DNA of 64,000 bases, taken from assembly GCF_002563925.1 (NCBI RefSeq), contig NZ_PDJD01000001.1:2610973-2674972 (forward strand), written 5' to 3'. The DNA comes from Serinibacter salmoneus (GTDB lineage: Bacteria; Actinomycetota; Actinomycetes; Actinomycetales; Beutenbergiaceae). The notes beneath the pieces were generated by a model. The model did not search any database. It saw only the letters and a program-made list of their open reading frames with translations, and was not told where the DNA came from. This document shows positions 1-64,000 of this stretch, one piece after another (position 1 is the first letter of the stretch; each line of letters opens with the position of its first letter). Both the position numbers and the translations under genes were made by a program.

Positions 1-959
1 GTGAGCTGTGCGATCAGGGTTCCGAGGACTGCTCCGCTGAGTGCGGGAGCGGTGGTTCTGAGTGCGACGAGCGCGATGAGTTCTGATCGGGTGATGCCCA
101 GTGTGCGGCGGCGTCCGAGGTCACGGCGTCGTATGAGGACGTCGGCGAGGACGACGATCGCGACGAAGAACGCACCGGCGCCGAGTATCAGGAGAAGGAG
201 AGATCGCCCGAAACCTGCGAACTGGTCGGTGACGCGTTGCGTGGTGTCTGCGGCTGCGGCGGCGGAGTCGACCTGGATGCTGGTGGGGTCGGCCCCGATG
301 ATGGCAAGGGTGGCTGCCTGGACTGCTCTGACCTGGTGGGTGGAGTCGGCGAGGATCCTGACTTGGTGGAGAGATGACCCGTCCAGGGTGCTGGAATCAG
401 CCTCGGGGGCGCTGAGCGCCATGGCGTCGAGGTGCTCGTAGGGCTCTTGTGCGGTGAAGGCCCCGACGATGCTCCACTGCGCACCCTCGGCTGATTGGAG
501 GTAGCCGGCTGGCAGGTCCAGGTTGAGCCTCTGCACGCTGCTGGCGGGGATGATGACCTCGCCGGGCCCGGGCAGGCGACCTTCGATGAGGCGGATCCCT
601 TGATCCAGGTCGCCATGGACGGTGGTGACGGCAATGCTGCTGCCTTCGCCCAGCGCGCCGTTGACCGCGTCGATCGGTAGGTCAGTGGCGATGACTGACT
701 CGGCGTGATGGAGTTCTTGAAGGAGCGGGACGCTGGAGTAGGGGATCTGGCCCGGAGTTCGTGAGACGGTCACCGTCAGGGTGCGGGCACTGGACCCTGC
801 GAGTTCCTGGAGGAGTTGAGCTTCTTGGGCTGCTTGACGACCCACGGTGAAAAGTGCGGCGAACGTCATTCCGGCCACAACCAGGGAGACCAACAGGGTG
901 GGGATGCGGGATGCCCACGCGGCTGTGAGGGCTTCCCGGAGCAAGGCGCTGGGTCTCAC
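1..959 (-). CDS. ABC transporter permease, FtsX/MacB type (3' end beyond window)
   Basis: Membrane subunit of an efflux ABC transporter, cut by the window edge; 319 codons are open from the GTG at 957-959 to position 1. The start overlaps the ATPase stop as GTGA, so the two are translationally coupled. The product has an N-terminal membrane segment (about residues 20-45, PTLLVSLVVAGMTFAALFTV), then a ~180-residue extracytoplasmic MacB-like domain, then a second membrane segment near residue 245 (LLLLILGAGAFFVAIVVLAD) followed by the short cytoplasmic stretch RRRDLGRRRTLGITRSEL typical of FtsX-type permeases. The remaining helices lie outside the window. Family assignment is firm; the exported substrate is unknown. 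It is the last visible gene of the operon starting near 3557. Confidence 0.85.
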   Translation of the reverse strand, partial: MRPSALLREALTAAWASRIPTLLVSLVVAGMTFAALFTVGRQAAQEAQLLQELAGSSARTLTVTVSRTPGQIPYSSVPLLQELHHAESVIATDLPIDAVNGALGEGSSIAVTTVHGDLDQGIRLIEGRLPGPGEVIIPASSVQRLNLDLPAGYLQSAEGAQWSIVGAFTAQEPYEHLDAMALSAPEADSSTLDGSSLHQVRILADSTHQVRAVQAATLAIIGADPTSIQVDSAAAAADTTQRVTDQFAGFGRSLLLLILGAGAFFVAIVVLADVLIRRRDLGRRRTLGITRSELIALVALRTTAPALSGAVLGTLIAQL

Positions 960-1648
960 AGGCTCAGCACCTCATCGGCGCGTTCAACGACGGCAGGGTC
1001 GTGGGTGGCGATGAGGATGGTTCGGCCCTGCTCGGCTGCGTGACGGAGGGCGTCGATGACCAGGGAGGAGTTGTCCGGGTCGAGGTTTCCCGTGGGTTCA
1101 TCGGCAAGGACGATGCTGGGTTCGTTCACGAGTGCTCGACAGACTGCAACTCGCTGGGCTTGCCCACCGGAGATCTGGCCTGGTCGGTGGGTGGCACGGT
1201 GGTGGAGGCCGAATGTCGCCAGGAGGTCGTACGCGCGCTCGCGCAGGTCGCGGGGACTGCCACCGGCGTAGAGGCCGGGTTCGATGACCGAGTCGAGGAT
1301 CGCGCGTTCCGCGTCCAGTTCGGAGTCTTGGAAGATGAATCCCAGGCGGTGTGCTCGCAGGCGCGAGCGTCGGTGGTCCTTGAGGTCGGATGCGGACTCC
1401 CCGTCGATGATCACCCTTCCGCTCGTGGGAGTGAGCATCAGGCCGAGGACATAGAGCAGGGTGGACTTCCCCCGCCCGGAGGGGCCGGTCAGAGCGGTGA
1501 TTCGGCCCGGAGCGAAGGAGTGAGTCAGGCCATCGAAGAGTTCCTCGGTGGTGGGTCCATAGGTGAATCGCAGGTCTTGCACGGCGATCGTGACGCCGGG
1601 GGCCCGAGAGGCGGGGTCACCGACTTGCCCGTGCTCGGGCGCCATCAT
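956..1648 (-). CDS. ABC transporter ATP-binding protein, LolD/MacB-like
   Basis: Cytoplasmic ATPase (230 aa) energising the FtsX-type permease. Visible motifs are Walker A ([11 protein letters not shown]), the ABC signature (ISGGQAQR), Walker B with D-loop ([12 protein letters not shown]) and the H-loop (ATHD). The DEPTGNLD form and small size are typical of the LolD/MacB/FtsE branch, which drives mechanotransmission to extracytoplasmic partners rather than classic import. Start overlaps the adaptor stop by 4 bases and its stop overlaps the permease start, so expression is coupled through the module. An N-terminal extension of about 18 residues precedes the conserved VQDLRFTY start of the domain; a later start is possible. 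Confidence 0.93.
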
Positions 1649-2817
1649 GGGGCGGTGCTCGATTCCCCGCCCTGAGCGGTGTCGGAGGTCGGGGAGGGCG
1701 GCCCCTTCTCGGAGGTGGGGGTGGGGTCGGTATCACCCGGATCCGGCGTGATCTCACCCGGGGCTTCGTCGGCGAAGACCCGTATCTGCTCACCTGCTGA
1801 AAGGCCCGAGACGACGGCGAGTCCATCGGCGATGGCGAGCACCTCGACACGGCGTTCTTGCTCGCCCTCGGCCGTGACTACGGTGACGTTAGTGTCTCCT
1901 CCCATCGAGGTGCGAAGCGCGGAGACCGGCACGACAGGCCCGCGTTGCGGAGCGACGACTTCCACCTGAGTCAGGAGGTAGTTCTCGATACCGGCGGGTA
2001 GCGCGTCGCACTCCTGCCCACACACGGTGGCCCCTTCCGGCGACGCCAGCCTCAGGGAGACCCCTCCGGAATCGTTGGGCAATGCCTCGGCTATGACTGC
2101 CTGCCAGGTCACGTCCCCTGCTTCCAGATGTACTGAGGTCCCCACCGGTGCCAGTTCGGCTTGGCTGGTCGTCACCTCCATCTCGAAGGTCGGCTCTCCT
2201 GAGGCGGTCAGGAGCACAACTTCACCGCCGCTGAGCGTGGCGCCGGGCCAGATCTTCTCGCGGTCGATGATGATCTGCGCGGGGACCTGCGGGACGGTGA
2301 CGAGGGTCCCCAGGGGAAGGGAACCCGTGGCAGGTGCCGCAATCTGCTCCTGCCAGTCCTTCACCGCCTCGGTGGTGCCGGCGCCCCAGACTCCGTCGGC
2401 TGCGATGTCGAATCCCACCGCGCCAAGGAACTCCTGGACGGCTCGAACATCCTGTCCGCGACTGCCCTGGCCCAGGTCGCGCCAGAACGGAGTTTCCCCG
2501 GCGATCAGGACCACCGGTGTCTCACCCACGCGGTACAGCACCGACCCTGCACTGTGCTCGCCGTCCGCGCCCAAGGCCGTGACAACGCCGACGAGGGCGT
2601 TCTGCGCCAGGGGACTTGGCGTGCGGGTGACCGTCGTGGTCATCGTCAACACTCGTCCCAGTTCCTGCTCTACGACCTCCACGATCGCGGACGACGGCGA
2701 CGCTTGGGGCGACTCGGCCGGTGGCCGCAGCGTGACTCGCCCTGCCCAGAACGCACCCGCGCACAGGACAACAACAACGAATGCCGTCGCCACCAAGCGA
2801 AGGGCACCGGATCTCAT
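1645..2817 (-). CDS. Efflux periplasmic-adaptor-like protein with peptidoglycan-binding domain
   Basis: MacA-like membrane-fusion protein (390 aa). A single N-terminal membrane anchor (residues about 8-28) is followed by a region carrying a type-1 peptidoglycan-binding domain (GSRGQDVRAVQEFLG and further to WGAGTTEAVKDWQ, near residues 115-155), then beta-barrel/lipoyl-like adaptor segments (the GEQERRVEVLAIADGLAVV part resembles the C-terminal domain of RND/MacA adaptors), and a Pro/Ser/Thr-rich tail. In a one-membrane bacterium such adaptors probably link the ABC permease to the cell wall; the peptidoglycan-binding insert supports that. It overlaps both neighbours by 4 bases. Substrate unknown. 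Confidence 0.85.
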   Translation of the reverse strand: MRSGALRLVATAFVVVVLCAGAFWAGRVTLRPPAESPQASPSSAIVEVVEQELGRVLTMTTTVTRTPSPLAQNALVGVVTALGADGEHSAGSVLYRVGETPVVLIAGETPFWRDLGQGSRGQDVRAVQEFLGAVGFDIAADGVWGAGTTEAVKDWQEQIAAPATGSLPLGTLVTVPQVPAQIIIDREKIWPGATLSGGEVVLLTASGEPTFEMEVTTSQAELAPVGTSVHLEAGDVTWQAVIAEALPNDSGGVSLRLASPEGATVCGQECDALPAGIENYLLTQVEVVAPQRGPVVPVSALRTSMGGDTNVTVVTAEGEQERRVEVLAIADGLAVVSGLSAGEQIRVFADEAPGEITPDPGDTDPTPTSEKGPPSPTSDTAQGGESSTAP

Positions 2818-3557
2818 GACCCGTAGAAGACTTCAGCCGGCGGGTAGGCCGGGCAGTCCTCACCCAACTGGACAGCTTCCTCCTGCGGAAGGCTCGACAG
2901 CACATCCGAGGGCCACCAGTCGGTTCGCTCAGAAGTGTGGAACGAGGAGACATACACCTCGCGTGAGGGTTGATCGGACCGATCAATCATGTGACCGTGC
3001 GCGTCCATGCACGGCAGAAAGTACTGATCCCAGTAGTCATAGAGCAGTCCGAGCTGGTCAGCCGACCACTCCTGACGGTAGATCGGGTCCAGGGTAAACT
3101 GCGCCGCGCACGTGTAGTTCGCCAGATTCAGCGCAGCCTCCTGCGACTCAGGGACTCCTCCGTTGACGAAGGCGATCCCGTTGTCCGGTGTCACCTCCGC
3201 GGCGAAGCCCGCCTCGGTGTAGCACGCAGCCATCGCCTGGGAGTCATCGGCGGGGCCCATCGTCCACCGGACCAGCTCCACCTGCGGTGGCGCGTCCAAC
3301 TCGAACTGCTCCGCCAATGAGCGCAGGTACTCCTCCCGCTCACTCAGGCGTTCATCCTCTGTCATCGAGGGGGCCACAATGCTCACCGTCGGCTCCCAGG
3401 AGGACACATCCCACGCCCCGGCCTCCGTCGCCGTGGGAGTGGCTACCTCGCCAACTCCTGGACTCCCGTCCGAAGCATCCTCCTCCGGTGCGGAGCACCC
3501 GGCGGTCAGCAGACCACCGAGGGCGCTCAAGGCGACCACGCAACTCCACTGTCTCAA
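2814..3557 (-). CDS. Putative lipoprotein, first gene of efflux module
   Basis: Secreted lipoprotein of about 247 aa with no family I recognise. The reading frame is open upstream to 3785, but the TTG at 3555-3557 is preferred because GGAGG lies 5 bases upstream and the product then begins LRQWSCVVALSALGG with lipobox LTAGC (Cys about residue 20). A GTG 12 bases further up is the alternative. The mature part is acidic with a Ser/Thr/Pro linker, contains a DDSQAMAACYTEAGF segment, and several cysteines. Its stop overlaps the adaptor start (ATGA), so it probably belongs to the same export process, perhaps as an accessory or sensing protein (inference). Base composition is lower in GC than most of the window. 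Confidence 0.7.
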   Translation of the reverse strand: MRQWSCVVALSALGGLLTAGCSAPEEDASDGSPGVGEVATPTATEAGAWDVSSWEPTVSIVAPSMTEDERLSEREEYLRSLAEQFELDAPPQVELVRWTMGPADDSQAMAACYTEAGFAAEVTPDNGIAFVNGGVPESQEAALNLANYTCAAQFTLDPIYRQEWSADQLGLLYDYWDQYFLPCMDAHGHMIDRSDQPSREVYVSSFHTSERTDWWPSDVLSSLPQEEAVQLGEDCPAYPPAEVFYGS

Positions 3558-3569
3558 CGAAACCTCCAC

Positions 3570-3773
3570 GACTTCAATGGCACTCCCGCCGATGCGCTGC
3601 ACTGCGCCGACCTGGCCTACGTCATGCGAGCCTATGGCATCGGTGGGGACGCCACCGCATGCCGTGAGGCGATCGCCGCCGACGATGGCGTGCACGTCAG
3701 CCTCGACAATCTGCGTCGTGACATGGCGCAATCTGCTACCGCGGACAGTCACCCCAGGGGCGATCCGATGTGA
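3570..3773 (+). pseudogene. 3' remnant of an unidentified gene
   Basis: A plus-strand frame reads DFNGTPADALHCADLAYVMR and on to a TGA at 3771-3773, with codon use like a real GC-rich gene, but no start or upstream domain: the frame runs backwards into the antisense of the lipoprotein gene at 3557. It looks like the last ~65 codons of a gene whose 5' part was removed when the efflux module arrived or by a deletion. I do not recognise the family. No plausible ATG/GTG with a ribosome site supports an intact small gene, but that cannot be excluded. Confidence 0.45.
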
Positions 3774-3837
3774 GACGGTCAGCAACGCTCGGCTCTGGGC
3801 GACGTCTCCTGCCCGGGGGCGGCCTTAGGGTGGCCGG

Positions 3838-5106
3838 GTGAGCACCACCCCCGTCACCACCGCGTCCCAGTCCCCCGCCACCACGCCCGACTCCGCCTTC
3901 GACGCCGCCGCCTTCGACGCCGCCGCCGTCGACGCGCTGACCGCGGCCGAGCTCCGCGCCCGCGGCTCGATGAAGTGGACGGCGTTCCCCGACACCATCG
4001 GCGCCTGGGTCGCGGAGATGGACTTCCCGCTCGCCGCGCCCGTGGCGGACGCCCTGCAGGAGGCCGTCACCGCTCCCCGCCTGGGGTACCTGCCACCCGC
4101 CGTCGTCGCCGACACCAAGGCGGAGTGCGCCGCCTGGTACCGCCGCACGACCGGGTGGGAGGTGACCGAGGACCAGGTGTTCCTCGTGCCGGACGTGCTG
4201 ACGGCCCTGCGGGTCACCCTGGACCACGTGGCCGGCCCCGGCAGCGCCGCGGTGGTCACCACCCCCGCCTACATGCCCTTCCTGTTTCGCCCCGAGCAGG
4301 TGGGTCACCCGGTGCTCCAGGTGGCCGGCACGCAGGACGAGGAGGGCGTGTGGCGGCACGACCCCGCCGCACTCGAGGACGCCCTGACCCGGGCGCGCTC
4401 GGAGACCGGGGTGCGGCCGGTCCTGGTGCTGTGCAACCCGTGGAACCCGGTCGGCCGGGTGCTGGGGCGCGAGGAGATGCTCGAGATCGCCGAGGTGGTC
4501 GAGCGCACGGGCGCGGTGTTGTTCTCCGACGAGATCCACGCCCCGCTCACCTACGACGACGCCACGCACCTGCCGTACGCGAGCCTGAATGAGGCCACGG
4601 CGCGCCACACGATCACGGCCCTCTCGGCGTCGAAGACCTGGAACCTACCCGGGCTGAAGTGCGCACAGATCGTGGCGGCCGACCCCGAGCTGCTGGCCGC
4701 GCTTCGCCGCCCGGAGACGTTCGCCGGCCTGGAGCCGGCGACGATCGGGGCGATCGCGAACGCCGCCGCCTACCGGGACGGGGAGCCCTGGCGCGTCGGT
4801 GCGGTGGCGTACCTCACCGGGAACCGCGCGGCGTTCGCCGAGGCCGTGGCCGCGATCCCCGGGACTCGGCACACGCCGCCCGAGGGGACCTACCTGGCGT
4901 GGGTGGACCTGCGTGAGGTGGTCGGTGGCACCTCCGGGCAGGCGCTACCGGCGGACCTGGGAGCCTTCTTCCGCTCCGCCGGGGTCGCGCTCCAGGACGG
5001 CGCCGGCTGCGGCGCCCCCGGCTTCGTGCGGTTCAACCTCGCGCTGCCGCGCCCCTTGATGCGGGAGGCCGTGGCGGCCATGGCCACCGCCGTCGCCGCC
5101 CACTGA
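3838..5106 (+). CDS. PLP-dependent aminotransferase class I/II, MalY/PatB-type C-S lyase
   Basis: Cytosolic fold-type I PLP enzyme, 422 aa. The MalY/PatB family are cystathionine beta-lyases splitting C-S bonds of cystathionine or related thioethers. Diagnostic stretches are the N-terminal KWTAFPDTIGAWVAEMDFPL, the LCNPWNPVGRVL loop, SDEIHAPLTY (PLP-ring Asp) and SASKTWNLPGLKCA, in which the Lys is the Schiff-base residue. A ~25-residue Thr/Ala/Pro-rich leader precedes the domain, so the GTG at 3838 could be too early, but no better start is obvious. Monocistronic; its 3' end faces asd across a repeat array. Substrate within the family (cystathionine or another thioether) cannot be fixed from sequence. 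Confidence 0.88.
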   Translation: MSTTPVTTASQSPATTPDSAFDAAAFDAAAVDALTAAELRARGSMKWTAFPDTIGAWVAEMDFPLAAPVADALQEAVTAPRLGYLPPAVVADTKAECAAWYRRTTGWEVTEDQVFLVPDVLTALRVTLDHVAGPGSAAVVTTPAYMPFLFRPEQVGHPVLQVAGTQDEEGVWRHDPAALEDALTRARSETGVRPVLVLCNPWNPVGRVLGREEMLEIAEVVERTGAVLFSDEIHAPLTYDDATHLPYASLNEATARHTITALSASKTWNLPGLKCAQIVAADPELLAALRRPETFAGLEPATIGAIANAAAYRDGEPWRVGAVAYLTGNRAAFAEAVAAIPGTRHTPPEGTYLAWVDLREVVGGTSGQALPADLGAFFRSAGVALQDGAGCGAPGFVRFNLALPRPLMREAVAAMATAVAAH

Positions 5107-5112
5107 CCCACC

Positions 5113-5190
5113 CTCCGCGAGGTGGTTCTGCAGGTACCACGAGGCGCCTGCAGAACTACCTCGCGGTGGTCGCAGAACTACCTCGCGAAG
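5113..5190. repeat. 22-bp dispersed repeat, inverted array between convergent genes
   Basis: Between the stops of the C-S lyase and asd. One unit in reverse orientation (5113-5134, core CGCGAGGTGGTTCTGCAGG), a truncated half unit (5135-5146), then two units in forward orientation (5147-5168 and 5169-5190, core GCAGAACTACCTCGCG). The opposed units could pair as a stem-loop and act as a bidirectional terminator. Locus-specific bases are AACTACC, unlike the other arrays. Confidence 0.85.
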
Positions 5191-5228
5191 GGTTCAGGGA
5201 TGCCTCGCGGAGATGGAGACGAGCGGGG

Positions 5229-7570
<2,342 letters not shown>

Positions 7571-7605
7571 GAGATCAATCCGTAGTGCGGGGGCGGGTCG
7601 TCGTG

Positions 7606-7611
7606 AGTATA
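7606..7611 (-). promoter_or_regulatory. -10 element of lysC-asd
   Basis: Reading leftward the sequence is GGTTCTATACT, with TATACT at 7611-7606 about 36 bases before the lysC GTG, a near-consensus -10 hexamer. No convincing -35 is visible. The leader would be only about 30 nt, leaving no room for a lysine riboswitch. Confidence 0.55.
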
Positions 7612-7736
7612 GAACCGGGTGCAGCCTGGCGCGCCGGTGCGGTCACGCCTCGGACAATCTCGGGTTGCCCTCCGGCGGCGGGATGCTGCCAGACTACTCC
7701 CGGTCGCGGGGGCGGCCGGGAGCCAACGGGGGAAAC

Positions 7737-10088
7737 ATGACACGTGGACGACTGACTGCTGCCATCACCTCGGCGCTGGTGGCGGTGCCCCTGGCCATGC
7801 TTGCGCCGGCACCGGCGACCGCGTGGACCGGGAGTGCCGGGGCCGCCGGTCCCTCCTACTCCTCGGTGACGGCGCCGACCGCGGACAAACAGCAGAGCAA
7901 GACCTGGGTACACGACGACCTCTGGTACGCGGTGCTGTACAACGAGGCGAGCGGGGCGTGGGAGATCTTCCGGCACGACGCATCGGGGTGGGTGAGCACG
8001 GATGCCCTGGTCGACACCCGGGAGAACGCACGAGCCGATGTGCACTGGGACGGGCAGACCTTGCGGATCGCCACGCATGTGGTGGCGCCGTCGAGCGCGA
8101 CGACGCAGCCCGGGAATCCCGCATACCTCCTGACCTTCCAGGCCGGCGAGCGGGAGGAGTTCACCCTCACCGGCCGCTCGCGGATCATGGACGACTCCAC
8201 CGAGTCGCTGACGATCGCGGTGGACTCCCTGGGCCGGGTCTGGGCCACGTGGACCTGGGAATGGATGGTGCGCTACAGCCACCAACGTCCGGACGGGACC
8301 TTCGCGCCGCACGCGATCGTGCCGGACAGTCATGCCGCAGACCTGGACGCCGACGATGTGGCCAGCATCGTCGCCTTCGATGACCAGATCGGGGTGATGT
8401 GGAGCGACGAGGCGGACGAGCAGATGTGGTTCGCCTCGAGGTTCGATGCCGACCCCGTGGCCGAGTGGGGTGATCCGGTCGCGGTGACGCCGAGGATGTC
8501 CTTGCTGGCCGATGACCACATCAGCCTGCGTTCTGCGCCCGGCGATCCTCGGGTGTACGCCGCGTTCAAGACCAGCCTCGCACGGGGCGCGGAACCGGAG
8601 ATCATGGCGGCGGTCCGGGAGCCGGACGGTTCCTGGCGCACCGGCGGGGTGTTCACAGCCTCGGAGTGCGTGACCCGTCCGCAGATCGCCGTGGACGAGG
8701 ACGGCCCACGGTGGGTTGTCGCCGTCACCGCCGCGGATGGCGCCTGCCCGTGGAGCGGCGTTCCCGGCGTGATCGTGGCGCGCAGCGCACCGTTGGGAAG
8801 TCTCTCCTTCGGCGAGAGCGAACTCCTCCTACGCAACGGTCAACGCGGGTCGCTCAACAACGTGACCCTGCCCAAGCAGACGATCCCGGTGGGCACGGAC
8901 CTCGTGGCGCTCGCCTCGGACGACCCGGCCGGGCTGTACTGGAGCGGCAACGCCGTCCTCGGCCAGACCGGAGGCCAGGAGCCCGCCAGTCCGCTCGAGG
9001 CGGCCTTCCGCAGCCATGTGGAGCGCACCACGGTGAGCGTGGCGGACATCTCGCGCGGGGACCCCGCGGCGTGGCTGTGGGACTTCGGGGATGGCGCGAC
9101 CTCGACCGACCAGCACACCGCGCACACCTACACCGAGCCGGGGACCTACACGATCACCCTGTCGGTCTACCGGCAGGGTGCCGCGGTCGACACGGCGCAG
9201 CGCCAGGTGACCATTGCCGCGGCGGCGCCGGTCGCCTCCTTCGAGGAGGTGATCGAGGGTGCGGTGGTGCAGTTCCACGACACCTCCGCGCCGGACCCCA
9301 CGTCCTGGCACTGGGACTTCGGGGACGGCACCACGAGCACCCAGCAGAGCCCGCAGCACACCTATTCCCGGGCGGGCACCTACCCGGTGACGCTCACGGT
9401 GAGCAATGAGGGTGGCTCCACCAGCACCTCGCGTGAGATCTCCGTCTCGCTCCCGGTGGCCACCGCGGTGGAGGTCGTCTCCTCCTCCAGCAACCGCCAC
9501 GTGCGCGGCAACAGCGTGGTCCGCATGGACACACCGGGCGGCCTCGCCCTGGGCGATGTGATGATCGCGAGCGTGACCCTGGACGACCCGGCCGCGCAGT
9601 TGTTCGGGCGCCTGGACGGTTGGCAGGTGCTGGCCGAGGGGGAGATGAGCGACGGCGCAGCACCGGTGGGCCGATCGGTCTCGCTGATGAAGGTGGCCAC
9701 CCGGGCGGACGTGAACCGCGCCCGGGTCGTGTTCGACACGGACGTCGAGACGGCGTGGGTCGCGGGTGTCACGGCCTACCGGGGCGTGTCACCGACCGAC
9801 CCCCTGGTCGGCGCCCCGGTGGCGATCGCCTCGGATGGGAGCACCCTCACGCTCGAGGCTCCGCCCGCCCCGCCCGGTGGGCTCCTGGTCTCCTCAGCGT
9901 CGGTGGTTGGGAGCACCACCGCACCCGCCGCGCTCGCCCCGTGGACCACGGCGTGGGCACAGCGCGGGGAGAACAGCATCGCCCAGGCACACCTGGCCCA
10001 CGATCATCCTGGCGTCACGACGATCACCTGGTCGATGACGGGCAGCGCCACCAGCGGAGTCGTGCTGGCACTGCGCCCCCTGGGCTGA
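7737..10088 (+). CDS. Secreted PKD-domain protein
   Basis: Exported protein of 783 aa. Start at 7737 follows GGGGGAAAC and gives a clear Sec signal peptide (LTAAITSALVAVPLAMLAPAPATA). Residues about 30-420 contain repeated YAVLYNEASGAWEIF/VWATWTWEWM-like beta segments resembling a beta-propeller. Two PKD domains follow (about 435-510 and 513-585), each with the WDFGDG motif and HTYxxxGTYTITL-type ending. The C-terminal ~190 residues (VMIASVTLDD, WVAGVTAYRGVSPTDPL) form a beta-rich domain seen after PKD repeats in actinobacterial surface proteins. No LPXTG or membrane anchor, so it is probably released. No catalytic motif is visible; carbohydrate or protein binding is inference. The frame is open far upstream, but that part is antisense to lysC. 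Confidence 0.85.
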   Translation: MTRGRLTAAITSALVAVPLAMLAPAPATAWTGSAGAAGPSYSSVTAPTADKQQSKTWVHDDLWYAVLYNEASGAWEIFRHDASGWVSTDALVDTRENARADVHWDGQTLRIATHVVAPSSATTQPGNPAYLLTFQAGEREEFTLTGRSRIMDDSTESLTIAVDSLGRVWATWTWEWMVRYSHQRPDGTFAPHAIVPDSHAADLDADDVASIVAFDDQIGVMWSDEADEQMWFASRFDADPVAEWGDPVAVTPRMSLLADDHISLRSAPGDPRVYAAFKTSLARGAEPEIMAAVREPDGSWRTGGVFTASECVTRPQIAVDEDGPRWVVAVTAADGACPWSGVPGVIVARSAPLGSLSFGESELLLRNGQRGSLNNVTLPKQTIPVGTDLVALASDDPAGLYWSGNAVLGQTGGQEPASPLEAAFRSHVERTTVSVADISRGDPAAWLWDFGDGATSTDQHTAHTYTEPGTYTITLSVYRQGAAVDTAQRQVTIAAAAPVASFEEVIEGAVVQFHDTSAPDPTSWHWDFGDGTTSTQQSPQHTYSRAGTYPVTLTVSNEGGSTSTSREISVSLPVATAVEVVSSSSNRHVRGNSVVRMDTPGGLALGDVMIASVTLDDPAAQLFGRLDGWQVLAEGEMSDGAAPVGRSVSLMKVATRADVNRARVVFDTDVETAWVAGVTAYRGVSPTDPLVGAPVAIASDGSTLTLEAPPAPPGGLLVSSASVVGSTTAPAALAPWTTAWAQRGENSIAQAHLAHDHPGVTTITWSMTGSATSGVVLALRPLG

Positions 10089-10104
10089 GGCCTCGCGGGC
10101 ACCC

Positions 10105-10149
10105 GCGGATGGTGTGGGCCCTCAGGACACCAGGCCCCACACCATCCGC
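10105..10149. terminator. Bidirectional terminator hairpin
   Basis: Arms GCGGATGGTGTGGGCC (10105-10120) and GGCCCCACACCATCCGC (10133-10149) pair over 16 bp with a single bulged C. It lies between the convergent PKD-protein and TauE genes and overlaps the last codons of the latter. Confidence 0.75.
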
Positions 10150-10892
10150 ACGATGAGCGCGGAGACCACCACCACGAGGATGATGCGCACGAAGCCGCTG
10201 CCGCGCGCCACCGCCATCCGGGCACCCAGGTAGCCCCCGAGGAGGTTCGCGGTCCCCACGATCAGGCCGAGACCCCACAGCACCGAGCCGTGCGGGATGA
10301 AGAAGAGCAGCGCGCCGAGGTTGGTGGCGAAGTTGATGATCTTCGCGATCGCTGAGGCCGGCAGGAACGCGTAGCCGAGCACCCCGACCAGCGCGAGCAC
10401 GAGGAACGTTCCCGTGCCGGGGCCAAGGAGCCCGTCGTAGGCACCGATCACCAGGCCGATCCCGGCGGCCACCCAGCGGTGCCGGTTCCCCTCCCACCGC
10501 AGCTGCGTCGTCGCCCCCAACTGCGGCCTCGCGACCACGAGCACCAGCACGAGCACGAGCGCCACCACGATGACCGGTTGCAGGACCTCGGCGGGGATGA
10601 GGGGCGCGAGGCTCGCGCCCCCGAAAGCCCCGGCGAGCGCCGCCAGTGCCGCGGGTGCGGCGGTGGTGAGGTCCGGGTGGACCCGACGGTAGAAGGTCAC
10701 CGAACTGACCGAGGTGCCCATGATCGACGCCAGTTTGTTCGTGGCCAACGCCTCCACGGTGCTCACGCCCGGCGTGAGGACGAGCGCTGGCAACTGGATG
10801 AGGCCCCCGCCGCCCACGACGGCGTCGATCCAGCCGGCAGCGAACCCGGCCAGGATCAGCAGGAGCAGGGTGGTGAGTTCGACTTCCGGCAC
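10122..10892 (-). CDS. TauE/SafE (DUF81) family membrane transporter
   Basis: Integral membrane protein of 256 aa with about eight hydrophobic segments in two halves. Opening LLLILAGFAAGWIDAVVGGGGLIQLPAL and the later GAYDGLLGPGTGTFLVLAL are the duplicated glycine-rich signatures of TauE/SafE, a family of putative anion (sulfite, sulfoacetate, other organosulfur) exporters. Only 53 bases downstream of tatC, so it may be the last gene of the dnaX-recR-tatAC transcript; this placement tells nothing about its substrate. A paralogue lies at 21668-22471. Confidence 0.88.
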   Translation of the reverse strand: MPEVELTTLLLLILAGFAAGWIDAVVGGGGLIQLPALVLTPGVSTVEALATNKLASIMGTSVSSVTFYRRVHPDLTTAAPAALAALAGAFGGASLAPLIPAEVLQPVIVVALVLVLVLVVARPQLGATTQLRWEGNRHRWVAAGIGLVIGAYDGLLGPGTGTFLVLALVGVLGYAFLPASAIAKIINFATNLGALLFFIPHGSVLWGLGLIVGTANLLGGYLGARMAVARGSGFVRIILVVVVSALIVRMVWGLVS

Positions 10893-10945
10893 CGGGCGAT
10901 TCTCGCACCGCCCGGCGCCGGAACGGCGAGGTGATCACCGCGTCC

Positions 10946-11761
10946 TCAGTCGGCGATGCCGAGTTCCGCCTCCTCGGCCGCGATCCGCTTGTCGCGGCGG
11001 CGGTCCAGGATCAGGCTGATGAGGAGCGCCAGGCCGTACAGCCCGAGCATCGGCACAGCCATGAAGATCATCGAGGCGACGTCGGGCGAGGGGGTCGCCA
11101 CGGCGGCGAACACGAAGATCACCACGACCGCCCACCGCCACCCCTTCGCCCAGGTGCGGGAGCGCACGAGGCCGAGGGCGGTGAGCGCGACCATGATCAG
11201 TGGGAGGAGGAACGCGATGCCGAAGATCAGCATGAGCTGCATCACGAACATCAGGTACTCGTTCGCGCTCAGCAGGTTCCACACACCATCCGGGGTCACA
11301 TCGGTGAGGATCCTCACTGCCGCGGGAAGCACGAGCCACGCCACGTAGGCCCCGCCGAGGAACAGCGGGATGCCGGTGAGGACGAAGGCGGCGCCTCCCC
11401 ACTTCTCCTTGCGTGTCAGCCCGGGGGCCAGGAACGCCCAGATCTCATACAGCCAGACCGGGCAGGCGAGGAACGTCCCGAGGATGATCGTGACGCGCAC
11501 CTTGGTGTCGAACGCCCCCGTGGTGGTGGTGAAGTTCAACTGGGTCTGCGCACCGCCCCCGATGATCTGCTCCACCGGCTGTTGCAGCAGAGCGAACACC
11601 GGGTCGTACAGGAACCACGCGCCGATAGCGCCGACGACGATCGCCACCGCCGAGATGAGCACACGTGTGCGCAACTCGCGAAGATGATCCCCGAGGGCCA
11701 TGCGGCCCTCGGGGTTGTTGCGGCGTGAATTGGGGTTCCGGCGTCGCGGGAGGGCTACCAC
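10946..11761 (-). CDS. tatC: Sec-independent protein translocase subunit TatC
   Basis: Six-helix membrane receptor of the Tat pathway that binds twin-arginine signal peptides and exports folded proteins. 271 aa. Cytoplasmic N terminus contains MALGDHLRELRTRVLISAVAI (TatC signature with HLRELR), and the second region has FLAPGLTRKEKW, matching the conserved PGLxxxE motif. Charged C-terminal tail DRRRDKRIAAEEAELG. Sits 27 bases downstream of tatA. No tatB is visible, as is common where TatA serves both roles or tatB lies elsewhere. Confidence 0.97.
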   Translation of the reverse strand: MVALPRRRNPNSRRNNPEGRMALGDHLRELRTRVLISAVAIVVGAIGAWFLYDPVFALLQQPVEQIIGGGAQTQLNFTTTTGAFDTKVRVTIILGTFLACPVWLYEIWAFLAPGLTRKEKWGGAAFVLTGIPLFLGGAYVAWLVLPAAVRILTDVTPDGVWNLLSANEYLMFVMQLMLIFGIAFLLPLIMVALTALGLVRSRTWAKGWRWAVVVIFVFAAVATPSPDVASMIFMAVPMLGLYGLALLISLILDRRRDKRIAAEEAELGIAD

Positions 11762-11788
11762 GCCGACCCCCGGCGGATGCCGCCCATG

Positions 11789-12073
11789 TCAGGAGTTTCG
11801 CGGGGGCCAGTCCGTCGGCCGCGCCGAGGACTGATCCGACGGCTGCGACGGTGGCTTCTCGCTCGTCGGGGCGTCGTTGGTGGGGGCGTCCTGAGCACCG
11901 CTCGTGGAGGAGTCCTGCTTGTCGTCCTCCCGCAGGTCCTTGATCTCCTCCTTCATCACCTTCATCGACTTGCCGACGTTGCGGGCGATGTTGGGGAGTT
12001 TGGCGGCGCCGAAGATGAGCACGAGGATCACCACGATGACGATGATCTCGGTCGGTCCGATATTGCGAAACAC
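11789..12073 (-). CDS. tatA: Twin-arginine translocase pore subunit TatA
   Basis: 94 aa: one N-terminal transmembrane helix (TEIIVIVVILVLIFGAAKLP), the conserved FG hinge, an amphipathic helix (NIARNVGKSMKVMKEEIKDL), and an acidic, Ser/Pro-rich cytoplasmic tail. This is the standard TatA plan. TatA oligomerises into the export pore with TatC, encoded just downstream. Lies 42 bases after recR. Confidence 0.95.
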   Translation of the reverse strand: MFRNIGPTEIIVIVVILVLIFGAAKLPNIARNVGKSMKVMKEEIKDLREDDKQDSSTSGAQDAPTNDAPTSEKPPSQPSDQSSARPTDWPPRNS

Positions 12074-12115
12074 GATGTGTCCCTTCCTGAAGACTAGCCC
12101 GCCACGCTCATGGTC

Positions 12116-12775
12116 TCACGGATCGATGACCGCAGCAGCCGGGTCCGGGGTGCTCGCGGGCGGCCGCGCGGCCGGTACGCGCACGCGACCCTCGAAGGCG
12201 CGGCCCAGCGTGACCTCGTCGGCGTACTCGAGATCGCCTCCGACGGGGAGCCCCGAGGCCAGTCGTGAGACATCGATGCCGAGCGTCCCCACGAGCCTGG
12301 AGAGGTAGACCGCGGTGGCCTCACCCTCGACGTTGGGATCCGTGGCGATGATCACCTCGGTCACCGCTCCGTTCCCTAGTCGGGTGAGGAGTTCACGGAT
12401 CCGCAGATCGTCCGGCCCCACGCCGTCGAGCGGATTGATGGCGCCGCCCAGCACGTGGTAGCGGCCGCGGAACTCGCGGGTGCGCTCGATCGCGACCACG
12501 TCCCGTGGTTCCTCGACCACGCAGATCTGCGCGTCATTGCGTCGGGGATCCAGGCAGATGCGGCACTTCTCGGCCTCGGCCACGTTCCCGCAGACCACGC
12601 AGAAGCGGACGCGCGCCTTGACCTGGACCAACGCGTCCGCGAGTCGCTGGATCTCACCCGAGTCGGTGGAGAGCACGTGGAAGGCGATCCGCTGCGCGCC
12701 CTTCGGTCCGATCCCGGGCAGGCGCCCGAGCTCGGCGATCAGATCGGCCACGGCGCCGTCGTACGGGCCGCTCAT
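12116..12775 (-). CDS. recR: Recombination mediator RecR
   Basis: 219 aa, normal length. RecR with RecO/RecF loads RecA on gapped DNA. N-terminal helix-hairpin-helix ([20 protein letters not shown]), C4 zinc finger ([16 protein letters not shown], about residues 58-73), and a Toprim domain ([14 protein letters not shown], then [17 protein letters not shown]). The start overlaps the dnaX stop by 4 bases, the classic dnaX-recR arrangement. The C-terminal ~15 residues are Pro/Ala-rich and probably disordered. Confidence 0.97.
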
Positions 12776-15606
12776 CGTGCGCCGTCCTCGATGATCTCGT
12801 CGATCACCACGCCGCCGAGCATCTTGGCCACCAGGGGCACACCGACCATGCCCGGACCATCGGTCACCTCACCCGTGCCGGCATCGTCGTAGGAGTTGTA
12901 CGGATCGTCCTCCCACGGCGGGGGCTCGGAGACCGGGACCTGAGATGGACGCGGCGTAGGATGAGTGGACTGCGTGCGTGCCTCAGGCATCGAAGGCCCA
13001 GGGCCGGCGGACTCGCGCTCTGCGGTCCGGCCCGTCGCCCCCGGATCCGTTCGGGTGGCCGACTCGCCGCCAGAATGCTCAGGCGGTCGGCGCGCCGAGT
13101 GCTCCGCGAGCCGTATCACCGGCGGGAGGTCATCGCGACCGGCGGCCTGGTTCTCCTGCGTGGCGTCGGCGCTCGTCCCGGCGCCGACCACGGGCTCGCC
13201 GTCGGGCGCGCCAACGGACGCCCGACCCCGCGCGGCTCCGTCTGCGGGTACGTCTGCGGGTACGTCAGGACCCGCGCCCTGCCCGCCGGCCGGCCGCGCA
13301 TCGGCCGGGTCGGTCGGTCCGGGGGTAGCGCTCTGGGCTCCCCAATCGGCCATGGCCCGGCGTACGGCGTCGCTCACGGTGCGCGGTGGCGTCTCGGCCG
13401 GGGGCGAGGGCGATGGCCCGTCGGCTGGGGACGGCGCTGACGGCCCGCCGGACGAGGACTCGGCCGGCGCGAACTCATCCGGCGAGGGCGCGGCGCCGAA
13501 CGGCTGGTCACCTCCGGCCTGCGGCTCGGCATGCGGCGGTGGCTCGGCATGCGGCGGTGGCTCGGTGGACGACTGCGGGCCGGTGTTCTCGGGAGCGGTG
13601 TTCCTGGGAGCGGCGGGCTCGCGCTCGGGCCCGGTATCGGGCTCGGTATCGGTATCGGGCTCGGCGGGAGCCTCGATTCGCGCACGCGGTGCCCCCGGCC
13701 CCCCCGGAGCAGCCCGACGCGCAGCGGCATGAGCGGCACTGGGACCACCCGTCGGGCCATTGTGACGCGGTGGCGCCGCGGAGGCTCCCCCTCCCCCACC
13801 ACCGGGGTCGCCGACGTCGATACGCACCTGGAGCGTCATGCCCACCGTCTCGTAGATCGCGCGGGCCACCATCTCGGCACCACCCCTGGACGCCAAGGTC
13901 TGCGCGAGGCCCGGTGACTGCATGTAGAGGGTGAACACCTCGCCGACCACGGCGCCCGGCGTCGCATTGTCCTTCGCGAGAGTCCAGACCACACGGTTCA
14001 TCGGCGCGAGTGTGCTGAGCACCTCCGGCCATCGTCGGCGCAGCTCACTGCCCTCCTCAGCGTGCACTGCGGGATCGGGCACCGATGCCGACTGGCCGTC
14101 ACCGCCGCGCGGAGCCCCAGACGGCTCGTCGCCAGCGGATCCCCTCGGCCGCGACGGCGAGGCGGGCTCGATCTGCTCGGGCGGCGGCACCGTCCGGTCT
14201 GCGGACGCCGCCGGTTCGCGCGGCGTCGCCGGCGTGGATGGTCCCGCAGGTGTGCGCGGAGCGGCCTCGGGGGCCGGCGCGGCCGGAGCGAGAGCCGGCG
14301 CGGTCGGGGCGGGGGCCGGCGCGGCCGGGGCGGGGGCCGCCGGCTCGGATTCGCTCCTCGTGGCGGGATCGCCCGGTGGTGTCGCCGACCCTCCCGGTGG
14401 TGTCGCCGGGAGCGCGACCCGCTGCAACGGACTCGGGGCGGGCGAGCCGGCGGCGGCGCTGGGAGCGGCGGCGTCGTCCATCTGGCCGGCACCGGCGCCC
14501 TCACCGCCGGTGGCCAGCAGAGCCTTGATCAGGGTCAACTCGAGCAACAGTCGGGGCGAGGTCGCTCCGACCATCTCCGTCAGACCGTCGTTGATGTGCT
14601 CCGCGAGGACGCCCAGGCGGCGTGCCCCCATGCGCTGCGCCTGCGGGCGCATCCGCTCCAGTTCCTCGCTCGGCAGGGCCCGGAGCACCGCATCGGCCTC
14701 ACCCCCGCTGGTGGCCAGCACCATGAGGTCCCGCAGCCGATCCAGCAGGTCCTCGGTGAACCGGCGCGGGTCACGCCCCGACTCCACGACACGGTCCACC
14801 ACCAGGAACAGGCTCGCGCCGTCCTGCGCCGCGAACGCGGCGACGGCGTCATCCAGCAAGGTGGCGGGGGTGAATCCGAGGAGAGCGGAGGCCAGCGGGT
14901 AGGTGATCCGCCCGCCCTCGGCGCCCGCCATCAACTGGTCCAACACGGAGAGCGAGTCACGCACGGAGCCACCACCGGCGCGCACCACGAGCGGCAGCAC
15001 GCCGGACTCCACCTCGATCGACTCCTGCTCACACAGACGCGCGAGGTAGGTCTGCAGTTCCACCGGGGGCACCAGGCGGAAGGGATAGTGATGCGTGCGG
15101 GAGCGGATGGTGCCGATGACCTTCTCCGGCTCCGTCGTCGCGAACACGAACTTCACGTGCTCGGGCGGCTCCTCCACGAGCTTGAGCAGCGCGTTGAAGC
15201 CCTGCGCCGTGACCATGTGCGCCTCATCGATGATGAACACCTTGTAGCGGTCGCGGGCCGGCGCGAACACGGCGCGTTCACGCAGGTCGCGGGCGTCGTC
15301 CACACCACCGTGGCTGGCGGCGTCGATCTCGACGACGTCCAGGCTGCCGGGTCCCCCGCGCGCCAGGTCCACGCAGCTGGGGCACTGGCCGCACGGCACA
15401 TCGGTGGGTCCCTGCGCACAGTTCAGGCAACGCGCGAGGATGCGGGCGCTGGTGGTCTTCCCGCACCCGCGGGGCCCGGAGAAGAGGTAGGCGTGCGTCA
15501 CGCGGTCGTTGCGCAACGCAGCGCGGAGCGGGTCGGTCACGTGCTCCTGCCCGATCACGTCCACGAACGAGTCGGGCCGGTAGCGCCGGTACAGGGCTGT
15601 GGTCAC
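12772..15606 (-). CDS. dnaX: DNA polymerase III subunit gamma/tau
   Basis: Clamp-loader ATPase. The GTG at 15604-15606 gives the conserved beginning [19 protein letters not shown]; the frame extends 38 codons further up but without similarity, so the later start is preferred (944 aa). Walker [10 protein letters not shown] near residue 44, C4 zinc module CLNC...CGQCPSC (60-78), Walker B IIDEAHM, SRC-like [13 protein letters not shown]. After the three clamp-loader domains (to about residue 375) comes a very long Ala/Pro/Gly/Glu-rich tail with a structured island ([21 protein letters not shown], about 555-640) like the tau DnaE-binding domain. Such long tails are usual in actinobacteria. No slippery heptamer for a gamma frameshift was seen. 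Confidence 0.96.
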
Positions 15607-15705
15607 CGCTTCAGGGTAGCCGGGGACACCGACATGCAGGCCGAGCGGCGTCGAACGAACGACTGCGGACCGGCGCAGGCCGATCGGGTCGACGTGCGGG
15701 CATGA

Positions 15706-15798
15706 AAGGACCCCCCGCACACCCGTCAGGGCCCACCTACCCTTGCTGCCTTCCGGCCCTGGGGGGGTTCAGCGGGATAACGCCGTACGAGGGGTCGT
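15706..15798 (-). ncRNA. ffs: Signal recognition particle RNA, small bacterial type
   Basis: Read on the minus strand the region contains the invariant SRP core CAGGGCCGGAAGGCAGCAAG followed by GGTAGGTGGGCCCTG and GGTGTGCGGGGGGTCCTTT. The 5' GACCCC (15796-15791) can pair with the 3' GGGGTC, closing a single long hairpin of about 93 nt, the 4.5S-like form. A -10-like TACGCT (15809-15804) sits seven bases before the proposed 5' end. Ends are approximate. It recruits Ffh/FtsY for cotranslational membrane targeting, and commonly neighbours dnaX in actinobacteria. Confidence 0.88.
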
Positions 15799-15870
15799 AG
15801 ACCAGCGTACCTGCTCCCGCGGGGTGCTGGGCCGATCTGGGGGCGGTCAGGGTCACCCGTTCGCGTGGGG

Positions 15871-15876
15871 TAGACT
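15871..15876 (+). promoter_or_regulatory. -10 element for tRNA-Ser
   Basis: TAGACT, 49 bases before the mature tRNA 5' end, matches the actinobacterial -10 pattern TANNNT. The -35 region is not obvious. Confidence 0.4.
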
Positions 15877-15925
15877 CGCCTGCGCGGTTGTTCGGCCCGG
15901 CACGGTCGGTGTCGAGATCGCTCCT

Positions 15926-16010
15926 GGAGGATTCGCCTAGTGGCCTATGGCGCACGCTTGGAAAGCGTGTTGGGTTAACGCCCTCGGGGGTTCGAATCCC
16001 CCATCCTCCG
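15926..16010 (+). tRNA. tRNA-Ser (anticodon GGA)
   Basis: 85-nt class II tRNA. Acceptor stem GGAGGAT (15926-15932) pairs with ATCCTCC (16003-16009), discriminator G at 16010. Anticodon stem CACGC/GCGTG encloses loop TTGGAAA with GGA at 15960-15962. A long variable arm (TTGGGTTAACGCCCTC) and T-arm GGGGGTTCGAATCCCCC complete a serine tRNA. CCA is not encoded. Confidence 0.97.
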
Positions 16011-16014
16011 CTGG

Positions 16015-16046
16015 GAAGCCCCGGAGCCACCTGGCTCCGGGGCTTC
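16015..16046 (+). terminator. Terminator hairpin after tRNA-Ser
   Basis: Perfect 14-bp stem, GAAGCCCCGGAGCC (16015-16028) and GGCTCCGGGGCTTC (16033-16046), with loop ACCT. No T-run follows, as usual in high-GC actinobacteria. It also lies just after the 3' end of the convergent siderophore-interacting protein gene. Confidence 0.8.
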
Positions 16047-16070
16047 GTCGTCGGACACCGGATGCGGGCC

Positions 16071-16922
16071 TCAGCGAAGGCCCGCGGCAGCCTCGTCCGC
16101 CTCCACCTCGGCCCGCCACTGGGCCTTCCCGGTGCGCCACTGCTCATCGGTGCTGCCCAGCCGCCAGTAGCCCGAGATCGAGAGCCGCTCGCGCGGGATG
16201 CCTCGCTCGAAGCGCAGGTGACGGCGCAGCGCCTTCACCCAGCCGGCCTCGCCGTGCACGAACGCGTCGATTCCCTCGCCCTCCGGGAGATCCAAGGCGT
16301 GGACGGCGGCCACGAGGGCCTCCCCCGGCCCGGCGGCTGCGGCCCCTTCATGCACCCAGGTGATCTGCGCCGTCGCGCGCGTATCCAACGGGATCTCGTC
16401 GGCGGCGCTCGCCACCCCGATCACCACGTCGGCCGTGGCGCCCGGCCTCAGCCGCTCCAGGGCGACGGCGATCGCCGGCAGGGCGGAGGCGTCACCCACC
16501 AGGAGGTGGTGCCGGGCGCTCGGGTCGGGTGAGTAGGCGCCGCCCGGCCCGCGCACCTGCAGGAGGCTGCCCGGCCCGCAGGGTTCCACGTCCCGCGCCC
16601 AGGGGCCGGCCACGCCGTCGTCACCGTGCACGACGACGTCGATCATCATGCGCTGCGGGGTGAAGTCACGGATCGTGTAGGTCCGCAGCACGGGCCACTG
16701 CTCGGGCGGTAGCGCCTGCTTTAGCGCCTCGGCGTCGTACGGCCACGGCAGGCTGACGCCCCGGGGCGGCAGCACCAGCTTGACGTACGCATCCGCGTGG
16801 GGCGACATGGGGAAGTCGGCCAGGGCTGCGCCGTCGGGCCCGGCGAGTTCCAGGCGCACCAGGTGCGGCGTGATCCACGACTTGCCCACCACCTGCATCG
16901 CAGTGACGGTTCCCTTGGGCAT
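16071..16922 (-). CDS. Siderophore-interacting protein (ferric-siderophore reductase)
   Basis: Cytosolic FAD/NAD(P)H oxidoreductase of the ViuB/SIP family that releases iron from imported ferric siderophores. 283 aa from the ATG at 16920-16922, preceded by GAGGAGAG; the frame is open upstream but loses similarity. FAD-binding barrel motif RTYTIRDFTPQRMMIDVVVH and GPGSLLQVRGPGG, then the SIP-specific NAD domain with HHLLVGDASALPAIAVALER and the C-terminal GYWRLGSTDEQW. Single gene. An iron-box palindrome 15 bases upstream implies repression by a DtxR/IdeR protein when iron is plentiful. Confidence 0.93.
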   Translation of the reverse strand: MPKGTVTAMQVVGKSWITPHLVRLELAGPDGAALADFPMSPHADAYVKLVLPPRGVSLPWPYDAEALKQALPPEQWPVLRTYTIRDFTPQRMMIDVVVHGDDGVAGPWARDVEPCGPGSLLQVRGPGGAYSPDPSARHHLLVGDASALPAIAVALERLRPGATADVVIGVASAADEIPLDTRATAQITWVHEGAAAAGPGEALVAAVHALDLPEGEGIDAFVHGEAGWVKALRRHLRFERGIPRERLSISGYWRLGSTDEQWRTGKAQWRAEVEADEAAAGLR

Positions 16923-16936
16923 GCACTCTCCTCGAG

Positions 16937-16955
16937 GTAGGTGAGCCCACCCTAA
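16937..16955 (-). promoter_or_regulatory. Candidate DtxR/IdeR iron box
   Basis: On the minus strand TTAGGGTGGGCTCACCTAC matches the established iron-box consensus TTAGGTTAGSCTAACCTAA at 15 of 19 positions and retains the TTAGG...CCTA halves. It lies immediately upstream of the siderophore-interacting protein gene. Confidence 0.75.
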
Positions 16956-17022
16956 GCTCGCGTGGCGGACGTTCGGCGGGGCATTCTGCGCACAGCGGAC
17001 ATCCGCCGTAGTGTGCGAATGC

Positions 17023-17838
17023 ATGAAGATCGTCGCCGTGCACAGCGTCAAGGGCGGCGTCGGGAAGACCACGACCGCCACCAACCTCGCGGCCGCCGCG
17101 GCGCGGGACGACTCCCGCGTGCTGCTGTGGGACCTCGACCCCCAGGCGGGGGCCACGTGGCTGCTGGGCGCGGACGGGGACCCCACGCCGTCGAGCGCCA
17201 ACCCGAAGGACCTGCGCAAGGGCAAGAAGGGTGCGCAGCGCCCGCCCGTGCGCGAGGTGGTCATCGGCGAGGGCGAGGCCAGGCGTGCCGTGGTGGCCAC
17301 CGAGCACGGCTTCGACGTGCTGCCGGCCGATGCCAGCAACCGGCATCTGGAGGTGGCGCTCGCCGCCGCCAAGCGAACCCGCAAGCGGCTCGCCGAGGCG
17401 GTGTCACCGCTCGCGAAGCACTACGACCTGGTGGTGCTGGACTCCCCTCCGAGTTCCTCTGCGCTCGCCGCGAGCGTGATCCGCGCCGCGGACCTCGTGG
17501 TGCTGCCCGTGCCGCCGGCGGGGCTCGCGCTGCGCTCGGTGGAGCAGGTGCGAATGCTCCTGGAGGAGTCGAAGCACCCGCCCGCCCTGCTCGCCTTCCT
17601 CACCATGGTGGACCGGCGCAAGGCGGAGCATCGCGAGGCGGTGGCGGAGTTGCCCCGGAGCATCCCGGAGATGGCGGACGTCGTGGTGCCCTCGAGCGTC
17701 GCCGTCGAGCGGATGGGGACGCAGCGGGCGCCGGTATTCGCCGTCGCGCCTCGCTCCCCCGCCGCGCTCGCCTACCTGCGGGTGTGGGACGTGGCACGGC
17801 TGCGACTCGCCCCGCAGGTGCGCAGCAAGTACCACTGA
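17023..17838 (+). CDS. ParA/MinD-family ATPase (orphan)
   Basis: 271-aa deviant Walker ATPase. Begins MKIVAVHSVKGGVGKTTTATN, with the deviant Walker A KGGVGKTT, Walker A' DLDPQAGATWLLG and Walker B LVVLDSPPSSSA. Start set at the ATG 17023 rather than the GTG 12 bases upstream because the domain begins there. Parts differ from chromosomal Soj: a Lys-rich insertion (PKDLRKGKKGAQRPP, residues about 63-77) and no parB neighbour. Family members position plasmids, chromosomes or protein clusters; which cargo this one serves is unknown. Ends convergent with the transporter genes across a repeat pair. Confidence 0.85.
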   Translation: MKIVAVHSVKGGVGKTTTATNLAAAAARDDSRVLLWDLDPQAGATWLLGADGDPTPSSANPKDLRKGKKGAQRPPVREVVIGEGEARRAVVATEHGFDVLPADASNRHLEVALAAAKRTRKRLAEAVSPLAKHYDLVVLDSPPSSSALAASVIRAADLVVLPVPPAGLALRSVEQVRMLLEESKHPPALLAFLTMVDRRKAEHREAVAELPRSIPEMADVVVPSSVAVERMGTQRAPVFAVAPRSPAALAYLRVWDVARLRLAPQVRSKYH

Positions 17839-17839
17839 G

Positions 17840-17883
17840 CCTGCAGAACCACCTCGAAGTGCCTGCAGAACCACCTCGCGGAG
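17840..17883. repeat. 22-bp dispersed repeat, two tandem units
   Basis: Units 17840-17861 and 17862-17883, both forward (core CCTGCAGAACCACCTCG), filling the gap between the convergent ParA-like and permease genes. The first unit begins one base after the ParA stop and the second ends six bases before the permease stop. Locus-specific bases are AACCACC. Confidence 0.88.
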
Positions 17884-17889
17884 GGGGTG

Positions 17890-18741
17890 TCAGGCGAGGG
17901 TGGAGCGGCGGGCGCGGCCCAGCAGCGAGATGCGGCCGAGTCCGCGCGAGGCGTTCATGCGGGCCTCCATCCGCTGCGCGAGCGCCGAGATCACCATGTT
18001 GACCAGCACGTACACCACGGTGATCACCAGGTAGGTCTGCACCAGGTCGTTGGTGTTGGCCACCAGCACGCGGCCGGACTGCATGAGCTCGGGGTAGGAC
18101 ACCACGTACCCGAACGCGGTGTCCTTGACCACCACGACCGCTTGGGCCACCAGGGCCGGGATCACGATCCGCAGCGCCTGCGGGAAGACCACCAGGCGCA
18201 TGGTGACGCCGTCGGGCAGCCCGACGGCGAGCCCCGCCTCGGTCTGCCCGCGCGGCACGGCCAGCACCCCGGCACGGAAGACCTCGGCCATCACGGCGGC
18301 CGCGCCCAGGCCGATGGGGACAACGAGTTTGCCGTAGGTGGACAGGTTGATGCCGTACTGCGGCAGCGCGAACATGAAGATGTAGATCAGCAGCAGCACC
18401 GGCACGGCGCGCAACACCTCGATCACGGCCGTGGCCGGCCAACTGAGCCAGCGCCGCCGCGAGAGCCTCCCCAGCGCGAGGACGAGACCGAGCGGCAGAC
18501 CGATCGCCCCGGCCCCCAGGGCCGCGAGCGCGGTGTTGCCCAAGCCCGTCAGGAGGTAGCGGATCGTCCCCGGCTCGGTGAAGGTCAACCACTTCGAGGG
18601 CGCCAACTGCCCGGTGCGGTACAACTGCCAGTACACCAGCGCCGCCACCCCGAGCAGCGCGAGCACGGAGGCGACGGTGATGACCCGCACCGTGGCGCGG
18701 CCGCGGGGACCCTGGGCATCGAAGAGGGCGTGGGCGCTCAT
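17890..18741 (-). CDS. Amino acid ABC transporter permease, GluD-like
   Basis: Inner-membrane permease (283 aa, about five to six helices) of a polar amino acid importer, HisM/GluD family. Start at 18739-18741 (MSAHALFDAQGPRG) overlaps the gluC-like stop by 4 bases. The permease signature with the EAA loop is RAGVLAVPRGQTEAGLAVGL...VFPQALRIVIPAL. Works as a heterodimer with the product of 18738-19385. Glutamate as substrate is by resemblance of the whole gluBCD order to Corynebacterium gluABCD, not proven. Confidence 0.9.
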   Translation of the reverse strand: MSAHALFDAQGPRGRATVRVITVASVLALLGVAALVYWQLYRTGQLAPSKWLTFTEPGTIRYLLTGLGNTALAALGAGAIGLPLGLVLALGRLSRRRWLSWPATAVIEVLRAVPVLLLIYIFMFALPQYGINLSTYGKLVVPIGLGAAAVMAEVFRAGVLAVPRGQTEAGLAVGLPDGVTMRLVVFPQALRIVIPALVAQAVVVVKDTAFGYVVSYPELMQSGRVLVANTNDLVQTYLVITVVYVLVNMVISALAQRMEARMNASRGLGRISLLGRARRSTLA

Positions 18742-19385
18742 CGCAGCACCCGGTACCTGGTCTCCAGCCGCGAGCCGATCCCGGCGGCGGTCAGCGAGAT
18801 GATCACGTAGACGGCGGCAGCCACGAGGAAGGTCGTCAACCCCAGCGCCTCCTGGTTGTTGATGTAACTCACGGTCGAGGTGAGCTCCCGCATCCCGACC
18901 ACCGCCGCGAGCGAGGTGGACAGCAGGATGCCGATGAAGAGCGTCACCAGCGGGCTGATGACGGTGCGCACCGCCTGCGGGATCACCAGTTCGCGCGCGA
19001 TCCCCCAGAACGGCAGCCCGATCGCGCGAGCCGCCTCGACCTGGCCGGCGGAGACGGCGTTGATCCCGCTGCGGATCGTCTCGCAGGCGAAGGCGGTGCC
19101 GACGGCGGTCAGCGCGAGGATCACCGACCAGTAGTAGCCCAGGTTCACCCCGGCGTAGGGCAGCCCGTAGACCACGAGCAGCAGGAGTGCCACCAGGGGC
19201 ACATTGCGGAAGAACTCCACGTACACGGCGCCGAACACCCGCAGCGGCGGGATCGGGGAGACGCGGAAGACCGCAAGGATCGTGCCGAGGATCAGGGCGG
19301 CGGTGAAGCCGATCGCCGTGAGTTGCACGGTGAGCCACAACCCTTCGGCGAACGTGCCGAGATAGTCGCGGAACAGGACGTCCAC
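18738..19385 (-). CDS. Amino acid ABC transporter permease, GluC-like
   Basis: 215-aa permease, partner of the GluD-like subunit. N-terminal MDVLFRDYLGTFAEGLWLTV, RNVPLVALLLLVVYGLP (family motif) and the EAA loop INAVSAGQVEAARAIGLPFW...VIPQAVRTVISPLV. Lies 124 bases downstream of the binding-protein gene, separated by a strong hairpin, and overlaps the next permease, so the two permeases are coupled while the binding protein is probably made in excess. Confidence 0.92.
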   Translation of the reverse strand: MDVLFRDYLGTFAEGLWLTVQLTAIGFTAALILGTILAVFRVSPIPPLRVFGAVYVEFFRNVPLVALLLLVVYGLPYAGVNLGYYWSVILALTAVGTAFACETIRSGINAVSAGQVEAARAIGLPFWGIARELVIPQAVRTVISPLVTLFIGILLSTSLAAVVGMRELTSTVSYINNQEALGLTTFLVAAAVYVIISLTAAGIGSRLETRYRVLR

Positions 19386-19440
19386 GTGGTGCCTCCCTTC
19401 GCCGTCCGGTGCGCCGTCTCGCGCCGAGTCCGTGGGCTAC

Positions 19441-19477
19441 GCGCCGGGGACGTGGCCGAGGGCCACGTCCCCGGCGC
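19441..19477 (-). terminator. Intercistronic hairpin between binding protein and permeases
   Basis: Perfect 16-bp stem: GCGCCGGGGACGTGGC (19441-19456) and GCCACGTCCCCGGCGC (19462-19477). It sits between the stop of the binding-protein gene and the first permease. Such structures normally give partial termination or protect the upstream message, raising binding-protein to permease ratio (inference). Confidence 0.75.
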
Positions 19478-19509
19478 GCACGCCACGGTTTCGGCGGTGC
19501 TCGAGCGGG

Positions 19510-20469
19510 TCAGAGACCGGTCTCTCCGGGGGTGGGCGCGTCGGGCGCGGTGTCCACCCCGGTGCGGTCCCCGATGGTGACCTGCCACAGCTCCTCCCAC
19601 ACGCCGTCGGCCTCGATCTGCTCGAGGAAGGCGTTGATGAACTCCACCGCGTCGCTCTCCAACGGCACGCCGATCCCGTAGAGGTCCTCCGGCCCGAAGG
19701 AGTCCCCGACGATCTTGACGGTGCCGCCCTGGGCGAGCACCGCGTTCAGCAGCAGGGTCTCGTCGATGACGTAGGCATCGGCGTTGCCGTTGATCACGGC
19801 CTCCAGCGCCTGGGCGTGGTCCGGCAGGGCGAGGATCTCCGCCTCCGGCGCCTCGGACTCAAGCAGCGTCTCCCCGGTGGAGCCCGCCTGGGTCGCCACG
19901 GTCTTGCCCGCGAGGTCCTCCAGGGAGGTGATCTCCTCGTTGTCCGCGTTCACCAGGATCCCGGCCTGGGAGGAGTAGTAGGGGCCGGCGAAACCGACCC
20001 GCTCGGCACGCTCGGGCGTGATCGAGTACGTCGCGAAGACCGTGTCCACGTCGCCGTTGACCAGCAGTTCCTCGCGTGTGTCGACCGAGACCTGGGTGAG
20101 CTCGGTGCTCACCTCGCCGAGGATGTACTGCGAGAGCAGTTGGGACAGGCCCGCGTCGAACCCGCGGACCGTGCCGTCGGCGGTCGGGTCCAGGAGCGAG
20201 AACAGGTTGGAGGTCTCCGTGCCCCCGACCTCCAGCACCCCGGCCTCACGCACCGCGCTGGCCCAGGCGTTCGCCTCGACCGTGGCGTCATCGGCCACCG
20301 GGCCGGAGGCGATCACCGCGTCGTAGGCAGCCACATCGAGGTCGGCGCCCACCTGGGCGTCCGCGCCCTCGCTCCCGGAGGTCTCGGTGGCGGACTCCTC
20401 GGGCGAGCAGGCGGCAAGTCCCACGGCGACGAGGGCGGCCGTGGCCGCCGCCAGAACACGTCGTGACAT
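19510..20469 (-). CDS. Glutamate-type ABC transporter substrate-binding lipoprotein
   Basis: 319-aa lipoprotein receptor, family 3 solute-binding protein. Start at 20467-20469 is set by GAAGGAGC seven bases upstream and gives signal LAAATAALVAVGLAAC with lipobox Cys about residue 21; an ATG 11 codons further up is less likely. Mature part has RGFDAGLSQLLSQYILG, the family stretch VDTVFATYSITPERAERVGFAGPYY, and LAGKTVATQAGSTGE. Resembles GluB of Corynebacterium (glutamate), but other polar amino acids are possible. First gene of the gluBCD-like operon; the usual first gene, the ATPase gluA, is missing here. Confidence 0.9.
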   Translation of the reverse strand: MSRRVLAAATAALVAVGLAACSPEESATETSGSEGADAQVGADLDVAAYDAVIASGPVADDATVEANAWASAVREAGVLEVGGTETSNLFSLLDPTADGTVRGFDAGLSQLLSQYILGEVSTELTQVSVDTREELLVNGDVDTVFATYSITPERAERVGFAGPYYSSQAGILVNADNEEITSLEDLAGKTVATQAGSTGETLLESEAPEAEILALPDHAQALEAVINGNADAYVIDETLLLNAVLAQGGTVKIVGDSFGPEDLYGIGVPLESDAVEFINAFLEQIEADGVWEELWQVTIGDRTGVDTAPDAPTPGETGL

Positions 20470-20538
20470 GAATGGGCTCCTTCGATCGGATGACGAGGTC
20501 ATGCTGGGTCGAGCCTCGTGCTGAGGTCGTGCACCGCG

Positions 20539-20600
20539 AGGCTAGTGACCCGCGGGCCGCCACTGGTGAACCAGCTTTGCGTCTCACCCATCGAGACGCA
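20539..20600 (-). promoter_or_regulatory. Promoter/operator region of the gluB-like operon
   Basis: Minus-strand -10-like TAGCCT (20544-20539) lies below two palindromes: CTGGTGAACCAG (20563-20574) and TGCGTCTC-N7-GAGACGCA (20578-20600). Positions fit operators around -35 to -70. The cognate regulator is not encoded next to it. Confidence 0.55.
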
Positions 20601-20704
20601 GGTTCCTTCTCGCGCTCGGCTGCCCGGCACGCTGTGACGGGACTCACTCGCGCTCCGGACCGGGCGCGCACCCCGGGCGTCCGCACGCGAACTACGCTCG
20701 CCTC

Positions 20705-21037
20705 GTGATCTTCAAGGCCATCGGCGACTCGCGCCCCTACCCCGATCATGGCCTGGTCACCACGCGCGACTGGTCGCGCATACCGCCACGCCAGGTCCGC
20801 CTCGACCAGCTCACCACGGTGCGTTCGCAGTTGGATCTGCATCAACTGCTGACTCAGGACTCCACGTTCTTCGGCGACCTCTTCCCGCACGTGGTGGCAT
20901 GGCGTGGGGATCTCTACCTCGAGGACGGTCTGCAGCGAGCGCTGCGCTCCGCGCTCCACCAGCGCCTGGTGATCCATGCCCGCGTGCTGGAGCTCGACGG
21001 CGAGGCCGGCGGACCGGGCAGTACGGTAGTGCCGTGA
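20705..21037 (+). CDS. Conserved actinobacterial protein, VapB-antitoxin-like annotation
   Basis: 110-aa basic protein starting GTG with the conserved opening IFKAIGDSRPYPDHGL and WSRIPPRQVRLDQL, then DSTFFGDLFPHVVAWRGDLYLEDGLQRALR. Proteins of this type are widespread in actinobacteria and often labelled type II antitoxin VapB family, but no VapC (PIN-domain) toxin is adjacent and I see no reason to call it a functional antitoxin. Coupled by a GTGA overlap to the LytR_C gene, an arrangement usual for the family. Confidence 0.7.
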   Translation: MIFKAIGDSRPYPDHGLVTTRDWSRIPPRQVRLDQLTTVRSQLDLHQLLTQDSTFFGDLFPHVVAWRGDLYLEDGLQRALRSALHQRLVIHARVLELDGEAGGPGSTVVP

Positions 21038-21654
21038 CCGTGCACTCTCCCGACCCGGCAACCCGGCGCCGGGCGCTGCGCCGCCGTCACCTGCTGCAGC
21101 GCCAGACCATCATCTTCGGCACTCTGATCGTGGCGCTCATCGTCCTGGCTCTCGCGGCACTCGCCGTGTACTCCGGTCAGATCCCGCCGCCGTTCGACGA
21201 GGAGTGGTACGACGCGAATCCCGAGGACTCGGTGGTGGAGACCACGCCGTGCCCGGCGCCCGACGCCACCCCGGTCTCCTGGGGTGCGATCACCGCGAAC
21301 GTCTACAACGGCACGGAGATCGGCGGGCTTGCCGCCCAGACGGGTGAGAGCCTGGAGGGACTCGGCGTGGTCATCGGCACCGAGGCGAACTACCCGCAGG
21401 GCAGTTACGCCGGAGCGACCCGCCTCGTGACGGGCACCGCCGGGATCGACGACGCCTACACGCTGGCCCTGGTGCTCCCCGAGGCCGAGATCGTCTACGA
21501 CGCCACCAAGCAGGACGCGGTGGTCGACGTGGTGCTGGGGGCCGAGTTCGGCGGTGTGGGCGATGGCGATGCCGTCGACGGGTCTCAACCGCTCGTGGGC
21601 CTGGAAGGCTGCACAGCGTTCGCCGATCTCGGCGTCTCCACCGCCGGAGCCTGA
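21034..21654 (+). CDS. Membrane-anchored LytR_C (CpsA/Psr C-terminal) domain protein
   Basis: 206 aa. Basic N terminus (RRRALRRRHLLQRQ), one transmembrane helix (IIFGTLIVALIVLALAALAVY), a Pro-rich linker, then an extracytoplasmic LytR_C domain beginning ITANVYNGTEIGGLAAQTGE and VTGTAGIDDAYTLALVLP. The catalytic LCP phosphotransferase domain is absent, so it is not a cell-wall ligase itself. Start GTG overlaps the upstream stop. Role at the envelope is inferred only from topology. Confidence 0.8.
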   Translation: MTVHSPDPATRRRALRRRHLLQRQTIIFGTLIVALIVLALAALAVYSGQIPPPFDEEWYDANPEDSVVETTPCPAPDATPVSWGAITANVYNGTEIGGLAAQTGESLEGLGVVIGTEANYPQGSYAGATRLVTGTAGIDDAYTLALVLPEAEIVYDATKQDAVVDVVLGAEFGGVGDGDAVDGSQPLVGLEGCTAFADLGVSTAGA

Positions 21655-21667
21655 GCCGCCCGGGACC

Positions 21668-22471
21668 TCACGCTCCGGCGGGCCGCCGTCGGTTCTTCAA
21701 CGCCTCCTGCAGGGTCTTGAGGATCAGGAAGACCAGGAACGCCACGAACAGCAGGTTCGCGACCTGGGGCGCGATGGCGCCCGCCGTGAGGGTGCCCAGT
21801 GCCACGGTCACGCAGGCGCTGACGCCGATGATCGCGCCGGCACGGAGGTCCACATTGCGCCGCCGTAGGTTCCCGATCGTCCCGGACACGGCGGTCGGCA
21901 GCATCATCAGCAGCGAGGTGCCACGGGCCAACAGGTCGGAGTACCCGAACAGCAGGATCATCGCCGGCACCACGATCACGCCGCCGCCCACACCCAGCAG
22001 CCCGGACAGCACACCGGTGGCCAGTCCCACCGCGATCAGTCCGAGTACCAGGCCCACGGTCATCTCCACCTCGGCGTCGCGCACGGGAACCGTGAAGGCG
22101 AGCTGGACAGCGACGACCACGAGGAACGCGATGAAGGCCCAACGCAGGGTCTGGTTCGACAGCCTCGACAGCAGCCAGGTGCCGATCTGCGCCCCGATCA
22201 CGGTGCCGACGGCGAGGATCGCCGCGGTCAGGACGTGCACGTTCCCGTCGATCCCGTAGGTGATGGCGCCCACCAGGGAGGTCGGCACGATCGCCAGCAG
22301 GGACGTCCCGGAGGCGAGCTTGCGGTCGAACACGGCGAAGGCCACCAGGGCGGGCACGATGACCGTGCCCCCTCCCACGCCGAACAGGCCCGAGAGGTAC
22401 CCGGCACCGAGACCGATCAGGGCGTAGACCCACCAGGCCGCGCCACGCTGCGCCTCGAGGTCGGCGCTCAC
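21668..22471 (-). CDS. TauE/SafE family membrane transporter (second copy)
   Basis: 267 aa, about eight membrane segments. Duplicated signatures [23 protein letters not shown] and [22 protein letters not shown]. Substrate probably an anion or organosulfur compound, by family. Start overlaps the purL stop by 4 bases, so it is translationally coupled to purL although there is no evident metabolic link. Its motifs are closer to the canonical family than those of the copy at 10122-10892, suggesting different substrates. Confidence 0.9.
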
Positions 22472-24786
22472 GCCCCCGCCCCGAAGTACCGGGGCAGCGT
22501 TCCTCGGTGAGCCTCTCGCAACTCATCCAGGGACAGGGTCAGCGGGAGGGGGCCCTCGAGCACGAGTTCGCCGTCGTCGCTGGTCTCGCCCAGTCGCAGC
22601 ACCGGGACCCCGCGCGCAGTGCACAGGTCCGCGAAGGCGACGTCCGCACCGCGCGGAACGCTCACCACGGCGCGCCCGGCGGACTCGGAGAACAGCGCCA
22701 CGGCCGTCTCCACGCCGTCGCGCTCGAGCAGTGCGGCGAGATCGAGGTGGGCGCCCACACCGAACCGCAGGGTTCCCTCCACCAGCGCCTGCACGAGTCC
22801 CCCGGCGGACAGGTCGTGGGCTGCGGTGACCAGTTCGTCACGCGAGGCATTGACCAGGACAGCCGCCAGGGCTCGCTCCGCGCGCAGGTCGAGGTGCGGC
22901 GGTGTGCCGCCGAGGTGCTGGTGCACCGTCCTGGCCCACGCCGAACCGTCGAGCTCCGCGCGCGTGGTCCCCAGGAGATACAGGCTCTCGCCCTCGTGAC
23001 GCCAACCCGACGGCGTGGCGTGAGCGACGTCGTCGAGCACACCGAGCACCCCGACGACCGGGGTGGGGTTGATGGAGGAGTCGATGCGGCCGGGGGCGCC
23101 GGTGCCGTTGTACAGCGAGACATTCCCGCCGGTGACCGGCACCTCGAGGACCTGGCAGGCATCGGCGAGCCCGGTGATGGCCTGGACGAGCTGCCACATC
23201 GAGTCCGGGTCCTCGGGGCTGCCGAAGTTCAGGCAGTCGGTGACCGCCAGGGGTCGAGCGCCGACCGTGGCGACGTTGCGGTAGGACTCCGCGAGCGCGT
23301 GCTGCGCGCCCAGGTAGGGATCCAGTTTCGCGAACCTGCCATTGGCGTCGGTGGCGATGGCCACTCCGAGGCCGCTGCTCTCGTCCACCCGGATCACCCC
23401 GGCGTCATCGGGCATGGCCTGCGCGGTGTTCCCCTGCACGTACCGGTCGTACTGGTCGGTCACCCAGGCGGCCGAGGCCAGGTTGGGGCTCGCCACCAGC
23501 GCCATCACCTGCGCACGCAGCGCCTCCGGGGTGGTGGGCAGAGCAAGGGCGGCGGCGGAGTCGGCGTTCAGCGCGTCCTGCCACGCCGGGCGGGCATAGG
23601 GCCGGTCGTAGACCGGCCCCTCGTGCGCGACGGTGCGGGGATCCACGTCCACGATGCGGTGCCCCTGGTGATCGATGGTCAGACGGCCGGAGTCGTTGAC
23701 CTCGCCGATCACAGCGGTCTCCACGTCCCACTTGCCGGTCACGGCGAGGAACGCCTCGAGCTTCTCGGGCGTGACCACCGCCATCATCCGCTCCTGCGAC
23801 TCCGACATCAGGATCTCGCCGGCGGTCAGGCTCGGGTCGCGCAGCGGCACGTCGTCCAGGTCCACGTGCATGCCGCCGTCACCGTTGGAGGCGAGCTCGC
23901 TCGTGGCGCAGGAGATGCCGGCCGCGCCCAGGTCCTGGATGCCCTCCACGAGGCCCCCCGCGTACAACTCCAGGCAGCACTCGATGAGGACCTTCTCCAT
24001 GAAGGGGTCACCCACCTGCACGCTGGGGCGCTTCGCGGGCACGCCGTCCTCGAAGGTCTCACTCGCCAGGATCGAGGCGCCACCGATCCCGTCGCCGCCG
24101 GTGCGGGCCCCGAACAGGACCACCTTGTTGCCGGCGCCGGAGGCGTTGGCGAGGTGCACGTCCTCGTGCCGCAACACCCCGACACACAGCGCATTGACCA
24201 GCGGGTTGCCCTGGTAGCAGGTGTCGAACTCGGTCTCCCCGCCGATGTTCGGCAGGCCGAGGCTGTTCGCGTACCCTCCGACCCCGCTCACCACACCGTG
24301 CACCACCCGCGCGGTGTCGGGATGGTCGATCGCACCGAATCGCAGCTGGTCCATCACGGCGACCGGGCGCGCGCCCATCGAGATGATGTCACGCACGATG
24401 CCGCCGACCCCGGTGGCGGCGCCCTGATAGGGCTCCACATAACTGGGGTGGTTGTGGGACTCCACCTTGAAGGTGACCGCCCATCCCTCGCCGATGTCGA
24501 CCACACCGGCGTTCTCCCCGATGCCGACCAGCAGGTGCTCACGCATCGCTGGGGTGGTCTTCTCCCCGAACTGACGCAGGTGCTTCTTGCTGGACTTGTA
24601 GGAGCAGTGCTCACTCCACATCACCGAGTACATGGCGAGTTCGGCCGCGGTGGGCCGGCGGCCCAACAGCGAGACGATCTCGGCGTACTCGTTCGCCTTC
24701 AGGCCGAGTTCGGCGAAGGGGAGTGTGACATCGGGTGTGGCGGCAGCGTGGTCGACGGTGTCGGGGAGCTGGGAGGCGGCGCTCAT
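22468..24786 (-). CDS. purL: Phosphoribosylformylglycinamidine synthase subunit PurL
   Basis: Small-type PurL (772 aa) that converts FGAR to FGAM using ammonia delivered by PurQ with PurS. Conserved parts: [44 protein letters not shown]-like [43 protein letters not shown] and [14 protein letters not shown]. purQ is in the same window but 40 kb away at the right edge, and purS is not seen, so the usual purSQL cluster is split. Begins 32 bases downstream of the transglutaminase-like gene and may share its transcript. Confidence 0.97.
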
Positions 24787-24818
24787 GTCATCCTGTCGCG
24801 AGCGGGAATGGGCGTGCC

Positions 24819-27098
24819 TCAGCGTATCGCCCGCAGCGACGCGCGGGAGAGCCGAGCTCGCCAGCGCCGTATCGCGGACCGCTCCCGCAGCGCCCCGGCG
24901 CGCACCCGCTCCAGCGCGTCCCAGGCATCGACGTCACGGCCCGGCGCCAACGCGTCGGGCGCGAACGAGGCCGCATCCGCGGTTCGCGCCAGGAGATCGA
25001 GGTCCTCCTCCAGGGGAGAGACCTCACCCGGGGCCGGCGCGTGCCACACCACCGGCTGCCCCCGGTGCGCCGTCGACGGCGTATCCGCCAGGTCCAGTTC
25101 CCGCGCCACCCGGTGAGCCCGCTCCCGCCGGGTCATCGCCGGCCCGGGGCGCACCCCCAGGTCCCGTGCCAGGTCCAGCGCCTGTTGCCATGCCCCCAGC
25201 GCGCGGGTGTCAGGGTCGGCGGCGCGCCGACGGCGTCGTTCCCGACGCGCCTTGAGCGCGAGGATCACCAGGAGTGGCAGGCTCACCAGCAGCAGGACTC
25301 CCAGAACCGCCGCGATGCGCACGGTCACGGCCAGCCAGCCCGATGCCCCGAGGAGGTCCTGCTCGGAGTCCTCCGGGGGTACCTCCACCGGCTCCTGCGT
25401 CGGTGGCTGGGCGGGTTCAGGAGCCGTCGGCGCCGCCGGTGTGTTACGCGGCTCCGGATCGGGCTCCACCTGCTCCTGCTGTTCGGCGGGCGTCCGCGAG
25501 CGCGGCGGTGTCGGGTCGTACGCGACCCAGCCGGCGGATTCGTAGGCGATCTCGACCCACGCTGTCACGTCCTGCCCTCGTACCTCACCGTCGACCACGG
25601 TGAAGCCCATCACCACCCGCGAGGGCAGCCCCAGTTCCCGTGCCATCAGGGCCATCAGCGACGCGTACTGCTCGTCGTTGCCGACCATGGAGTCCGCCCC
25701 CAGCAACGCCAGCATGCGGTTCAGTCCGTGCCCGGCGGGCGAGTCCAGCGCCGAGGCACCATCGGAGTAGTACCCGGTCCCGGACAGCCGCGTCTCGAGC
25801 TCGCGTGCCGCCTGCGCCGGCGTCGTGGCGGCCGCAGTCCACTCCCGGGCGACCACGCCCACCACCTCGGGGATCTCCGCGAGGTCCTCCAGCGCGTCGC
25901 CTCGCACGTCGAGTCCCTCGAGATCGGCGTCCTCGAGGCTGGGTGGCAGGACCGTCTCCAGGTACAGGCGCTCCCCCGGCGCCATCCCGGTCAGGCTCAG
26001 AGCCGTCCCGGTGAGGGCGTTGTACCGGATCGTGGGGGCCAGCGCCTCGGTGGCGTCCAGGTCGACCGGGTCGCCCACGGTCGGTAGCCACGGTGTCTCC
26101 AGAGCCTCCAGCACGACCTCGACCTCGACCACCTCGGCGGCGGCCACCGGTCCCGCAGCACCCAGCGCCGACTCGTCGCGGCCACCCCAGTGCCGGAAGA
26201 GCGCGGCCGCCGGGGAACTCCTCCAGGTCACGCCGTCGTAGGTGTCCATGACCGCGATCCTCATCCGGGTCCCTGCGGGGAGTCCGGTCGCGGTGAAGAG
26301 GTGATCCTCCGCACGCTCGCCCACGTAGGACCGGAACTGCGCCAGCGGGCTCTGCCAGGCCGAGATGTCGACCGGCGGGGCCACATGATCTCGGATCACC
26401 AGACGCGGCTGGAGCGGCACCAGCAGCGCCACGCCGACGCCGAGTGCCAGCGGGATCACAAGGGCGGCTGTCATGGCGCGCGGCCGGTGCGCGTGCAATC
26501 GTCCGGGACGTGCGATGGTGCGGGCCCACAGCACCACCAGCAGGATCAGGAGGGACCCGACCACGGCAGGGGCCAGCGGGGACCGGTCCGTGAGCACCAG
26601 GCTGAGCAGCATGGCACCGACCGGCAGCAGGACCGCCAGTCGGCGGGCCGAGCCACGCGACCGTGCCACGACCAGTCCCGCGACGGCGCTGGTGGTCAGG
26701 CCGATCACCCACGGCACGACCGCGACCTGGGGAGCGGACCCGAGCGGCGCCTGCAGGGTGAGTGCATCCTTCCACCCCTGGTACCACCCGGTAGCGGCAC
26801 CGGTCAGGGACTGCCACCAGGTGCGCCCTGCGATCGGTGGCGCCACGACCAGGACGTACCCCGCGGCGTAGCAGGCCACGAGCGCGAGACCGAATCTCGC
26901 GATCCCCCACCCGCGCCGCTCGCACACGGCAGCGAGCACCGACCCGGCGGTGACGCCGGCGACCGCGATCAGCACGACGGTGGCCGAGCGGTACGCCGGG
27001 ATCAGGGGCGCCATCGCCAGCAGGCACGCCAGGGGAGCCAGTGCACGCGACCCCACGGAGCGCCGCACGAGCCTCGATGCGGAGGACGGTCGGGTCAT
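24819..27098 (-). CDS. Transglutaminase-like membrane protein (TgpA/DUF3488 type) with degenerate active site
   Basis: 759 aa from the ATG at 27096-27098, four bases after the DUF58 stop. About six N-terminal hydrophobic helices (residues 15-215), a large extracytoplasmic transglutaminase-like domain (to about 540), a Pro/Glu linker, another transmembrane helix (about 600-625), and a cytoplasmic basic tail. In active transglutaminases the core reads CEQ...H-A-W...DPT; here the Cys position is Asp ([17 protein letters not shown]475) and the His position is Thr ([11 protein letters not shown]512), while the Asp (YDPTPPR, D528) is kept. It is therefore probably non-catalytic. Always found with MoxR and DUF58, as here; the function of that set is unknown. 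Confidence 0.85.
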
Positions 27099-27102
27099 CG
27101 CG

Positions 27103-28266
27103 CTACTCCACGCTCGCAGCCGAGATCCGCCGGGTGAGACCGGGCAACTCGCTGAGGTCACCGAGTCGCACCATGACGTCGGCTCCCCAGGAGCGCACGG
27201 TCACCCCCGCCCCGGGTCTGCACACGATCGCCACCCGACGCGACGACCCCGGGATGTGCGACAGCGCCGCGCGCACCTGTGCGGGGGGCGCGGCCGCGCC
27301 GGTCACCACCACCACGAGGGAGGCGTCGGGAACGATCCGCCGGACCACGCTCGCAGCCCGCTGCGAGGACTCCCCGCCCGCTCGCGGATCCACAGCGCAC
27401 AAGGCGTCCAGGAGGGCGGTCGGGGTCTGCACGGGCAGCTCTCGGCCCGCGACCGCCACCACACCACGGCCCTCCCGCACCTCCATCGCGGCGATGGAGG
27501 CGAATACGCTGACCGCGAGCTCGATGTCGCGGCGCCCGCGGTACTCCTGCTCGTCCATGGCCAGGACGAGCGCGGTGCGGGTGCGGCGCACGTCCTCGTC
27601 CTGGCGCACCACCACCCGACCGGTGCGCGCGGTGGAGCGCCAGTGGATACGCCGCACGTCGTCACCGGGGGTGTAGGCGCGCAGGGCGTGAAAGGCAAGG
27701 TTCGCCTCGGCAAAGGCGCTCAGCGCACGACCTTCCAGGTCCCGCACCTGTCCACTCACCGCGGCCGGAGCGGACACCGTCCGGGGGTGCACGAAGATGG
27801 ACGTGCGACCGCTCCATACCCGTCGACGACGCACCAGGCCCAGGGCATCGGTGCGCACCGTGGTCGCCGGACCCACGGTCACCACAGCACGGTGATGGGT
27901 GGGGACCTCGAGTTCTGCCACATGCCCGGCACCGGGGCGCAGCGCGGGCACCTCGAATGCCGAGAGTCGGTCCCCCACCATGACCTCGACGATGGAGGCG
28001 GAGACTCGTCGCCGTGAGCGTGAGACGACGCTCACTCGGGCCGAGGTCGCCTCGCCGAGCGCCACCCGCAGCGTGCTCGCGGTGATCTCGACGTGGTAAC
28101 TCGCCACGCCCCGGGCCTGCAGCTCTGCCACCACCAGTGCTGTGATCAGTGACACCCCGGCCGCGAGTGCCTCCACCCACCCGGTGAGCACGCCGAGCAC
28201 GACCCCGATCGGCCCGGTGATCGCCACCCCGTAGCCGAGACGGGTGAGTGTGTGGTCACTCCTCAT
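27103..28266 (-). CDS. DUF58 domain protein
   Basis: 387 aa from the ATG at 28264-28266, overlapping the MoxR stop by 11 bases; an ATG 11 codons upstream is possible. Two N-terminal membrane helices (GVAITGPIGVVLGVLTGW and ALAAGVSLITALVVAE), beta-rich middle, the DUF58 signature YTPGDDVRRIHWRSTARTGR and VRQDEDV, then a VWA-like fold. Such proteins partner MoxR AAA+ ATPases; the VWA-like part may be remodelled by MoxR (inference from family). Confidence 0.9.
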   Translation of the reverse strand: MRSDHTLTRLGYGVAITGPIGVVLGVLTGWVEALAAGVSLITALVVAELQARGVASYHVEITASTLRVALGEATSARVSVVSRSRRRVSASIVEVMVGDRLSAFEVPALRPGAGHVAELEVPTHHRAVVTVGPATTVRTDALGLVRRRRVWSGRTSIFVHPRTVSAPAAVSGQVRDLEGRALSAFAEANLAFHALRAYTPGDDVRRIHWRSTARTGRVVVRQDEDVRRTRTALVLAMDEQEYRGRRDIELAVSVFASIAAMEVREGRGVVAVAGRELPVQTPTALLDALCAVDPRAGGESSQRAASVVRRIVPDASLVVVVTGAAAPPAQVRAALSHIPGSSRRVAIVCRPGAGVTVRSWGADVMVRLGDLSELPGLTRRISAASVE

Positions 28267-29224
28267 CGGCGCTGGGCGCGGGGACGAGTGCGAGCGCATC
28301 CTCGACGACCGCGTCGGGTGTCGCCCCGGCGAACTCCGCGTCCGGGTCCATCACGAGGCGGTGCGCGAGCACCACCAGGGCCAGGTCCTTCACGTCGTCG
28401 GGCAACAGGTAGTGCCGGCCCTGCCCGGCGGCCCACACCTTTCCTGCCCGCACCAGGGCGATCCCGCCGCGCATCGAGGAGCCCAGGACCGTACGCGGGT
28501 CCGACCGTGTCGTCTCCACGAGCGCGTTCACGTAGGCGAGGATCCGGCGGTCGGCGTGGACATCGCTCGCGGCCTGGCCGAGCGCGACCACCTCCTCGGC
28601 ACTCATCACCGGTCCGATCTCCGCAGCGCGGTCACGCAGGGCCGAGCCCTCCAGGACCGCGATCGCCGACTCGGTGTCCGGGTAGCCGATCCTGGTCTTC
28701 ATCAGGAACCGGTCGAGTTGCGCCTCCGGCAACCGGTACGTCCCGGCCTGCTCCACCGGGTTCTGGGTGGCGATGACCATGAACGGATCACCGACCGTGT
28801 GCACGGTGCCGTCCACCGTGACGTGCCCCTCCTCCATCACCTCCAGGAGGGCGGACTGGGTCTTCGGGGATGCCCGGTTGATCTCGTCAGCGAGCACGAT
28901 GGAGGCGAGCACCGGTCCCGGTTGGAAGGTGAAGGACCCGGTCGACTGGTCGTACACCGACACACCGGTCACATCGGTGGGCAACAGATCCGGAGTGAAC
29001 TGGATCCGGCTGTGACTGCCTTGCACCGAGGCGGCGATCGCCCGTGCCAGGGACGTCTTCCCGGTTCCGGGGGCGTCCTCCAGCAGCAGGTGCCCACCCG
29101 CCAGCATGGTGGTCAGGGCCAGCCGGATCACCCGCCGCTTGCCCAGCAGCACGTGTGCCACGTTGTCCGTCAGGGCCTGGAGCGCCGTGGCGAACTCCTG
29201 GGCTCCGGCAGCCGTCATCGTCAT
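28256..29224 (-). CDS. MoxR-family AAA+ ATPase
   Basis: Cytosolic AAA+ chaperone, 322 aa. Walker A DAPGTGKTSLARAIA, Walker B IVLADEINRASPKTQSALLE, sensor FMVIATQNPVEQAGTYRLPE, and arginine-finger/lid region typical of MoxR. ATG overlaps the stop of the giant gene upstream. Members of the family help mature VWA-domain and membrane-associated complexes; the adjacent DUF58 is the expected partner. Confidence 0.95.
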   Translation of the reverse strand: MTMTAAGAQEFATALQALTDNVAHVLLGKRRVIRLALTTMLAGGHLLLEDAPGTGKTSLARAIAASVQGSHSRIQFTPDLLPTDVTGVSVYDQSTGSFTFQPGPVLASIVLADEINRASPKTQSALLEVMEEGHVTVDGTVHTVGDPFMVIATQNPVEQAGTYRLPEAQLDRFLMKTRIGYPDTESAIAVLEGSALRDRAAEIGPVMSAEEVVALGQAASDVHADRRILAYVNALVETTRSDPRTVLGSSMRGGIALVRAGKVWAAGQGRHYLLPDDVKDLALVVLAHRLVMDPDAEFAGATPDAVVEDALALVPAPSADEE

Positions 29225-32200
29225 CGTGGTCCCCCACTCCCTCGGTTGATCCTGTCCCCCGCGTCCTGCGGCGGCGGCACCACCACGGTCAGGGCCGCCG
29301 GTTCGGAGGTCGCGATCGCGGTGGTCACGCGGATCCTCACCTGGTACTCCCCGGCAGGCACGGGCGCCTCACTCAGCCACGTGGTCTGTGTCCCCGCGGC
29401 GTAGATGCCCAGCCCGTCGATCGCAATCTCCGTGGCCGAGACCGGTGACCCCCCGTCACGCACCTGCCAGGTCAGGGTCACGGTGCCGTCCGTGGCGACC
29501 TCGGCCGAGGCACCGGTGACCAGGGGTCTAGCGGTGAGGGTCGTCGCAGCCGACCAGGGGGAGAACTCCCCGAGCGCGCCCTCGCTGTTGACCGCGCGGA
29601 CCCGGAAGGACAGGCTCGCGCCTGCGGGCAGGTCGTTCAGGGTCAGCGCCGGGCCGGTGGCGGTGAGCGTCTGCTCAGCACCGTCGAGCCGGTACTGCAC
29701 GTCGTACCGCGCGATGGTGATGCCTCGACCACCGGTCGCGGTCGGCGCCGTCCATCGCAGGGTCGGTGAGACCGTCGTCGTGCCCGGGGAGGAGGTGCCC
29801 TCCAGGGTCAGCGCGGTGGGCGTGCCGGGTGCGTTCCACACCCGGGTCCGGAGCGGTTGACTCCACGCCGACTCGCCCACCGCGTTGCGGGCCCGGACCT
29901 CGAGGGAGTACTGCTCCCCCGGGACCACGCCGCGGACGGTCAGTGACGTACCGCTCGTCTCCAGCACACCTCGCGCAGCCTGTGAGCCGTCGGCCACCGG
30001 CCCGGTCACACGAACCTGGTAGGTCACCGGGTCGCCGCTGGGCGCCGGGGCCTCCCAGGAGGCCGACAGCACACCTGAGCCGTCGCTCAGCCCGCTCGGT
30101 GCACGCAGTCCGGTGGGCACCCCCGGGGCTGCGGCGGCGACCTGCGGTGTCGAGTACTCACTCCACGCCCCCGGCTGCGCCATCTGATTGTGCGCACGGA
30201 TGCGGACCCGGTAGCTCTCGCCGAGATCCAGGTCCTGCAGGACGTGTTCCAGGTCCTCGGCGCCGAGGCTGACGCGCTCCCCGCCGGGGGCCAGTTCGAG
30301 GTCGTAGCCGATCACCGCGGTTCCTCGGGAGGTCGCGGGCGCCCAGCGGGCGGTGAGGATGCCGTCCCCGCGTTCGAGGGTGGGGGTCGGCGGGGCGTCC
30401 GGCACCACGTCCGGGGTCACCGTCTCGCTGGGCAGGCTGGGTTCGGAGGAACCGACGGTGTTGCGTGCGGTGACGGTGAACGCGACGGGGACGGCGTTCG
30501 GGAGGCCCTCGAAGGTGCAGGAGGTCGTGGCGCACTCCGCCGTCCGGCCATCGCTCGCCGTGAGGAGATAACCGGAGATCGCCGCACCGTTGGCGGCGGG
30601 GGCACTCCAGGACAGCTCGACCGACCCGTCGCCCACCGACAGCACCGATGGCGGCGCCGGCTGCTGCGGTGGCGCCAGGACGGTGATGATCACCTCCGAC
30701 TGCACCACGCGGCTGCGCTCGCCGGTGGCGTCCGCAACCGTCACGACCAGCCGGACCCGCCCGCGAGCCGCCTCGGAGAGTGCCACGGTGACCTGGCCAC
30801 CGGTGCTGCTGGCGGTGGCGTCGCCGGTGATCTGCGTGCCCACCACGCTGAGCGAGCGGGCCGGGAACGGGTTGAAGGCGCCCTCGAGAACGTCCACGAC
30901 CACCTCGCTACCGGCCTCGGCTGTCAGGCGATGATCCAGGAGCCGGGCCAGCGGCCGGGTCGAGGCGACCACATCCACCTCCACCCGGCCCAGGACCTCC
31001 TCCTGGCCGCCGTAGTCGATGGCGATACCGATCGCACCCTGGGTTCCGCTCGGCGTGTCGACCGCCGCCGAGACCGTCAGCAGTGTCCCGGACAGCGCCG
31101 CCTCCACGCCCTGCGGCGGGGAGCCGGTGAGGCGGTAGCGGTAGCCCGAGCCGTCCTCGCCGAGCGCCGCGACGGAGGAGGTCAGGTCCGCGAGGTCCAC
31201 GGTCAGAGGCTCCTCCCCCGGGGCGATGTCGAGGCGCGCACCGGCGAACCTCGGCGGGTAGTCCTCGGTCGCGAGGATGGTCACCGGGAGGCTGAGCACC
31301 GACTCGCGCGTTCCGATGCCGCCGGGTGGGCCGTCGGCCACGGTCACGGTGAGCGAGGCCGGGCCGGCGTACCCGGCGCCCGCCACGAACTCGACGGTCT
31401 GGGAATCGACCACGCGGACCTCCTGCGCCTGCGTGGCGCTGACGGCATCGGCGTCGGCGAGCACCACCTCCTTGCCCGGCGCCACCTGTACGTACTCCGT
31501 CAGGTCCACCACGAGGCTCTCTCCCGAGCGCACCGTCAGCGCTTCGGTTCGGGGTCGCAGCACCGGCGGGAAGTTGCCGAGTGCGGGGACAGTGATCGTG
31601 GCGTAGCCGATGAGACTCTCGCCGTCCGGCCCCGCGACCTCCAGCCCGTACGGCACCACCCGGGTGGTGTCCGTCAGCGTCACCGTGAGGACGCCGAGCG
31701 ATGAGACGTCCACGCCCTCGACACCCTCCGGCACCACCGGCTGGAGATCCTCCACGCCGCCGAGGGAGTTGTGTGCCAGCGCACGCACGTCGACCTCGAC
31801 CTCGGCGCGCCCCACGGTGTCCACCGGGCGCACGACCACGTCCGCCGCCTCCGGCGCCTCGACCTCGGCGTCGTCGGCGACCAACACGGTGAGCACCGCC
31901 GAGTCCCGCGAGGTGACGGAGGAGGCGGTGTAGACGATGTGCAGCGCGCCGGAGGCATCCGGTGGGGAGGCCGGCACGGTCACATGGATCTCCTCGCCCA
32001 CGACCCGCGCACTCACCCCCGGGGTTCCCACGTCGAGCGAGGGGAGGAGCGCCAATGCCCCACCTGCGGCATCGGCGTCGTTGCGCAGCACCGGATAACT
32101 GACGGTCGTGCCGGGCCGCACCTCGATGAGGTCGTCCACCGCGGTGACGGATCCGGCGTCCGTGGGCCGCGGGATCACCGCGACCCGGATCGTGGCGGTA

Positions 32201-35097
32201 CTGCGCTGGCCCGCCCAGTCCTCCACCGCGTAGGTGAACGTGTCGGTCCCGGCGGCATCCGGGTACGCCTCGTACACCACGGTGCGCGAGCGCCACTCCG
32301 TCACCCGTCCCAGACTCGGCGCGGATGCCTGGCCGAGCAGGAGCACGCCGTCACCATCGGGGTCGATCCCGATGAGCGGGATCGGGATGCTGACCTCCTC
32401 GCCCGCGAACACCCGCGCGGTGATGTCCGTGGGCAGCGAGGGCTCCTTACTCGCGGGATCCGGCTCGTGCACCGCGACCGTCACCGCCGCGCTGGCGGTG
32501 CCCCCCTCCCCGGTGACCGCGACCGTGAACCGCTGGGTCGACGGCTCCTGCGGCGCAAGGAAGCGCACACTGTCACCCGAGACCATGACGAGGCCCGCAT
32601 CCGGCTGGGTCACGCCGTCGGCCATGATGTTCAACTGCTCGCCCTCCGCGGCGGTGGCGTGCTCCAGGACCGGCACCGTCACCACCCCACCCGCCTTGAC
32701 CGACACGTCGATATCGGCGAGGCTCGGCGCGAGCTGCTCCTGCGCATGCCCCTGCGCGAGCACGGTGATCGTCTCCGTGGCACTCACCCGCCCGTCGGTG
32801 GCGGTGTAGCGCAACTGCACGTCGCCCGAGACGTCGGCGACCCGACTCAGCGTGAGCGTGTCGTGGCCGCGCACCGACAGTTCCAGGCCCTCCCCCTGCA
32901 CCACCTCGACCTCGCTCAGCACGAGCACGCTGTTCGCGGGTGGCAGGTCGTTGGCCAGGGGCCGGATCGTGACGTCCCCCGCGGCCGGAAGGTGGACCAC
33001 GTCACTCGTGGTCACGATCGCGGTCGACTCCCCCGAGCGCACGTCCAGGCGCACGATGCCGCTCGCGACCTGGCCACCGGACGCCACCGAGTACGGGACC
33101 TCGTAGGTACCGGGGACCGCGCCGCTGACCCGGATGGTCCCCTCGGCCAGGTCGGGGACGATCTCCAGGCCCTCCACCTCCTCCACGCCCGTGAGCCGCA
33201 TGGTGCTCGCGCCACCCGCCACCACGGCCTCCAGCGGCTGCACGGTGACCACCTCACCGACCGCGGCCTGCGCGTGCACGACGCCGAGGCCGGGTGGGAG
33301 GGAGGCGGGTTCGTGCACACTCACCGGAACCGATGCGGTGACCTCGTGCTCGCCGTCCGTGACGACCACCTCGAGCCGGACCTGTCCGGGCTCGGTGCCT
33401 CCGGGCCAGAAGGTGAGCAGTCCTCGGGAATCCAGCTGCACCTGCCCGGCGGTGGGGTGCGCACTGACGAGCTCCAGCGTGTCACCGTCCGGATCGCGGA
33501 AGTCCGCCAGCGCGTCGTAGACGAGGTATCCCCCCTGCTCCACGTGCAGGTGGGGGGAGACATGGTGTTCCGGCGCACGCTGGGTGCCCGGCTGGATCAC
33601 GTGCACCGTCACGGCGGCACGCTGGGGCGTGGTGCTTCCCGATCCGTCGGTCGCGGAGTACGCGAACGTCACCTCGCCCTGCGCCTGCGCCGCCGCGGTC
33701 AGCTGCACCGACCGGCCGCCGTTGACCACGGTGACGTGCCCGATCTCGGCAGGCACGTCCTCCACGGCCGTGACCGTCAGCACCCCGCAACCAGCGGAGG
33801 AGTCGTTGCGCAGGACGTCGAGCACGACGACCCCACCGGGGCGCACCCCGAACTCGTCGTCGACGGCGGTGAGATCCGAGGCCTCGGTCCCGCACTCGGC
33901 GCCCGCTGTCGCGGTCGACTCCCGGTCCTGCGGCGCCACGGAGCTCTCCTCGGTGCGCGCCTCGAGCGAGGCCCACACCGCGTCGAGCCGTTCCGCCGTC
34001 ACCTGGGGCACCCACACCGCGCCGCTCGCGGCGTCGTTGAGCACCACTCGCCCCCGGTTGCTACGCAGAATGGGTTCCACGGCCCCCGCCAGGGCGGGGA
34101 CATCCAGCGTCATGTCGTCCTCGCCCCCGCAGCGCAGCGCGTAGGAGTCCGTCGCCCGCGCCCACGCGGCGTGCACGCACTCGCCGATCCGCACCGGGGC
34201 CGCGGTCGCCTCGGAAGCCACTGCCCCCTCGTGCACCACATCCTCGGTCACCGCACCCGAGCCGAGGTCCACGCGCAGCAGCGAGCCCGGGGTCGCCACA
34301 GCGAGTGAGTCACCGGGCGCGGCCGGCTCCTGCAGCCGGGCGTCGTCGGGCACCTGCACCACCCCGTGTGGCATCGACAGGGTGGTGCCCGCGAGCGCCA
34401 CGAGGGACTCTCCCGCCACCGTTGCCTGCTCCCAGCCACCCTGCGGGGACGCCTCCCGGCGGCGCGTCGGGTCGGTGCGGGCCTGGCCGGCACCCTCCTC
34501 GGCCGCACCCTCCTCGCTCCGCCAGGTCGTGAGGAACTCCTGGCCTGCCGCCGTCATCGTGGCCACGCTGCCGTCGCGGCGCAGCGCGCTCACGCCGCCC
34601 GGTCCGGGCTCGGCATCCGGGACGTCCCGCAACGCGTCGAAGGAGCCCAGGAGCGCCACCGGCCGCAACCACGTCTCACCGGCCGCTGCGTCCCAGATCA
34701 TCACCATGTCGCCCGCGAGGTCCACCTCCGCGCCGGCCGGCAGCGTCACGCTGGTGGAGCGCGTCACGGTCCGCACGTCCACCACGGTCAGGCGCGTCGC
34801 CTCCACCAGCAGCACCGTGGCCTCGTCCTGCACGACGTCGAAGGACTCCACCCCCGTGTCGAGTTCACCGGTCAGTTCTCGGATGCCGGTGTTGAAGCGC
34901 GCGAGGGCGTGCTCCTGGGGGTGGGTGACCCACACACCGCCGTCGTCGAGGGTGACGTCCTGGACACGGAGTCCGGGATGACCCCAGACCAGGGTGGTCG
35001 CGACCACCACGCCGAGCGCGAGCAGACCCCAGCGCAGCCGCGCCGGTGTCAGCCAGGCAGCCACACGCGCGAGCCACGCCGGAACCCTAGGGAACAC
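29221..35097 (-). CDS. Giant membrane-anchored protein with Ig/cadherin-like and FN3 repeats
   Basis: 1958 aa, GTG start at 35095-35097 overlapping the kinase stop by 11 bases. N-terminal cytoplasmic tip and one signal-anchor helix (WGLLALGVVVATTLVWG), then about 360 residues resembling a beta-propeller (repeated VALAGTTLSMPHGVVQV-like blades). From about residue 405 to 1470 come tandem Ig/cadherin-like repeats, several opening with the VDDxFxVRPGxxVxxxVLRND pattern (for example VDDLIEVRPGTTVSYPVLRN). About residues 1475-1945 hold five fibronectin type III domains (such as PSVLSVGDGSVELSWSAPAA). No cell-wall sorting motif. It probably spans the wall as an adhesive or scaffold protein; what it binds is unknown. 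A single uninterrupted frame. Confidence 0.9.
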   Translation of the reverse strand: MFPRVPAWLARVAAWLTPARLRWGLLALGVVVATTLVWGHPGLRVQDVTLDDGGVWVTHPQEHALARFNTGIRELTGELDTGVESFDVVQDEATVLLVEATRLTVVDVRTVTRSTSVTLPAGAEVDLAGDMVMIWDAAAGETWLRPVALLGSFDALRDVPDAEPGPGGVSALRRDGSVATMTAAGQEFLTTWRSEEGAAEEGAGQARTDPTRRREASPQGGWEQATVAGESLVALAGTTLSMPHGVVQVPDDARLQEPAAPGDSLAVATPGSLLRVDLGSGAVTEDVVHEGAVASEATAAPVRIGECVHAAWARATDSYALRCGGEDDMTLDVPALAGAVEPILRSNRGRVVLNDAASGAVWVPQVTAERLDAVWASLEARTEESSVAPQDRESTATAGAECGTEASDLTAVDDEFGVRPGGVVVLDVLRNDSSAGCGVLTVTAVEDVPAEIGHVTVVNGGRSVQLTAAAQAQGEVTFAYSATDGSGSTTPQRAAVTVHVIQPGTQRAPEHHVSPHLHVEQGGYLVYDALADFRDPDGDTLELVSAHPTAGQVQLDSRGLLTFWPGGTEPGQVRLEVVVTDGEHEVTASVPVSVHEPASLPPGLGVVHAQAAVGEVVTVQPLEAVVAGGASTMRLTGVEEVEGLEIVPDLAEGTIRVSGAVPGTYEVPYSVASGGQVASGIVRLDVRSGESTAIVTTSDVVHLPAAGDVTIRPLANDLPPANSVLVLSEVEVVQGEGLELSVRGHDTLTLSRVADVSGDVQLRYTATDGRVSATETITVLAQGHAQEQLAPSLADIDVSVKAGGVVTVPVLEHATAAEGEQLNIMADGVTQPDAGLVMVSGDSVRFLAPQEPSTQRFTVAVTGEGGTASAAVTVAVHEPDPASKEPSLPTDITARVFAGEEVSIPIPLIGIDPDGDGVLLLGQASAPSLGRVTEWRSRTVVYEAYPDAAGTDTFTYAVEDWAGQRSTATIRVAVIPRPTDAGSVTAVDDLIEVRPGTTVSYPVLRNDADAAGGALALLPSLDVGTPGVSARVVGEEIHVTVPASPPDASGALHIVYTASSVTSRDSAVLTVLVADDAEVEAPEAADVVVRPVDTVGRAEVEVDVRALAHNSLGGVEDLQPVVPEGVEGVDVSSLGVLTVTLTDTTRVVPYGLEVAGPDGESLIGYATITVPALGNFPPVLRPRTEALTVRSGESLVVDLTEYVQVAPGKEVVLADADAVSATQAQEVRVVDSQTVEFVAGAGYAGPASLTVTVADGPPGGIGTRESVLSLPVTILATEDYPPRFAGARLDIAPGEEPLTVDLADLTSSVAALGEDGSGYRYRLTGSPPQGVEAALSGTLLTVSAAVDTPSGTQGAIGIAIDYGGQEEVLGRVEVDVVASTRPLARLLDHRLTAEAGSEVVVDVLEGAFNPFPARSLSVVGTQITGDATASSTGGQVTVALSEAARGRVRLVVTVADATGERSRVVQSEVIITVLAPPQQPAPPSVLSVGDGSVELSWSAPAANGAAISGYLLTASDGRTAECATTSCTFEGLPNAVPVAFTVTARNTVGSSEPSLPSETVTPDVVPDAPPTPTLERGDGILTARWAPATSRGTAVIGYDLELAPGGERVSLGAEDLEHVLQDLDLGESYRVRIRAHNQMAQPGAWSEYSTPQVAAAAPGVPTGLRAPSGLSDGSGVLSASWEAPAPSGDPVTYQVRVTGPVADGSQAARGVLETSGTSLTVRGVVPGEQYSLEVRARNAVGESAWSQPLRTRVWNAPGTPTALTLEGTSSPGTTTVSPTLRWTAPTATGGRGITIARYDVQYRLDGAEQTLTATGPALTLNDLPAGASLSFRVRAVNSEGALGEFSPWSAATTLTARPLVTGASAEVATDGTVTLTWQVRDGGSPVSATEIAIDGLGIYAAGTQTTWLSEAPVPAGEYQVRIRVTTAIATSEPAALTVVVPPPQDAGDRINRGSGGPR

Positions 35098-36544
35098 ACT
35101 GCTCCTCGGGATCGCTCAACGCACCGTCCTGGCGGACCACGGCCACCTGTAGGCAGACCTCGGTCACGCCCCCTGCCGGTACCCGCACCTGCGTCCGGGT
35201 TGTCGACTCGCGCGCGGTCGGTACGCCGTCGAGCTCCGCCTGCCAGGAGAACCGGTCCCCCGGTTGCGGGGACGGGTTCACCCAGGTGGCCACGACGTCC
35301 TCCCCTTCGCGGCGCAGGACCAGGTCGCTCGGGGCGGGGACCCCCGCGGTGAACGCCGGCTCGGGAGCGGGAGTCGGTTCGTCAGGAGTCTCCACCTGCG
35401 CCGCTCGGGACAGGGCCCAGGCGATGATGATCGTCGCGACGATCGCGGCGCAGAGGGCCAACGCGAGGCGCCGCACGGCCACGCGGCCCGCAGCCGGCAC
35501 GGTCGAACCCGCAGTGGCAGGCGCGGGGCTCCCCGGCTCACCGACGCCGCCCACGCCACCGAGGGAGCGGGGGGTGCTGCGCCCCCGTTCACCCCCGGGT
35601 ACCGCCGGCGCCGGGGCGGCGAGCCGACGCGTGGTGGCGCCCGTGGCCGCCGTGTCCCAGTCCGTCAGGTCGACCAGACTCGGGTCGCCGGTCGTCGTTT
35701 CGGGCAGCGAGAGCGTCAACTCGGTCACGGGTAGGCCGAGTTCTCGCTCGATGTCCTGGAGCGCGTGGCCCAGGTCCACCGCCGCGTCGAAGCGGTCCTG
35801 CGGGTCACGAGCCATCGCGCGCGCCAGCACGGCCTCCAGCGAGGTCGGGACGTCGGAGCGCCCCAAGGGCGGCACCGACTCGCGCAAGGTCCTGTCGACC
35901 AGCGTGGAGGCCTCCAGCCGCTCCGACCCGCGTTCGTGCGGCGCATGCCCGGCAAGCAACGTGTAGATCGTGGCCGCCAAGGAGTACACATCCGAGCGGG
36001 CATCGAAGGCATCGGGATCCTCCACGGCCTCGGGCGCGGCCCACAGCAAGGACATCCCCCCCGTGGACCCACCGTGGCTCGAGGCGATCCCGAAGTCCGC
36101 GAGCGCCGGCCACCCGTAGTCCGTCACCAGGACGTTCGCGGGCTTGATGTCCCGGTGCAGCACGCCGCTGCGGTGCGCCGTCTCGACCGCGGCCGACAAC
36201 CGCACACCCAGGCTCAGCGCCTCGGGCACCCCCATCGGCTCACTGCGGTAGCGACGCGCCAGATTGGGGCGCGAGCAGTACTCCATCACGAGGTAACGAC
36301 GGCCGTCCTCGCTCACCCCGGCCTGGTGGATGGTCACGATCGCGGGATGGTGGGAGAGCGCCGCCATCACCACCGCCTCGGTGGGTGCCAGCGTGTGCCC
36401 CTCACCGGTGCCGTGCAGCACCTTCACCGCGACGGTCCGCGGCGGCATCACCTGGCGGTAGGTGTACACGTCCGCCGAGCCACCACGGCCGATGAGGTCA
36501 AGGGGTTCCAGACCCTCGATGGCGGGCGCCCCCGGGCGTCTCAT
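35087..36544 (-). CDS. Ser/Thr protein kinase, Hanks type, with extracytoplasmic domain
   Basis: 485-aa membrane kinase. Gly loop GRGGSADVY (19-27), VAIK-type Lys41 (VAVKVL), catalytic HRDIKPANVL (Asp132), DFG at 150-152, and AAPE. The kinase domain ends near 285, followed by a Pro/Ala/Gly linker, a transmembrane helix (about 358-378) and a short external FN3-like domain (APSDLVLRREGEDVVATWV) in place of the PASTA repeats of PknB. The start overlaps the FHA gene stop (ATGA). External FN3-like sensor plus linkage to an FN3 giant suggests they work together (inference). Confidence 0.93.
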   Translation of the reverse strand: MRRPGAPAIEGLEPLDLIGRGGSADVYTYRQVMPPRTVAVKVLHGTGEGHTLAPTEAVVMAALSHHPAIVTIHQAGVSEDGRRYLVMEYCSRPNLARRYRSEPMGVPEALSLGVRLSAAVETAHRSGVLHRDIKPANVLVTDYGWPALADFGIASSHGGSTGGMSLLWAAPEAVEDPDAFDARSDVYSLAATIYTLLAGHAPHERGSERLEASTLVDRTLRESVPPLGRSDVPTSLEAVLARAMARDPQDRFDAAVDLGHALQDIERELGLPVTELTLSLPETTTGDPSLVDLTDWDTAATGATTRRLAAPAPAVPGGERGRSTPRSLGGVGGVGEPGSPAPATAGSTVPAAGRVAVRRLALALCAAIVATIIIAWALSRAAQVETPDEPTPAPEPAFTAGVPAPSDLVLRREGEDVVATWVNPSPQPGDRFSWQAELDGVPTARESTTRTQVRVPAGGVTEVCLQVAVVRQDGALSDPEEQCVP

Positions 36545-37413
36545 CGTTGCCCCACCTCGACCCGGAAGCTCACGCCGTCCGCGAGTTCGACGACGGCGCC
36601 GTGCCCGACCTCGGTCGCGACCCCCGCCTGGGGACGGAACGGGAGACGGCGCGGATGTCTCACCAGTACGCCGTTGGTGGTGGCCAGGTCGGTCACCAGG
36701 ACCCTCGCGCCGCGCACCTCCACCCGGGTGTGGGTGCGGGCGATCCCGCCGCGCGGGCTCGCGACGCAGACCAGTCGCGCCGCCTGCCCCGCCGGAGCCG
36801 TGGGGGCGCGTCCGATCAGTACCGGCCCCTCGACGTCGAGGCTCTCCCCGGAGGACAGGTGCAGGCGCACCCGCACCGGCGCGGCCGCCGGGGCCTCCAG
36901 GGCCTGGTGCGCGGCGTCCTCCTGGTCCCGGGGGGCGAATGGTTGCCCGGAGGCGGCGCCCGGAGCACCGGTGCCGGGGACTGCGGTGACCTCCCCGCGC
37001 ACCAACGCGCCCACGCGCGCCACACCGGCCAGCAGCGGCATCCACGGCTCGCCGCCCGCGTGGCCCGCGACCCGCACCTCGAGCTCGTCGGCCGCCTCCA
37101 GAACCTCCTCGGTCCAGGTGGTCGCGCTCGCATCGCCACCGGTGGCCTCGAGCGCGGCACGGTCTCCGCGGGCGAGCAGGGTCGCCTCGCCGTCGCTGGT
37201 CGCGTCGAGCACCAGAACCGCGTCGCCCGTGCGCTCCCCGACCAGGCGCAGCGCGGCGAGCCGTGCCGCCCCCCCGGTGGCCGACGCCCCGTTCAGCAGA
37301 CGCCACCACTGCACAACGGCCTCATCCGGCGTGGTCGGGGGCACGCATGCCAGCATGGGGCCGCAGGCGATGGCAAACCACTCGCCCTTCGCGTAGTACC
37401 ACGGCGACGCCAC
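36541..37413 (-). CDS. FHA-domain protein
   Basis: 290 aa, GTG start (37411-37413) behind AGGGGGTG. The N-terminal ~170 residues are an unrecognised Ala/Gly-rich domain (WYYAKGEWFAIACGPMLACV). A C-terminal FHA domain follows (about 180-288): GPVLIGRAP, then SPRGGIARTHTRVEVRG and VTDLATTNGVLV, retaining the Arg, Ser/His and Asn positions used to bind phosphothreonine. First gene of a six-gene overlapping set; the neighbouring kinase is the likely source of its ligand. A PP2C phosphatase, often found in such sets, is not seen. Confidence 0.85.
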   Translation of the reverse strand: MASPWYYAKGEWFAIACGPMLACVPPTTPDEAVVQWWRLLNGASATGGAARLAALRLVGERTGDAVLVLDATSDGEATLLARGDRAALEATGGDASATTWTEEVLEAADELEVRVAGHAGGEPWMPLLAGVARVGALVRGEVTAVPGTGAPGAASGQPFAPRDQEDAAHQALEAPAAAPVRVRLHLSSGESLDVEGPVLIGRAPTAPAGQAARLVCVASPRGGIARTHTRVEVRGARVLVTDLATTNGVLVRHPRRLPFRPQAGVATEVGHGAVVELADGVSFRVEVGQR

Positions 37414-37580
37414 GGAACACCCCCTGATGACCCCCTGCCGAGTTCGATGCGCCCGAGCCGATGACGACCGCCGGGCACATCGAACCTGAAGCGATCAGAC
37501 TACTGTGCGCATCAGGGAATACCACTCCACCCGCGCACGCCTGGACCCGGGGCATCCGCGCCGCTGCGGCCCAGCACGCA

Positions 37581-37618
37581 ACAGGACGCCGAGCCCCGGT
37601 CGGGGCTCGGCGTCCTGT
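37581..37618 (-). terminator. Terminator of the acyl-CoA oxidase/dehydrogenase gene region
   Basis: 17-bp perfect stem (outer ACAGGACGCC, inner GAGCCCC pairing with GGGGCTC) with loop GGTC, ten bases downstream of the stop at 37628. The remaining 37414-37580 holds no recognisable gene; it should carry the promoter of the FHA-led operon. Confidence 0.7.
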
Positions 37619-37627
37619 CGCGGGAGG

Positions 37628-39802
37628 TCAGGCGCTCGCGCGCTGTCCCCCGACTCGCCCGGCGCCCTTCGCGCGCCCCTTGGCCGTGTCCTTCTCCGAG
37701 ACCGGGGCCCGACCCGTGGCCCGTTCCTGACTGTGGTACGCCATCGCCTCGGCCTGCCGCGCCGCCTCCGCGCCGGTGGCGATGTCGGCACGCAGGTGCT
37801 CGTCGCCGTACCCGAAGGAGTCCACGATGCTGCGCAGGTGCGGGCGCAGCCGCTTCAGCAGACGCTCCACGTAGGAGGTCACCGTGCGGGCACGCTGTGC
37901 GGACAGGCGCCCGTTGACCACGTACCAGGCCATGTGGTCCTCGATCGTGGTGAGCGCGAACACGTCCCGCAGCCAGGTCATCACACGCTTCGCCTGCGGG
38001 TCGGTGATGGCCTCCAGCGCCCCGGTGAACGCCTCCCACTGCATGAGTTCGCCGTGCGCGCGAGCGGCCTCGATCAGCTCGACCTGGTTCTCGTCGAACG
38101 CGGCGGCCTTCTCCACCGGGCTGCCCTTCTGGCTCGCGCGCAGCCGCAGCGCGATCTCCTCGACCATGGACTCCACGCGGTCCTCCAGCAGCTCGCGCTG
38201 CACGGCCGGGTCACGCAGTTCCTCCGCAGAGCGGGCGCGCGAACCCCAGTCCCGGATGGACTGGGAGGCCCGGCGCAGCGGCGTACGGTGCAGGGCCATG
38301 TCGCCGGCGCGGTCCGCGACCCAGCGCACCTGACCGGCCACGTCCATCTGCGCCGTCGAGCGCCCGTAGTCCGTCAGCAGGCGCTTGCCGACCAACTGGA
38401 GCAGCACCGTGTTGTCGCCCTCGAAGGTGGCGTAGACGTCCATGTCGGCGCGCAGGCTGACTAGACGGTTCGCGGCAAGGAAGCCCTGCCCACCGCACGC
38501 CTCCCGCGCGGTCTGCAGGGTGTCCAGTGCGTGCCAGGTGGACAGGGACTTGGCGGCCGCCGCGAGGGTCTCCAGGTCCTGGCGGTCCTCGTCGGTGTCG
38601 TGTTCACCGGAGAAGACGCCGTGGAAGCGCTCGAGCAGGTCGTTGTGCAGGAACTGCACCGCGAGCGTGCGTGCGAGACGGGGGATCAGGCGCCGCCGGT
38701 GGGTGCCGTAGTCCATCAGCACCGTCTCGACGTCGGGGTCGGCGCCGGTGAACTGGCGGCGCTCCGTGCCGTACCGGATGGCGATGGCCAGGGCCATCTT
38801 GGAGACGACCGCCGCCGCGCCGTCCAGCGAGACGCGCCCCTGCACGAGAGTCGAGAGCATCGTGAAGAAGCGCCGCCCGGGCGAGGCGATGGGAGAGGAG
38901 TACTCGCCGTCGGGCGCCACCTGGCCGTAGCGGTCCAACAGGTTGGTGCGCGGGATGCGCACGTGATCGAAGGCCAGACGACCGTTGTCGATGCCGTTCA
39001 GGCCACCCTTGACGCCGTCGTCCTCGGACTGGATGCCCGGGAGCATCGGGTAGGCGCCACGCTCGTCCTTGGGGGCGGTGGTGTCCCGGATCGGCACGTA
39101 GAAGGCGTGCACGCCGTGGTTCACGCCCCGGGAGATCAGTTGGGCGAACACGACCGCCGCGACCCCGTGCAGGGCGGCGTTGCCGAGGTAGTCCTTCCAC
39201 GCCGCCCGGAAGGGGGTGTGGATGACGAATTCCTCGGTCTCGGGGTCGTAGGTGGCCGTGGTGCCGATCGAGGCGACGTCGCTACCGTGTCCGATCTCCG
39301 TCATCGCGAAGGCGCCGGGCACCTCCAGGGTCATGATGCCGGGGAGGAACTCCTCGTGGTTGTGCTCGGTGCCCAGGTGCAGCACGGCGGCACCGAACAG
39401 ACCCCACTGCACGCCGGCCTTGATCTGCACGGACGGGTCGGCGACCACGAGTTCCTCGAAGCTGGCGATGTTCCCGCCGGGGTTGTCCTCGCCGCCCATC
39501 CGCGTGGGGAAGGCGCGCTGGACCTCGCTCGCGTCGGCGAGCTTCTGCAGCGCCGCGAGCACCCGATCGCGGTGCTCGGGGACCGGCAGGCCGGGGACGT
39601 GCACCAGGTCCGGGTCGGTGGCCACGGTGCGGGAGTGGCGGCGCAGCTCGGCCCAACGCCCGTCGAGCAGGTCACCCAGCTCCCGGATCGCGGCCTCGGT
39701 CAGGGGCGTGGCGTGGTCGGTCGGCGTGGTCAGGCCGGGGGCCGTCCCGGCCGTGGTCGCGGTGCCGTCCTTGTCGGTGGCGCTCTGCTCGGTGAACTCC
39801 AT
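37628..39802 (-). CDS. Acyl-CoA dehydrogenase/oxidase family protein
   Basis: 724-aa flavoprotein, far longer than ordinary ~380-aa acyl-CoA dehydrogenases and of acyl-CoA oxidase size. Start at 39800-39802 behind GAAGGAGTCACC. Middle domain AMTEIGHGSDVASIGTTATY (FAD/substrate loop), VRIPRTNLLDRYGQV, TMLSTLVQGRVSLDGAAAVV and the C-terminal ACREACGGQGFLAANRLV region. Introduces the alpha-beta double bond in beta-oxidation; whether electrons go to oxygen or ETF is not decidable here. Upstream of it, in the same direction, is the tetR gene (47 bases), so they may be cotranscribed. Confidence 0.88.
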   Translation of the reverse strand: MEFTEQSATDKDGTATTAGTAPGLTTPTDHATPLTEAAIRELGDLLDGRWAELRRHSRTVATDPDLVHVPGLPVPEHRDRVLAALQKLADASEVQRAFPTRMGGEDNPGGNIASFEELVVADPSVQIKAGVQWGLFGAAVLHLGTEHNHEEFLPGIMTLEVPGAFAMTEIGHGSDVASIGTTATYDPETEEFVIHTPFRAAWKDYLGNAALHGVAAVVFAQLISRGVNHGVHAFYVPIRDTTAPKDERGAYPMLPGIQSEDDGVKGGLNGIDNGRLAFDHVRIPRTNLLDRYGQVAPDGEYSSPIASPGRRFFTMLSTLVQGRVSLDGAAAVVSKMALAIAIRYGTERRQFTGADPDVETVLMDYGTHRRRLIPRLARTLAVQFLHNDLLERFHGVFSGEHDTDEDRQDLETLAAAAKSLSTWHALDTLQTAREACGGQGFLAANRLVSLRADMDVYATFEGDNTVLLQLVGKRLLTDYGRSTAQMDVAGQVRWVADRAGDMALHRTPLRRASQSIRDWGSRARSAEELRDPAVQRELLEDRVESMVEEIALRLRASQKGSPVEKAAAFDENQVELIEAARAHGELMQWEAFTGALEAITDPQAKRVMTWLRDVFALTTIEDHMAWYVVNGRLSAQRARTVTSYVERLLKRLRPHLRSIVDSFGYGDEHLRADIATGAEAARQAEAMAYHSQERATGRAPVSEKDTAKGRAKGAGRVGGQRASA

Positions 39803-39849
39803 GGTGACTCCTTCGTCGTGCCGCGGGCGGCGGTGTTCTTCGGGCGCGG

Positions 39850-40518
39850 TCAGCGCCCGCGGTGGTCCTGCGAGACTGGAACGGGTGAGGGGCTCGTGCC
39901 GTGGCACACCCACTCGGTGATGGTGTCGGTGAGGTCCTCCAGAGCGCCGGCTCGGGAGTCCGCGTCGTGGGAGGTCTGCTGCAGCCACACCTCGGCTGCG
40001 CCGCGCACGAACCCGATCACGCCGCCCGCCCACGTGTCGGCGAGCCCGGGTGGCCTACCCGAGGCGGCCAGGACCTCGGCGAGCACGGGCACCAGGAGGG
40101 CAGCGGCGTCATCGGCGAGCGTGCGCATCGGACCGGTCCCGGAGTCGGCCTCCCCGCGCGTGACGAACGCGTAGACCGAGGGGGAGCGGGAGATCATCTC
40201 CAGGTAGACGCGCACCATGCTCGCGATGACGTCGTGCGGTTCCCGGGCACCACTGGTCGCGCGGGCGAGGGCGTCGCCCAGATCGACCAGCACGGCTTCA
40301 CCGATCGCCGTCTGCAGGCCGGTGCGGTCGGTGAAGTACCGGTAGACGATGGACTTCGAGGTGCCGATGGCACCCGCGATCTCGTCCATCGACAGGTCCG
40401 AGCCGCCATGGTGGATGGCGCGGCGAGCGGCGTGCGTCAACTCAGCGCGCCGCTGGGCGCGATGCTGCTCCCAGCGGCGGGAGCGACCATCGCCACTGAC
40501 CTCGGCCACCTCACTCAT
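39850..40518 (-). CDS. TetR-family transcriptional regulator
   Basis: 222 aa. N-terminal helix-turn-helix (about residues 43-62: SMDEIAGAIGTSKSIVYRYF) and a C-terminal ligand domain of the TetR_C type. Start at 40516-40518 places an imperfect 31-bp palindrome directly before the ATG, indicating autoregulation. Divergent from the HMG-CoA reductase gene and upstream of the acyl-CoA oxidase gene. Effector probably an acyl-CoA (inference from context). Confidence 0.9.
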   Translation of the reverse strand: MSEVAEVSGDGRSRRWEQHRAQRRAELTHAARRAIHHGGSDLSMDEIAGAIGTSKSIVYRYFTDRTGLQTAIGEAVLVDLGDALARATSGAREPHDVIASMVRVYLEMISRSPSVYAFVTRGEADSGTGPMRTLADDAAALLVPVLAEVLAASGRPPGLADTWAGGVIGFVRGAAEVWLQQTSHDADSRAGALEDLTDTITEWVCHGTSPSPVPVSQDHRGR

Positions 40519-40549
40519 GAAACTCAGAGTATCAGGTACTTGGAGTTTC
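40519..40549. promoter_or_regulatory. Putative TetR operator
   Basis: 31-bp imperfect palindrome with outer arms GAAACTC and GAGTTTC and inner AGTATCAGGTACT. It abuts the tetR start and lies in the 92-bp divergent promoter with the HMG-CoA reductase gene. Its core recurs before the thiolase operon at 43400-43411. Confidence 0.65.
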
Positions 40550-40610
40550 GCCCACTGACCCGGGAGTGCCCACCGGGGCCGATGGCGGGTACCAGTAGTA
40601 CCGTCAGGCG

Positions 40611-41660
40611 GTGATGAGCGAACAGGCACACACCCCGATCCCGCTGAAGTGGGTCGGCCCGCTGCGCATCAGCGGCGACGTCACCGACGAGATCAGCGTC
40701 CCGCTGGCCACCTACGAGACCCCGCTGTGGCCGTCTGTCGGTCGTGGCGCACGGATCTCCTCCCTGATCGACGGGGGCATCCGTGCCGTCGTGGTCGATG
40801 AGCGGATGAGCCGGTCGGTCGTCTTCGAGGCGGACGACGCCGCCACCGCCCTGGCTGCCTGGCGGCGCCTGGAATCCTCCCGCGAGGAACTGCAGTCGGT
40901 GATCTCCGCGACGAGCAGATTCGCCCGGTTGATCGATCTGCACGTGCAGATCGTGGGCGACCTGCTCTTCCTGCGCTTCGAGTTGACGACCGGGGACGCC
41001 TCCGGGCACAACATGGTGACACTGGCGGCCGAGCGGTTGATGGACCACATCCTCAGCGTCGAACCCGGGCTGCGGTACGGCTCGATCTCGGGCAACTACT
41101 GCACGGACAAGAAGACCTCGGCTGTCAACGGCATCCTCGGGCGCGGCAAGAACGTGGTCACCGAGGCCCTCATCCCGCGCGAGCTGGTGACCAAGCGGCT
41201 GCGCACTACCGCCGAGCGGATGGCCACGCTCAACACCCGCAAGAACCTCCTCGGCTCCCTCGTGGCCGGGTCGCTGCGCAGCGCGAACGCGCACTACGCG
41301 AACATGCTGCTTGCCTTCTACCTCGCCACCGGCCAGGACGCGGCCAATATCGTCGAGGGGTCGCAGGGCATCACCCGGGCCGAGGACCGCGACGGCGACC
41401 TCTACTTCTCCTGCACCCTGCCGCACCTGATCGTGGGGTCCGTGGGCAACGGCAAGGGCCTGCCGCAGGTCGAGGAGGCACTCACGCGCCTGGGGTGCCG
41501 CGAGGATCGCCCTGCGGGCGAGAACGCGCGACGACTGGCCGTCTTGGCGGCCGCCGCAGTGTGGTGCGGGGAGCTCTCGCTCATGGCGGCCCAGACCAAT
41601 CCAGGTGAACTGATGCGGTCACATGTGGTGCTGGAACGCGGTTCCCGCCCAACCCCATGA
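40611..41660 (+). CDS. Hydroxymethylglutaryl-CoA reductase (class I type)
   Basis: Reduces HMG-CoA to mevalonate with NADPH. 349 aa, the length of the soluble Streptomyces enzymes of mevalonate gene clusters. Catalytic residues are in place: Glu36 (LATYETPLW), Lys167 (NYCTDKKTS), Asp243 (ATGQDAANIVEG) and His338 (RSHVV). Also GHNMVTLA and GRGKNVVTEALIP. Start GTG at 40611 or ATG three bases later. Stops 189 bases before HMG-CoA synthase. The mevalonate kinases, decarboxylase and isomerase that usually precede these two genes are absent from the window. Confidence 0.95.
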   Translation: MMSEQAHTPIPLKWVGPLRISGDVTDEISVPLATYETPLWPSVGRGARISSLIDGGIRAVVVDERMSRSVVFEADDAATALAAWRRLESSREELQSVISATSRFARLIDLHVQIVGDLLFLRFELTTGDASGHNMVTLAAERLMDHILSVEPGLRYGSISGNYCTDKKTSAVNGILGRGKNVVTEALIPRELVTKRLRTTAERMATLNTRKNLLGSLVAGSLRSANAHYANMLLAFYLATGQDAANIVEGSQGITRAEDRDGDLYFSCTLPHLIVGSVGNGKGLPQVEEALTRLGCREDRPAGENARRLAVLAAAAVWCGELSLMAAQTNPGELMRSHVVLERGSRPTP

Positions 41661-41752
41661 CCGTCCACACGAGCGGGGCCACGCCGGGTACCGGGCTCTC
41701 ACAAGACGTGGAGATCACGTGGAGGGTCCGTCCAGGTAGGCTGGTCGGGTCG

Positions 41753-41778
41753 TTCACCAAGTGAAGTAGGTCCATAAT
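41753..41778 (+). promoter_or_regulatory. Promoter of HMG-CoA synthase with small palindrome
   Basis: TTCAC-CAA-GTGAA (41753-41765) lies about where a -35 would be, followed by CATAAT (41773-41778), a good -10. This suggests HMG-CoA synthase has its own promoter besides any read-through from the reductase gene. Nothing else is seen in 41661-41849. Confidence 0.45.
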
Positions 41779-41849
41779 CATGGGTGGGCATCGCCGGTGC
41801 CCCGCCCCGGCAGCCCCCGAGGCGCACGCGAGAAGGAGCCAACGCCACC

Positions 41850-43049
41850 ATGTCCCAGCCCGAGTCGGTGACGCCGGCGTCGATCGGCATCCACGATCTC
41901 GCACTGGCGACCTCGCACTACCGGCTCGACCTCGGTGCGCTCGCCGACCACCAGGGGATCGATCCCGCGAAGTACTCGGTCGGCATCGGCCAGGACGTGA
42001 TGAGCGTGCTCGCCCCGGACGAGGACATCGTCACGATGGCCGCCGAGGCCACCGCCCGGATCCTCGAGCGCAACGGGATGGACGGCATCCGCACCCTGCT
42101 GTTCGCCACGGAGAGTGGCATCGACCAGTCGAAGTCCGCCGGCGTGTACGTGCACCAACTGGTGGGCCTGCCCGAGACCGTTCGTGTGGTCGAGTTGAAG
42201 CAGGCCTGCTACTCCGCCACGGCGGCGCTGCAGTTCGCCATCGGCCTCATCGCCCGCGACCCTTCGCAGAAGGTGCTCGTGGTCGCCTCCGACGTCGCGC
42301 GCTACGACCTGGGCTCCTCCGGGGAATCCACCCAGGGCGCCGCGGCCGCCGCGATGCTCGTCCAGGCCAACCCGGGCCTCATGGCAGTGGCGAACCCTGC
42401 GGGCGTCTTCACCCAGGACGTCATGGACTTCTGGCGCCCGAACTACCGCTCCACCGCGCTGGTGGACGGCAAGGGCTCGATCAAGGCCTACCTCAATGCC
42501 ATCGGCGGCGCCTGGACGGACTACCTGAACCAGGGCGGCGCCCCGTTCGAGTCCTTCGCCTCGATCTGCTACCACCAGCCGTTCACCAAGATGGCGAGCA
42601 AGGCGCATCGCCACCTCGCCGTGATGGCCGGCCAGAACCCCGCTCCGGCCGAGGTCGCGGACTACCTCGCCGACACGATGCGCTACAACCGGCTGATCGG
42701 GAACTCCTACACCGCCTCGGTGTACGTGGCCCTGGCCTCGCTGCTGGACACCCACGACGGCGATCTCACCGGCGCACGGGTCGGCCTGGCGAGCTACGGG
42801 TCGGGCTCGGTGGCGGAGTTCTTCGGCGGCGTCATCCAACCCGGGTACCGCGACCTGCTGCGGGTGCAGGAGCACCGCTCGATCATCGAGCGGCGGATCC
42901 CCCTGGACCACACGGCCTACGAGGTGCTGCACAAGACCACCCTTCCGGAGGACGGCCGCGAGTACCGTACGGCCGCCGAGACCACCGGACCGTTCCGGTT
43001 CGCCGGCATGGGTGAGCACATGCGCCGCTACGAGCGCACCACCGACTGA
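41850..43049 (+). CDS. Hydroxymethylglutaryl-CoA synthase
   Basis: Condenses acetyl-CoA and acetoacetyl-CoA to HMG-CoA. 399 aa from the ATG at 41850 (AAGGAG 11 bases upstream); an upstream ATG in frame lacks a ribosome site. Catalytic triad Glu88 (FATESGIDQ), Cys120 (LKQACYSATAALQ) and His242 (YHQPFTKMAS). Also SYGSGSVAEFF near the C terminus. Highly like the actinobacterial enzymes of mevalonate clusters. Together with the reductase and the thiolase nearby (43473) it supplies acetyl-CoA to mevalonate. Confidence 0.96.
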   Translation: MSQPESVTPASIGIHDLALATSHYRLDLGALADHQGIDPAKYSVGIGQDVMSVLAPDEDIVTMAAEATARILERNGMDGIRTLLFATESGIDQSKSAGVYVHQLVGLPETVRVVELKQACYSATAALQFAIGLIARDPSQKVLVVASDVARYDLGSSGESTQGAAAAAMLVQANPGLMAVANPAGVFTQDVMDFWRPNYRSTALVDGKGSIKAYLNAIGGAWTDYLNQGGAPFESFASICYHQPFTKMASKAHRHLAVMAGQNPAPAEVADYLADTMRYNRLIGNSYTASVYVALASLLDTHDGDLTGARVGLASYGSGSVAEFFGGVIQPGYRDLLRVQEHRSIIERRIPLDHTAYEVLHKTTLPEDGREYRTAAETTGPFRFAGMGEHMRRYERTTD

Positions 43050-43052
43050 CCC

Positions 43053-43096
43053 CTTCGCGAGAGGGTTCTGCAGGCACCGCGAGAGGGTTCTGCAGG
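43053..43096. repeat. 22-bp dispersed repeat, two tandem units (reverse orientation)
   Basis: Units 43053-43074 and 43075-43096, core CGCGAGAGGGTTCTGCAGG, starting four bases after the HMG-CoA synthase stop. They form the left arm of an inverted pair enclosing the dinB-like remnant. Locus-specific bases are AACCCTC (forward sense), shared with the right arm. Confidence 0.9.
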
Positions 43097-43116
43097 CCTT
43101 CTGCCACGATCGGGTC

Positions 43117-43336
43117 ATGACGAACTCGATCGAACCGGACACCAAGGACTGGACCAGTCGTGGCTGAGGAGTTGGCCGACGCGGGCCTCACGCTCGCGGC
43201 GGCCTTCGAGTCGGTGACCGAGGCGGATCACGCGCGCCGCGGCCTGCGCTCCAACGGGTCGGAGTTCACGGTGCGGACGCTGGGCCAGTACTTCTGGCAC
43301 GACGCGCACCACCATCTCCACGACGTCGGGGCGTGA
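43117..43336 (+). pseudogene. DinB-family remnant with internal deletion
   Basis: The 5' end reads MTNSIEPDTKDWTSRG then stops (TGA); SIEPDTKDWTW is the typical opening of actinobacterial DinB/mycothiol-transferase-like proteins. In another frame, from 43160, follows a C-terminal part ending SNGSEFTVRTLGQYFWHDAHHHLHDVGA and TGA at 43334-43336, the usual DinB ending. The middle of the ~180-residue protein, including most metal-ligand histidines, is gone and the frames do not match. Framed on both sides by the repeat arrays at 43053-43096 and 43337-43380. Confidence 0.8.
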
Positions 43337-43380
43337 CCTGCAGAACCCTCTCGCGGTACCTGCAGAACCCTCTCGCGCGC
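43337..43380. repeat. 22-bp dispersed repeat, two tandem units (forward orientation)
   Basis: Units 43337-43358 and 43359-43380, core CCTGCAGAACCCTCTCGCG. The array begins directly after the remnant's stop codon and is the inverse of the array at 43053-43096 (40 of 44 bases match by eye). Confidence 0.9.
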
Positions 43381-43399
43381 GATCGACCCAGCGGTGTGA

Positions 43400-43411
43400 A
43401 GTATCCGGTAC
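43400..43411. promoter_or_regulatory. Second copy of the putative TetR motif
   Basis: AGTATCCGGTAC differs at one base from the core of the palindrome before tetR (AGTATCAGGTAC at 40528-40539). It lies 62 bases before the thiolase start, in its promoter region; GAGTAC (43415-43420) and TAGACA-like sequence follow. Confidence 0.55.
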
Positions 43412-43472
43412 GCTGAGTACTAGACATCCGATCGCAACGACGCGCTCACCGCGTCCCTCACAAGGAGACACG

Positions 43473-44840
43473 ATGGCCCGCACGACCGCCACGACCAGCC
43501 CCACCGACACCACGGACACCACGGACACCACGGCCGAGACCACCCGCCCCAACGGCACCGCCGTCGTGGTCGGCGGCAACCGCACCCCGTTCGCCAAGGC
43601 CGGCAAGCAGTTCGCCGGTGCCAGCAACCTCGACATGCTCACGGCCACCCTGGAGGCGCTGGTCGCGCGCTTCGGCCTGTCCGGCGTCACGCTCGGTGAG
43701 GTCCGCGCCGGCGCCGTGCTGAACCACAGCAAGGACTTCAACCTCGCCCGCGAGGCGGTACTCGGCACCCCGCTGGACCCGCACACCAACGCCGTGACGA
43801 TCCAGCGCGCCTGCGCCACCAGCATCGAGGCCGCCTGGGACATCGCCAACAAGATCACCCTCGGGCAGATCGACTCGGGCATCGCCGCGGGCGCCGACTC
43901 CACCTCGGACGCCCCGATCGTGGTCAGCGACCGGCTGCGCCGCGTGCTGCTGAAGATGAACGCCGCGAAGAAGCCGCTGGACAAGCTCAAGCTCGTCGGG
44001 CAGATCCGCCCCAGCGACCTGGCCCCCGTGGCCCCGAACGTCAACGAGCCCCGCACCGGGCTGTCGATGGGTGAGCACCAGGCCCTGACCAACCTGCAGT
44101 GGCAGGTCACCCGCGAGGCGCAGGACGCCATCGCCGCGGCCAGTCACCAGAATCTGGCTGCGGCCTGGGACGCGGGCTACTTCGACGACCTCGTCACCCC
44201 GTTCCGTGGACTCACCCGCGACGCCACGCTGCGCCCCGACACCACCACCGAGACCCTCGCCGGGCTGCGCACCGTGTTCGGCAACGGCCACCCGAACCCC
44301 ACGATGACGGCCGGGAACTCCACCCCGCTGTCCGACGGCGCGGCCGCCGTGCTCATCTCCTCCCCGGACTGGGCCGCCGAGCGCAACCTGCCGGCCCTGG
44401 CGCGGATCGTGGACGCCGAGGCCGCCGCCGTGGACTTCGTGCACGGCGAGGAGGGGCTACTGATGGGCGGCGCCTACGCCGTACCCCGCCTACTGGCACG
44501 TCAGGGCCTGCGCCTGGAGGACATCGACCTGGTGGAGATCCACGAGGCCTTCGCCGGCGTGGTCGTGGCCACCACCACCGCGTGGGCGGACGAGGAGTTC
44601 TGCCAGACCAAGCTCGGCCTGCCTGCCCTGGGCCAGGTCGACCCCGAGCGCCTGAACGTGACCGGCTCCTCCCTCGCGGCGGGGCACCCGTTCGCCGCCA
44701 CCGGCGCCCGGATCGTGGCCACTCTGGCCACCCTGCTCGCCGAGCGCCGCGCGCAGGACTCCGACGGCGGCCCGATCCGCGGGCTCATCTCCGTGTGCGC
44801 CGCCGGTGGCCAGGCCGTCGCGATGCTGCTGGAGGCCTGA
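43473..44840 (+). CDS. Acetyl-CoA C-acyltransferase (thiolase), FadA2/FadI-like
   Basis: 455-aa thiolase that condenses or cleaves acyl-CoA. Start behind AAGGAGACACG. Nucleophile Cys114 in TIQRACATSIEA, His in GSSLAAGHPFAATGARI, and second Cys in ISVCAAGGQAVA, in the usual order. The N terminus has a short (DTT)n low-complexity stretch before the domain. Order thiolase-FabG4-HtdX copies the M. tuberculosis fadA2/fabG4/htdX neighbourhood. It could serve beta-oxidation, fatty acid elongation or supply of acetoacetyl-CoA to the nearby HMG-CoA synthase. Confidence 0.93.
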   Translation: MARTTATTSPTDTTDTTDTTAETTRPNGTAVVVGGNRTPFAKAGKQFAGASNLDMLTATLEALVARFGLSGVTLGEVRAGAVLNHSKDFNLAREAVLGTPLDPHTNAVTIQRACATSIEAAWDIANKITLGQIDSGIAAGADSTSDAPIVVSDRLRRVLLKMNAAKKPLDKLKLVGQIRPSDLAPVAPNVNEPRTGLSMGEHQALTNLQWQVTREAQDAIAAASHQNLAAAWDAGYFDDLVTPFRGLTRDATLRPDTTTETLAGLRTVFGNGHPNPTMTAGNSTPLSDGAAAVLISSPDWAAERNLPALARIVDAEAAAVDFVHGEEGLLMGGAYAVPRLLARQGLRLEDIDLVEIHEAFAGVVVATTTAWADEEFCQTKLGLPALGQVDPERLNVTGSSLAAGHPFAATGARIVATLATLLAERRAQDSDGGPIRGLISVCAAGGQAVAMLLEA

Positions 44841-44841
44841 G

Positions 44842-46197
44842 ATGGCGACCGTCCCGGCACCCCTGCGCGGCGTGCAGAAGCAGATCTCCCGCACCCTCAC
44901 CGGCGCCCTCGGACTCACCGAGCCGGTGGCGCTGCGCCGCACCGACCCCACCCGGGTGGATGATCCCCTCACCGCCGGACCCGTCCTGGTGATCGGCGAG
45001 GGACCCGGCACCGACGCCCTCGCGGCGACCCTGCGTGGCTGGGACCTCGACGTGCGGCGGCACGCCGCCGAGGACGGCCCCGCCGAGCAGCGCTGGGGCG
45101 CGGTGGTCCTCGACCTCACCGACATCACCGAGCCGGGCGAGGAGTCCGAGCGGATCCTGGCGCTGGCCGGCACGCTGCGCGAACTCGCGCGCTGCGCGCG
45201 CATCATCACGATCTCCCGCAGCGCCGACGGCGTGGCCGACCCGGCCCTGGCCGCCGCCCGGGAGGCGGTGGAGGGGCTGGTGCGATCCCTGGGCAAGGAG
45301 CTGCGGGCAGGCGCCACCGCGAACGGGATCCTGGTGGCCGACGGCGTGGCGCTGGAGAGCCCGGCCGTCACCGGGGCGCTGCGCTTCCTGATCTCGGCCC
45401 GCTCGGCCTTCGTGGACGGGCAACTGCTGCCCGTCACCGGCCCCGGCACCGCGCCCGAGGACTGGCGCCGCCCGCTGGAGGGGCTGGTGGCCGTGGTCAC
45501 CGGCGCCGCCCGCGGCATCGGCGCGCAGACCGTGCGGACCCTGGCGCGTGACGGCGCCCGCGTGCTCGGGGTGGACGTGCCCGCGGCGGGGCAGAGCCTC
45601 GCGGCGGTGATGAACGAGGTCGGCGGCGTGGCGCTGCAACTGGACATCACCGCGCCGGAGGCCGCCGCCACGATCCTGCAGCGCGCCACCTCCGCCTTCG
45701 GCGGCCTGGACGTGCTCGTGCACAACGCCGGGATCCTGCGCGACAAGCTGCTGGCGAACATGACCGAGCAGAAGTGGGACTCGGTGATCGCGGTGAACCT
45801 TGCCGCGCAGCTACGCATCACCACGGCCCTCGCCCTCGAGTTGCCGCACCTGGTGCAGATCTCCCTCGCCTCCACCTCCGGTATCGCCGGGAACCGCGGC
45901 CAGACGAACTACGGCTACTCCAAGGCCGGCGTCATCGGCGCCACCCGCGCCTGGGCGCCGATCCTCGCCGCCGGCGGCGGCCGTGCGAACGCGGTGGCGC
46001 CCGGGTTCATCGAGACCGAGATGACCGCCTCCATCCCCCGGGCCCAGCGGGAGATCTCCCGCCGGGTGGCCTCGCTCGGGCAGGGCGGGCAGCCGGTGGA
46101 CGTGGCCGAGGCCATCGCCTACCTCGCCTCCCCGCAGGCCGGCGGCGTCAACGGCCAGGTGCTGCGGGTGTGCGGGCAGAACCTGGTGGGCCGCTGA
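44842..46197 (+). CDS. 3-oxoacyl-(ACP/CoA) reductase, FabG4-like
   Basis: 451-aa short-chain dehydrogenase, twice the size of ordinary FabG. The N-terminal ~210 residues are a flavodoxin-like domain, as in mycobacterial FabG4; the C-terminal part is a full SDR: cofactor motif VTGAARGIGAQTV (about residue 218), VHNAGILRDKLLANM, active Ser in SLASTSGIAG and YSKAG Tyr/Lys (about 357). FabG4 reduces beta-ketoacyl-CoA with NADH. Starts one base after the thiolase stop and overlaps the next gene (ATGA). Confidence 0.93.
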   Translation: MATVPAPLRGVQKQISRTLTGALGLTEPVALRRTDPTRVDDPLTAGPVLVIGEGPGTDALAATLRGWDLDVRRHAAEDGPAEQRWGAVVLDLTDITEPGEESERILALAGTLRELARCARIITISRSADGVADPALAAAREAVEGLVRSLGKELRAGATANGILVADGVALESPAVTGALRFLISARSAFVDGQLLPVTGPGTAPEDWRRPLEGLVAVVTGAARGIGAQTVRTLARDGARVLGVDVPAAGQSLAAVMNEVGGVALQLDITAPEAAATILQRATSAFGGLDVLVHNAGILRDKLLANMTEQKWDSVIAVNLAAQLRITTALALELPHLVQISLASTSGIAGNRGQTNYGYSKAGVIGATRAWAPILAAGGGRANAVAPGFIETEMTASIPRAQREISRRVASLGQGGQPVDVAEAIAYLASPQAGGVNGQVLRVCGQNLVGR

Positions 46198-47189
46198 TGA
46201 CGGCGCCAGACCGGGGCCCGGTGGCGGGTGAGCCGGGTGGCGACTGGCTCGATCAGTTCGTCACACCGTCCGCCCACCACCCCTCCCCGAGCCCGTCCGA
46301 GGTGCGCACTCTCCCGGCGGTACCCGCACCGTCGTCCGTCTACCGCAAGGCGGTCGTGGAGACCGGGCGGGCCGCGATGATGTCGACCCCGGAGGCCACC
46401 ACTCTGCCGGGGGTCGCCTTGCACGTGGCGGACCTGCGCCTGGACCGCGAGCGCCTGGACGCCTACGCCCACCTCGTGGGCGAGCGCGCGGGTGACACTG
46501 CGCCTCCCGGGTTCGTGCACATCAGTGTGTTCGGGATGCAGTTGGCCCTCATGGCCCGCACCGACTTCCCGCTGCCCATGCTCGGCATGGTGCACATCGC
46601 CAACCGGATCGAGCAGGTCCGCGCAGCGCGGGTGGATGAAGCACTCGAGGTCACCACGCACGCCACGAACCTGCTGGCACGCCCGGTGGGCTCCGCGGGG
46701 ACCGGCACCCAGGTGGACCTGGTGACACGGGTGCACGACTCCGCCGGGGAGCTGGTCTGGCGCGGCACCTCCACCTACCTCGCCGCTCGCACCGCACTTG
46801 CGGGCCTGGAGGTCGTGCAGCGCCCCGAGCGTCCCGCCGATGCGACCGACCTGGTCCCCACCGGGGGCTGGCACACCGCCAAGGCCGACACCCGCGCCTA
46901 CGCGGCGGTCTCCGGGGATCGCAACCCGATCCACCTGCACACCCTGGCCGCCAAGGCGATGGGGTTCCGCCGCACCATCGCGCACGGCATGGACTCCGCG
47001 GCCCGTGCCCTCGCGGCCCTCGGCCCCGCTCGGGGCGACCGGCTCGCGTGGGACGTCCAGTTCGCGGCACCGATCCTCGTGCCGGCGCGAGTGGCGGTGC
47101 GGGTCGAGCGAGACGCGACCGGCTCACGCACCACCGTGTGGCGGCCGAAGGACGGGCGCGTGCACCTGGTGTCCACGACCTCCGCCTGA
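46197..47189 (+). CDS. MaoC-family enoyl/3-hydroxyacyl dehydratase, HtdX-like
   Basis: 330-aa double-hotdog protein. The C-terminal hotdog has the hydratase-2 motif AAVSGDRNPIHLHTLAAKAM (about residues 238-257) with the Asp and His dyad. The N-terminal ~60 residues are a Pro/Ser-rich extension. Hydrates enoyl-CoA or dehydrates 3-hydroxyacyl-CoA, the step between FabG4 and the acyl-CoA dehydrogenase. ATG overlaps the fabG4-like stop. Confidence 0.92.
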   Translation: MTAPDRGPVAGEPGGDWLDQFVTPSAHHPSPSPSEVRTLPAVPAPSSVYRKAVVETGRAAMMSTPEATTLPGVALHVADLRLDRERLDAYAHLVGERAGDTAPPGFVHISVFGMQLALMARTDFPLPMLGMVHIANRIEQVRAARVDEALEVTTHATNLLARPVGSAGTGTQVDLVTRVHDSAGELVWRGTSTYLAARTALAGLEVVQRPERPADATDLVPTGGWHTAKADTRAYAAVSGDRNPIHLHTLAAKAMGFRRTIAHGMDSAARALAALGPARGDRLAWDVQFAAPILVPARVAVRVERDATGSRTTVWRPKDGRVHLVSTTSA

Positions 47190-47194
47190 GGAGC

Positions 47195-47240
47195 GCTCGC
47201 TCGGGCGTCCGCCGTGAACCCGGGCGGCACGCGAGCGAGC
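47195..47240. terminator. Terminator between convergent genes
   Basis: Outer arms GCTCGCTCG (47195-47203) and CGAGCGAGC (47232-47240) with inner GTCCGCC/GGGCGGCA pairing partly. Lies between the MaoC-like and unknown minus-strand genes and could serve both. Confidence 0.6.
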
Positions 47241-47275
47241 CGGCGCCCGTGAGTCACGCCACCGGTCGAGTGCCG

Positions 47276-48164
47276 TTACGTGTCGTGGCGCAACAGGCAC
47301 CAGGCCCGCTCGAACCGCGCGGTCGCGAGATCGGTGTCGCGCATCCAGACCTCCAGCCTCGTCCCCCGGGGGCAGACACCGGGAAGCGCACCCAGGTCCA
47401 GGTCGAGCAGGAGTGTGTGGTCGTCCCCGGCGGACACCGGGAGCACATCACGCACCAGTGGACGCGAGGTCGTCTCCCCCATCTCGGGGTAGCCGAAGGC
47501 GTGGCTGAATCCGCTCGCCTTCTTGCCCTGCCAGGCGGATCGCAGCGAGTCGCGTAACCTGCGAGCCCCCCGGGAGAGCCGTCGCGCTGAGGGGACTCGG
47601 CGCGCGCGCACGTCCGCCTCGGGCGGTGTGGTGAACCCCGCCTGCGGCACGAACCGCCGGCACAGTGCCGCGGTGGTCAGATCACCGGGCGGTGGGATCA
47701 GTGCGCCGGTCTCCACCTGAGGGACCCACCTCACCCGCCATGCGCCCCGGTGGGCATCGGCGGGGGAAGTCCCGGGGGTGATCAGATCGTGGAACACCTC
47801 CAGCATTCCCGTCTGGGGCAGCGGATCGGAGAAGCCGGGCCAGGTCGCCATGGCGCCACCGCACGCCAGCCCTGCGAGGAGTCGTAGGTCGAGGGCGAGC
47901 ACATGGTGCAGCGCCACCCCGTCCGCTCGGCGCGGCCACTCCTGAAGCGGGGCGACGGCACAGCAGCCGAACCAATTGACGGTCCGGCCCATCGACCAGC
48001 GGAATCGCACGTCATCGCCGTTGTCGAGGTGCTCCTCCCGGAACAGCACCGCCGGCGAGGCGGAGAGCTCTCCTCGACCCGTGCGATCCACCCATGCGCG
48101 CACCGCCGAGTAGGTGGGGGACTCGAGAAGACCGACCGCCGGGTTCCGCATGGCACCATCCATC
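47276..48164 (-). CDS. Unknown protein, about 295 aa
   Basis: I do not recognise this family. The frame is open from 48220; the ATG at 48162-48164 (MDGAMRNPAVGLLESPTYS) is taken as the start, without a good ribosome site. No signal peptide or membrane helix. Features: Trp-rich N half (VRFRWSMGRTVNWFGCCAVA, GAMATWPGFSDPLP), a basic stretch RARRVPSARRLSRGARRLRD (about 195-215), and a C-terminal part DHTLLLDLDLGALPGVCPRG and LEVWMRDTDLATARFERAW. Weak resemblance to cytosolic beta-sandwich proteins of the YwqG/DUF1963 sort is possible but not supported. Coding status is supported by high third-position GC. Confidence 0.6.
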
Positions 48165-48370
48165 GTCAGGGGTAGGTCGCCCGCACGGTACCGGGCACGT
48201 GGATCGCGACCGGCTGCCACATCGCGAGCGTCAATCAGGTGCCCCCTGACGCCTCATAGCGTGCCTTAGCCCTCCACGTCCCGCAAACGCTGTCCGCCGT
48301 GCGAGGGTCGCCACGTTCTCACAGTGCGGACGATCCTGGTCACGATTCGCAGGACGGCCCCGCCACTTCC

Positions 48371-48421
48371 TAGCGTGGCCACGTGACCCAGCACCTTCTC
48401 CCCCGCGGCGCCGCCCGGTGA
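48371..48421 (+). promoter_or_regulatory. Possible leaderless leader peptide before metN
   Basis: TAGCGT (48371-48376), a -10-like hexamer, is followed seven bases on by GTG (48383) opening a 12-codon frame (VTQHLLPRGAAR) whose TGA (48419-48421) overlaps the metN GTG. This suggests a leaderless transcript with a coupled mini-cistron. No Met or Cys codons, so not an obvious attenuator. Nothing else recognised in 48165-48370. Confidence 0.35.
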
Positions 48422-49425
48422 TCACTCTCGAGTCCGTCACCAAGCGCTTCGGCACCACCACGGCGCTGGACGCGGTGTCCCTGCACGTCGAACGCGGTGA
48501 GATCTACGGCGTGGTCGGCACCTCCGGCGCCGGCAAGTCGACCCTGATCCGCACCGTGAACGCCCTGGAGCGCCCCGACGCCGGGACCGTGACCGTGGCG
48601 GGGCACCGCATCACCGAACTCGACGACGCCGCGCTGCGCCGCTCCCGCCGCCACGCCGGGATGGTCTTCCAGCACTTCAACCTGCTGGCCGGGCGCACCG
48701 TGCGCGGGAACGTGGAGCTCGCGCTGGAGATCGCCGGCACCGAGCGGCGCCGCCGCACCGCGCGCGCCGAGGAGGTCCTGGACCTCGTGGGGCTCACCGA
48801 CCGCGCCACCCACTACCCCTCCCAGCTCTCCGGCGGGCAGAAGCAGCGCGTGGGCATCGCCCGCGCCCTGGCCACCCAGCCGGAGGTGCTGCTGCTGGAC
48901 GAGGCCACCTCGGCGCTGGACCCGGAGACCACGCGCTCCATCCTCGCGCTGCTGCGCCGGTTGCGCGATGAGCTCGGCCTCACGGTCATGCTCATCACGC
49001 ACGAGATGGACGTGGTGCGCACGGTGTGCGACTCCGCCACACTGCTGCAGCACGGCCGCGTGGTGGAGCAGGGCAGGCTCGCCGACCTGGTGGCGGCGCC
49101 CGGCTCACCCCTGACGCACGACCTCTTCCCCCTCGGACCGGCGACGGCGAGCGAGCACCCGGTCCTCGACCTCACCTTCCCCGGACCCATCGGTGCGCAG
49201 CCGGTCATCACCCAGCTCGCCCGCCGGCACGACATCGACATCGCGATCTCCGCGGCCTCGGCCGGCGCCGTCGGCGGCACCCGTGCCGGGCGGATCCGGG
49301 TGGAGCTGCTCGGGGACGGCGAGCGCAACGCGGCCGTCCTGGCCGATCTGCGTGCCCGGGGCGTCATCGTGGAGGATGCGGAGCCGCGAGGGACGGGCAC
49401 GACGACGCAGGAGGCCCGCGCATGA
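48418..49425 (+). CDS. metN: Methionine ABC transporter ATP-binding protein
   Basis: 335 aa, GTG start giving ITLESVTKRFGTTTALDAVS. Walker A VGTSGAGKSTLIR, signature LSGGQKQRVGIARAL, Walker B LLLDEATSALDPET, and H-loop LITHEMD. A C-terminal NIL domain (about residues 250-330: VLDLTFPGPIGAQPVITQLARRHDIDIAIS) marks it as MetN and binds methionine to inhibit transport (known for E. coli MetN). Overlaps metI (ATGA). Part of metN-metI-metQ. Confidence 0.95.
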   Translation: MITLESVTKRFGTTTALDAVSLHVERGEIYGVVGTSGAGKSTLIRTVNALERPDAGTVTVAGHRITELDDAALRRSRRHAGMVFQHFNLLAGRTVRGNVELALEIAGTERRRRTARAEEVLDLVGLTDRATHYPSQLSGGQKQRVGIARALATQPEVLLLDEATSALDPETTRSILALLRRLRDELGLTVMLITHEMDVVRTVCDSATLLQHGRVVEQGRLADLVAAPGSPLTHDLFPLGPATASEHPVLDLTFPGPIGAQPVITQLARRHDIDIAISAASAGAVGGTRAGRIRVELLGDGERNAAVLADLRARGVIVEDAEPRGTGTTTQEARA

Positions 49426-50147
49426 CCGGCACCCAGGACCCCGGCTACTGGGGCGACCTGTTCTCCATCCTCCTGCTCGGCACCGGGCAGACCCTCTACA
49501 TGGTGGGCGTCGCGCTCGTGGCGACGATCGTCGTCGGGCTCCCCCTCGGGGTGGTCCTGGTGGGGACCGAACCGGGGCGCTACCTGGACCGGATCGCCGG
49601 TTCCCGGCGCCTGTCCGCGGTGATCCACGCCGTGCTGGAACTGCTGGTCAACATCGGCCGCTCGGTGCCGTTCGTCATCCTCATGATCGCCCTCATCCCC
49701 TTCACCCGATGGCTGGTGGGCTCCTTCATCGGCACCACGGCCGCGATCGTGCCGCTCGCGGTGGTCGCCATCCCGTTCTTCGCGCGGATGGTGGAGATCG
49801 CGATCAAGGAGGTCGATCCCGGCAAGGTCGAGGCCGCCGAGTCCCTCGGGGCCACCCGCTGGCAGGTGGTGACCAAGGTGCTCATCCCGGAGTCCCTGTC
49901 CCCGATGATCCTGGGCCTGTCCACCACCGTGACCTCGATCATCAACTTCTCGGCCATGGTCGGTGTCGTCTCCGGCGGCGGCCTCGGGGATGTCGCCATC
50001 CGGTACGGCTACCAGCGCTACGACACGATCTACATGGTCGCCGTCATCGTCATCATCTTCGCCATCGTGATGATCCTGCAGGGGATCGCGACGGCGCTGG
50101 CCCGGCGGTACGCCCGCGGGCCCCGGGTCGCGGCACGCACCGCCTGA
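49422..50147 (+). CDS. metI: Methionine ABC transporter permease
   Basis: 241-aa membrane permease with about five helices. EAA-loop KVEAAESLGATRWQVVTKVLIPESL; MetI-type GGGLGDVAIRYGYQRYDT near the C terminus. Forms the homodimeric channel with two MetN. Start overlaps the metN stop. Confidence 0.95.
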   Translation: MTGTQDPGYWGDLFSILLLGTGQTLYMVGVALVATIVVGLPLGVVLVGTEPGRYLDRIAGSRRLSAVIHAVLELLVNIGRSVPFVILMIALIPFTRWLVGSFIGTTAAIVPLAVVAIPFFARMVEIAIKEVDPGKVEAAESLGATRWQVVTKVLIPESLSPMILGLSTTVTSIINFSAMVGVVSGGGLGDVAIRYGYQRYDTIYMVAVIVIIFAIVMILQGIATALARRYARGPRVAARTA

Positions 50148-50213
50148 CCCACCTCCCACCCCCTCTCGCCACCCCACCCGTCCGCGCGACGGGCCGACCA
50201 CCTGGAGACACCC

Positions 50214-51044
50214 ATGACCACGACCCTGCGCCGCGCCGCCCTGACCGCGACCGCCGCCGCCACCGCCCTCGTCCTCGCCGCGTGCGGTAGCGACAGCAGC
50301 ACCGACGCGGAGTCCGGATCCGGCGAGGAGGGCCTCGGCACGCTGCGCGTGGGTGCCCTGCAGACCCCCGCCGGGGACATGCTGGAGTTCCTCGAGCCCG
50401 CCGCCGCCGAGGCCGGGTTGGAGATCGAGTTCGTCGCCTTCACCGACTACAACACCCCCAACCAGGCGCTCGCGGACGGCTCGATCGAGGCGAACCTGTT
50501 CCAGAACGCCACCTTCATGGAGACCTTCAACACCGAGACCGGCAACGAGCTGGTCAGTGTGGGCGAGGCGTACCTGCCGAGCTCGGCGTTCTACTCCGAG
50601 AGCCTCACCGACATCGCCGACCTGCCGGACGGCGCCACGGTCGCGATCCCGAACGACCCGACCAACGAGGGTCGCGCGCTGTGGCTGCTGTCCACCGAGG
50701 GGATCATCGAGATCGCCGACGGCGCCACCACCCCGGCCGACATCACCTCCAACCCGCGCAACCTGGAGTTCGTGGAGATCGAGAACGCCACGCTCCCGCA
50801 GGCCGTGCCGGATGTGGACACCGCGTTCGTGACGATCACCTTCGCGCTGCCCGCGGGGCTCACGGGGGACGACGCGATCCTGCTGGAGCCCTCGGACTCC
50901 CCGTACTTCAACGTGCTGGCCACCACGCCTGACCTGGCCGAGGACGAGCGCGTGACCGCGCTGTACGACCTCCTGGTGAGCGAGGAGATGGCCGAGTACC
51001 AGCTGGAGACCTGGGGCGGCCTCGTGGTCCCCGCCGGCCAGTAG
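50214..51044 (+). CDS. metQ: Methionine-binding lipoprotein MetQ/NlpA
   Basis: 276-aa substrate-binding lipoprotein. Signal ALTATAAATALVLAAC with lipobox Cys about residue 24, then Ser/Glu-rich spacer and the NlpA domain: VGALQTPAGDMLEFL, FVAFTDYNTPNQALADGSIE, NLFQNATFMETF, ALYDLLVSEEMAEY. Sixty-six bases downstream of metI, behind GGAGACACCC. Delivers methionine (D or L) to MetNI. Its stop is only 6 bases from the convergent glycerate kinase stop. Confidence 0.95.
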   Translation: MTTTLRRAALTATAAATALVLAACGSDSSTDAESGSGEEGLGTLRVGALQTPAGDMLEFLEPAAAEAGLEIEFVAFTDYNTPNQALADGSIEANLFQNATFMETFNTETGNELVSVGEAYLPSSAFYSESLTDIADLPDGATVAIPNDPTNEGRALWLLSTEGIIEIADGATTPADITSNPRNLEFVEIENATLPQAVPDVDTAFVTITFALPAGLTGDDAILLEPSDSPYFNVLATTPDLAEDERVTALYDLLVSEEMAEYQLETWGGLVVPAGQ

Positions 51045-51050
51045 CCGCGC

Positions 51051-52166
51051 TCACCGCGCCAGGCGCACCACCTGGCCGGTGACCCGCGCGAGGTCCGCCG
51101 CCGCAGCCTCCGGGCGCATCGCCTCCGCGAGCGGGCGCGGCCCGGGCTGGATCGCCAGGACCGCGTCGAACGGCTCAACCCGTTCCGGTCCCGTCTCGAC
51201 GGCGCCCGCCAGGGCGATCACGCGCGCGACACCGGCCGCTCGCGCCAGGCGAGCGACGCCGTCGGGCACCTTGCCCAGGGCCGACTGTGCATCCAGCCGC
51301 CCCTCCCCCGTGATCACCAGGTCGGCGCCGACCAGCGCAGCCGGGAGGTCGACCTCGGCGGCAACCCGTTCGATGCCGCCCACCAGGCAGGCCCCGAGGG
51401 CCGCGAGCGCCGCGCCGAGGCCTCCGGCCGCACCCGCGCCCGGGAGATCGGCGACGGCGTGGCCGGCCTCGGCAAGGGCCTGCGCCCAGGCGGTCATCGC
51501 CTCCTCCAGCAACTCCACCTGAGCCGGGTCCGCTCCCTTCTGCGGCCCGAACATCCGGGCGGCGCCATGCGCACCGAGCAGCGGGCTGGTGACGTCGCTG
51601 AGGACCTCGACCTCGATGCCCAGGTGCGCCGGGAGTTCGACCCGCACCGGTCGGCGAAGGAGGGGGTTGTGCCCCGGACGCGGCAGGATCTGTGCACCCG
51701 AGGCGTCCCACAGCCGCGCGCCGAGGGCGAGCAGCATCCCCGTGCCCCCGTCGGTGCACGCGCTGCCGCCCAGGCCGACCAGGACCCTGCGGGCTCCCGA
51801 GGCGCGGACCTGCTCGAGCTGTCCCCCCAGACCCGCGGAGGAGGCGCGGGCAGGGAGCGCGGAATCGGCGTGCTGGTCGGCGAGTCCGAGCGTGGCGGCC
51901 GCCTCGAGCACCGCCGTGCCGCCAGGGAGGAGACCCCACGCCGCCATGGTCTCGCGGCCGATCGCGTCCACGGCAGGTTCCAGGAGGGTCCGGCCTCCGC
52001 GTGCGGCGACGATGGCTGCCACGGTGCCCTCACCGCCGTCGGCCATCGGCGCGAGCACGACCTGGGCGGCAGAGTCGGCCGCGAGCACGCCGGTGCGCAC
52101 CGCCTCACAGGCCTGCTCGGCGGACAGCGAGCCCTTGAAGGAGTCCATCGCCACGACGACTCTCAT
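51051..52166 (-). CDS. Glycerate kinase (GlxK/GarK family)
   Basis: Phosphorylates D-glycerate with ATP to 2- or 3-phosphoglycerate. 371 aa from 52164-52166 (MRVVVAMDSFKGSLSAEQA), overlapping the phosphorylase stop by 4 bases; a start three codons upstream is also open. Motifs GLGGSACTDGGTGMLLAL, SDVTSPLLGAHGAA, FGPQKGA and VITGEGRLDAQSALGKVP. Coupling to a GH13_18 phosphorylase is the key clue that the phosphorylase releases glycerate. Confidence 0.94.
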   Translation of the reverse strand: MRVVVAMDSFKGSLSAEQACEAVRTGVLAADSAAQVVLAPMADGGEGTVAAIVAARGGRTLLEPAVDAIGRETMAAWGLLPGGTAVLEAAATLGLADQHADSALPARASSAGLGGQLEQVRASGARRVLVGLGGSACTDGGTGMLLALGARLWDASGAQILPRPGHNPLLRRPVRVELPAHLGIEVEVLSDVTSPLLGAHGAARMFGPQKGADPAQVELLEEAMTAWAQALAEAGHAVADLPGAGAAGGLGAALAALGACLVGGIERVAAEVDLPAALVGADLVITGEGRLDAQSALGKVPDGVARLARAAGVARVIALAGAVETGPERVEPFDAVLAIQPGPRPLAEAMRPEAAAADLARVTGQVVRLAR

Positions 52167-53869
52167 CGCAGCCACACCACCTGATCGGGGGCAAGCACGA
52201 GGGAGTCGACCTGCTCGCCCGTGAGGAGGTCGCGGCCGCCGAGGGCGGGCAGCGCGACGTCCCGGCGCGAGACGTTGACGAGCACCGTCACAGCATCCTT
52301 CCCGCTTCCTCGCCGCAGCGCGAAGACCTCCTCGCCCAGGTCCAGGACCTCCTGTGGCGAGTAGGGCGAGAACGCGGCGTTGCGCGCCCGGACCCTCAGG
52401 AGGTGGCGGATCCCCTCGAGGATGCCGCGCCGTCGAGGGTCGGTTTCGACCTCGTGCGCCAACGCATCGGCATCGAGCCGCTCCCGGTTGATGCGGCGGT
52501 TGATCCCGGACTCCCGCATGCCCTCGATATCGCTCCCGGACCCGAACATCGAGTGATAGTAGATCGCGGGGACGCCCACCATGCTCACCAGGATGGCGTG
52601 CGCGGCCAGTGCGCGCCGCACCACCAGTGCGGTGTCCTCGGCCTCGCGCGGGTCCACGAGGGCGTCGATGTAGGCGATGTTGAGCTCGTAGACCGACTGC
52701 TCACCATCGGGGCCGGTGGCGTAGTTGGCGCGACCGCCCCGTTCCAGCGCTCGATCGGCGAGCGCCTGAGCCTGCGACGGCTCCAGGATCCCCTGGACCG
52801 GACGCATGCCGATGCCGTCGTGGCTGGCGAGGAAGTTGAACCAGGTGGCCTGGCCGCCCAGGTCCTCCAGGGAGGCGGCCCACCGGCTCAGTCGCTCGCT
52901 CGAGCCCGCGAGGAAGGTGTGCAGGACCAGGGGCGGGAGCGCGAACTGATAGACCATGTGCGCCTCGTCGCTGCCGTTGCCGAGGTAGGTCACGTTGTCA
53001 GCGTGCGGCACGTTGGTCTCGGTCAGCAGCCGGGCGCCGGGGGCGACCTCGTCCACGAGCGCGCGCCACATCTTGATGATGGCGTGGGTCGCGGGATGGT
53101 GCAGGCAGGTGGTGCCGCTCGCCTTCCACAGGAAGCCGATCGCGTCCAGCCGGATCGTGGTGGCACCCGCCGCGAGATAGCCGAGCAGCACGTCGGTGAG
53201 GTCGAGGAGCGTGGGGACGTTCGCCGCGTTCACGTCCACCTGGTCGGGGCCGAAGGTGGTCCACACGGCCACCTCCTCGCCGTCGGCGCGGGTGAAGGGC
53301 GTGAGCAGTGGAGTCGTGCGGGGGCGCACCACGCGAGTGAGGTCCATGCCCCCGGGGGTCACGTAGTAGTCGCGATACCGCTCCTCACCTGCCAGCCATC
53401 CGGTGAACCAGGTGCTGGACGCGGAGGTGTGGTTGGCCACGAAGTCGAGCATGACGGCGTACCCGCGTCCGAGCGCGGCCACGTCCTCCCAGTCCCCGAG
53501 ATCGGGATCGATCCGGCGGTAGTCCACCACGGCGAATCCGTCGTCGGACGTCCACGGGAAGATCGGCAGCAGGTGCACGTCCGAGACGGTGTCGGCGAGA
53601 TGGTGCCGCACGACGTCGGCGAGCGTGACCAAGGGCCGCTGCCCCGGGCGGCGGAAGGAGTCACCGTAGGCGATCAGGTACGCGGTGGCCTGATCCATCG
53701 CGGGCCGCGGCCCCGCCAGGAGCGGTCGGTAGCGCTCGGCGAGTTCGATCAGCCCCGCCACCAGCCGCGCCGTGCGTTCGCCGTCGTCGGCGAAGAGCAC
53801 CTCGGCGTGCTCGGTCAGTCTCCTCGTCAGTTGGTCCAGGGCACTCGGGCGTGCATCTGTGTGGCTCAC
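52163..53869 (-). CDS. GH13 subfamily 18 sugar phosphorylase, probably glucosylglycerate phosphorylase
   Basis: 568-aa alpha-retaining phosphorylase. Catalytic nucleophile Asp242 (IRLDAIGFLWK), acid/base Glu284 (LLTETNVPHADNVTYL) and transition-state Asp351 (LASHDGIGMRP). GH13_18 includes sucrose, sucrose-6'-phosphate, glucosylglycerol and glucosylglycerate phosphorylases; the GTTCLHHPATH and NGSDEAHMVYQFALPP stretches are of the type seen in the YcjM/glucosylglycerate group, and the following glycerate kinase supports (R)-2-O-alpha-glucosylglycerate + Pi giving glucose-1-phosphate + D-glycerate. Specificity is inference. Cytosolic, no signal peptide. Divergent from the transporter operon across a 95-base region with an operator-like palindrome. 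Confidence 0.88.
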   Translation of the reverse strand: MSHTDARPSALDQLTRRLTEHAEVLFADDGERTARLVAGLIELAERYRPLLAGPRPAMDQATAYLIAYGDSFRRPGQRPLVTLADVVRHHLADTVSDVHLLPIFPWTSDDGFAVVDYRRIDPDLGDWEDVAALGRGYAVMLDFVANHTSASSTWFTGWLAGEERYRDYYVTPGGMDLTRVVRPRTTPLLTPFTRADGEEVAVWTTFGPDQVDVNAANVPTLLDLTDVLLGYLAAGATTIRLDAIGFLWKASGTTCLHHPATHAIIKMWRALVDEVAPGARLLTETNVPHADNVTYLGNGSDEAHMVYQFALPPLVLHTFLAGSSERLSRWAASLEDLGGQATWFNFLASHDGIGMRPVQGILEPSQAQALADRALERGGRANYATGPDGEQSVYELNIAYIDALVDPREAEDTALVVRRALAAHAILVSMVGVPAIYYHSMFGSGSDIEGMRESGINRRINRERLDADALAHEVETDPRRRGILEGIRHLLRVRARNAAFSPYSPQEVLDLGEEVFALRRGSGKDAVTVLVNVSRRDVALPALGGRDLLTGEQVDSLVLAPDQVVWLR

Positions 53870-53902
53870 CGCGCTCCTTCACTCTCGTCGTTGAGCATCT
53901 TG

Positions 53903-53919
53903 TGTATGGATGGTATACA
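53903..53919. promoter_or_regulatory. Operator-like palindrome in divergent promoter
   Basis: TGTAT-N7-ATACA in an AT-rich island (TTGTGTATGGATGGTATACA) between the divergent phosphorylase and binding-protein genes, the only such region nearby. A likely site for the ROK repressor of this cluster or another regulator. Confidence 0.55.
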
Positions 53920-53964
53920 TATCTTCACTGTTCCACCAGATCACTCAAGGAAGAGAGATTCGCC

Positions 53965-55353
53965 GTGAATCCACGTCGTTATCGATCACTCGTCGCCGTC
54001 GCCGCCATCGGGGCGCTCGGCCTGACCGCCTGCGGATCGGGGGAGATCGCAGGCCGGGAGTCCGACGGCTCCCTGTTGGTGTGGAGCCTCGAGGTGCAAC
54101 CCGACCGGGTCGCCGCCACCGAGGCCGTCATCGCGGAGTACACCGCCGCCACCGGTATCGAGGTCGAGCTCGTTCCGGTCCAGGAGGACCAGGTCTCCCA
54201 GCTCATGTCCGCAGCCGCGCTCTCGGGAGAACTGCCCGACGTCGTGGGCTCGGTCAGCCTCGGCCTGGTGCGCTCCTTCGCCCTGGACGACTACCTCAAC
54301 GGCGATGCCGCGGCCGAGGTGATCGAGAACCTCGATGCGAGCACCTGGAATGCCTCCGCGCTCGAGCTCACCCAGGACGACGGCGAGCAGCTCAGCGTCC
54401 CCAGCGATGCCTGGGCCCAGATCCTGGCCTACCGCACCGACGTCTTCGAGGAGGCGGGCCTGGCGGCCCCCGACACCTACGAGGCGCTGCTGACGGCGGC
54501 ACAGGAACTCACCGGCGACGGCAACTACGGCATCTCGCTGGCCACCGACGCCTCCAACCCCTTCACCCAGCAGACCTTCGAGGCGCTCGCCCTCGGGAAC
54601 GACTGCCAGATGGTGAACGACGCCGGCGAGGCCACCCTGGACAGCCCGGAGTGCACCGCGGCCATCGAGCTGTACGCCCAGCTCAGCCAGGACTTCTCGC
54701 CGTCCGGCACCCAGACCGTGGAGTCCACCCGCGCCTCCTACTTCTCCGGCCAGGCGGCCATGACGATCTGGTCCACCTTCCTGCTGGACGAGATGGCCGG
54801 CCTGCGCGACGACGCCGCACCCTCCTGCGAGGAGTGCACCGAGAGCGACTACCTGGCGCAGAACACCGGCATCGTGCCGCTAATCACCGGACCGGACGCG
54901 GACGGGAATGCCTCCGCATACGGCGAGATGACCTCCTGGGTGATCACCTCCAGCGCCCCGCAGGAGGACGCCGTGGGCTTCGTGGAGTTCATGCTGAGCG
55001 ACGGGTACGCGGGGTGGTTCGGGATGGCACCGGAGGGCAAGTTCCCCGTGCGCAACGGGACCGCCGAGAACCCGACCGAGTACGTCGACACCTGGACCAC
55101 CCTGCCGGCCGGTGTGGACACCAAGCTCCCGCTCGCGGAGGTCTACAGCGCCGAGACGATCGACCAGATCACCTCCACCGCCAGCAACATCGGGCGCTGG
55201 GCGCTGCCCCAGGGGCAGGGTGAACTCCTGGGACCGCTGACCGCCGAACTGCCGTTCGCCAAGGCCCTGGCCGACCTCTCCACGGGGTCGATCGACGTGG
55301 CCACCGCGCAGCAGCAGATGCAGGACGCCGTCGCCGAGGCCGCATCCAACTGA
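53965..55353 (+). CDS. Sugar ABC transporter substrate-binding lipoprotein
   Basis: 462-aa family 1 solute-binding protein. Start GTG at 53965 behind AAGGAAGAG; upstream frame lacks similarity. Signal with lipobox LGLTAC (Cys about residue 23). Mature part has VWSLEVQPDRVAATEAVIAEY, a MalE-like pattern, PSDAWAQILAYRTDVFEEAG and SYFSGQAAMTIWSTFL. Probably binds a glucoside delivered to the phosphorylase. First gene of SBP-permease-permease-ROK-hydrolase; no ATPase gene, as usual for CUT1 importers sharing an MsmK/UgpC ATPase. Confidence 0.92.
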   Translation: MNPRRYRSLVAVAAIGALGLTACGSGEIAGRESDGSLLVWSLEVQPDRVAATEAVIAEYTAATGIEVELVPVQEDQVSQLMSAAALSGELPDVVGSVSLGLVRSFALDDYLNGDAAAEVIENLDASTWNASALELTQDDGEQLSVPSDAWAQILAYRTDVFEEAGLAAPDTYEALLTAAQELTGDGNYGISLATDASNPFTQQTFEALALGNDCQMVNDAGEATLDSPECTAAIELYAQLSQDFSPSGTQTVESTRASYFSGQAAMTIWSTFLLDEMAGLRDDAAPSCEECTESDYLAQNTGIVPLITGPDADGNASAYGEMTSWVITSSAPQEDAVGFVEFMLSDGYAGWFGMAPEGKFPVRNGTAENPTEYVDTWTTLPAGVDTKLPLAEVYSAETIDQITSTASNIGRWALPQGQGELLGPLTAELPFAKALADLSTGSIDVATAQQQMQDAVAEAASN

Positions 55354-56294
55354 TGACGACCACGGCAACCCCACCGAAGGCGGGGGCGGCTTCCCGCCCC
55401 CGCCGCTCGGTCCGGCAGCGGATCGAGAACCGCGACGGGCTGATGATGTCGGCACCGATCACGATCATCGTGGTCGCCATCATCATCATCCCGATCCTGT
55501 GGACCGTGGTCCTCTCCTTCCAGGAGGCCCGCTACAGCGATGTCGCCCGCAACGGGCTGTTCAACCCGTTCACCTTCGACAACTACATCGACACCCTCAC
55601 CGCACCGGGGTTCTGGTCCTCGATCATGACCACGGTCATCTACACCGTGGCCACGACCGCCGGTTCGATCATCGTGGGCTTCATCGCCGCGCTCGCCCTG
55701 CGCGACGCGTTCCCGGGGCGCGGAGCCATCCGCGCGGCCATGCTCCTGCCCTACGTGGCACCGGTGGTTGCCGCCGCCTACGTGTGGACCGTGATCCTGG
55801 ACCCGCAGTACGGGGTGATCAACGCCGTCGGCACCCGGTTCCTGGGGTGGGACGAGCCGATCAACTTCCTCGGCAGCGCACCCAGCGCGCTGATCACCGT
55901 GATCGTCTTCGAGATCTGGCGCTACTTCCCGTTCGCCTTCATGTTCTTCGCCGCGGCCCTGACGGGTCTCAACCGCGAGATCGAGGAGGCGGCGCTCGTG
56001 GACGGTGCCAGCCCGCTGCAGAAGTTCTGGTACGTGATCCTGCCGCAGATGCTCCCCGTCATCGCACTGCTCTCGCTGCTGCGCCTGGTGATGACCTTCA
56101 ACAAGTTCGACGACATCTACCTGCTCACCGGCGGCGCCGCGGACACCCAGGTCGCGGCGGTGCGGGTCTACGACCAACTCGTGGGCTCCGGCAACATCGG
56201 TGCAGCCAGTGCCAACGCCGTCGTCCTCGCGATCATCCTCGCGATCGGGCTGCTCGCCTACACCCGGTTCACCGCACGTCAGGAGGCGAAGTGA
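55353..56294 (+). CDS. Sugar ABC transporter permease, MalF/UgpA-like
   Basis: 313 aa, six membrane helices after a basic Pro-rich cytoplasmic head. EAA loop REIEEAALVDGASPLQKFWY followed by VILPQMLPV. ATG overlaps the binding-protein stop; its stop overlaps the next permease. With the MalG-like subunit forms the import channel. Confidence 0.94.
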   Translation: MTTTATPPKAGAASRPRRSVRQRIENRDGLMMSAPITIIVVAIIIIPILWTVVLSFQEARYSDVARNGLFNPFTFDNYIDTLTAPGFWSSIMTTVIYTVATTAGSIIVGFIAALALRDAFPGRGAIRAAMLLPYVAPVVAAAYVWTVILDPQYGVINAVGTRFLGWDEPINFLGSAPSALITVIVFEIWRYFPFAFMFFAAALTGLNREIEEAALVDGASPLQKFWYVILPQMLPVIALLSLLRLVMTFNKFDDIYLLTGGAADTQVAAVRVYDQLVGSGNIGAASANAVVLAIILAIGLLAYTRFTARQEAK

Positions 56295-57157
56295 GCTCCT
56301 ACCAGCTGCAGACCCGCGCGATCAGCGTGGGCAAGTGGGTTGTCATCGCGCTCCTGGTGATCGCGGCGGTCTTCCCCTTCTACTACATGATCGTCATGAG
56401 CTTCGTGCGGATCGAGGACCTGCTGCGCAACCCGCTGCAACTCTTCCCCGACCTGGCCACGATCACCACCGAGACCTATCGGCGGGTGCTCGCGCCGGAG
56501 GACGAGGGCGGCTTCGGCTTCAGCCGATTCATGCGCAACTCGGCGATCGTGGCGACCGGGGCCACCGTCTTGACGATGCTGCTGGCCATTCCGGCCTCCT
56601 ACGCGATGACCCGGCTGCGGTTCGCAGGCCGCCGGCAGGTCTCCGCGCTGTTCCTCGCGGTGTACATGTTCCCCACGATCATCATCGCGGTACCGATCTT
56701 CGTGGGCTTCCAGGTCATCGGGCTGGGCTCCAGCCTCCCGGGGCTGACGATCGCCTACATCGCGCTCACCGTGCCCGTCTGCGTGCACATGCTGCGCTCC
56801 TACATGCAGTCCATCCCCGAGGCGATCGACGAGGCGGCCTACATGGACGGCGCGAACCGCTGGCAGATCATGACGCGCATCACCGTGCCGCTGACCATGC
56901 CGACCCTGATGTCGACCGCGCTGTTCGCCTTCATGATCGCCTGGAACGAGTTCCTCTTCGCACTGCTGTTCCTCACCGCGAAGAAGGACCTGTGGACGGT
57001 CTCCCTCGGGCTGAACCTGCTCTCCGACGGCCAGGAGGTCCCCAAGACCATCCTCATGGCTGGCAGCGTGCTGCTGACCGTGCCTATCGTCGCGCTGTAT
57101 GCAATCGCGGAGCGGTACCTGACCGAGGGTCTGACCGCCGGGGCCAGCAAGGGGTGA
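56291..57157 (+). CDS. Sugar ABC transporter permease, MalG/UgpE-like
   Basis: 288 aa, GTG start in a GTGA overlap. Six helices; EAA loop EAIDEAAYMDGANRWQIMTR then ITVPLTMP. Ends two bases before the ROK gene, so the operon is tightly packed. Confidence 0.94.
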   Translation: MSSYQLQTRAISVGKWVVIALLVIAAVFPFYYMIVMSFVRIEDLLRNPLQLFPDLATITTETYRRVLAPEDEGGFGFSRFMRNSAIVATGATVLTMLLAIPASYAMTRLRFAGRRQVSALFLAVYMFPTIIIAVPIFVGFQVIGLGSSLPGLTIAYIALTVPVCVHMLRSYMQSIPEAIDEAAYMDGANRWQIMTRITVPLTMPTLMSTALFAFMIAWNEFLFALLFLTAKKDLWTVSLGLNLLSDGQEVPKTILMAGSVLLTVPIVALYAIAERYLTEGLTAGASKG

Positions 57158-57158
57158 G

Positions 57159-58319
57159 ATGAGTCAAGGACCGGGCGAGTTCCTTCGCCTCATTCGATCG
57201 GGCGAGGCCACGACCCGCGGGGAACTGCTCGCGGCCACCGGGATGTCCCGCATCTCGGTGGCCCAGCGGGTGGACGCGCTCCTGGCCGCCGGGGTCATCC
57301 GACCCGCCGGTGATGGGGGCGCCACGGGGGGACGGCGCTCGGTCCGTTTCGTCTTCGAGCCGGCGACCGTGGCATTGGTCGCCGCCCTGGAGGTCGACTC
57401 CGGGCTGCTGGCCGTGGTGGACGCACACGGCATCGTCCACGCCCGCCTGGACCTGGACACCCACGTCGCCGACGGCCCCGAGGCCACCCTGCGCCGGGTG
57501 GCCGACGGGTTCTCCCGGTTGATGGCGGAGCACGACGTGCCCGCCGAGCGGGTCATCGCCATGGGGGTCTCGGTGCCCGGCCCGATCGACCCGACCACGG
57601 GGCGCCTGGAGGAGCCGCCGATCATGCCCGGCTGGGGCGGTTGGCCCATCACCGAGACCCTTCAGGAGTTCCTGGACGTTCCCGTCTACGTGGAGAACGA
57701 TGCCGACGCGATGGCCTACGGCGAATGGTCGCGCGGGCGGGCGCTCCCCGGCCGGCCGCTCGTGCTGGTCAAGGCGTCCGAGTACATCGGCGCCGGTCTG
57801 GTGATCGACGGGAAGATCTACCGCGGACTGGACGGCGGCGCCGGGGACATCGGTCACGTGCCGATCGGTGGGCATCGCCTGTGTCGGTGTGGCCGCACCG
57901 GATGCCTCGCGAGCGAGGCAAGTGGACGCGCCGTGCTCGACCGCCTCGCCGAGCAGGGGCTGGACGAGGCCGACCTCACGGACCTCACCGAGCTCGCCGC
58001 ACGAGCCGAGGCGGGGGACGCGGCCGTGGCCGCCACCCTCCGCCACGCCGGGGAGCAGATCGGCCGCGTGCTGGGCAGCGTGGCCGCGGTGATGAACCCC
58101 GCGATGATCGTCATCGCCGGGACACTGCAGTCGGTCACCCTCGTGGCCGCGATCCGCTCCGCGGTCTATGCCACCGCACTCCCCCGAGCCACCCGCCACC
58201 TCGAGATCACCACCGACACCCTGCACCGGGACTGCGCCCCCGTGGGGCTCGCGCGCGTCGCCTTCGACGGCGAGTACGCGCCGGCCGCCGTGGACGCCCG
58301 CCTGGAGAACGAGACCTGA
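57159..58319 (+). CDS. ROK-family transcriptional regulator
   Basis: 386 aa. N-terminal winged helix (residues about 8-60: TTRGELLAATGMSRISVAQR) then a ROK sugar-kinase fold with VSVPGPIDPTTGR, the VENDADAMAYGEW site and the zinc motif GHVPIGG...CRCGRTGC (His233, Cys242, 244, 249). HTH plus ROK indicates a sugar-responsive repressor rather than a kinase. Immediately downstream of the permeases, so probable local regulator acting at the 53903-53919 palindrome (inference). Confidence 0.93.
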   Translation: MSQGPGEFLRLIRSGEATTRGELLAATGMSRISVAQRVDALLAAGVIRPAGDGGATGGRRSVRFVFEPATVALVAALEVDSGLLAVVDAHGIVHARLDLDTHVADGPEATLRRVADGFSRLMAEHDVPAERVIAMGVSVPGPIDPTTGRLEEPPIMPGWGGWPITETLQEFLDVPVYVENDADAMAYGEWSRGRALPGRPLVLVKASEYIGAGLVIDGKIYRGLDGGAGDIGHVPIGGHRLCRCGRTGCLASEASGRAVLDRLAEQGLDEADLTDLTELAARAEAGDAAVAATLRHAGEQIGRVLGSVAAVMNPAMIVIAGTLQSVTLVAAIRSAVYATALPRATRHLEITTDTLHRDCAPVGLARVAFDGEYAPAAVDARLENET

Positions 58320-58334
58320 GAGACGTCGAGCACC

Positions 58335-60347
58335 ATGACACACCCGGCCGGCACCGCCGCCACCCCCTCCCCCCACCCCGCGAACCAGCCGGACGCTGCG
58401 GCTCCCGTGGCTGCGACCGCCGCCCCGCCCAGCCCCAGCACCCTGGGCAGCGACGTGCTCCTCGCCGCACCCACTCAGGTGTGGGCGGCGCACGACGGGA
58501 GCATCGATGCGGCAGGCACATCCAGCACCCGCGTCCAGGGCCTGCACCACGCGGACTGGCGGTATCTGCCCCGGCTGCGCTGGTCCTTCCAGGACGAGGG
58601 CGAGCGCCTCTCTGGGCACGTCACCGCCCGCGCCGCCCGGCACCTGTGGGCGCTGCGGAACCTCGACGCCACCAAGGACCCCCGCCACACCGTGCTCCAC
58701 GAGCGGGCGCTGAGCCCGGGCACACTCGGCGAGACCGTGACCGTGCACAACGCCGGCAACACCCCCGTCACCGTATCGGTGCGTGCCGACCTGACCATCG
58801 CCGTCACCGCCCTGCACCGGGTGCGCTCCGGCCTGCCCGTAGCCGAGGCCGGCCACCTGCGCCACGTCGAGCATGGCGTCGACCTCACCGCGGGTCCGCG
58901 CGGTGTCGGGGTCCGCGCGCCCGGTGGCGACCTCGGGATCACCCGGGGCTCGGTCGCGAAGGACGCCACCGGGGTGGGACCGGGCGCGCACGAGGTCGAC
59001 CTCGCGGCGCACTGGCAGGTCATCCTGGCACCCGGCGAGTCGCGAACCGTACGGCTGGAGATCCGGGTGCGTGACGAGGACGCCGTCATCGCACCCGCCG
59101 AGCACACCCTCGCTCCCCTGCCGACCACCGGGCAGGCGGGGCTCGACGCCTGGGCGAGCACCGCCGTCGCGGACCTCGACGCCCTGTTGCTACGCCTGAC
59201 GGGTGCGCCCGACACGGTGTTCGCGGCCGCGGGCGCCCCCTGGTACCTCACGCTGTTCGGGCGGGACTCGCTGTGGACCGCGCTGCTTCTGCTGCCCCAC
59301 GACCCGCGGCTCGCCTGGGGCACCGCACGGGCCCTGGCCCGGCACCAGGGGAGGGCACACGAGCCGGTCTCGTGTCAGGCACCCGGGAAGATCCTCCACG
59401 AACTGCGCGCCGAAGGACACGAGGTGCCGCGGGAGGGCCTGAGGTTCCCCCCGGTGTACTACGGGAGCGTGGACGCGACGGCGCTGTGGATCGTGCTGGT
59501 GCGCGAGGCGTTCCGTGCCGATCCGGACCGGCAGTCGCTGCGCGACCTCGGCCCCGCCCTGCACGCCGCGCTGGCCTGGCTGACCGGGGAGCTGCGAGGG
59601 GCCGAGGGGAACGCGCGATTCCTGCGGTACCTCGACGCCGCGGGCACCGGGCTGGCGAACCAGGGCTGGAAGGACTCCAGCGACGCCGTGCAGTTCCACG
59701 ACGGCCGCCAGGCGTCAGGACCCGTGGCCCTGTGCGAGGCGCAGGGGTACGCCCACCGGGCGCTGCTCGCGGGAGCGGAGCTCCTGGAGATCCTGGGAGA
59801 GGGTGAGCCGACGGCGTTGCGCACCGTGGCAGACGATCTCGCCGCGGCCTTCCGCAAGGCGTTCTGGGTCGAGGTGGACGGCCGTCGCTATCCCGCGCTC
59901 GCGCTGGACGCCGAGGGCGCGCCGGTGGATGCGCTCACCTCCAACCCCGGGCACCTGCTGGGCACGGGTCTCCTCTCGGCCGCCGAGGAGCGTGCGGTGG
60001 CCGACCTCATGGTCGCGCCGGACATGCGGTCAGGATTCGGGTTGCGCACACTCTCGACCACCAGCGCCGGGTACTGGCCGTTGTCCTACCACTGCGGCAG
60101 TGTGTGGGCGCATGACACGGCGATCGTCATCGACGGCATGCTCCGGGTCGGCCTGCCGGAGCACGCACGGGTGCTGGCGAGCGAGCTCGTGGCCGCAGCC
60201 TCCGCCCTGGGCGGGCGGATGCCGGAGCTCTACGGCGGGCAGGACGCCGCCGCCACCGGTGCGCCCGTGGGGTACCCGACCACCTGCCTCCCGCAGGCGT
60301 GGAGCGCCGCGGCCGTGGCCGCCGTCGCCCGAGCACTGACCGACTGA
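58335..60347 (+). CDS. Glycogen-debranching-like glycoside hydrolase (GDE_N-type, (alpha/alpha)6 barrel)
   Basis: 670-aa cytosolic protein with the two-part plan of bacterial amylo-alpha-1,6-glucosidase-like enzymes: an N-terminal beta domain (about 60-270: WALRNLDATKDPRHTVLHER) and a six-hairpin barrel (about 290-665: LFGRDSLWTALLLLPHDPRL, NQGWKDSSDAVQFHDG, YWPLSYHCGSVWAHDTAIV). Long Pro/Ala N-terminal stretch of about 50 residues. The family includes debranching and several alpha-glucoside hydrolases; here, placed after the transporter and ROK, it may remove alpha-linked glucose from imported glucosylglycerate-type compounds. Substrate unproven. Confidence 0.85.
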   Translation: MTHPAGTAATPSPHPANQPDAAAPVAATAAPPSPSTLGSDVLLAAPTQVWAAHDGSIDAAGTSSTRVQGLHHADWRYLPRLRWSFQDEGERLSGHVTARAARHLWALRNLDATKDPRHTVLHERALSPGTLGETVTVHNAGNTPVTVSVRADLTIAVTALHRVRSGLPVAEAGHLRHVEHGVDLTAGPRGVGVRAPGGDLGITRGSVAKDATGVGPGAHEVDLAAHWQVILAPGESRTVRLEIRVRDEDAVIAPAEHTLAPLPTTGQAGLDAWASTAVADLDALLLRLTGAPDTVFAAAGAPWYLTLFGRDSLWTALLLLPHDPRLAWGTARALARHQGRAHEPVSCQAPGKILHELRAEGHEVPREGLRFPPVYYGSVDATALWIVLVREAFRADPDRQSLRDLGPALHAALAWLTGELRGAEGNARFLRYLDAAGTGLANQGWKDSSDAVQFHDGRQASGPVALCEAQGYAHRALLAGAELLEILGEGEPTALRTVADDLAAAFRKAFWVEVDGRRYPALALDAEGAPVDALTSNPGHLLGTGLLSAAEERAVADLMVAPDMRSGFGLRTLSTTSAGYWPLSYHCGSVWAHDTAIVIDGMLRVGLPEHARVLASELVAAASALGGRMPELYGGQDAAATGAPVGYPTTCLPQAWSAAAVAAVARALTD

Positions 60348-60411
60348 CGTCGTCCCCGCACGGCTTCACGCCATGCTGCAAGAAGCGGCTCCCGGACGAC
60401 ACACACAGGGC

Positions 60412-61374
60412 ATGGACACCTCATACGTGCGCCGAACCCGACGTCTCCTCGTGCCCGCGCTGGGCGCCGCGAGCGCCGCCCTGCTGGTGGCGGGTTGCGC
60501 GACGGGGACCGGGACCACCGCAGCCGACACGGACAGCCCGAGCGACCCAGCCTCTGAGTCCGTGCCCAGCCTCGGCACCGACCAGCCCCTGCCCAGCACC
60601 GACTGGGGGCTCACCGCGATCGTGGGCCCGGACGGACTCACCGAGCTCGACGGGCACGACTACACCCTGGACCTCTCACTCCTGGAGGAGTTCGATCCGT
60701 TGGATGACCGCGGTGACGCCGAGATCGACCCCGACGAGGCCGGCACCCTCGCGGGCGTCGAGATCTGCAACAGCTGGCGGGGCACCATCACCGGATGGCC
60801 GGACGAGGTTAAGCACGCCCCCGACCGCTCCATGACCCTGGCCGGATGCGGACCATCCGAGCCGCGCCCCGAGGTGTCCGACGCCCTCATGGAGTTCACC
60901 TCCGCGGCCTGGGACGTCGACACCCTGGTGCTGACCGGCCCCACCTATGAACTCACGTACCGCACCGAGGAGTGGGTGCTCGCGCAGGGCCTGCCCGGCA
61001 CCGAGTGGAGGCTCCTGAGCGCCAGGCATGGCGAGGAGGAGGTCGCGCCGTTCCGACTCGCGGACGAGGGCGCGGGGATGTTCACCCTCACCGTGGACGA
61101 CCCCCGGGAGCCCACGCGGTTCACCGGCACCGCCTTCTGCAACGGCTACGGCGCCGAGGTCACCGGCTGGCCCGAGGCACCGGCGATCACCGAGATCGAT
61201 CTGACCGCCACGGCCTGCGCAGCGGACACCGACGGGCTCGAAGCGATCTACGCCGGCGCGCTCGCCGCCGTCACCCAGGTGCGCTGGGACGGCCGGGAGA
61301 TGTGGCTGAGTGGCCCCGACACCGAGACGGGCACCGCCGACACCTCGCTGCACTTCACGCTCGCCACCGAGTGA
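60412..61374 (+). CDS. Lipoprotein with two META-like domains
   Basis: 320 aa from the ATG at 60412 (an in-frame ATG lies 13 codons upstream). Signal LLVPALGAASAALLVAGC with lipobox Cys. Two copies of a META/HslJ-like beta unit: ICNSWRGTITGWPDE...MTLAGC and FCNGYGAEVTGWPEA...TATAC. META domains occur in envelope-stress lipoproteins; function here unknown. Stops eight bases from the convergent fadD. Confidence 0.75.
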   Translation: MDTSYVRRTRRLLVPALGAASAALLVAGCATGTGTTAADTDSPSDPASESVPSLGTDQPLPSTDWGLTAIVGPDGLTELDGHDYTLDLSLLEEFDPLDDRGDAEIDPDEAGTLAGVEICNSWRGTITGWPDEVKHAPDRSMTLAGCGPSEPRPEVSDALMEFTSAAWDVDTLVLTGPTYELTYRTEEWVLAQGLPGTEWRLLSARHGEEEVAPFRLADEGAGMFTLTVDDPREPTRFTGTAFCNGYGAEVTGWPEAPAITEIDLTATACAADTDGLEAIYAGALAAVTQVRWDGREMWLSGPDTETGTADTSLHFTLATE

Positions 61375-61382
61375 CCAGCGGC

Positions 61383-63224
61383 TCAGCCCTCGCGGGCCTC
61401 ACCCTCGCCCTGCTCGTCCCCCTCCACGGGGACCTCCTCCTGTGAGGGGGCTGCGCCGTCGTCCCTCTTCAGGAGCTTCGGCAGCGAGGGCATCGCCGGC
61501 ATGCTGGGGCGCGGCAGGTCCGCCAGTCGTTGCAGGTTCTGCGCGGCGAGGGTCTTGACCTGTTCGGCCAGGTCCTCCCGGACCTCGCGGCGCAGGACCT
61601 TACCGATGAGGGAGCGCGGCAGCTCGCTGACCACGGCCATGTCCTTGGGGACCGCGTAGTGTGAGAGGTGCGTCGCGGCCCACTCCTTCACCTCGGCGAG
61701 GGAGAGGGTGGGCACGGTGCCGTCCAGCACGATCGCAGCCACCACCTTCTCCCCCAGGTCCCCGGCCGGCATGCCCACGACGGCGACGTCCGCCACCCCA
61801 GGCATCTCTCGCAGGCGGTCCTCCACCTGGGAGGGGTACACCTTGAAACCGCCGGAGACGATCATCTCCTTGATGCGGTCCACCAGGGTGACCCAGCCGG
61901 ACTCGTCGCGCACCACGACGTCGCCGGTGCGCAGCCAGCCGTCCGGCAGCAGCTGGTGGGCGGTCTCCTCGGGGCGGTTCCAGTAGCCGGAGAAGACCTG
62001 CGGGCCGCGGATCAGCAGTTCGCCGCGCTCGCCGGTGGGCTGGTCGGTGAGGGTCTCGGCGTCGACCACGCGGATCTCGGTGCCCGGGAAGGGCAGGCCG
62101 AGGGTGCCGGGCCGCCGCTCCGGCGTGAGGGGATTGCCGAGCGCCACCGGGGAGGTCTCCGTCATGCCGTAGCCCTCGATCGCGTACCCGCCGGTGGCCT
62201 CCTCCCAGGCCGCGGCGGTCTCGGCGGCCAGGGGCATGGCGCCGGAGAAGGCGAAGGAGAAGGAGTCGAGGCCCACCCCCGCCTCGCGGGCAGCGCTCAC
62301 GAACCGGTCGATCATGGGCGGCACGGCGGGGAAGAAGGTGCCGGGTCGTCGCTTCTGGGCGGCGACCATGGCGGCTGGGTCGAAGCGCGGGAAGGCGACC
62401 ATCGTGGAGGCGGTGCGCACCGCCAGCACCATGCACAGGGTCAACCCGAACGCGTGGAAGAACGGTAGCGGGGCGTAGAAGACCTCGGTGCCGGGGCGGA
62501 TGGAGGTCCACAGTTCCCCCTGCACGGCATTGGTGACGAGGTTGCGATGCGTCAGCACCGCGCCCTTGGGGGTGCCGGTGGTGCCACCGGTGTACTGCAG
62601 CAGCGCGACGTCCTCGGGGCTGGGTCCCGGGTGGTTGTGCGGCAGGCTGCGGTGGGAGAGCAGCCGGTGCCAGCGCAACGCACCGGCGGGGACGGGGGCG
62701 CGCATCGAGCGGCGGCCCTCGCGCGCGGCGCGCACCGGCAGTCGCAGCGCGGCCCGGGAGCTGCGCGGGAGATCGCGGGTGAGGTCCACCGCGATGACCA
62801 CCCGAAGACCCGTGCCGGACTTGGCGTCCACCGCGGCCTGCGCGGCGGGCTCCCAGACGACGGCCACGTGCGCACCGGAGTCCGCGAGCTGGTGGCGCAT
62901 CTGGTCCGCGGTGTAGGTGGGGTTGTGCTCCACCACGATCGCGCCGAGCCGCAGCACGGCGTAGAACACCGCGACGTGCGTGGTGCAGTTCGGCATCGCG
63001 ATCGCGACCCGGTCACCGCGCCGTACCCCCACATCCAGGAGCGCACGAGCGGCGCGCGAGACGTCCCGTTCGAGCTGCGCGAAGGTGCGCGTCTGGCGCA
63101 GGAAGTCCACGGCGATGCGGTCGGGGAAGGCTCGTGCAGCGGCGTCGAGCTGGTCGCTGACCGTCTCCTCGGGAACGGTCAGCTCGGGGATGCGGAACGA
63201 GGTGGAGCCGGAAGTCGCGTTCAC
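61383..63224 (-). CDS. fadD: Long-chain fatty acid-CoA ligase
   Basis: 613-aa acyl-adenylate ligase forming acyl-CoA. AMP-binding motif LLQYTGGTTGTPKGAVLTHRN-like (P-loop TGGTTGTPKG), YGMTETSPVAL, GWLRTGDVVVRDESGWVTLV, DRIKEMIVSGGFKVYPSQVED and the catalytic Lys in RSLIGKVLRREVRE. The 40-residue acidic tail is unusual. Preceded by a perfect 20-bp palindrome, so probably repressed by a TetR/FadR-like fatty-acid regulator. Substrate chain length not predictable. Confidence 0.93.
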   Translation of the reverse strand: MNATSGSTSFRIPELTVPEETVSDQLDAAARAFPDRIAVDFLRQTRTFAQLERDVSRAARALLDVGVRRGDRVAIAMPNCTTHVAVFYAVLRLGAIVVEHNPTYTADQMRHQLADSGAHVAVVWEPAAQAAVDAKSGTGLRVVIAVDLTRDLPRSSRAALRLPVRAAREGRRSMRAPVPAGALRWHRLLSHRSLPHNHPGPSPEDVALLQYTGGTTGTPKGAVLTHRNLVTNAVQGELWTSIRPGTEVFYAPLPFFHAFGLTLCMVLAVRTASTMVAFPRFDPAAMVAAQKRRPGTFFPAVPPMIDRFVSAAREAGVGLDSFSFAFSGAMPLAAETAAAWEEATGGYAIEGYGMTETSPVALGNPLTPERRPGTLGLPFPGTEIRVVDAETLTDQPTGERGELLIRGPQVFSGYWNRPEETAHQLLPDGWLRTGDVVVRDESGWVTLVDRIKEMIVSGGFKVYPSQVEDRLREMPGVADVAVVGMPAGDLGEKVVAAIVLDGTVPTLSLAEVKEWAATHLSHYAVPKDMAVVSELPRSLIGKVLRREVREDLAEQVKTLAAQNLQRLADLPRPSMPAMPSLPKLLKRDDGAAPSQEEVPVEGDEQGEGEAREG

Positions 63225-63235
63225 ACCACTACGTT

Positions 63236-63255
63236 AACCTACGGTGCCGTAGGTT
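63236..63255. promoter_or_regulatory. Perfect 20-bp operator palindrome before fadD
   Basis: AACCTACGGTGCCGTAGGTT, self-complementary except the central TG, 11 bases upstream of the fadD start. Palindromes of this AACCTACGG-type are common TetR operators in actinobacterial lipid genes. Confidence 0.7.
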
Positions 63256-63262
63256 TCATGCC

Positions 63263-63350
63263 CCTGCAGAATCGCCTCGCGGTACCTGCAGAACCGCCTC
63301 GCGGTACCTGCAGAACCGCCTCGCGGTACCTGCAGAACCACCTCGCGGTG
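63263..63350. repeat. 22-bp dispersed repeat, four perfect tandem units
   Basis: Exactly 88 bp = four units at 63263-63284, 63285-63306, 63307-63328 and 63329-63350, consensus CCTGCAGAACCGCCTCGCGG plus TA. Only a few bases differ between units. The last unit ends directly against the purQ stop codon. It lies between purQ and the fadD promoter. Confidence 0.95.
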
Positions 63351-64000
63351 TCAGGCGGTGGCGAGCACGGAGCGCAGCGCGGAGGTGAAGAACCCCAGGC
63401 CGTCCGTGCCGGTGCGCGGGCCCGCGGCGCCGTCCGGCCCGAACCCGGGCTCCACGGCGTGCTCCGGGTGCGGCATCAGGCCCACCACGTTCCCGCGGGC
63501 ATTGGTGATCCCAGCGATGTCGCGGCGCGACCCGTTCGGGTTCCAGCCCACGTAGCGGAACACCACGCGCCCTGACCCCTCGAGCTCGTCCAGCGTGCGC
63601 TCGTCGGCCACGTACTGCCCGTCCTGGTTCTTCAGGGGGATGGTGATCTCCTGGCCGGCGCGGAAGTCGCTGCTCCACGCGGTGCTCGCGTTCTCCACGC
63701 GCAGCACCTGGTCGCGGCACACGAAGTGCAGGTGGTCGTTCTTGATCATCGAACCGGGCAGCAGGTGCGCCTCGGTGAGCATCTGGAACCCGTTGCAGAT
63801 GCCGAGCACCGGCATGCCGGCGTTCGCGGCCTCCACGAGCGCCGTCATGACCGGGGAGAAGCGCGCGATCGCCCCGGCCCGCAGGTAGTCGCCGTAGGAG
63901 AAGCCGCCGGGCAGCACGATCGCGTCGACCCCGTGCAGATCCTCCTCGCCGTGCCACAGCGGCACCGCGGAGCCACCCGCGAGGCGAACGGCGCGCGCGG
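63351..64000 (-). CDS. purQ: Phosphoribosylformylglycinamidine synthase subunit PurQ (5' end beyond window)
   Basis: Glutaminase subunit supplying ammonia to PurL. Open from the window edge to the stop at 63351. Visible: [20 protein letters not shown], nucleophile Cys in [11 protein letters not shown], and catalytic His/Glu in [10 protein letters not shown]. The N-terminal segment [17 protein letters not shown] runs off the edge, so roughly the first 20-30 residues are missing. Not adjacent to purL (22.5-24.8 kb). Confidence 0.95.

Follow-up and report, generated by a model that had tools for sequence, protein, structure and literature searches.

Repeat units in the window

The window, as we call the whole 64-kb stretch of DNA analyzed here (G000:C1:2610973-2674972), comes from the actinobacterium Serinibacter salmoneus (G000), whose 3.27 Mb genome forms one contig with a G+C content of 71%. 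A 22-bp tandem repeat unit, GCAGAACNNCCTCGCGGTRCCT, occurs at four places in the window, arranged as five arms and one single unit. The motif GCAGAAC is found 20 times against 5.2 expected, a count reached in 0 of 100 shuffles, and 12 of the 20 copies lie inside the repeat loci. In window coordinates, the features are:

5110-5131, minus strand: single unit of the CACC type; a plus-strand gene ending at 5106 has its stop codon 3 bp from the CTCGCGG end
5150-5171 and 5172-5193, plus strand: two tandem units of the TACC type; their GCAGAAC ends point toward the minus-strand unit, with 18 bp between
17843-17864 and 17865-17886, plus strand: two tandem units of the CACC type between convergent genes, with stop codons 4 and 3 bp away
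43050-43071 and 43072-43093, minus strand: left arm, two tandem units of the CCTC type; a stop codon at 43049 lies directly before
43094-43339, no strand: segment inside the two inward arms, containing an ORF piece at 43160-43336
43340-43361 and 43362-43383, plus strand: right arm, two tandem units of the CCTC type
63266-63353, plus strand: four tandem units (TCGCC, CGCC, CGCC, CACC); the last overlaps the stop codon of the minus-strand gene 63351-63965

Flanking genes are convergent at 5 kb (an aminotransferase and a semialdehyde dehydrogenase) and at 17 kb (a ParA-type ATPase and an ABC permease). They are non-convergent at 43 kb (an HMG-CoA-synthase-like gene and a thiolase, both plus) and at 63 kb (an AMP-binding enzyme and a GATase, both minus). 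The ORF piece between the 43-kb arms encodes 58 amino acids without a Pfam match, is directly preceded by a short ORF with a stop, and resembles a fragment left over from a larger gene. The second unit of the right arm scores under the profile cut and is absent from the genome-wide unit counts given below. An Rfam scan of the window returned an ordinary small SRP RNA (15703-15799, minus) and an ordinary tRNA gene (15926-16010, plus), and nothing more.

The initial annotation proposed that the variable bases after GCAGAAC differ by locus and agree within it, even between opposite orientations. Agreement within a locus holds at 17 kb (CACC twice) and at 43 kb, where all four units are CCTC in both orientations; the 63-kb array mixes three variants, TCGCC, CGCC (twice) and CACC. 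At 5 kb the proposed agreement across orientations fails because the minus-strand unit is CACC and the plus-strand units are TACC. The facing units between convergent genes and the potential stem described there are indeed present, and this inverted site has folding z-scores of -7.7 on one strand and -7.4 on the other.

A linked nuclease-like gene

The main point, a linked nuclease-like gene together with dispersed cognate arrays, could not be seen from the window alone. Elsewhere in its chromosome, S. salmoneus carries a sole AbiEi-like/nuclease-like gene (2527156-2528061, 302 aa), enclosed by inward arms of 22-bp units. A protein search found this gene in 6 of 24 genomes of the family, as 11 match rows corresponding to 10 places. 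A period scan detected 21/22-bp arrays at all 10 of these places, on both sides of the gene at eight; at L228 and L230 the second arm was identified on reading, beyond the period scan. At three loci (L092, L190 and L208) the nuclease-like gene stands alone between the arms, with no AbiEii nucleotidyltransferase toxin beside it in that interval.

The gene and its arms share a junction in two genera. In both S. salmoneus (2526990-2528134) and G008 (1861197-1862439) the order is left gene, arm, nuclease gene, arm, right gene, and by reading, the left neighbor also lies beside the gene in G013 and G017. At the junction matching that of the G008 paralogue at 2841961, S. salmoneus has the array only, without a nuclease gene, and most arrays likewise have no adjoining nuclease gene. 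A search for empty sites in gene-less stretches returned two junctions with both neighbors, neither from a gene-less genome.

Two of the family copies are irregular. G017 carries a split copy of the nuclease-like gene (G017:C1:2590932-2591812; L235, L237), and the match in G013 (G013:C9:794503-795054; L232) spans residues 119-302 only. In both cases the arms have period 21 and an extra ORF lies between the left arm and the gene.

Co-occurrence of gene and arrays

Across genera of the family, the gene is accompanied by arrays of matching type. The 24 genomes sampled are mutually related, so they are not independent trials. A dimer pattern matched 129 times in S. salmoneus and 201 times in G008. 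A trimer pattern with a CTCTCG core matched 112 times in G006, 84 in G017 (reversed control 12), 77 in G004, 2 in G008 and 0 in the remaining 20 family genomes. These matches are overlapping pairs or triples of units, with the gene's own arms counted in. By the better of the two patterns, each of the five genomes with an intact gene has at least 77 array matches, and each of the 18 gene-less genomes, searched with patterns derived from array-bearing genomes, has 0. Allowing 2-3 mismatches gives 1-2 scattered matches in several gene-less family genomes, and likewise in some reversed-pattern controls. G013, with its partial gene, has 0 pattern matches and no array of period 20-23 in 400 kb.

An unbiased tandem scan of the gene-less genomes G010 and G005 (200 kb each) found no period-22 array, and 400 kb of G006 contained six, four of them being arms that belong to its two genes. 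One prediction succeeded: the first patterns had found no array in G006 although it carried the gene, and the CTCTCG core of its flanking arms then retrieved its 112 matches.

In G008 and G006, the paralogues are surrounded by different kinds of arm. G008 has at least 255 units at 56 or more loci (from 40 stretches) and two array types, A (GCnnAAnCCCCTCGCCGGTGGT) and B (CCnGAAGGGCCTCGCGACCGGA), both present at 5 of 56 loci. Type A surrounds the gene at 2841961-2842863 and type B the gene at 1861416-1862321, and a third gene (2906943-2907851) has a third arm type. In G006, where types were read by eye, a GGCCAC type surrounds 1992084-1992989 and a GCGCA(G/C) type 1939322-1940227. Both array types are also dispersed in G008 and, among the matches listed, in G006. 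The protein tree groups the paralogues within G008 (A/B, 98/99) and within G006 (a/b, 97/95); the types of array thus show no simple correspondence with the tree. Over the first 80 residues, the S. salmoneus protein is nearer to G008 A (71%, with similar arms) than to B (60%), a single post-hoc comparison that we leave outside the evidence.

The best reading of this association is a system laid out like the REP repeats and their RAYT genes and built on an unrelated nuclease. Gene and arrays are observed together; that the arrays are mobile is what we infer from their arrangement.

Homologues beyond the family

Homologues in other families show a looser form of the same layout. A protein search of 386 genomes from the order gave matches at E <= 1e-20 in 33, including 27 that belong to other families; six candidates were scored per genome, so rows per genome are lower bounds. 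From 38 outside-family rows we took 24 loci, of which two lack a full flank. At 19 of the remaining 22, an exact inverted word of at least 14 bp is shared across the 400-bp flanks, compared with 52 of 4000 controls (maximum 16); at L239, L241 and L253 the words measure 12, 10 and 13 bp. By the same test only 4 of 10 family rows reach 14 bp, because the arms there have diverged. Tandem arrays lie near the gene at 5 of the 24 outside-family loci, with units of 18 bp (L241, L244), 26 bp (L252), 16 bp (L256) and 19 bp (L261).

Dispersal also extends beyond the family. In 160 kb of G024 the arm motif GTGATCATGCA has at least 20 copies: six next to the gene and another 14 in five clusters away from it. 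Across 240 kb of G027 there are nine copies of the arm motif, seven next to the gene and two forming one inverted pair elsewhere. No arm motif of the GTGATCATGCA type occurs in 800 kb of G006, G010 and G005. Around the nuclease-like genes of G027 (L307) and G024 (L314-L321), these repeats form irregular arrays with a spacing of ~31-38 bp, and the copies elsewhere are partly inverted pairs.

The tandem pattern itself was also sought beyond the family. It occurs in 0 of 372 non-family genomes of the order sample and in 3 of 396 overall, all of them family members, and in a phylum sample of 396 it is found in S. salmoneus alone. In a collection of named genomes it picked out three stretches, from Miniimonas arenae (same family), Rhodococcus spongiicola and a Chloroflexi MAG. 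The latter two (L127/L226 and L125) each have a 22-bp array at one locus, with a comparable core (GCACAACGACCTCGCG and GCGGAACGGCCTCGCG), and no nuclease homologue lies inside the examined stretch of either. We treat both as possible chance occurrences.

Placement, polarity and folding of the arrays

Arrays are numerous in S. salmoneus and sit mainly at gene ends. A profile scan of the stretches around genome-wide matches gave 193 scored units, distributed over 53 loci with at least two units each; both counts are lower bounds, because diverged units miss the profile cut and loci with weak matches may be absent. Conservation is highest at unit positions 1-6 (GCAGAA) and 11-14 (CTCG), the last five positions are variable, and the unit that terminates an arm at its CTCG end carries a tail of its own. 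Arrays occur throughout the chromosome except for a region of ~0.67 Mb, at about 0.90-1.57 Mb of G000:C1, in which none was found. As a separate observation, the 20-base sequence GCTGAACCGCCTCGCGGCCG is identical at G000:C1 289286, 744296, 746036, 2806527 and 2809396, lies outside any array at 289286, and perhaps marks a repeated gene.

Gene contexts, assigned with a simple codon-bias gene caller, place 28 of the 53 loci between convergent genes, 21 between codirectional genes, 2 between divergent genes and 2 in a predicted ORF, compared with 7 convergent pairs among the 49 neighboring gene pairs of the window. Both orientations share a junction at 8 of the 53 loci, so that the inversion between convergent genes proposed in the initial annotation stands for the 5-kb site and is not the rule. 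Of the S. salmoneus arms, 47 of 56 point their CTCG end toward the 3' end of a gene (median gap 2 bp, 32 at <=15 bp), as do 47 of 71 in G008 (median 7 bp, 29 at <=15 bp). For the opposite arm end the corresponding counts are 39 of 56 and 45 of 71, at greater distance (medians 23 and 60 bp). A few loci are reversed, with CTCG ends meeting centrally 2-4 bp apart, and in some solo arms the other end points toward the stop codon. Closely consecutive arms form inward pairs in 22 of 26 cases in G008 and in 5 of 9 in S. salmoneus. The gaps inside the G008 pairs are 10-24 bp or about 1-2.3 kb, and the longer pairs enclose single ordinary-looking genes.

This placement is what would be expected if the arrays were 3' elements of genes, kept for RNA reasons such as termination or mRNA stability, with the nuclease gene incidental. 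The tight stop-codon polarity and the excess of convergent junctions favor that explanation, as does the strong folding of the eight inverted loci (z -2.2 to -19). Folding is modest, however, at the 45 of 53 single-orientation loci (mean z -1.8 and -2.1 on the two strands, with 22 and 21 of 45 below -2). Single units have z of about -1.5 in S. salmoneus, where CACC-GCGA-GGTG could pair, and show no signal in G008 (mean z -0.5 to -0.1). Since G008 units lack a folding signal, we dropped a conserved RNA hairpin, including a GNRA-loop RNA family, as the defining feature. A role at the RNA level also leaves unexplained why arrays flank the gene at 10 of 10 family places and are absent where the gene is absent, and we consider it improbable, though the strongest of the alternatives.

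The protein and its possible roles

The protein combines an AbiEi-like N-terminal part with a nuclease-like C-terminal half. PADLOC AbiEi models matched three of three proteins (best E 5.6e-15); in Pfam, PF13338 (E 2.7e-6 in the S. salmoneus protein) and PF09407 each exceeded the cut-off in one of seven proteins. The restriction-endonuclease-like models MTES_1575 and DUF559 match the C-terminal half weakly, under curated cut-offs, in all seven. These weak matches and an E..D..EYDG..H pattern suggest the Vsr/DUF559-like PD-(D/E)XK nuclease fold class. Residues E197, D228, E239, D241 and H246 (S. salmoneus numbering) are invariant in 21 of 21 aligned homologues with 32-63% identity to the S. salmoneus protein, and such conservation of acidic residues suggests a working nuclease.

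One spurious weak match aside, the seven proteins scanned matched only AbiEi and restriction-endonuclease-like Pfam models, with no Y1/HUH domain among them. No transposase of a known family was recognized by Pfam (seven proteins) or by NCBIfam, which gave no match at all for the two proteins scanned. The search of solved structures returned no relative (best E = 1.1), and plasmid and viral collections, where a mobile gene might be expected, held no homologue.

The N-terminal matches raise the possibility that the protein is an AbiEi-type repressor, the repeats its operators and the dispersed arrays its regulon, with no movement involved. PADLOC's three of three AbiEi matches fit such a role, and PMC7319586 describes AbiEi repressors that bind to 23-bp repeats located in their own promoter. 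Against it, the arrays sit mainly at gene 3' ends and flank the nuclease-like gene on either side, and just 2 of the 53 S. salmoneus loci lie at divergent junctions. With the invariant acidic residues of the C-terminal half also suggesting a working nuclease, we regard pure repression as distinctly unlikely.

A third explanation keeps the nuclease and replaces transposition with homing: a Vsr-like enzyme would cut arm-free gene ends, and repair would copy the arm into them by allelic gene conversion. A Vsr-like class of homing endonucleases exists, and the junction common to S. salmoneus and G008, with the same left neighbor by reading in G013 and G017, fits such a drive. Allelic conversion does not by itself place arms at unrelated junctions or around ordinary genes as inward pairs (22 of 26 in G008), for which ectopic spread is needed. 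We give this drive about the same slim chance as repression.

Homogenization within arms

Units cluster by locus across the genome. In S. salmoneus, mean unit identity is 0.845 within loci and 0.801 between them, and 0.927 and 0.857 when the terminal unit of each arm is left out. The excess recurs in G008 for all units (0.793 versus 0.662), for type B (0.850 versus 0.767) and for type A (0.824 versus 0.792). Each of these five differences was matched in 0 of 2000 permutations, bearing out over the 193 units and 53 loci of S. salmoneus the clustering foreseen in the initial annotation.

Homogenization acts inside an arm, not between inverted arms. At the eight S. salmoneus loci with opposite orientations at one junction, cross-orientation identity is 0.901 and the mean under permutation 0.900 (844 of 2000 permutations). 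Opposite arms of one G008 junction show no excess likeness either (type A, 515 of 3000 permutations; type B, 2582 of 3000); a cross-arm excess over all G008 loci (0 of 2000) was due to the two array types and is gone within type. The two orientations at a junction thus resemble each other no more than do arms from separate junctions, and these permutations reject, in both genomes, gene conversion between arms of opposite orientation and with it any general agreement across orientations. Of the two processes that the initial annotation offered, local gene conversion or slippage, tandem duplication by slippage or unequal exchange within a single-orientation arm fits the data. Plain slippage from chance seeds, with a coincidental gene link, predicts exactly this homogenization within and not between arms, but it is highly improbable as a full account, given the core and period common to 53 unrelated loci, the fixed stop-codon polarity and the 10 of 10 flanked gene places.

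A proposed mechanism and its consequences

We propose that the arrays are the dispersed cis part, and the AbiEi-like PD-(D/E)XK (Vsr/DUF559-like) nuclease-like gene the trans part, of one system. The winged-helix AbiEi-like part would bind one 22-bp unit per monomer, and the nuclease part would cut at or next to the arms. Break repair or transposition-like copying could then deliver arms to gene ends, either singly or in inward pairs. Arms would grow, and their units become alike, through slippage or unequal exchange between the units, perhaps initiated by cutting. For this explanation as a whole, mechanism included, we estimate a probability of roughly 57%.

A broader formulation is more tentative, and we rate it somewhat below even odds. 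It holds that these genes and arrays constitute a new class of mobile repeat spanning several families of the order, in which an AbiEi-Vsr-type nuclease would recognize the units of its own arms and spread the arms chromosome-wide to gene 3' ends. Unit length (16, 18, 19, 21, 22 or 26 bp) and sequence would co-evolve with the N-terminal DNA-binding part, making the system an analogue of REP/RAYT based on an unrelated enzyme. A literature search, with most subscription papers and preprints beyond its scope, found no paper linking such a gene and such arrays.

If the proposal is true, proteins at present classed as orphan AbiEi antitoxins or as nucleases of unknown function would be makers or movers of interspersed repeats. 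The origin and spread of REP-like repeats would have a second, unrelated answer, and hundreds of intergenic repeats in actinobacterial genomes could be explained. The two or more repeat-enzyme specificities within single genomes (G008, G006) would permit a direct test of nuclease-repeat co-evolution.

Comparison with known systems

Several known elements share single features with this system. Insertion sequences and transposons also have inverted repeats at both gene ends; the present proteins differ in matching no transposase of a known family (Pfam, seven proteins; NCBIfam, two). Tn7-type ends contain several 22-bp TnsB sites, and so resemble the arms in carrying inward-facing repeats of a short site, comparable in length, at either end. 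Unlike Tn7, the present arms have no Tns gene found between them, and hundreds of units occur without a core element. Vsr-like homing endonucleases would share the nuclease fold class, as suggested by the sub-cut-off Vsr/DUF559 matches and the E..D..EYDG..H pattern; we know of no homing endonuclease that forms arrays. STAR and MIRU-type repeats are intergenic tandem direct repeats of variable unit number, and the present arrays are likewise intergenic, tandem and direct; to our knowledge, no linked gene is flanked by such repeats.

The N-terminal part resembles the AbiEi antitoxin of the AbiE type IV toxin-antitoxin system. PMC7319586 describes AbiEi proteins that bind 23-bp repeats, near the 22-bp unit in length, with all four repeats of one promoter occupied at once. 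The present protein differs in its nuclease-like C-terminal half, and its repeats lie on both sides of the gene as well as dispersed; a single gene lies inside the arms at L092, L190 and L208.

In organization the system resembles REP/RAYT. REPs and BIMEs, as set out in PMC3733652, are many dispersed extragenic repeats, mainly downstream of genes and often in inverted pairs, with a gene flanked by the same repeats. The same source describes CGTC-tagged REPs, mainly alpha-proteobacterial, as dispersed palindromic dimers with an unpaired CGTC end. That description sets them apart from the present units, which share their dispersal; since they are said there to lack a dedicated transposase, the question of a partner enzyme arises for them too. 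Like REP/RAYT, the present gene is flanked by inverted copies of a dispersed repeat (10 of 10 family places), and the arrays are extragenic and mainly downstream of genes, with 2 of 53 S. salmoneus loci in a predicted ORF. Unlike REP/RAYT, the protein has no Y1/HUH match (Pfam, seven proteins), and the 22-bp unit is tandem, with no conserved palindrome and no GTAG tag in its consensus. Without a Y1 domain or palindrome, these repeats fall outside REP/RAYT, and the likeness lies in layout and habit. The gene-linked repeat set may be a mobile repeat system of a previously undescribed kind.
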